IMG/VR virus record: IMGVR_UViG_3300006810_000361
Location: 1-24,719 of that record
Source: a virus
Reading direction: 5' to 3' (one strand)
DNA length: 24,719 bases
The translations under genes and the position numbers were made by a program. This document shows, one piece after another, positions 1 through 24,719 of the stretch (position 1 is the first letter of the stretch; each line of letters begins with the position of its first letter). Below the pieces are notes generated by a model. That model was not told where the DNA came from, made no database searches, and saw nothing but the letters and a program-made list of their open reading frames with translations.

Positions 1-356
1 ATAATCAAACTGTGTATGTTAACCAAACAGAACGTGCTCATGTTAATATTAATGGTAGACACAACTATGTACGTTTTGAAATCAACCAGTACGGCAAAGA
101 TGCAACTGCGACGAGTACAGTAAACAATGGTGCAGTTAGCAGTGTAACTGTAGCCAATGGCGGAGATCAGTTTCTTGGCACAAACGTACAACCAAATGTA
201 GAGATCAATGGATTAGGAACAGGTGCGACAGCTACTGCAACAGTTGATGCAAACAGCGTTAACAGTATTACATTGACTGGTACAGGACAAGGTTACATGC
301 AAGCACCAAATGTTAAGATTAATTTAGCTAGCATTACAAGCATCGTTTATAGATGA
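1..356 (+). CDS. Repeat-containing phage structural protein, C-terminal part (truncated by window start)
   Basis: The reading frame is open to the left edge (codons before the GTG at 12 read Asn-Gln-Thr, echoing the next residues), so this is almost certainly the end of a longer gene and GTG 12 is not its start. The visible part carries two glycine/alanine/threonine-rich beta units of about 40 residues, each running from a G.(G/D)ATAT.TV segment through an alternating V/T strand to a P-N-V-(E/K)-I-N closing strand. Repeats of this style are common in fibre, neck and baseplate-associated proteins of marine myoviruses; that is family knowledge, not proof. The stop codon overlaps the next start as ATGA, so it is translationally coupled to the SGNH-type hydrolase. 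A fibre or other external virion protein is the best guess; exact identity is unknown. Confidence 0.6.
   Translation, partial: NQTVYVNQTERAHVNINGRHNYVRFEINQYGKDATATSTVNNGAVSSVTVANGGDQFLGTNVQPNVEINGLGTGATATATVDANSVNSITLTGTGQGYMQAPNVKINLASITSIVYR
90..326 (+). repeat. Two tandem protein-level beta repeats of about 40 residues
   Basis: Repeat one covers roughly nt 90-212 and repeat two nt 213-326. Both share the order ATAT(S/A)TV, then a VSS(V)/VNS(I) strand, then a Gly-rich turn, then PNVEIN or PNVKIN. The DNA identity is modest, so these are old protein repeats, not recent DNA duplications. Confidence 0.55.
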
Positions 357-1036
357 TCACCCGCATTGTAGGATTTGGATGCAGCTGGATACACGGTGAC
401 GAAATAGAACATCCAACTGCCGAACCTTGTACCAAACCAGATCGTGTTTATCGTGAAACCAATTGTACTCTTGGGCAGTTTGCACGTCTTGCTGGTATTC
501 AACAAGTTGAAAATTATGGCATAGGTGGTGGAAGTTTACAAAGCACACAGTGGGAGTTTGGACGCTGGGCCCAAAGAGCTAGCAATAAAAATACATTGGT
601 TGTCATTGGTCTTACAGAAGCAAGCAGAATGAGCTGGTGGAATGGTCCAAACAAGCACAAAGAAAAATTTGGCGGAAGATACATGCATAATCATTGGATC
701 TACCCTGGGCACCCTTGGGAACAGTTTGTAAAATTTTATTATGGCACAATTGATGAACACAAACTATGGGCAAACAATTATTGGAACGCTGTGACCTTTT
801 TTAGCAACTATTGTAGTGTTAATGACACACCGCTGTTTATGTTTAATGTGTTTCCTGCGCCTTGCGATATGGAAGAAGTTGTAGATCCTGGGTGGAATGC
901 CAGAGGATACATGCACAAGATACAGTATGAACAAGGCAATGTACTTGCTCCTGGAAAACATCCAAACGAAAAAGGTAGTATTATTTTAGCAGAAAGGTTG
1001 TACAATATGGCCAAAGATGCTAAACTAATACAATGA
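353..1036 (+). CDS. SGNH/GDSL-type hydrolase-like protein
   Basis: 227 residues. The N-terminus has the block I pattern G-C-S11-W-x-H-G-D-E after a beta strand (probable nucleophile Ser11), a block II-like YGIGGGS at 55-61, and a C-terminal H203-P-N-E-K-G followed by a helix, matching the block V His-Pro of SGNH esterases. Two usual residues are not obvious: the block III position reads GLTEASR (86-92) without the Asn, and the Asp three residues before the catalytic His is replaced (APGKHP). Family members remove acyl groups from sugars or lipids; here the position directly after a fibre-like protein makes a role on host surface glycan or virion glycan attractive, but that is inference. Start ATG overlaps the upstream stop by four bases; its own stop overlaps the primase start in the same way. 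Confidence 0.6.
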   Translation: MITRIVGFGCSWIHGDEIEHPTAEPCTKPDRVYRETNCTLGQFARLAGIQQVENYGIGGGSLQSTQWEFGRWAQRASNKNTLVVIGLTEASRMSWWNGPNKHKEKFGGRYMHNHWIYPGHPWEQFVKFYYGTIDEHKLWANNYWNAVTFFSNYCSVNDTPLFMFNVFPAPCDMEEVVDPGWNARGYMHKIQYEQGNVLAPGKHPNEKGSIILAERLYNMAKDAKLIQ

Positions 1037-2004
1037 TTGATCTTCTAGCATACTTGCCAGCAAAACGCAAACAGACATCTGGTGGATGGATAAGTTTTAA
1101 TGCACCCTGTTGCGTTCATAATGGCGAAAGCCAAGACAAGCGTGGACGTGGCGGAATAAAGTTCAATGAAGACGGCTGGAGTTATCACTGCTTCAACTGT
1201 GGATTCACTGCTAGTTTCATAATGGGACGTAATCTTAGTTTCAAAGCCAAACGTTTGCTAGGCTGGTTCAACGTACCGCAAGAAGAAATAGAACGCATCA
1301 ATCTCGAAAGCCTGCGGCATCGTAGCATCGAAGGACTTGCACTAGAGCGCCAGCAGATTCAACAACGTTTAATGAACATTGAGTTCGAAGAACGTGAACT
1401 GCCCAGTCGTGCATACAAGATTGAAAAAGACACAGCATTGTGGAACTATGTTGAGGATAGGTGTTTGCCCGAAGACTACCCATACTTAACGCAAGATGTA
1501 GAACACACTGCCCGTGTTGGATTCATTATACCCTTCACACACAATAACACCATAGTAGGACATGCCACTCGATACATTGATGGCAGAATACCCAAGTACA
1601 TACAGGAAATACAACCAGGTTATGTGTTTGGCACAGACTTGCAAAAGCCTGATTGGCAATATGCTATTGTGGTCGAGGGTGTGATCGACGCACTGTGTAT
1701 CAACGGTTTAGCCGTGTTGCATAATAACATCAACGAAGCACAGAGCAGACTAATACGCAGTTTGGAAAAAGAAATTATTGTTGTTCCTGATCAGGACGAA
1801 GCTGGACTCAAATTGATTGACAGTGCAGTTGAATACGGGTATAGTGTAAGCATACCAGACTGGCCCCAAGACGTAAAAGATGTTAATGATGCTGTTTGTC
1901 GTTACGGAGAGATAACTACACTGCTGATGATAATGGAAAGCCGTGTAAGCGGTAAGATCAAAATTGAAATGGCTCGAAAAAAACTGAAAGCAAAGGTTAA
2001 ATGA
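1033..2004 (+). CDS. DNA primase (zinc finger plus TOPRIM)
   Basis: 323 residues, close in length to T4 gp61 (342). A zinc-binding module lies near the N-terminus: C26/C27 and H29, then the strand GWSYHCFNCG with C53 and C56. The TOPRIM catalytic core is clear: VVEGVIDAL with E215 and D219, then VPDQDEAG with D253 and D255, then KDVND near 282-286. The enzyme should lay down short RNA primers for lagging-strand synthesis together with the helicase encoded next. Start ATG overlaps the upstream stop (ATGA) and the stop overlaps the helicase start (ATGA), so primase and helicase are translationally coupled, fitting a primosome made in fixed ratio. I do not assign a T4 gene number because the polymerase nearby is not of T4 type. 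Confidence 0.88.
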   Translation: MIDLLAYLPAKRKQTSGGWISFNAPCCVHNGESQDKRGRGGIKFNEDGWSYHCFNCGFTASFIMGRNLSFKAKRLLGWFNVPQEEIERINLESLRHRSIEGLALERQQIQQRLMNIEFEERELPSRAYKIEKDTALWNYVEDRCLPEDYPYLTQDVEHTARVGFIIPFTHNNTIVGHATRYIDGRIPKYIQEIQPGYVFGTDLQKPDWQYAIVVEGVIDALCINGLAVLHNNINEAQSRLIRSLEKEIIVVPDQDEAGLKLIDSAVEYGYSVSIPDWPQDVKDVNDAVCRYGEITTLLMIMESRVSGKIKIEMARKKLKAKVK

Positions 2005-3407
2005 AAGATTACTCACCTGAAGTACAGCAACTATTTTTAGAAATCATGATGCAGGATGCACAAAGTTTCTTGCGTGTGCAGAATATATTCAACAGTGAAA
2101 ACTTTGATAGACACTTGAAAGAAACTGCACAGTTTATCTATGATCACGCCAATGAACACAAAACATTGCCAGGTCGAGAACAAATAAGTGCTGTGACAGG
2201 CATAAAACTACAAGAGATTCCAGAACTCAATGAAGGGCACTTGGATTGGTGTTTGCAGGAGTTTGAAGGGTTTACCCGTAGAAGAGAACTTGAACGTGCT
2301 ATTTTAAAGAGTGCTGACTTGTTGGAAAAAGGCACTTATGAGCCAGTGGAAAAACTGATCAAAGACGCTGTACAGATTAGTCTTACAAAAGATCTGGGTA
2401 CAGATTATTTTGAAGACCCACGGGGCAGACTTTCGGCACTCAAAGACAACAACGGACAAAATTCAACAGGCTGGCCTGCGCTGGACAAACTGCTGTATGG
2501 TGGATTCAATAGAGGCGAACTACAGATCTTTGCAGGCGGATCAGGATCAGGTAAGAGTTTGTTCATGCAAAACTTGGCTGTGAACTGGATGGAAGCAGGA
2601 CTCAACGGAGTGTACATTACACTGGAACTCAGTGAAGGATTGACTGCTATGCGCCTTGACAGTATGTTAACCAATACAGCCGCCAAGCAATTGTTTAGAG
2701 ATCTTGACACAGTAGAAATGAAAGTCAAGATGATGAAAAAGAAAGCAGGTAATCTACAGATAAAATATATGCCAGCACAAAGCACAGTAAATGATATTCG
2801 TGCATTCTGCAAAGAGCTACAAATCAAAACTGGACGAGGCATTGACTTTATGTGTGTTGACTATTTGGACTTGTTGATGCCGGTAAGTGCAAAGGTTTCG
2901 CCAAATGATCAGTTTGTTAAGGACAAGTATGTTTCTGAAGAACTACGCAACTTGTCCAGGGAAATGAACATACTGTTTGTAACAGCATCGCAGTTGAATC
3001 GTAGTGCTGTGGAAGAGATTGAGTTTGACCACAGCCATATTGCAGGTGGCATATCCAAGATCAATACAGCAGACAACGTGTTTGGTATTTTCACAAGTAG
3101 AGCAATGCGTGAGCGTGGACGCTATCAGATACAAGCAATGAAAACACGTTCAAGTAGTGGTGTAGGGCAAAAGGTAGACTTGGAGTTTGACATGGAGAGC
3201 CTGCGTATTCGTGACCTAGGTGAAGATCAAGATTACCAAGAGTTCAAAAAGCGTAGCAGTAGTATCTATGAAAGCATCAAGAGCAAGAGCACAATGACCG
3301 GCGAAGAAGCTAGTGCCGCAGTTGAAGATGAACCAGGCAAGATACGAGCTGATGTTGAAAGCACCAAGCTTAAACAAATGCTGGCAGGCCTTAAAACTAA
3401 TAAATGA
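2001..3407 (+). CDS. Replicative DNA helicase, DnaB/gp41 type (SF4)
   Basis: 468 residues, the usual size for DnaB/gp41 helicases. The helical N-terminal domain (about 1-130) is followed by the RecA-like motor: Walker A GGSGSGKS at 179-186, the ITLELSEG motif (H1a-like) at 206-213, Walker B FMCVDYLDLL at 283-292, the TASQLNR sensor region at 328-334, and a KTRSS segment at 381-385 in the position of the arginine-finger region. It should form a hexameric ring that unwinds DNA 5' to 3' at the fork and recruits the primase encoded just upstream. The C-terminal 70 residues are charged and probably flexible. Coupled by ATGA overlaps on both sides. Confidence 0.92.
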   Translation: MKDYSPEVQQLFLEIMMQDAQSFLRVQNIFNSENFDRHLKETAQFIYDHANEHKTLPGREQISAVTGIKLQEIPELNEGHLDWCLQEFEGFTRRRELERAILKSADLLEKGTYEPVEKLIKDAVQISLTKDLGTDYFEDPRGRLSALKDNNGQNSTGWPALDKLLYGGFNRGELQIFAGGSGSGKSLFMQNLAVNWMEAGLNGVYITLELSEGLTAMRLDSMLTNTAAKQLFRDLDTVEMKVKMMKKKAGNLQIKYMPAQSTVNDIRAFCKELQIKTGRGIDFMCVDYLDLLMPVSAKVSPNDQFVKDKYVSEELRNLSREMNILFVTASQLNRSAVEEIEFDHSHIAGGISKINTADNVFGIFTSRAMRERGRYQIQAMKTRSSSGVGQKVDLEFDMESLRIRDLGEDQDYQEFKKRSSSIYESIKSKSTMTGEEASAAVEDEPGKIRADVESTKLKQMLAGLKTNK

Positions 3408-4000
3408 ATAAAAGTCAATGCACACACCAATTACAAACAGCAGTTAATAAGTCTCCACAACTTCTGCCGCATCAACTTTATCTATTGGATAACGTTTTAC
3501 CAAACGACGTTAGAGCAGAACTTAAACAATGGATCAAAGATCCTATCAATGATTTTTACTGGCAACAGATTAAATTTAGTAATAAAACACATGAACGTTA
3601 TTCAGTTAATCTCATTGAAAACTGTGTCATTGAGGACTTGTATAATATTTTTCCCACGATAACTCCCCAGATCCAGGAGAGATTAACATTACCAAAAGAT
3701 TGTGAATTTAAAGGACTTTCTTTGTGGCGTGATTTAGCTGGATACAACATGGATGGTCATACAGATAATCCAGTAATATATGCTGCAATGCAGATATATT
3801 TATTTGATACTGTGGACTCTGAATGCGGAACTATGTTTGATGTTAATAGCGAAAACACCCTAGTTCCGTTTAAAGCAAACACTGGTTATCTCCTTAATAA
3901 CACTGTACTGCCACGACTAAAACATTGGATTGCCATTCCTGTTCCTCCTGGACAAGAACGAGTCAGTATCTATGCCATCTGGACTGGTAGTAAGTCATGA
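3404..4000 (+). CDS. 2OG-Fe(II) oxygenase family protein
   Basis: 198 residues. The iron facial triad is visible as H119-T-D121 in MDGHTDN and the distal H174 in LKHWIA, followed by R186 (QERVSIYAIW), which would grip 2-oxoglutarate. The jelly-roll strands between them (AAMQIYLFDT, CGTMFDV, NTGYLLNN) are typical of phage-borne dioxygenases of the prolyl-hydroxylase-like group. Substrate is unknown; proteins and nucleobases are both possible for phage members. It is coupled by ATGA to the helicase upstream and to the radical SAM gene downstream, so the two redox enzymes may be produced together. Confidence 0.8.
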   Translation: MNKSQCTHQLQTAVNKSPQLLPHQLYLLDNVLPNDVRAELKQWIKDPINDFYWQQIKFSNKTHERYSVNLIENCVIEDLYNIFPTITPQIQERLTLPKDCEFKGLSLWRDLAGYNMDGHTDNPVIYAAMQIYLFDTVDSECGTMFDVNSENTLVPFKANTGYLLNNTVLPRLKHWIAIPVPPGQERVSIYAIWTGSKS

Positions 4001-4968
4001 TAGGCTATGATGAGATCAAACATATAGAACTAGAACTCAGTAGCTATTGTAACGCCAGTTGTTCCTTGTGCCCACGAAATCTTTTTGGTTATAACACCGA
4101 TCTTGGTTATCCTAAAAGGAATCTCAGTCTGGAAGAAGTTAAAAAAATAGTATCAGTGGATTTTTTACAGCAACTAGAGCATGTAAAGTTTGAAGGAAAT
4201 TTTGGTGATCCACTGTCTAATCCAGAAGTGCTTGATATTATAAAATATTTCAATGTTCCTGTAACAATCACTACAAATGGATTCTATAGGAACAAAGAGT
4301 TTTGGCAACAACTTGCTAAACTAGACGTTGAGGTTCAGTTTGGCATCGACGGCATTGATCAGTCTACACACAGTCGTTATAGGCGCGGAACAAATTTTGA
4401 CCGTATATTGGCAAATGCATGCACCTATATAGAGCACGGCGGTAATGCAACGTGGAAAATAATTAAATTTGATTTTAACGCAAGTCAAATTCAAACAGCA
4501 AAGACCTTATCGCAGAAACTTGGTTTTAAAAAATTTATTTTAATTGAGCATGGTAGAACCAGCGGTCCAGTTTTTGATCAAAATGGTAAACTAATAGACA
4601 TCCTAGGCGATTGGCAGGGAAGCACAAGTTTTGAAAAAATAAAACACCAAGTTGACAGTGGGGAAGTTTTGTTAGCCGATATAAACCAACCCAAGGTTGA
4701 TTGTATTTCTTGCCAGAGTGTTAATCACAAAAGTATCTATATCAGCAGCGATGGCTATGTCTACCCTTGTTGTTTTATGGGGTTTTCTCCCAGCACATAC
4801 GGCCGCGGAAGATGGCATCAACCTGTAAATCAACAACTTGTGCCGCTGATTAAAGACAATAATGCACTAGTGCATGGACTAGAGCATGCTGTAAAATGGT
4901 TTAACAGAGTAAGTCTAGTTCCAGGTGATTTGGTTGTGTGCGATGCTAGTTGTGGACATAATCAGTGA
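3997..4968 (+). CDS. Radical SAM protein with SPASM-like C-terminal cysteines
   Basis: 323 residues. The [4Fe-4S]-SAM motif CxxxCxxC is C18-NAS-C22-SL-C25, followed by Pro-Arg. The GNFGDPL segment (68-74) takes the place of the GGEP SAM-binding motif, and TITTNG (90-95) and VQFGIDG (113-119) are the expected barrel strands. Six further cysteines sit in the C-terminal third (C236, C239, C258, C259, C315, C319), a spacing like SPASM or twitch domains that bind one or two extra clusters. Such enzymes often modify peptides or proteins, but no precursor peptide is recognisable nearby. The last codons lie antisense to the end of the convergent polymerase gene (23-bp overlap). Overlaps the upstream oxygenase by ATGA. 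Confidence 0.82.
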   Translation: MIGYDEIKHIELELSSYCNASCSLCPRNLFGYNTDLGYPKRNLSLEEVKKIVSVDFLQQLEHVKFEGNFGDPLSNPEVLDIIKYFNVPVTITTNGFYRNKEFWQQLAKLDVEVQFGIDGIDQSTHSRYRRGTNFDRILANACTYIEHGGNATWKIIKFDFNASQIQTAKTLSQKLGFKKFILIEHGRTSGPVFDQNGKLIDILGDWQGSTSFEKIKHQVDSGEVLLADINQPKVDCISCQSVNHKSIYISSDGYVYPCCFMGFSPSTYGRGRWHQPVNQQLVPLIKDNNALVHGLEHAVKWFNRVSLVPGDLVVCDASCGHNQ

Positions 4969-6646
4969 TAGGCATAACCTTTACTGATTTGCGTTTTACC
5001 TTTAGATATTCACTGTTATCCTTGTGATGCAGTTCCCCTTCACCTAACACCACACTGCCATTTGAATACTTTACAGGACGGTCTACAACTATGTCCACAT
5101 ACTTGCCCTCGCCTACACCCAATGTAATAAAGTGTATGTAACTTTTAGCATCGCATTTGAATACCCTGCTGTTTGCAACTATACCAGCAAACTGAAACCG
5201 ATCGAGATAGAGTTTTTGCAAGCCCATACCTGGTAAAAAGCCTGGGCTATTCCAAGCACCTTTGTCCAAGAAACTCTGCACAGGATCTTCTGTTACCCAA
5301 TTATCAAATCCTAGGTCACGTAGATCCCAGCCGGCACGTTTTGCTTCATTGCGATACACCCAACGTGCATAACTTCCTTGACAGTGCATCAAGCAGGCAC
5401 GCCAGAACTCTTTGGGATTGTGTACCTTATGATATGCTAGTGCCCATATAAGTCTGCCTAAGTTTACAGCGTGTGCTCTACACAAGCCAAAGCCTGACAA
5501 ACTTTGCATTTGATCATAGATCTCATATTTGTCAGGATAATCGCCTAGCCTGCCCATGAACTCCATCATCTTTTCTTCATTCTTTTTAGCAAACGCCCTA
5601 CGATACATATCCGCTTCGTACGGACTTATGCCAATCAGTTTCATAATCTTGTCTATGGCATCGTCCTCATACACAATGGCGTTTTTCTTGATACCTTCTT
5701 CTGTCCAATCACGGAACCAACTTGCCTTGCGTCTACCTTCCATTGCAACAGGACGCACCAATGCACTAGCAAACACACAGTCCTCCACGCCTGTGGGTTG
5801 CAGGGCACGGAATAATCTTTTCATTGTAGGACTTTCGCCTTGTGTAACACCCAGCACATCACCGCGGCACAGCAAGTCTGCTGTGGCATCATCCTGTTTA
5901 GGATATTCGTGCAGTGGAGTATGAGGATCTATCTCTAGCAGTTGGCTGAGTCCTCTGTTGGCCAGTATGTCCACCTTCAAGTGTTCCAGGTCCTCTACTT
6001 CGTTTTTGTCTAGTAATATGAGGTTATCATCACGGAATAGACTTTTGGGTAGTGCCCTATCAAACACCAGTACACCACCACAGTGTTTGCTGATGCAACG
6101 TTTCTTGCCTAACAGTTTGCGTTCTATGCGAGTTGCTTCTTTGACATCCACTCCTAGTTTTTCATAGTCAATGTCTCTGGGCAAGCGTCCTTTTGCACCT
6201 AACCGTTTTGCTGCTTCTCTTTTTGCACTCTTTTCTCTGTACAACACATAGTTTGATATTCTTGCACTTTGCGTAGGCCAGGTGTCAAACACCCGTTGCA
6301 TTGCCAGTTCTTGTTTGTGATGAGGCACGTCAATGTCCACGTCGGGCAAGTCGTCTCTGTGTGGATTTAAGAAACGTGCCAGTGGAATATTCCACTCTAT
6401 TGGATCTACATCCGTTATACCCATGAGATAGCACACCAAACTGCTACCCGCACTACCGCGGGTCATGTGTGGTATGTCATCATTGAGGTCCAATATTTTG
6501 CGTATCTTTAGGAAGTAATCTGTGAAACGTTGCTGTAGTATGATTTCAAACTCTTCAGCAAGTCTATCTTGATATTGTTCACCGTTTGGTACTGGTCGTC
6601 TAAATTCTTCTAATAAACTTTGTATCTGTTCTAATTCGTTTGCCAT
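4946..6646 (-). CDS. Family-C (DnaE-like) DNA polymerase core lacking the PHP domain
   Basis: 566 residues against about 1,160 for bacterial DnaE. Matches to the DnaE palm and fingers are plain: RGSAGSSLVCYLMGITDVDP (63-82), RFLNPHRDDLPDVDID (91-106) with the two catalytic Asp as D104 and D106, SKHCGGVLVF (186-195), LKVDILANRG (223-232) with the third Asp D226, GVTQGES (266-272), and SGFGLCRAHAVNLG (384-397). The region from about 484 (FQFAGIVANSR) looks like the DnaE OB fold. The N-terminal PHP domain is absent: the protein starts about 45 residues before the palm block, and the ATG at 6646 is preceded by a non-coding promoter-like region. Beta-clamp motif and tau-binding tail are not recognisable. 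It is the only minus-strand gene, facing the primase-helicase run. All three catalytic aspartates are kept, so I expect an active polymerase. Confidence 0.85.
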   Translation of the reverse strand: MANELEQIQSLLEEFRRPVPNGEQYQDRLAEEFEIILQQRFTDYFLKIRKILDLNDDIPHMTRGSAGSSLVCYLMGITDVDPIEWNIPLARFLNPHRDDLPDVDIDVPHHKQELAMQRVFDTWPTQSARISNYVLYREKSAKREAAKRLGAKGRLPRDIDYEKLGVDVKEATRIERKLLGKKRCISKHCGGVLVFDRALPKSLFRDDNLILLDKNEVEDLEHLKVDILANRGLSQLLEIDPHTPLHEYPKQDDATADLLCRGDVLGVTQGESPTMKRLFRALQPTGVEDCVFASALVRPVAMEGRRKASWFRDWTEEGIKKNAIVYEDDAIDKIMKLIGISPYEADMYRRAFAKKNEEKMMEFMGRLGDYPDKYEIYDQMQSLSGFGLCRAHAVNLGRLIWALAYHKVHNPKEFWRACLMHCQGSYARWVYRNEAKRAGWDLRDLGFDNWVTEDPVQSFLDKGAWNSPGFLPGMGLQKLYLDRFQFAGIVANSRVFKCDAKSYIHFITLGVGEGKYVDIVVDRPVKYSNGSVVLGEGELHHKDNSEYLKVKRKSVKVMPITDYVHN

Positions 6647-6671
6647 AATGTGTGCCTATATTTGCCTTTTG

Positions 6672-6680
6672 GTATTTACT
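6672..6680 (-). promoter_or_regulatory. Possible late-type promoter box for the minus-strand polymerase gene
   Basis: Read on the minus strand the bases are AGTAAATAC, related to the ATAAATA boxes found before other genes here. By T4 spacing, transcription would start near 6667, giving a leader of about 20 nt before the ATG at 6646. A TATACT hexamer (minus strand, 6701-6696) just upstream could be a sigma-70-type -10 instead, but no good -35 is visible. Weak call. Confidence 0.3.
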
Positions 6681-6719
6681 GTTGGGTAACAACAAAGTAT
6701 AATTTTGTTCACTGATTGC

Positions 6720-6727
6720 CATAAATA
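6720..6727 (+). promoter_or_regulatory. T4-late-like promoter box CATAAATA
   Basis: CATAAATA followed by TC lies 22 bases before the ATG at 6750. T4 and cyanophage late promoters centre on TATAAATA in the -10 position with no -35. With T4 spacing the start would be near 6733, leaving a short leader that carries the purine-rich AAAAGAGA stretch. It would drive the 6750-9970 group. Confidence 0.5.
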
Positions 6728-6749
6728 TCAAAAAGAGATCTATATTTAA

Positions 6750-7013
6750 ATGCAGAAAAAAACCCGTAGCATCTTAGAAGAACTTGACAGCATTTATAGT
6801 GTTCGTTATGCAGAACAAAATGAGCGCCGTTATATTGTAGAAAGTCGAGCTAGTAATGTTATAGCAAGTGCTATTCGTTTATTAGAACAGATTGAAGAAC
6901 TCTATGATGCCGAAGAAGCTGAAAATCTACAACGCAAACTGCTCAATAGCATTAGATTAAAAGATCCACGCAAATTTACCCGTTCTGTGAGGAGAGTCGA
7001 TGAGAGCAAGTGA
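6750..7013 (+). CDS. Small hypothetical protein, helical and charged
   Basis: 87 residues, first gene of the + strand group after the divergent region. The sequence is highly charged and helical, with a heptad-like stretch around residues 33-60 (IASAIRLLEQIEELYDAEEAENLQRKL, described here only in part) that suggests a coiled coil or helical hairpin. The tail is basic (KFTRSVRRVDESK). No catalytic motif. It has the late-type box 22 bases upstream and overlaps the following gene by 14 bases, so a joint function with it is plausible. I do not recognise the family. Confidence 0.6.
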   Translation: MQKKTRSILEELDSIYSVRYAEQNERRYIVESRASNVIASAIRLLEQIEELYDAEEAENLQRKLLNSIRLKDPRKFTRSVRRVDESK

Positions 7014-7530
7014 ATTTATAGGTGAAGGCTTCTTTGGAGATATAGCCAGTGGTATAAGCAAGTTTTTGGATAAAAAAGAAAAAAATACCTACGAAAAGTT
7101 GAAAAAACTCTACCCTACAGCAGACGAAAAAACTTTAGCAACAATCACAAAGGGACTGGAAAATCCTGAGTTAATGGCAAAAATAAAGGATCCTCAAGTT
7201 CGTAAAAAAGCAGAGCTGATGAAGAAATACGGCCTCAGCTCAGATGATCTTGCAGCAAAAGTTCAACAAAGAGCCGAACGCAAGCCCGTTGAAAAAAGCA
7301 TACGCAGACAAAAAGAAAAACTTAGAAAGCAAGGTGGCCAACAACCTACAACACAGAAAGTTAACACACCACCAGTTGGAGCAGTGTTACCTAGTAAGCA
7401 GTATGGTGATATAGTATTCAACGGAAATATGTGGACCAGTCGCGATGGCGTAGTAAAGTTTAACAGCCCAGACGCAATCAAAAACTTAAATCGTTCATAT
7501 CTTCAAGCTAAACAAGCTGGAGTGATCTAA
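7000..7530 (+). CDS. Hypothetical basic protein with MRASEFI N-terminus
   Basis: 176 residues. The ATG at 7000 is preceded by a clear GAGGAG ribosome site that lies inside the end of the previous gene. The N-terminus MRASEFIGEG resembles the short leader-like N-termini (M-x-x-x-E-F-I/L-x-E) seen on several proteins of marine T4-like phages. The middle (residues 20-115) is lysine-rich, helical and charged; the C-terminal part (YGDIVFNGNMW...DGVVKF) looks like a small beta domain followed by a helix. No known enzyme motif. The stop TAA and the next start share one base (TAATG), indicating coupling to the large nucleotidyltransferase-like gene. Confidence 0.6.
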   Translation: MRASEFIGEGFFGDIASGISKFLDKKEKNTYEKLKKLYPTADEKTLATITKGLENPELMAKIKDPQVRKKAELMKKYGLSSDDLAAKVQQRAERKPVEKSIRRQKEKLRKQGGQQPTTQKVNTPPVGAVLPSKQYGDIVFNGNMWTSRDGVVKFNSPDAIKNLNRSYLQAKQAGVI

Positions 7531-9407
7531 TGCTCACAGAAGGTGGAAACGTATTTAAAACAGCAGACGGCGAACCTGCAACCACACGTATCACACAGAT
7601 GGACGTAGCACCCACAATATCTTGGTTAGAACAGCTCACTGGTATGCGCCTACGTGATAAAATGCTAGGCAGCACAGGTAAGGCTCCTACCAGTGGTGAT
7701 TTAGATCTAGAAGTAGACGCAAGCAAGGTCGATAAAGCACAGTTTAAAGCAATGCTCGAAAAGTGGGCCGAGAGCCACGGCGAAAACCCAAAAGACTGGG
7801 TTGCAACTTCGGGAATAAATGTACATCTAAAAACTCCGATTACAGGGCGTCCGCAGAAGGGCTATGTGCAAACTGATTTTATGTTTTTGAAAAAGCCTGA
7901 CTTTCAACGCTGGTATCTAACACAGGATGACGACAGTAACTATAAAGGAGTTACCCGTGCTATTTTGATGGCAAGCATTGCAAAAAGTTTAGGATACAAA
8001 ATTGATCAAAATGTTGGATTGGTAAAACGAGACACAGGTGAACTTGTTACGGACGATATAAACAAGATTGCTAAAATTCTTTTAACTCGTGGTGCAAGTG
8101 CAGAAAATCTCGGTAGCGTAGAAAAGATACTTGCTGCACTGGCTCGTGATCCTTTTAAAGATCAAAAACTAGCAGACTTCCGCGATTATGCAAAAAAACA
8201 AGGCATCAAATTGGAAGAAACGGTTGACACAGAGGATGAAAATAGTGTACACTGGTTAGCTAGACTGAGAGACAGAGTTGTTAATCAGGGCATGCAGGTT
8301 ATTGTTGAAAGCGAAATCCTGGAGGAAGGTGTGCGCATAGAGCATCCGGAAGACCTAGTGTTTGATCGAGGTAGTGCAGGAATTGCAACGGCTATTCAAG
8401 GTTTGCAAAGGTTAGCTGACAAACCAGAAAGCGCCACAATCAAATGGGACGGCAAGCCAGCAATCATATTTGGGCGCAAACCCAATGGTGAGTTTGTGCT
8501 CACAGACAAAGGTGGGTTTCTCAAATCTGGTGGTGCTGGGTTAGCAACAACGCCTAAGCAAATGGCAGATGTACTAGCTCAACGTCGAGGCGGCGGTAGA
8601 GAAGAACTTGCACAATTGTATGCTCAACTCTTTCCTATTCTTAAAAGAACGGTACCAGCAGACTTTACTGGATACATTCAAGCAGATCTGTTATTTCATC
8701 CTCAAAAGCCTTTCAGAGAGCAAGATGGCAAGTATATTTTTACACCTAATACCGTTACCTACAGTGTGGATGCTAACAGCAAAATGGGCAAACAGATTGC
8801 AAAAAGTCAAGTTGGTATTGCGGTGCATACAGCTATTGCTGAGCCTGGGGCTGAAGCAACGCCGATTACTTCTGATATCATCAAAGACACAAAAGGATTA
8901 TTTAAAGTTGATCCTACTATTACACAAACTCCAGACCTTGCAGCCGATAAAGAACAAATTAAAAATCTAAAATCACTTAGCTCACAATATGGTTCACAAA
9001 TTGATGCACTGTTCAACCCACAAGAGTTGCGAAGCAGACGTATTAGTAATTTCCCTGACCTATTCAAGCAATACATCAACAGCAAAGTTCGAGCTGGTAA
9101 TTATGACAACATGATAAAAGATTTTGTGCCTTGGGTACAACAAAAAGCTCCTACAAAAGCACCTCGTATACTTGATTGGATAAAGCAGAATCAGCAAGGT
9201 ATAACTGCACTAGTACAAACCTTCCTACTGATCAGTTCTGTTAAAAATGATATGATACGCCAGTTAGATAATGCTGATCACACAGTGCAAGCAAAGATTG
9301 ATAACGAGCCTGGTCATGAGGGCTATGTAGGCCAGGACCTAAAGTTTGTAGATAGAATGCGTTTTAGCCAAGCAAACTTTGCTAAGAACAATCCGGATTT
9401 GTCATGA
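7530..9407 (+). CDS. Two-domain protein: Pol-beta-type nucleotidyltransferase plus ligase-like KxDG domain
   Basis: 625 residues. The N-terminal part has the Pol-beta nucleotidyltransferase signature: G47-S48, then D57-L-D59 in TSGDLDLEVD, with a third acidic residue D116 in GYVQTDFMFL. The C-terminal part starts after a linker near 260-275 and holds IEHPEDLVFDRGS, then K305-W-D-G308 in ATIKWDGKPAII, the motif I pattern (KxDG) of covalent nucleotidyltransferases such as DNA and RNA ligases, followed by FGR and a GYIQADLLF strand (D386) where motif III would lie. Motifs IV and V are not clear. Related separate domains occur in T4-like marine phages, the second probably as an uncharacterised family. 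A nucleic-acid end-repair role is inference; it could also be a virion-linked protein. Start shares one base with the upstream stop; downstream gene begins with an ATGA overlap. Confidence 0.7.
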   Translation: MLTEGGNVFKTADGEPATTRITQMDVAPTISWLEQLTGMRLRDKMLGSTGKAPTSGDLDLEVDASKVDKAQFKAMLEKWAESHGENPKDWVATSGINVHLKTPITGRPQKGYVQTDFMFLKKPDFQRWYLTQDDDSNYKGVTRAILMASIAKSLGYKIDQNVGLVKRDTGELVTDDINKIAKILLTRGASAENLGSVEKILAALARDPFKDQKLADFRDYAKKQGIKLEETVDTEDENSVHWLARLRDRVVNQGMQVIVESEILEEGVRIEHPEDLVFDRGSAGIATAIQGLQRLADKPESATIKWDGKPAIIFGRKPNGEFVLTDKGGFLKSGGAGLATTPKQMADVLAQRRGGGREELAQLYAQLFPILKRTVPADFTGYIQADLLFHPQKPFREQDGKYIFTPNTVTYSVDANSKMGKQIAKSQVGIAVHTAIAEPGAEATPITSDIIKDTKGLFKVDPTITQTPDLAADKEQIKNLKSLSSQYGSQIDALFNPQELRSRRISNFPDLFKQYINSKVRAGNYDNMIKDFVPWVQQKAPTKAPRILDWIKQNQQGITALVQTFLLISSVKNDMIRQLDNADHTVQAKIDNEPGHEGYVGQDLKFVDRMRFSQANFAKNNPDLS

Positions 9408-9970
9408 ACCTACTTCGAGATTTAAGTGAAAGCAGATTATACAAACGCCTAGGCCAGATAGAAGGCATGAACATACATGCCATTGCAGAACGGCTATTTG
9501 AACATTTGTTAGCACTACAAATTTTGGTACATGAAGATCCTGTTTTTGCAAAAAAGTTAGCAACACAACTTATGAAACAACAACACTTTGATGGATTTAG
9601 AACCAGCCAAAGCGATCTCTTTAATCTAATCAGTCTTGTTTTAAATCAGGAAACATATAGTCATTTAATTGGTATTGATAGTTCAGTTGGCATTCCAGAA
9701 CTACGGTTGAAACGTAATCTGCGAGACATAAGCAATGGTAAATTCAGCAACAATGATTACAGCAATATGATGTATTTGATACAGCAAAGATTTAAAAAAC
9801 TTCCAGACAGTTTGTTTGCATTGCGTAGACAAACCAGTGACTATAAACGGTTAAGCAAAAGCAATAAAACCATGCTTATTAAACGTCTACGCCTACAAAT
9901 GCGCGAACAAGGTATACAAAGCGAACTTTTTCAAGCTCTTGGATCTGCGCTAGAAAAACTAGATCGATAG
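9404..9970 (+). CDS. Hypothetical helical protein
   Basis: 188 residues, coupled by an ATGA overlap to the two-domain nucleotidyltransferase/ligase-like gene. It is predicted by eye to be all helical, with a leucine-rich first half (AIAERLFEHLLALQILV) and a strongly basic second half rich in Lys, Arg and Gln (RFKKLPDSLFALRRQ, KRLRLQMREQ). There is no membrane segment, cysteine motif or catalytic signature. The basic face could bind nucleic acid, which would suit a partner of the upstream enzyme, but nothing in the sequence proves this. It is the last gene of the 6750-9970 group; no strong terminator follows. Confidence 0.55.
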   Translation: MNLLRDLSESRLYKRLGQIEGMNIHAIAERLFEHLLALQILVHEDPVFAKKLATQLMKQQHFDGFRTSQSDLFNLISLVLNQETYSHLIGIDSSVGIPELRLKRNLRDISNGKFSNNDYSNMMYLIQQRFKKLPDSLFALRRQTSDYKRLSKSNKTMLIKRLRLQMREQGIQSELFQALGSALEKLDR

Positions 9971-9991
9971 CACTCGATATTTGCATTTTGG

Positions 9992-9999
9992 TATAAATA
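9992..9999 (+). promoter_or_regulatory. T4-late-type promoter TATAAATA
   Basis: An exact TATAAATA stands 43 bases before the ATG at 10043 in the gap between two genes. T4 late promoters have this sequence as their only core element and start about six bases after the last A, here near 10005. The gene after it is a small probable virion protein, which suits late expression. No -35 element is seen. Confidence 0.7.
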
Positions 10000-10001
10000 A
10001 A

Positions 10002-10023
10002 AGTAAGGACAGCAAGTCCTACT
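10002..10023 (+). promoter_or_regulatory. 5'-leader hairpin
   Basis: AGTAAGGAC pairs with GTCCTACT around the loop AGCAA, giving eight base pairs with one bulged A. It lies at the predicted 5' end of the transcript from the TATAAATA box and before the AGGAGA ribosome site (10030-10035). Hairpins at the very 5' end commonly stabilise abundant phage mRNAs; that function is inferred. Confidence 0.5.
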
Positions 10024-10042
10024 ATATTAGGAGATATTAAAA

Positions 10043-10471
10043 ATGGCAAGTTTTACTCGCTCAAACGGTAATGCACAACAAGTTATGCACATGGACACCG
10101 ACAACGGTGCTAAGAGTGGAGCTCTAACAGCAGACGCTCTTGTAAACTCAGCAGGTCCAGCTCTTGACTTTTTCGGTCTAGTAGTTGAAAATGTTTCAAA
10201 CCAAGCAATTGACCTTCAGGGAGAACTAGACGCAGGTGAAGCTGTTGAAGCTATCCTTCGTGAAATTCAACAGACTGCTACAGTTGCAGTTTACCAAGTT
10301 GAAGACACAACTGCTGGACAAATCAGCCTAGCTGTTTACCCACAGGGTGCTTACACATCAACTACACTTACCCAGGCTATTGTTGGTCTTGGTACTAGCG
10401 TTGGTTCAAACGGCGTTGACGTATCTGGTTCACAGGCTACAGACTTTGGCTTCAAACTAGCACTATCATAA
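10043..10471 (+). CDS. Small abundant virion protein candidate
   Basis: 142 residues, in a one-gene transcription unit: late-type promoter, leader hairpin, strong AGGAGA ribosome site and a good terminator. The protein has few cysteines or catalytic patterns, is rich in Ala, Gly, Thr, Ser and Val, and alternates beta-strand-like segments (ATVAVYQVED, GQISLAVYPQGAY) with Gly/Ser turns. It ends in the strand FGFKLALS. Its serine codons lean to TCA more than most neighbours, as may be expected for a heavily translated gene. Small proteins of this make-up occur in virions of marine T4-like phages. Capsid decoration, tail or fibre-associated roles are all open; the structural call rests on context and composition. 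Confidence 0.65.
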   Translation: MASFTRSNGNAQQVMHMDTDNGAKSGALTADALVNSAGPALDFFGLVVENVSNQAIDLQGELDAGEAVEAILREIQQTATVAVYQVEDTTAGQISLAVYPQGAYTSTTLTQAIVGLGTSVGSNGVDVSGSQATDFGFKLALS

Positions 10472-10492
10472 GTTTTAATAACTTATACCGTA

Positions 10493-10524
10493 AAAACCCT
10501 AGTTTTCTTAACTGGGGTTTTTTT
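10493..10524 (+). terminator. Rho-independent terminator
   Basis: AAAACCCTAGTT (10493-10504) pairs with AACTGGGGTTTT (10510-10521) across the loop TTCTT: twelve pairs including one G-T wobble, followed by more T's to 10524. It closes the 10043-10471 unit and is the only strong intrinsic terminator I found in the window. Confidence 0.88.
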
Positions 10525-10541
10525 ATGGATTAAATAAGGAC

Positions 10542-11006
10542 ATGTTAGAAATCAATGAATTCAGCGTTCCCTTTTATGGCTTTGAATGGGAAGATGCTGA
10601 CAAACACAAAGACCGACTGAAAGAAATTTGCCATCTACTTGAGCAGAACAACAGCACCAGTGGAGTTGCTCCTGGTGCAAAACATGGCTTGTACGAAAGT
10701 GCATTTAACTTTTTGAATCTTGAAGATCCAAGCGTAATAGCCCTTGCTGAGTTTGTTAATCAAAGTATTTGGAAAAGTGCTAGCAAGGCCAACGAAGGCA
10801 AGTGGGACGCAGGCATGCAACTTGCTGTAAAAGTACACGAAAGTTGGTGCCACATTTGCCGTCCTGGTGCGCATCACGACAAGCACATACATGGTAACAG
10901 CAGTTGGAGTTGTATCTACTACATTATATTGGCGACAGCAACAATGAAACCAAAAATGGACTTACAAGGTACTATAATGCTCTTAACAGCAGTTACTTTG
11001 ACATAG
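10542..11006 (+). CDS. 2OG-Fe(II) oxygenase, N-terminal part of a frameshifted gene
   Basis: 154 residues as read, of which about the first 127 belong to the family. The conserved block WCHICRPG...HDKHIHGNSSWS (H115 and H117 as iron-ligand candidates) followed by CIYY fits the phage 2OG-Fe(II) oxygenase family defined by an H-x-H...S-G-x-Y-Y pattern (TIGR02466-like). After codon TAC at 10920-10922 the frame stops matching: the tail up to 11006 is low-complexity and unrelated. The missing half is in the -1 frame from about 10925. A weak AAGGAC stretch sits very close to the ATG at 10542. Either one base was lost (mutation or assembly error) or a -1 frameshift joins the parts; no classical slippery heptamer is visible at the joint. 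Confidence 0.65.
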   Translation: MLEINEFSVPFYGFEWEDADKHKDRLKEICHLLEQNNSTSGVAPGAKHGLYESAFNFLNLEDPSVIALAEFVNQSIWKSASKANEGKWDAGMQLAVKVHESWCHICRPGAHHDKHIHGNSSWSCIYYIILATATMKPKMDLQGTIMLLTAVTLT

Positions 11007-11179
11007 GCACAATGTGGATGACTGCAAAAAGCAGTATTGACATCAACAACAAGGATGGATTGTTATTGGTGTTTCCTAGTTTTATCTACCATAGTCAACT
11101 TCCATACACCAGCGCAGATAATAAAAATCGTTACGTGGTAGCAGCAAACAGCAAAATTGTAGAGGTAAAAAATGATTGA
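10904..11179 (+). CDS. 2OG-Fe(II) oxygenase, C-terminal part of the frameshifted gene
   Basis: This frame is open from 10898 (a TAA lies at 10895-10897) to the stop at 11179, and the nominal TTG start at 10904 is not convincing. From about 10925 it continues the upstream family protein: YIGDSN, the NGLTRYYN strand, then LLLVFPSFIYHSQLPY with the distal iron-ligand His, and NRYVVAANSK with the Arg expected to bind 2-oxoglutarate. Joined to residues 1-127 of the upstream frame it makes one complete oxygenase of a little over 200 residues. On its own this piece lacks the H-x-H half of the site and could not be active. It overlaps the next gene by eight bases. Confidence 0.6.
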   Translation: MELYLLHYIGDSNNETKNGLTRYYNALNSSYFDIGTMWMTAKSSIDINNKDGLLLVFPSFIYHSQLPYTSADNKNRYVVAANSKIVEVKND

Positions 11180-11690
11180 AATTGATGTAGCAGACAATTG
11201 GTTAAGTGAAGAGCAAGCAGAAGAAGTGTTTGTAAAAACAAGATATGCAAAAGGGTGGCATTTTGGACAGCGCAGTGTTAGCAGTGGGCTAGGCTTTTGG
11301 ATGCTGGACCTCGACGATGATCCATTGTTTACAGACACATTATTAAAACAAATTGAGAAAGACGCAGGCAAAAAATTTGAACTCAGCAGGGTGTACGCTA
11401 ATGGACAAACCAGTGGACTCTGCGGTAGTTTACATCAGGATGTAGTTGATGCACCAGAAGGCAAATACTACACTGTCTTATATTATGCAAATAAAAACTG
11501 GAATCCAGTTTGGGGCGGAAATACTGTGTGGTTTGACAAAGACGGATTGGAAATACGTCAACAATACCCAACGCCGAACACAGCAGTGATGTTTGATAGC
11601 AAAATACTACATGCTGGTATGGAACCAAGCCGTCATTGCACAGAACTTCGTGTAACAGTAGCATGGAAACTTAAGGTTGCCGACGCCTAA
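11172..11690 (+). CDS. 2OG-Fe(II) oxygenase (prolyl-4-hydroxylase-like)
   Basis: 172 residues, intact. The triad is visible: H-Q-D in GSLHQDVV (residues 88-90), then WNPVWGGNTVWF, a strand typical of this family, then the distal His in SKILHAGMEPS and the Arg in ELRVTVAWKL. The GRAVE-like AGAGGT ribosome site stands upstream of the ATG, within the end of the preceding frameshifted oxygenase. It differs from that neighbour in sequence, so the pair is not a recent duplication, though it is closer in its W-G-G-(N/D)-T-V-(W/F) strand to the oxygenase at 15740-16288. The substrate is not known. A role in modifying protein or nucleic acid during infection is possible. Confidence 0.82.
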   Translation: MIEIDVADNWLSEEQAEEVFVKTRYAKGWHFGQRSVSSGLGFWMLDLDDDPLFTDTLLKQIEKDAGKKFELSRVYANGQTSGLCGSLHQDVVDAPEGKYYTVLYYANKNWNPVWGGNTVWFDKDGLEIRQQYPTPNTAVMFDSKILHAGMEPSRHCTELRVTVAWKLKVADA

Positions 11691-12168
11691 ATACATTTAT
11701 GAATCACCAGATCACGGTAAAACTTTATATCGGCGTCTGGTTGGCGAAACTCAGAGACATCTTATGAATGGCAAAACAGAAGTTATTACACAGTTTGATA
11801 TTACGCCCACTGGCGTAAAAAGTTATAGACGCAACAGTGAGCTCAGTGATGCTGACTGGAACTATCAACGCAATCAACAACGAAATTTTGAGACTTTACT
11901 ACAGTGCATTAGTCTTAGGTGTCAGCCAATGAACATTTCACCCGTAACAACTTTCTTCATTGAAGATCAGAAAGTATGGTGTTTTACGTTTGAAACAGAA
12001 ATTGAAGCAATATTTTGGAAAGACAACGATCCTGTTGGCATACTTAAAAGTGATTGCGATGGAGTACCAATGATTGTAGGACTTGGTGAAACTTATAAGG
12101 ATGGGTTTTTCCATCCTTACCTAATCACAGAAGGTATAAGTGCTAATATATCCTTCTCAGTAGTGTAA
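11677..12168 (+). CDS. Conserved hypothetical phage protein with YIYESPD N-terminus
   Basis: 163 residues from a TTG at 11677, overlapping the previous gene by 14 bases and preceded by TTAAGG. The next in-frame ATG (11764) would remove the segment KYIYESPDHGKTLYRR, which I recognise as a recurrent N-terminus in marine T4-like phage proteins, so the TTG start is preferred. The second half contains alternating strands (TTFFIEDQKVWCFTFETE) and a DG-rich turn near the end (LKSDCDGVPMIVGLG). No catalytic motif. Function unknown; the neighbourhood is mixed accessory and structural. Confidence 0.6.
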   Translation: MPTPKYIYESPDHGKTLYRRLVGETQRHLMNGKTEVITQFDITPTGVKSYRRNSELSDADWNYQRNQQRNFETLLQCISLRCQPMNISPVTTFFIEDQKVWCFTFETEIEAIFWKDNDPVGILKSDCDGVPMIVGLGETYKDGFFHPYLITEGISANISFSVV

Positions 12169-12180
12169 AATAAATACTTC

Positions 12181-12444
12181 ATGAGCGTAGAAACCACAGC
12201 AATAGAAAAAAAGAGCCTTGAAAGCCATGTTGAGCTGTGCGCTGAACGTTATAAATTTATGGAAGCAAAACTTGAAACACTCGACGAAAAAATCACAGAG
12301 GTCGAAGGTGTTGTTAAAGAAGTACACCAATGTGTACATAAACTTACAACCAGACGTAATGATCAAGTTATGCAATGGGGCGGCGGAATAATACTCACAT
12401 TAGTAGGAGTAATAGGATGGCTTCTCGCAAATTACGTTCTATAA
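12181..12444 (+). CDS. Small membrane-anchored coiled-coil protein (holin-like topology)
   Basis: 87 residues. Residues 1-60 form a charged helix with heptad spacing (IEKKSLESHVELCAERY, then LETLDEKITEVEGVVKEV), and residues 66-86 are a hydrophobic segment (GGGIILTLVGVIGWLLANYV) that should cross the inner membrane once. This layout is like XhlA-type phage membrane proteins that assist lysis, but small proteins of the same shape in marine phages have no tested function. No ribosome site is clear before the ATG; an AATAAATAC stretch lies immediately upstream. No lysin or spanin is recognised nearby, so the holin idea stays weak. Confidence 0.6.
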   Translation: MSVETTAIEKKSLESHVELCAERYKFMEAKLETLDEKITEVEGVVKEVHQCVHKLTTRRNDQVMQWGGGIILTLVGVIGWLLANYVL

Positions 12445-12923
12445 AAAACAAAAGGAAAGCCGCAGACAATCTTGCTAGGCTTGCACAAAAACATCTAATA
12501 GATAATCCTAATCTAATCATTGATACTGGCAATACCATCAGTGTGTTCGGCGTATATACTATTGTAAAAAAACTTGAAGAATACACCATATATAAAAATA
12601 AAGTAGAGCAAACCGTATTAGGCTCAGCTAAGAATGCTCTTAGCTGGTGTATATTTGACAAATATAAATTGGATTATCTCAAGCACACCATTATAGAATG
12701 CGATAAACAACTTTGTTATCGTAGAACGGAAATAAGCCATTATGTAAACTGTATAAAAAATAGCGCAGATAAGTTTCAAAAGGGTATTTTATTTGATCGT
12801 TTATATTATAGTAAAGACCGAGCATTACAAATAAAGAAACAATTAGATAAATGTGTTAATTTGGCTAAATACTGGCAACAAAAGGGATTCGAGAATGAAA
12901 CTTCAAGACTTGGAATCAAGTAG
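12417..12923 (+). CDS. Hypothetical basic helical protein
   Basis: 168 residues from the ATG at 12417 (MASRKLRSIKNKRKA), which has AGGAGTAATAGG just upstream; a possible earlier start at 12375 lacks such a site. It overlaps the membrane protein gene by 28 bases. The N-terminus is very basic, followed by a conserved-looking segment with NPNLIIDTGNTISVFGVYTIVKKLEEY and a helical, Lys/Tyr/Cys-containing remainder. It has four or more cysteines but no metal motif spacing that I trust. The start of the following gene lies within its last codons (28-base overlap). Function unknown. Confidence 0.6.
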   Translation: MASRKLRSIKNKRKAADNLARLAQKHLIDNPNLIIDTGNTISVFGVYTIVKKLEEYTIYKNKVEQTVLGSAKNALSWCIFDKYKLDYLKHTIIECDKQLCYRRTEISHYVNCIKNSADKFQKGILFDRLYYSKDRALQIKKQLDKCVNLAKYWQQKGFENETSRLGIK

Positions 12924-13704
12924 CGTACAAAAATCACAAAAAGTTTTTGAAAGTTACTTTGAAAAGAAAATTGATCTTAGTGCTATCGATCAATCTCAGG
13001 CACTAAGCATGCTAAAAAAAGTAAGAGCAGCAATTGCAGAGCATCGCAATAGTAAAAATCTTCATACCAGTGAACGTAACCCAACATATCTTAAGGCTGT
13101 GTTTATGGAGCAGGCGTTGTCAAGTTATATTGCTGAAATGGATATGCCAATGGCAGTTGACATGAGTGATCCTAAGACCAAAGCCACACTCGACAAGGCC
13201 GCCAAAGGACAAAATCTTACTCCAGACGAGCAAAAAACTGTAACTGCAATTGCTACATTGAAAAAAGAAAGCAAAAAGAAGAAATACAGCAAAAAAGTGA
13301 TGGAAAGCGAAATTCAACAAGCACAGGTAGTTCTTGCAGCACAAGATATGGTTGATCGTGTTCAAGGCATGATTGAAGATATTACTGAAATGGAATACAA
13401 AGATCTTCCAGCATTAGTTGAAAGCATTCGCAATGAAGTTGGAACCAGTGAAGCACAAAGTTATCGCGAAACTGCAACTGCAAGTTTAGAAGGACTAGTA
13501 GAAGCTCTACAAAATGCAAAGGGACAACTCGAATCTGCCCAAGGCGTTTTAACAGGGCAAGAACCAGTTGTTCCAGGCGAAGGCGAGATGGATATGGACG
13601 TTGACGTAGATGGCGATACTGCTGATGTTGATGTTGATATTGAAGAACCAGCAGAAGAGCCAGGATCAGATCTAGAGGCAAGTCTCGGAAGAGCTCGTAG
13701 ATAA
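12895..13704 (+). CDS. Virion-core or scaffold-like protein with acidic tail
   Basis: 269 residues from the ATG at 12895 (MKLQDLESSS); an upstream GTG at 12853 in the same frame is less likely because AAAGGGATTCGAGA precedes the ATG and the extra 14 residues look like read-through of the neighbour. The body is helical and charged, with a segment QQAQVVLAAQDMVDRVQGM (around 138-156) and ESIRNEVGTSEAQSY that I associate with a conserved family in marine T4-like phages. The last 42 residues (228-269) are strongly acidic with Asp-Val alternation (DMDVDVDGD, DVDVDIEEP), then a basic end. Acidic, helical proteins of this kind are often prohead core or internal head proteins; that assignment is inference. 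Its stop abuts the next ATG directly. Confidence 0.6.
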   Translation: MKLQDLESSSVQKSQKVFESYFEKKIDLSAIDQSQALSMLKKVRAAIAEHRNSKNLHTSERNPTYLKAVFMEQALSSYIAEMDMPMAVDMSDPKTKATLDKAAKGQNLTPDEQKTVTAIATLKKESKKKKYSKKVMESEIQQAQVVLAAQDMVDRVQGMIEDITEMEYKDLPALVESIRNEVGTSEAQSYRETATASLEGLVEALQNAKGQLESAQGVLTGQEPVVPGEGEMDMDVDVDGDTADVDVDIEEPAEEPGSDLEASLGRARR

Positions 13705-14037
13705 ATGCGCATCCAGGAGTTCGCTGATACAGAAACGCAGAAGTTGTATGCAATCAGCGAATTCTTGCTTGGTCGTGCAGACGACACAGATACACAAAAA
13801 AGCATAAGCATACCAGCCTTTATTGGCATGGCTCGTAGTATCGGATTGAATCTTACAGATCAAAGTTTGCGCGACCTAGCAACTAAACCTCCCCTAAATA
13901 ACATCATTGTCAATGTTACAGATGATAGTGTTATCTTTGCCGGAGCCGGCGAGGCTACCAAAGTTACAGACAAGATGACAGTTTCGCAAGCACAAGACAC
14001 AGTTGCTAAAATGGCAGATAGAGCAAACGAGATATAA
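13705..14037 (+). CDS. Conserved hypothetical phage protein
   Basis: 110 residues; the ATG follows the previous stop with no gap, so it is probably co-translated with the scaffold-like protein. Layout: MRIQEFADTETQ leader-like N-terminus, a helical block (YAISEFLLGRADDTD), a segment ISIPAFIGMARSIGLNLT resembling a small helical domain, then KPPLNNIIVNVTDDSVIFAG as a beta hairpin, and a final helix with TVSQAQDTVAKMADRA. The domain order looks conserved in marine T4-like phages to my memory, without a known function. Pairing with the upstream gene suggests a head or structural role. Confidence 0.6.
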   Translation: MRIQEFADTETQKLYAISEFLLGRADDTDTQKSISIPAFIGMARSIGLNLTDQSLRDLATKPPLNNIIVNVTDDSVIFAGAGEATKVTDKMTVSQAQDTVAKMADRANEI

Positions 14038-14043
14038 ACATAC

Positions 14044-15054
14044 ATGGCTGTAAATCTTTGCCGTGTATTAGAAAATAGACTCTACAACAATCCAATTGAT
14101 TTATATCAACATATCGTCGATCAAATTGAAGATAATCATTTAGCTATATCAATAGAACCGGAAGGGTGGGATTTAGAATACATTGGATTTTACCAATTTT
14201 TAGATTTTATTAGAAGGTATTTGCATCCGGGCTTACAGGTTACGATTGAAACATGCAACATAGGCCAAAAACATCCACAGTATGTAACACTCGTCCAAAA
14301 AGTTCCAGGGTTCTTAGGTATGGCAATGAACTGGTGGAAACCAGAATATCTTCGACCAAAACAAATAGAAAAAACTTTTGGTTTATTTGTTTGTAGGCCA
14401 GATATTTCACGATTGCATTTTTTAAGTCATTTATACTCCATGTATGGAGATAAATCAATACTGACTGCTAATTGCAGACATGCTGATATTCGAAGAATGC
14501 TACATCATAATGAAGCAATGACCATTGAATCATCGCCTGCTCTATATGATTTACTAAAAATATTGCCAATATCTGGTCCTAATAGTGAACACTTCAATTC
14601 TCCAGGTAAGTTTGATGCTATTAATATTCCTTTGTATCACAGATTTTTTTGTGAGATAGTCTGCGAAACAAACTTTACACAAGGATTTTTCCCAACTGAA
14701 AAGATCTGGCGACCTATGCTCTACAAAACTCCTTTTATAGTTGTAGGCGCACCAGGTTTTGTAGAGAACTTGAAAGCACTTGGTTTTAGAACTTTTGACG
14801 CCTATTGGGACGAAACATATGATACTATTTCAATGGGAGCCGAAGATATATTTAAATGGAGTTGGTTACGTCAGAAACACAATAACATTAACAGTACAAT
14901 ATCAATGCTTGCTTCCAAAAATAATTCAGAGTTACAAGAAATGTATGACAGTATGCAAGATATTTTGGATCATAATTATAACCTTCTGAGCGAAAATTTT
15001 GGAGATCGGGTAAGAGGAAGATTGCATGATCTGGGAATGTCTGCTAAACTATAG
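14044..15054 (+). CDS. Putative glycosyltransferase, GT10 (fucosyltransferase)-like C-terminus
   Basis: 336 residues. The diagnostic block is at about 207-239: CETNFTQGFFPTEKIWRP, then MLYKTPFIVVGAPGF, which mirrors the GT10 pattern E-N/T...(Y/F)-x-T-E-K-(I/L)...(P-I/V)-(V/Y)-x-G-A-P used to hold the nucleotide sugar. The N-terminal half is not recognisable. Likely it moves a sugar onto a phage or host acceptor; the donor and acceptor are unknown. Serine codons here are mostly TCN, whereas the replication genes use mostly AGT/AGC, and the gene looks more AT-rich, which suggests later acquisition. The ribosome site is weak, with only GAGA before the ATG. Confidence 0.65.
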   Translation: MAVNLCRVLENRLYNNPIDLYQHIVDQIEDNHLAISIEPEGWDLEYIGFYQFLDFIRRYLHPGLQVTIETCNIGQKHPQYVTLVQKVPGFLGMAMNWWKPEYLRPKQIEKTFGLFVCRPDISRLHFLSHLYSMYGDKSILTANCRHADIRRMLHHNEAMTIESSPALYDLLKILPISGPNSEHFNSPGKFDAINIPLYHRFFCEIVCETNFTQGFFPTEKIWRPMLYKTPFIVVGAPGFVENLKALGFRTFDAYWDETYDTISMGAEDIFKWSWLRQKHNNINSTISMLASKNNSELQEMYDSMQDILDHNYNLLSENFGDRVRGRLHDLGMSAKL

Positions 15055-15057
15055 TCT

Positions 15058-15771
15058 ATGATACAGAAATTTAATTACCAACCTCTAAGTCGTATAAATA
15101 TCAACGGTAAACGTCATTATAATACACCAACTGGCGATCCTGTACCCAGTGTTACAACAATTCTGGATAAAACCAAACCTGAAGAAAAACGGCAAGCATT
15201 AGCTAACTGGAAAAAACGTGTAGGGGAAACTAAAGCACAACAGATCACCACCGAGGCTGCAAATCGTGGTACAAGAATGCACACCTATCTTGAACACTAT
15301 GTACTGGACGGAGAAATTAAACCAAGAACAAATAATCCTTTCAGCTGGGCAAGTCATGCCATGGCAGAAACTGTTATCCGTGAAGGCTTGTGCAATGTAA
15401 ATGAATATTGGGGTGTAGAGGTTCCGCTGTACTTTCCTGATGTGTACGCAGGAACCACTGATTGTGTAGGTTTACACAAAGGCGAAGAAAGTATACTGGA
15501 CTTCAAGCAAAGCAACAAACCTAAAAAAGAAGAATGGATTGAAGACTACAAACTACAATTGTGTGCATATGCAGAAGCACACAATGAAGTGTATGGTACA
15601 AGCATACACAAAGGTGTTATATTAATGTGTGTTAAACCAGACACTGACGATATGGGTAATATCAAAAGTGAACCAGTATATCAAGAGTTTGTGGTGGAAG
15701 GCAATGATTGGGAATACTGGCGTCAGCAATGGTGGAAACGTGTTGAAGAATATTATACCAAAGTTCTTTAG
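15058..15771 (+). CDS. PD-(D/E)XK superfamily nuclease (Cas4/RecB-like fold)
   Basis: 237 residues. The nuclease core is visible: H75 in RGTRMHTYLE, E121 in YWGVEVPLY, then D135 in AGTTDCVG, then D148-F-K150 in SILDFKQ, and Q167...Y171 in YKLQLCAYAEA, the RecB-family order H, (E), D, DxK, QxxxY. It should cut DNA, with Mg2+ held by D135 and D148. Phage members act in replication, recombination or host DNA breakdown. No Cas genes or cysteine cluster are present, so it is not a CRISPR Cas4. The ATG follows the glycosyltransferase stop by three bases without a clear ribosome site, implying coupling. Confidence 0.82.
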   Translation: MIQKFNYQPLSRININGKRHYNTPTGDPVPSVTTILDKTKPEEKRQALANWKKRVGETKAQQITTEAANRGTRMHTYLEHYVLDGEIKPRTNNPFSWASHAMAETVIREGLCNVNEYWGVEVPLYFPDVYAGTTDCVGLHKGEESILDFKQSNKPKKEEWIEDYKLQLCAYAEAHNEVYGTSIHKGVILMCVKPDTDDMGNIKSEPVYQEFVVEGNDWEYWRQQWWKRVEEYYTKVL

Positions 15772-16288
15772 CGAGCAACAACTGCAAGCAGTTTGGCACG
15801 AGTTTAACACCAATCCCAGATGGCAGTACCGTAGAATGAGCGGAGGCAAATGGTTCTGGTGGTACATGTTTTTTGGATCTGATCAACAATTCCACGGAGC
15901 CAAGCCTGAACAATGGAACAACGTTACTGCTCCAATTTGGAGAGAATTATATGATACGGTATGTAATTTTGCAGGACCAGGTTTTATTCCAACACGTTAT
16001 ATTATAAATGGACAAACACTAGGACAAGAAGGGCATCCGCACAGCGACTTTGCAAGAAATTTAGAAAACCATAGTACATTTTTAGGATACTTAAATCAAG
16101 AATATGATCCTACCTGGGGTGGAGACACAGTGTTCTATCATAATCGCGAAATGATTGAAAGACATAGAATAACTCCAGAACCTGGATTACTGGTAGAATA
16201 CGATAGTAGAATTGTGCATCAAGGTACTCCGCCAACACAGCCAAACATACTCCGTGTGACTCTTGCTATACAAGGCAAATATGAATAA
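15740..16288 (+). CDS. 2OG-Fe(II) oxygenase
   Basis: 182 residues from a GTG at 15740, which has GGTGGA just before it; TTG 15743 and ATG 15704 are alternatives, so the start is uncertain and overlaps the nuclease gene by at least 29 bases. Catalytic features: H-S-D in GHPHSDFAR, the strand TWGGDTVFYHN, the distal His in SRIVHQGTPP and the Arg in ILRVTLAIQ. It is similar in these blocks to the oxygenase at 11172-11690, suggesting they share an ancestor. The N-terminal IIPKFFSEQQL is the helix usually found at the beginning of these phage oxygenases. Substrate unknown. Confidence 0.8.
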   Translation: MLKNIIPKFFSEQQLQAVWHEFNTNPRWQYRRMSGGKWFWWYMFFGSDQQFHGAKPEQWNNVTAPIWRELYDTVCNFAGPGFIPTRYIINGQTLGQEGHPHSDFARNLENHSTFLGYLNQEYDPTWGGDTVFYHNREMIERHRITPEPGLLVEYDSRIVHQGTPPTQPNILRVTLAIQGKYE

Positions 16289-16292
16289 ATAC
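16284..16292 (+). promoter_or_regulatory. Possible late-type promoter AATAAATAC
   Basis: AATAAATAC overlaps the stop codon of the oxygenase and lies 18 bases before the tailspike ATG. By T4 spacing the transcript would start near 16297, just before the GGAGAG ribosome site (16299-16304). The fit to TATAAATA is good in the core but the first base differs. Confidence 0.42.
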
Positions 16293-16310
16293 ATCATCGG
16301 AGAGTTTTAA

Positions 16311-17894
16311 ATGGCAATAGTACAAGTATCACGCATTACCCATAGAAAGGGGTTAGAAGAAAACCTGCCACAACTAGCAGGTGCAGAATTAGGTTGGGTT
16401 ATTGACCAACGTAAACTTTATGTTGGTAATGGAACCTTGCAAGAAGGCGCTCCTGCAATTGGTAACACAGAGGTTCTCACAGAATACAGTGATATTCTTG
16501 CGCTTGCAGATAGCTACACCTATAAAGGCGAATCCGCTGGCTATACTGTAGTTACAGGAACAAACGCAAGCAATAACATCACCCGTACATTACAAAGCAA
16601 ACTTGATGATTTTGCCAGTGTAAGAGATTTTGGAGCAACTGGTGACGGCACCACAGACGATACTGCGGCTATCAATCGAGCATTGTTTCAATTATTCTGT
16701 CGTGCAAGTAACTCCGAAGTGCGCAGAAGTTTGTTCTTTCCAGCAGGTACATACCGCGTAACAAATACCATAAACATTCCTCCTTTTGCTAAAATATACG
16801 GTGAAGGTTCTGACAGTAGCATTATTAAATTAGAAAGCGCCGCTGACTATGTTGCTCGTACAGCAGATAGTTTACAACAAACCGGAGCTAATATTGGAAA
16901 CAATGGTGCTGTGGCTCCGAGAAACATTGAAGTATACGGTATGACTTTTTGGTCAAATGAAACAACAAGCGAAGTTATGCTGGTGCAAGATACTGAGCAG
17001 ATGTATTTTGAAGATGTAAACTTTCAAGGACCACTGGCGCGATCAGATCTTAGCACAGCAGGTGATGATCTTGCTACCGTGCGTTTTAGTAGCACATCTA
17101 GTGCTATTACAAAACACGTTAATTTTAATGCTTGTAAGTTCAGTAATGCTACCTGGGGTTTTGATGCTGACGAAGAAATTCAAGGCATTAATGTAACCAA
17201 CAGTAAATTTAACACGCTATACCGTGGAATACAAATTGGAGTAGGCACAATTATAAATGGCGGACCACTCGGCTTTAAAGTAACACAGAGTTTATTCGAC
17301 GACATTGCATTCCACGGTATTATTCTAAACACCTCCAACTGTGTCAGTGGTTACAATATTTTCCTAGACGTTGGTACAAACTTCAATGGTGGAGACCAAA
17401 GCCCAGTATCAAGTATTGTAGATATAAGACAAGATAACAATGTTAGTATTGGAGACATGTTTGAACGTGGAGAATCCCAGAATGCCGTTTTGCCACGTAT
17501 TGACATAAACAATAAAAAAGTTTTTGCAATAGACAAAGGCGAACGAATTAAATTTGGAACATATACTCGTAAAGTAGGAGAAACTTTTGATATTGCAACA
17601 ACAATAAGTGAAACTACCATAACCACACTTAATATAAATGTCACTGAGGCATTTAACTTGAGGTATACGTTTAAAGATGATGACTCGGCAATTGTCAGAC
17701 ATGGGACACTAAACGTTGTTGCGGCAGAGGATCCAGATGATAGCACAGGTAGTTTAACATACGACGAAGAGTATGTAGAAAATAACAGCAGTGGACTGGT
17801 ATTGTCCGTAACACAAACAGGAAATGTAGTTAGTGTTCAATATACCAGTACTCGTAACGGAACATTTAATTATTCAGTAAACCATTTGGGGTGA
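16311..17894 (+). CDS. Tailspike/tail fibre with pectate-lyase-type beta-helix
   Basis: 527 residues. Residues 5-40 (VSRITHRKGLEENLPQLAG, ELGWVIDQRKLYVGNG) form a short N-terminal module like those that start phage tail fibres and bind the baseplate side. At 103-126 the SVRDFGATGDGTTDDTAAIN block is the hallmark entry to the pectate_lyase_3 beta-helix, and repeated strand-turn units (NIEVYGMTFW, VNFNACKFSN, INVTNSKFN) continue to about 380. The rest (390-527) is a beta-rich tail that may trimerise. Tailspikes of this form bind and often cleave host surface polysaccharide. Catalytic residues cannot be named from sequence alone. A GGAGAG ribosome site precedes the ATG. Confidence 0.82.
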   Translation: MAIVQVSRITHRKGLEENLPQLAGAELGWVIDQRKLYVGNGTLQEGAPAIGNTEVLTEYSDILALADSYTYKGESAGYTVVTGTNASNNITRTLQSKLDDFASVRDFGATGDGTTDDTAAINRALFQLFCRASNSEVRRSLFFPAGTYRVTNTINIPPFAKIYGEGSDSSIIKLESAADYVARTADSLQQTGANIGNNGAVAPRNIEVYGMTFWSNETTSEVMLVQDTEQMYFEDVNFQGPLARSDLSTAGDDLATVRFSSTSSAITKHVNFNACKFSNATWGFDADEEIQGINVTNSKFNTLYRGIQIGVGTIINGGPLGFKVTQSLFDDIAFHGIILNTSNCVSGYNIFLDVGTNFNGGDQSPVSSIVDIRQDNNVSIGDMFERGESQNAVLPRIDINNKKVFAIDKGERIKFGTYTRKVGETFDIATTISETTITTLNINVTEAFNLRYTFKDDDSAIVRHGTLNVVAAEDPDDSTGSLTYDEEYVENNSSGLVLSVTQTGNVVSVQYTSTRNGTFNYSVNHLG

Positions 17895-17897
17895 TAT

Positions 17898-18326
17898 GTG
17901 TGGCCAAATAACAACGACGATCTATTGATCTCTTGGTATAGCCTTCGACTTGACAATACACAAAACGATATAGAACAAGCACTAGTTGCAGTAAACAATT
18001 GGTGGCAGATGGCACCAATCTCTTTGCATTATCTACATTGGGATACTGTAAAAGATTGGCCAGATCCCTGGGATCTTTTGGCAGATGGCGTGTATTGTAG
18101 TCTTGCAAAAGCATTAGGAATCAGTTATACTTTACTGTTAATGAATCGTCCTGATATCAATGATTTAACCTTATTACAAACAGATGAAGGTGACAATTTA
18201 GTCCAGGTGAACCAGGGAAAATATATTCTTAATTGGGCACCTAACGAGTTGTTAAATACGCCTACAGACAAATTCAGAATTACACAAATCATGGAATCTT
18301 CCATGTTTGAATATAAAATAAATTGA
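17898..18326 (+). CDS. Conserved hypothetical phage protein rich in tryptophan
   Basis: 142 residues from a GTG four bases after the tailspike stop. It is unusually rich in Trp (about seven), with NNWWQMAP, HYLHWDTVKDWPDPWDLL and a DGVYCSLAKALGISYTLLLM helix in the middle. The segment with Cys in a helix start (VYCSLAKALG) recalls transglutaminase/NlpC-like folds, but no matching His/Asp can be named, so I leave it open. The C-terminal third is beta-like. It could be a tailspike partner or chaperone given its place directly after that gene; no direct evidence. Confidence 0.58.
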   Translation: MWPNNNDDLLISWYSLRLDNTQNDIEQALVAVNNWWQMAPISLHYLHWDTVKDWPDPWDLLADGVYCSLAKALGISYTLLLMNRPDINDLTLLQTDEGDNLVQVNQGKYILNWAPNELLNTPTDKFRITQIMESSMFEYKIN

Positions 18327-18333
18327 GGCAAAC

Positions 18334-20643
18334 ATGACACAAATCTTAGTAACCAAACGTGACGGCAGGCAAGAGCCGCTGGATATTGAAAAACTACACA
18401 AAGTAGTATTTTGGGCAACTAGGGGAATCACAGGAGTTAGCAGTAGCCAAGTTGAAATCAAAAGCCACATTCAGTTTTACAACGGAATCAAGAGCAGTGA
18501 TATTCAAGAAACACTTATCAAAAGTGCCGCTGACCTAATCTCTGAAGAAACTCCTAACTATCAGCATGTTGCTGGTCGCCTGATTAACTACCATTTGCGC
18601 AAGCAAGTATACGGACAATTCGAACCGTGGAACATCAAAGACCTAGTGGTCAAGAATGTTGAAGCAGGATTTTATGACGCAGAGATCCTTGAAGCATATG
18701 ACGATGAAGAATGGAATAGGATCAATCGTTGGTTACAGCATACTCGCGATGAAGAGTTAACCTATGCTGCTATAGAGCAGTTCCGTGGCAAGTATCTAGT
18801 GCAGAATCGTGTAACAAAACAGGTGTATGAAACACCGCAGATGTGTTACATGCTGATTGCGGCTACGCTGTTCCAACACTACCCAAAAGAAACTCGCATG
18901 CGCTGGGTAAAGGATTATTATAATGCAGTTAGCACACATCAAGTTAGTCTGCCTACTCCTGTTATGGCTGGTGTACGCACTCCTCAGCGTCAATTCTCAA
19001 GTTGCGTTCTTATTGAAACTGATGACAGTCTTGATAGTATTAACGCTACCGCTAGCAGTGTCGTAAAGTATGTTTCACAAAAGGCGGGTATCGGAGTAGG
19101 CGCAGGACGTATTCGTGCCCTTGGAAGTCCAATCCGCAAAGGCGATGCATACCACACAGGTGTTATTCCTTTTTACAAATTGTTCCAAGCGGCTACACGC
19201 TCGTGCTCACAAGGCGGAGTGCGTAACGGAGCGGCCACACTGTACTATCCAATTTGGCACTTGGAAGTTGAAGACTTGCTTGTACTAAAGAACAACAAGG
19301 GCACAGAGGATAACCGTGTGCGTCACATGGACTATGGTGTGCAGTTCAACAAACTTATGTACGAGCGTTTGCTAAGTGGTGGTGACATCACACTGTTCAG
19401 TCCACATGATGTACCAGAAATGTATGACGCTTTTTTTGCTGATCAGGATCGCTTCAAAGAGTTATACGAAAAAGCAGAGCGTAACACACACCTGCGCAAG
19501 AAAAGGATGAAAGCAGTTGATTTGTTTACTGCGTTCATGCAAGAGCGTAAAGATACTGGACGTATCTACCTAATGAACGTGGATAATGCTAACAGTCACG
19601 GTGCATTCAAACCAGAAGTAGCACCAGTAAAGCAAAGCAACCTGTGCTGTGAGATTGATCTACCAACCAAGCCACTGAACAGTGTGGATGATCCTGAAGG
19701 AGAAATTGCATTGTGTACACTCAGTGCCATTAACTGGGGTGCATTCCGTGAGCCAGAGGAAATGGAACGTGCATGTACACTAGCAGTACGTGGACTTGAT
19801 GCATTACTAAGTTACCAAAACTATCCAATACTAGCGGCAGAACTGGCCAGAGGCAACAGACGTCCACTGGGTGTTGGCATTATTAATCTAGCATACTGGC
19901 TTGCTAAGAATGACACAAGTTACAGTGACCCAGGCGCCCTTGAACTTGTAGATACCTGGGCACAGCACTGGAGTTACTACTTGATCAAAGCCTCAGCTGA
20001 TCTTGCAGAAGAAATTGGTGCATGTCCAAAGACCAACGAAACCAAGTATGGTGATGGCATACTACCTGTGGACACATATAAGAAGGATGTCGACGAACTA
20101 GTAGCACACGAGGACAAGGTCGATTGGCAGGGCCTGCGTGAGCAACTGCAAGCAACGGGCATTCGCAACAGCACACTGATGGCACTGATGCCGGCAGAAA
20201 CAAGTGCGCAAATTTCAAACAGCACAAATGGTATCGAACCCCCACGCAGCTATGTAAGCATCAAGCAAAGCAAGGATGGTGTACTAAAGCAGGTTGTACC
20301 AGAATACAGACACCTCAAGAACAAATATGAACTACTGTGGGATCAGCGTAGCCCAGAGGGTTACCTAAAAATTATGGCCATTCTCCAGAAGTATATTGAT
20401 CAGGGCATCTCAGTAAATACTTCTTACAATCCACAGCACTTTGAGGATGAGAAGATACCCATGAGTGACATGCTGAAACACTTGATTATGTTCTATAAAT
20501 ATGGTGGCAAGCAACTCTATTACTTTAATACCTACGATGGCTCAGGCGAAATTGACGTTGATAAAATGAATGCTAGCCAGCCACTGATGGAAAGTGTAAA
20601 CCATATGACAGACGAAGAAGTCTGTGATAGTTGTGCAATATAA
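18334..20643 (+). CDS. nrdA: Ribonucleoside-diphosphate reductase class Ia, large subunit
   Basis: 769 residues, E. coli NrdA length (761). An ATP-cone-like N-terminus (VTKRDGRQEPLDIEKLHKVV) precedes the ten-stranded barrel. Active-site residues align with E. coli by position: C224 (E. coli C225) in SSCVLIE, N436 and C438 with E440 in SNLCCEID (C439 and E441), and C461 in ALCTLS (C462). The C-terminal pair is C764-x-x-C767 (EEVCDSCAI), which relays electrons from glutaredoxin. The enzyme turns NDPs into dNDPs for phage DNA synthesis. GAGG lies before the ATG. NrdB follows after 12 bases, and glutaredoxin after that. Confidence 0.96.
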   Translation: MTQILVTKRDGRQEPLDIEKLHKVVFWATRGITGVSSSQVEIKSHIQFYNGIKSSDIQETLIKSAADLISEETPNYQHVAGRLINYHLRKQVYGQFEPWNIKDLVVKNVEAGFYDAEILEAYDDEEWNRINRWLQHTRDEELTYAAIEQFRGKYLVQNRVTKQVYETPQMCYMLIAATLFQHYPKETRMRWVKDYYNAVSTHQVSLPTPVMAGVRTPQRQFSSCVLIETDDSLDSINATASSVVKYVSQKAGIGVGAGRIRALGSPIRKGDAYHTGVIPFYKLFQAATRSCSQGGVRNGAATLYYPIWHLEVEDLLVLKNNKGTEDNRVRHMDYGVQFNKLMYERLLSGGDITLFSPHDVPEMYDAFFADQDRFKELYEKAERNTHLRKKRMKAVDLFTAFMQERKDTGRIYLMNVDNANSHGAFKPEVAPVKQSNLCCEIDLPTKPLNSVDDPEGEIALCTLSAINWGAFREPEEMERACTLAVRGLDALLSYQNYPILAAELARGNRRPLGVGIINLAYWLAKNDTSYSDPGALELVDTWAQHWSYYLIKASADLAEEIGACPKTNETKYGDGILPVDTYKKDVDELVAHEDKVDWQGLREQLQATGIRNSTLMALMPAETSAQISNSTNGIEPPRSYVSIKQSKDGVLKQVVPEYRHLKNKYELLWDQRSPEGYLKIMAILQKYIDQGISVNTSYNPQHFEDEKIPMSDMLKHLIMFYKYGGKQLYYFNTYDGSGEIDVDKMNASQPLMESVNHMTDEEVCDSCAI

Positions 20644-20655
20644 CAAGGATAAACT

Positions 20656-21783
20656 ATGAGCGTACTAAACCTAAAGAAGAATCGTGACCACACCAAAAGC
20701 CTAGCATTTTTAGATCCAAAGGGCGGTGTGGGTATGCAACGCTATGATACACTAAAGTATCGTCAGTTTGACAAACTAACCGACAAGCAGTTGGGTTTCT
20801 TTTGGCGTCCAGAAGAAGTAGATGTGCTTCGTGATGCCAAAGACTTCAAGGATCTTACTCCTTGGGAACAGCATATCTTTACGTCAAACCTAAAGCGACA
20901 GATTCTTCTTGACAGTGTACAAGGACGTAGCCCTAACATGGCATTCTTGCCTCTTGTGAGCTTGCCAGAACTGGAAACATGGATTGAAACTTGGGCTTTC
21001 TCAGAGACCATTCACAGTCGCAGTTATACACACATTATTCGCAATGTGTACAACGATCCTAGCAAAATTTTTGATGAAATGTATGAGATCAAGGAAATCA
21101 CAGAGTGTGCTGATGACATCACCAAATACTATGATGATCTTATTCGATACACTGGATGGTATAATATGCTGGGCGTCGGCGAACACACAGTAAACGGTGA
21201 AAAAATCACAGTCAGTGAGTATGAGCTCAAGAAGAAACTGTGGTTGTGCCTTGCCAGTGTAAACGTGCTAGAAGGTGTCCGTTTCTACGTTAGTTTTGCT
21301 TGTAGTTGGGCATTTGCTGAACTTAAGAAGATGGAAGGCAACGCAAAGATCATCAAGTTCATTGCTCGCGACGAAAACGTACACCTTGCTAGTACACAAC
21401 AACTTATGAAACTGTTACCTACAGACGACAAAGACTATGCAAAGATTCGCACAGAAACTGAAGCAGAAGTTACCAAGATGTTCACTGATGCAGTGGAGCA
21501 GGAAAAGGCATGGGCCGATTACCTGTTCAGTGATGGTAGCATGATTGGTTTAAACAGTGAACTACTCAAAGAATATGTTGAGTGGATTGCAAACAAGCGT
21601 ATGACCAGTGTAGGATATGCTAGCGCATTTAAAGGCGGATCAAACCCGTTGCCGTGGACGCAAAAATGGATTGCAGGCGGAGATGTTCAAGTTGCACCGC
21701 AAGAAACTGAAATAAGCAGCTACGTTGTTGGCGGCACTAAACAAGACGTAAACGAGAATACATTCTCAGGATTAAGTTTATGA
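20656..21783 (+). CDS. nrdB: Ribonucleoside-diphosphate reductase class Ia, small subunit
   Basis: 375 residues, the E. coli NrdB size. Diiron ligands are all present: D86 (LLDSVQG), E117 and H120 (SETIHSRSY), E206 (VLEGVRF), E240 and H243 (RDENVHL). The radical tyrosine is Y124 in HSRSYTHI, four residues after the His ligand as in E. coli (Y122). It therefore belongs to the Tyr-radical diiron class and needs oxygen, meaning infection in an aerobic host. An AAGGAT ribosome site precedes the ATG. The stop overlaps the glutaredoxin start (ATGA). Confidence 0.96.
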   Translation: MSVLNLKKNRDHTKSLAFLDPKGGVGMQRYDTLKYRQFDKLTDKQLGFFWRPEEVDVLRDAKDFKDLTPWEQHIFTSNLKRQILLDSVQGRSPNMAFLPLVSLPELETWIETWAFSETIHSRSYTHIIRNVYNDPSKIFDEMYEIKEITECADDITKYYDDLIRYTGWYNMLGVGEHTVNGEKITVSEYELKKKLWLCLASVNVLEGVRFYVSFACSWAFAELKKMEGNAKIIKFIARDENVHLASTQQLMKLLPTDDKDYAKIRTETEAEVTKMFTDAVEQEKAWADYLFSDGSMIGLNSELLKEYVEWIANKRMTSVGYASAFKGGSNPLPWTQKWIAGGDVQVAPQETEISSYVVGGTKQDVNENTFSGLSL

Positions 21784-22034
21784 CAAATATAGTATACAGT
21801 AAGGAAAACTGTCCTTTTTGCGACAAAGCAAAAGCATTATTAAAGTCGCATGACATCACTTTTGAAACCAAGATGGTTGGGGTTGATGTTACCCGCGAAC
21901 AACTATTAGAGGCAGTGCCTACAGCAAGAAGTGTGCCCCAGGTGTTTTTATATGGTAATTATATAGGCGGGTACAAAGAACTTGAAGAATATTTTGCAAA
22001 CAACACCACTGGATCAGCCGAAGGTCAGCTTTGA
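21780..22034 (+). CDS. Glutaredoxin
   Basis: 84 residues, the size of Grx1-type proteins. The dithiol active site is C11-P-F-C14, the cis-Pro is P53 in SVPQVF, and the glutathione-binding GGY stands at 63-65. It should reduce the C-terminal cysteines of NrdA, as the T4 NrdC does. It overlaps nrdB by ATGA and the amidinotransferase-like gene by TTGA, so the three form a coupled set. Confidence 0.93.
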   Translation: MTNIVYSKENCPFCDKAKALLKSHDITFETKMVGVDVTREQLLEAVPTARSVPQVFLYGNYIGGYKELEEYFANNTTGSAEGQL

Positions 22035-23284
22035 ATTCTTACAATGTTTGGAATAAGTGGGATCCATTGCGCACAGTGTTGCTTGGCGATTGTTTCAGTA
22101 GTGATTTTTTTAGAGATATCAAGAATCCACGTATACAATCTGCTCTTTGTCAAATTGCCGACGAGACTCAAGAAGACTTAGAATATTTTGAAACAGTTTT
22201 AAAAAACTTTGGTTGTGAAGTCTTGCGTCCTGTGATGAACAAAAACGAAAGTATCATGGATTACATTGATCCAAAATCAGGTGAGCTTCAAAACATTCCA
22301 ACTCCGCCATTGAATCCTCGTGATCAACAGGCAGTTCTTGGCAATGAGTTATTTTACTGTGATTATTTTCGTAATATAAAACCTAAACAAAAAGTAGGAT
22401 TTCCTTTCAAAGAGATATTAGACAAATATAATCCCGACAGTGTAGCATTACACGGACCACTTACACCAGAAAGTTGGCAGGGCTACGGTGCCGGAGAATC
22501 TGATTGGCCTACATACGATGAATATCTTGAAAGATTTGTAGAAGGCAAAGAATTTAGCGACATAGAAAATCTACACACAAAAATTTTTGATATCTGGCAA
22601 AACGAATGTCAATTTATGAATATAGAAAAATTTCCGGTGCATGCTCCGCAAATTACAGGCGTAGGCAGAGACATTTATTATGACATGTATGCTTGGAGAG
22701 AAATGGATGATAGAGTTAAACAATGGTACTGGGATAAATTTGAAAATCATTTTTCTAAATTTAGACACAACAAGGTTAATATCGGAGGACATAACGATGG
22801 AGCCTTTGCAACTTTACGTCCAGGTTTGATTATAACCATTGGCTTTGTTCAAGATTACACAGAAACATTTCCAGGATGGGAAATATTTCTTGTAGAAAAT
22901 CAAAGTTGGAATCTAGTAGACGGATGGTTACAACACAAAAACAAAGTACAAGGAAAATGGTGGGTACCAGGCCAGGAAGGCAATGACGAGTTCACCAATT
23001 TTGTAGAAACATGGTTACAGGACTGGGTAGGATATGTTGAGGAAACAGTGTTTGATGTAAACTGTCTTGTGCTCGACGAAAATACCGTTTGTGTTAATAG
23101 AATGGAGCCAAAAGTGGTTGACTTTTTTAACCGCAAAAAAATAGATGTTATACATGTTCCGTGGCGCCATAGGTATTTTTGGGACGGAGGATTGCATTGT
23201 ATAACACTTGATCTACACAGGGAAGGAAGCCAACAAGATTTTTTCCCAGATAGAACACAATCAGTGATAGACTATGGATATTAA
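22031..23284 (+). CDS. Glycine amidinotransferase-like protein (GATM family)
   Basis: 417 residues; the vertebrate enzyme has 423. N-terminal WNKWDPLRTVLLGD is the family opener. The catalytic triad is intact by alignment in memory with arginine:glycine amidinotransferase: D214 in GVGRDIYYDMY, H254 in GGHNDGAFATLRPG, and C390 in DGGLHCITLDLHREG. Family enzymes pass an amidino group from arginine to an amine. It starts with TTG at 22031, overlapping the glutaredoxin stop by four bases, so it belongs to the RNR operon; an ATG start is not available close by. Amidinotransferase-like genes have been noted in marine cyanophages, but their substrate is not settled. Why it rides with nucleotide synthesis is unknown. 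Confidence 0.82.
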   Translation: MNSYNVWNKWDPLRTVLLGDCFSSDFFRDIKNPRIQSALCQIADETQEDLEYFETVLKNFGCEVLRPVMNKNESIMDYIDPKSGELQNIPTPPLNPRDQQAVLGNELFYCDYFRNIKPKQKVGFPFKEILDKYNPDSVALHGPLTPESWQGYGAGESDWPTYDEYLERFVEGKEFSDIENLHTKIFDIWQNECQFMNIEKFPVHAPQITGVGRDIYYDMYAWREMDDRVKQWYWDKFENHFSKFRHNKVNIGGHNDGAFATLRPGLIITIGFVQDYTETFPGWEIFLVENQSWNLVDGWLQHKNKVQGKWWVPGQEGNDEFTNFVETWLQDWVGYVEETVFDVNCLVLDENTVCVNRMEPKVVDFFNRKKIDVIHVPWRHRYFWDGGLHCITLDLHREGSQQDFFPDRTQSVIDYGY

Positions 23285-23293
23285 GAGGATAAT

Positions 23294-23593
23294 ATGAATT
23301 ACGAAACAGGCAAAATTTACACACTTAAACTTAACAGTGGCGAAGAACTTGTAGCAAAGATACTAAAAACAGAATTCGGTACACTGCAAGTTAGTCATCC
23401 TTTGAGTATGGCAATGTCACAACAGGGCATTCAAATGGTGCCCAGTCTTTTCAGCGCAGACCTTAAAAATGTGGATATAAATACTGCTAGTATCGCAATG
23501 AGCACAGAAGCTCGCGATGACGTTGTGAAAGCCTACACAGAAGCCACAACTGGCTTGGATCTTTCAACAGCGAAGCAAATGTTACAAGGATAA
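23294..23593 (+). CDS. Sm/Hfq-fold-like small phage protein
   Basis: 99 residues. The first half, GKIYTLKLNSGEELVAKIL followed by a GTLQVSHPLSMA strand, matches the layout of Sm-like beta barrels in which a Gly-Glu-Glu turn joins two strands. The second half has an acidic helix with ARDDVVKAYTEATTG. In marine phages short proteins of this family are common and uncharacterised; they might bind RNA as host Hfq does, or be structural. AGAGGA stands before the ATG. It precedes the PAAR gene by only three bases. Confidence 0.6.
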   Translation: MNYETGKIYTLKLNSGEELVAKILKTEFGTLQVSHPLSMAMSQQGIQMVPSLFSADLKNVDINTASIAMSTEARDDVVKAYTEATTGLDLSTAKQMLQG

Positions 23594-23596
23594 TAA

Positions 23597-23884
23597 ATGC
23601 CCGGAGCAGTTAGAATAAGCGATGCAAACAGTGCAGGTGGTGTTGCCACTGGGCCTGGTGCGCCTAGCGTGATAATCAATGGACGCAAAGCATGTACCAA
23701 CGGTGCAAGTGTCACGCCTCATCCTTGCTGGCCGCTACCTGGATGTGCCCCACATGCATCAGCTAAAACTGCAAATGGAAACACCAGTGTGCTTGCTGAA
23801 GGTATAGCAATGAATGCCAAAGGCAATAGTGATACATGTGGACACGGCAGAGCAACTTGCAGTGCTGACGTGATAATTGGATAA
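23597..23884 (+). CDS. PAAR-motif baseplate spike tip protein
   Basis: 95 residues, typical for PAAR. The pattern is GVATGPGAPSVIINGRKACTNG, then VTPHPCW, then ANGNTSVLAEGIAMN, then DTCGHGRATCSADVIIG: repeated Gly-turn strands with His and Cys (H42, C44, C81, H83, C88) in the place where PAAR proteins hold zinc at the sharp tip. It should cap the gp5-like needle of a contractile tail, as T4 gp5.4 does. Starts six bases after an AAGGAT ribosome site and is directly followed by a larger structural gene, placing it in a baseplate group. Confidence 0.88.
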   Translation: MPGAVRISDANSAGGVATGPGAPSVIINGRKACTNGASVTPHPCWPLPGCAPHASAKTANGNTSVLAEGIAMNAKGNSDTCGHGRATCSADVIIG

Positions 23885-23887
23885 AAG

Positions 23888-24719
23888 ATGGCAAATACAG
23901 GTGTTAACAGCCTTAGTCTTACAGTAGCAGGCGCATGTATTACAAATGGTAGTGCAAATGCTACCTTTGGCGAAGCACCAATAAGCAGTGCAAATAGTGC
24001 TCCAATTACCATTACGGATAGTACAACTAGCGAAAGTGTGCAACCTACACTGGCTACTTTTGTAGTTAACACCAACACCATTCAAGCATTAGATTGGTAT
24101 GCACAACTAGAAGCTACTAATGCAAATATTAACACACTTGCAAATAACTTGGTCACAAGCTGGAATACCATGTTTGACGGTGAAGGTGAGGAGATTTTTA
24201 GTGCGGGCTTTGATTTGTTCAGCGGCAATGCACTCGCTACTACAGGCAACCTTACAGTGGGTACCACAGACCAAGTTTTAGATTATGCATTGACCTGGGG
24301 CAGTGATACTCTAGGGGGCAGTATTGTAGCAGGCAATATCATAGGCGACCCACGAAAGTTTGGCACAATTGTTAGTACCTGTAACAGTTATGTGGACAAT
24401 GTAAATGAACTTATTGCTGGAGCGAATAATATTGATACCAATCTCAATACGGTGACCTTCCAGAGCGTAGGCGGTACAATAACCGGTGAACTTGAACTGG
24501 TTAACAAAGACCTAGCAGATTTTGGTACTGATTTGGCGTCGACTGGCAATCTTATAAATTTTGCAAGATTACAATATCTTGGATATCCAGGACAACTGTG
24601 TGCAAATCTAATCAGTGCAGGTGGCTTGGGTATATTAGAAGCCAAACTTCAAAATATTACAGTTTCAAGAAGGCTGGCTCAGATTATTGGTGTACCATTC
24701 ACACGAGATATCACATTGG
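23888..24719 (+). CDS. Large virion structural protein, N-terminal part (runs off window)
   Basis: The ATG at 23888 is preceded by GGATAAAAG inside the end of the PAAR gene, and the frame stays open to the window end (277 residues visible). The start MANTGVNSLSLTVAGA, the Asn/Thr/Ser/Ala-rich composition and the helical later segment (ITGELELVNKDLADFGTDLA, then LQYLGYPGQLC) suit a baseplate-linked structural protein of T4-like marine phages, which often follows PAAR. No enzyme motif is seen in the visible part. Length and C-terminal domains are unknown. Confidence 0.68.
   Translation, partial: MANTGVNSLSLTVAGACITNGSANATFGEAPISSANSAPITITDSTTSESVQPTLATFVVNTNTIQALDWYAQLEATNANINTLANNLVTSWNTMFDGEGEEIFSAGFDLFSGNALATTGNLTVGTTDQVLDYALTWGSDTLGGSIVAGNIIGDPRKFGTIVSTCNSYVDNVNELIAGANNIDTNLNTVTFQSVGGTITGELELVNKDLADFGTDLASTGNLINFARLQYLGYPGQLCANLISAGGLGILEAKLQNITVSRRLAQIIGVPFTRDITL

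Follow-up and report, generated by a model that had tools for sequence, protein, structure and literature searches.

The DNA studied here (hereafter the window) is a 24.7-kb fragment from IMG/VR and not a whole phage genome. It encodes a family-C (DnaE-type) DNA polymerase that lacks the PHP domain, and the question is whether so small an enzyme is the replicase of its phage or an accessory to another one; the first-pass annotation had named both possibilities. We consider it probable that the enzyme serves jumbo phages as an accessory polymerase at the replication fork, with an intact catalytic site and no proofreading of its own. The positions of the relevant features are collected in Table 1.

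Table 1. Positions of the polymerase gene, its parts and its neighbours in the window, and of the split polymerase genes in the related genome G001.
Feature	Position	Strand	Basis or remark
Single-chain PHP-less family-C (DnaE-type) DNA polymerase, 566 aa	4946..6646	(-)	ATG to stop
Palm/thumb region, residues 20-229	5960..6589	(-)	Pfam PF07733 DNA_pol3_alpha, E 7.8e-41; Pol III alpha structure match
Fingers region, residues 245-440	5327..5914	(-)	PF17657; superposition reaches about residue 448
C-terminal OB domain, residues 480-562	4961..5209	(-)	AlphaFold strands, fold matches
Codons of D102-V-D104 (E. coli D401/D403)	6335..6343	(-)	Alignments; invariant in 231/231
Codon of D226 (E. coli D555)	5969..5971	(-)	Alignments; invariant in 231 sequences
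DnaB/gp41-like replicative helicase, conserved neighbour	2001..3407	(+)	PF03796, phrog_19
TOPRIM (gp61/DnaG-type) primase, conserved neighbour	1033..2004	(+)	PF13155, phrog_47
Radical-SAM gene, variable cargo between helicase and polymerase	3997..4968	(+)	Convergent with polymerase
Split Pol III N-unit, phrog_11127	G001:141683-142156 (L108:1683-2156)	(-)	
Split Pol III C-unit, phrog_11778	G001:232728-233288 (L112:12728-13288)	(-)	

The first-pass annotation had placed a 566-residue DnaE-type core at 4946-6646, with an OB-like end but neither a PHP domain nor a tau-binding end, and this description holds: the open reading frame is exact, and both the domain matches and the predicted fold agree with it. 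The two Pfam matches, to the palm and to the fingers (DNA_pol3_finger, residues 245-363, E 1.5e-16), are above the cut-off and far beyond chance, and they are the only ones; Pfam detects neither a PHP nor an HhH nor a tau-binding domain in the 566-aa protein. In PHROGs the protein matches phage DNA polymerase families, and in a phmmer search against the PDB the DnaE1 enzymes from M. tuberculosis, E. coli and Thermus are recovered, and PolC matches much more weakly. When only close homologues were supplied, AlphaFold2 produced a poor model (pLDDT 67); a broader, diverse alignment remedied this (pLDDT 86.5, pTM 0.84). By VIA-align, residues 1-449 of the resulting model superpose on residues 311-862 of M. 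tuberculosis DnaE1 (Z 33.2, 444 residues) and residues 5-559 on residues 304-1122 of Taq Pol III alpha (Z 32.5, 518 residues). Because of these ranges, the PHP domain (about residues 1-300 of Pol III alpha) and the C-terminal tau-binding end are taken to be absent and the OB domain, which itself matches the SSB/PriB fold with a Z of about 7.7, to be present. In the alignment, the thumb is shortened, and E. coli residues 836-985, which hold the tandem HhH/internal clamp-binding region (about 150 residues), are reduced to about 31 residues. Since the protein contains both a Pol-beta-like palm and Pol III fingers (Pfam; fold Z up to 33), it is a member of family C. In comparison with DnaE1, i.e., E. 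coli Pol III alpha, it shares the palm, thumb, fingers, OB domain and active-site residues, but not the PHP domain, the tandem HhH/internal clamp-binding region or the tau-binding C-terminal domain. The PHP domain is common to the bacterial Pol III alpha groups (DnaE1-3 and PolC), and its absence separates the phage enzyme from all of these.

As catalytic residues, the annotation had listed D104, D106 and D226. Alignments retain D104 and D226 in this role, whereas D106 corresponds to E. coli D405 and the third aspartate of the triad is D102. In addition, K224 corresponds to K553, and H392, in the fingers, to the steric-gate residue H760 (for residue roles in E. coli Pol III alpha, see PMC8485763). 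The triad, the RGS motif, K224 and H392 are invariant in 231 complete sequences of relatives, some of which share one contig; the loss of a catalytic aspartate, a possibility raised earlier, is thus not seen. All 231 sequences are also PHP-less, in that the RGSA motif lies 62-141 codons past the upstream stop; the motif is at residue 63 in the window's polymerase as against residues 292-424 in PHP-containing DnaEs. A frameshifted full-length DnaE was considered as well and is ruled out by the upstream stops, which are close by in all relatives. Several domains are missing, as might be expected if the protein were a host DnaE fragment that is inactive or in decay. However, the length and boundaries of the protein are the same across the 231 sequences, the active site does not vary, and dN/dS is about 0.035-0.09 in the non-saturated pairs, indicating strong purifying selection, so that decay can practically be dismissed. 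Judged from these comparisons, the polymerase is a maintained enzyme under purifying selection and not a relic, and the model and the intact active site suggest that it is active in DNA synthesis.

Relatives are numerous: scans of viral contigs yielded hundreds of them, on contigs of aquatic giant phages, with at least 514 and at least 589 confirmed stretches in two scans. The polymerase of the phage LR756508, used as a query, gave no match in viral contigs. Searches of bacteria with family-specific patterns returned no homologue, and another search led to ordinary bacterial DnaEs. A loose pattern (h-x-x-aromatic-h) resembling a C-terminal clamp-binding tail occurs in 158 of the 231 sequences, a count made without a chance control and given no weight here.

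The DnaB helicase and TOPRIM primase that the annotation had seen beside the polymerase are both recovered by Pfam and PHROGs. Of the 80 loci in which the polymerase gene is flanked by 4 kb or more on each side, 74 contain a gp41-like helicase gene, and the gap between helicase and polymerase has a median of 86 nt. In the loci with a complete polymerase gene, the primase is nearby in 143. This linkage to the helicase suggests that the enzyme would work at the fork.

To decide between replicase and accessory enzyme, the other polymerases of the same phages have to be considered. The closest large genomes are G001 (328,292 bp; probably complete, having a terminal repeat of 105 bp) and G002 (316,012 bp), whose single-chain polymerases are 89% and 88% identical, respectively, to that of the window. 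The window aligns to each of them in numerous blocks with nucleotide identities of 65-80%, and the order of helicase, primase and nrdAB is the same in all three. Each of the two genomes encodes a T4-type gp43-like PolB, in which all the aligned exonuclease residues (T4 D112, E114, D219 and D324) and the polymerase motifs DxxSLYP and DTDS are kept. A clamp loader and a DexA-like exonuclease are also encoded in these near-complete genomes; gp44, gp41, gp61, UvsX, UvsW, gp46/47, ligase and RNase H are encoded in G001 as well, and the DexA-like protein is recovered by phmmer and PHROGs. A DnaQ-type exonuclease (PF00929) is not found in G001 or G002, nor in the window, in agreement with the earlier statement that no proofreading gene is seen in the window. 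No gp45 match to a sliding clamp was obtained in five genomes including isolates, and none of 20 candidate ORFs proved to be a clamp; the clamp is probably too divergent to be recognised, and we do not claim its absence. In more distant relatives, the partner is not always the same. The 484-kb phage LR756508, with a polymerase 36% identical to the window's, has a PolB with exonuclease motifs in two ORFs, whereas the divergent G007, a 178-kb contig with a polymerase 38% identical, encodes a Pol III alpha that contains a PHP domain and is spread over two ORFs. The primary replicase beside the single-chain enzyme thus differs between lineages. Family-A polymerases are absent above the cut-off from six large relatives, and no separate PHP gene, a possibility that had also been raised, is found in six relatives. 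As for the phage of the window, which is represented only by this fragment, a PolB is to be presumed from its close relatives.

The interruptions of these two replicase genes deserve a brief description. The PolB of LR756508 (LR756508.1:260623-266900) extends over frames of 1022 and 625 aa, suggesting an intron, an intein or a split gene. The Pol III alpha of G007 (G007:54614-59995 (+), comprising L379:14614-16062 and L379:17290-19995) is interrupted immediately ahead of its PDxDxD active-site motif; the intervening stretch, about 1.2 kb long and containing small ORFs, may be an intron or another insertion.

That the single-chain enzyme is the main replicase, the center of a minimal family-C replisome, would be consistent with its intact active site, its linkage to helicase and primase, and ten contigs of 66-183 kb that carry the gene without PolB or PolA. 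We do not read the latter as evidence for a replicase, because these contigs are fragments, which often miss a PolB that in G001 lies about 120 kb from the single-chain gene; a replicase role in the phages of these contigs has a small probability, although their incompleteness accounts for the missing gene. With PolB, its proofreading motifs intact, in both near-complete close relatives, PolB again in the 484-kb phage and a PHP-containing Pol III in G007, this interpretation is very unlikely; the proposal of a minimal phage replicase is thus not supported, as the relatives' genomes hold another full replicase, and the alternative of an accessory polymerase stands.

A different PHP-less family-C polymerase is known from jumbo phages, namely, the minimal Pol III alpha of group 2.2, which is phage-specific and split into two proteins (Iyer et al. 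2021, PMC7824862). G001 encodes all three polymerases (PolB, the split Pol III and the single-chain enzyme), and so does G002. Like the split form, the single-chain form has a PHP-less family-C core with the catalytic aspartates kept and occurs in T4-like jumbo phages beside PolB, in this case in the relatives of the window. The split form, however, consists of proteins of 157 and 186 aa encoded by distant genes, with few finger residues and no OB domain, whereas the single-chain form has complete fingers and an OB domain in 566 aa; being one chain, the polymerase of the window differs from the two-gene arrangement that defines the split Pol III. The N-unit, phrog_11127, is known from PA5oct, Atu_ph07, GAP32 and others, and the isolates PA5oct, Atu_ph07, GAP32 and Phosso carry only the split version, so that no cultured phage with the single-chain gene is found among these four. 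In 83 of the complete-gene loci, no more than 10 kb separates the C-unit from the single-chain gene, and in the phage of the window it would sit just past the left end of the window. The single-chain enzyme might be regarded as a fused form, or the source, of the split one, given that both are PHP-less and coexist in G001 and G002 with the C-unit a few kb away. This, however, is unlikely: coexistence implies that neither replaces the other, the single-chain profile scores only 17-24 bits against the N-unit as compared with 31-34 bits for the bacterial Pfam model, and the best tree separates the two forms, although a joint clade is not rejected (p-AU 0.227). As a separate observation, the gene of a small protein of about 125 aa (phrog_11637, G001:232376-232753 (+)) overlaps the C-unit gene tail-to-tail. 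A similar protein (L141:1803-2204 (-)) adjoins the C-unit in Phosso and GAP32 and may be linked to it.

In the phylogenetic tree, the single-chain proteins form one clade (100/100), i.e., they have a single origin. A branch with 100/99 support places bacterial DnaE1 and the PHP-containing phage DnaEs on one side, and DnaE2, Bacteroidota-type DnaEs, one planctomycete DnaE and the single-chain clade on the other. The Bacteroidota-type DnaEs follow a Y-family polymerase gene, the latter judged by eye from the sequence. The stem of the single-chain clade is long (1.6-1.8 changes per site), which may distort its place; the clade is separate from that of DnaE2, the root is undefined, and DnaE3 is sparsely sampled. 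Despite the long stem, the tree favours an ancestry among accessory DnaEs. Full-length phage DnaEs (such as those of Pseudomonas JG024, Cronobacter Ss1 and Bacillus Riggi; phrog_405) are likewise phage-encoded members of family C, but those sampled have about 230-370 extra residues before the palm and are on a different branch. Among bacterial DnaEs, the one closest to the single-chain clade (32% identity) is encoded on a 4.8-kb contig of a planctomycete MAG (L396:992-4033); it has about 1014 aa with a PHP-sized N-terminus and may itself be mobile or viral.

The proposed role can be described as follows. The single-chain polymerase would work at or just behind the phage fork, together with the gp41-like helicase and the primase, where it would take over whenever the proofreading replicase (PolB, or a PHP-containing Pol III in other lineages) stalls, whether for primer extension, gap filling or synthesis past lesions, and would then return the 3' end to that replicase. 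Its OB domain may bind the single-stranded template. The absence of a PHP exonuclease and of an internal clamp-binding domain suggests low processivity and a lack of proofreading. By analogy with bacterial enzymes, primer extension, as by B. subtilis DnaE, and lesion bypass or gap filling, as by DnaE2, are about equally probable as its main job.

In the former case, RNA primers on the lagging strand would be extended by the enzyme before the high-fidelity replicase takes over. The functional analogue, B. subtilis DnaE (DnaE3), is also a non-proofreading family-C enzyme beside a proofreading replicase, although it has PHP-derived and HhH domains and PolC as its partner, whereas the phage enzyme lacks both domains and is paired with PolB. 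That it is tightly linked to helicase and primase in different lineages, lacks proofreading domains and coexists with a proofreading replicase is in line with such a function. On the other hand, the polymerase is on the strand opposite to the helicase in 177 of 205 loci (same strand in 28), so that these genes do not make up one operon, and in the tree it is nearer to DnaE2-type enzymes, with the reservation that DnaE3 sampling is sparse. Primer extension as the specific function is therefore possible rather than likely.

In the latter case, the enzyme would be a translesion or mutagenic polymerase, the phage counterpart of DnaE2 (ImuC), with which it shares a DnaE core, an accessory position beside another replicase and the same side of the tree. 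Its separation from DnaE1, the DnaE2 and Y-polymerase-linked DnaEs on its own side, and the lack of PHP and HhH/clamp domains all point in this direction. The branches involved are long, however, and E. coli DnaE1 scores about the same as two of three ImuC-type DnaE2s against the single-chain profile. Moreover, DnaE2 keeps its PHP domain and belongs to an imuA-imuB cassette, whereas five single-sequence queries for a PolY/ImuB-like protein, which could overlook divergent ones, give no match in four relatives (G001, G002, G006 and G007), so that a DnaE2-like mutasome is not mirrored there. We regard this function, too, as one that may apply but should not be expected.

Phage family-C polymerases, and their split minimal version in jumbo phages, are already known. 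In the literature searched, minimal Pol III alpha of jumbo phages appears only in the split form (PMC7824862), and PF07733 has been reported, as a hallmark and without domain analysis, in about half of one marine jumbo phage group (PMC9123017); within that partial coverage, we find no description of a single-chain PHP-less clade. We tentatively suggest, with somewhat more doubt than confidence, that some jumbo phages possess a three-polymerase replisome (PolB, split Pol III and single-chain enzyme) in which the single-chain enzyme founds a separate, phage-specific subfamily of family C and has a task of its own at the fork, for instance extending primers before a hand-off, or mutagenesis under regulation. 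A single-chain DnaE without PHP and clamp domains but with an intact active site, conserved on hundreds of contigs, would be one of the smallest complete Pol III cores in nature, and it could show whether folding and activity depend on the PHP domain. It also raises the question of why one or two further family-C polymerases are retained by a phage that already has a proofreading PolB, a pairing that parallels PolC plus DnaE in Firmicutes.

Two minor observations concern the surroundings of the gene. In the window, the radical-SAM and polymerase genes overlap tail-to-tail, with 23 nt in common at the 3' end of the latter. Between helicase and polymerase, phages differ in the radical-SAM and 2OG-Fe(II) oxygenase genes that they carry (window 3404-4968, L010, L032, L037, L063 and L073), so that this interval looks like a hot spot for cargo genes. 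Elsewhere in the window (10542-11179), two overlapping ORFs of 154 and 91 aa resemble a single gene disrupted by a frameshift, either real or a sequencing error; L073 contains a 211-aa homologue of the first ORF.
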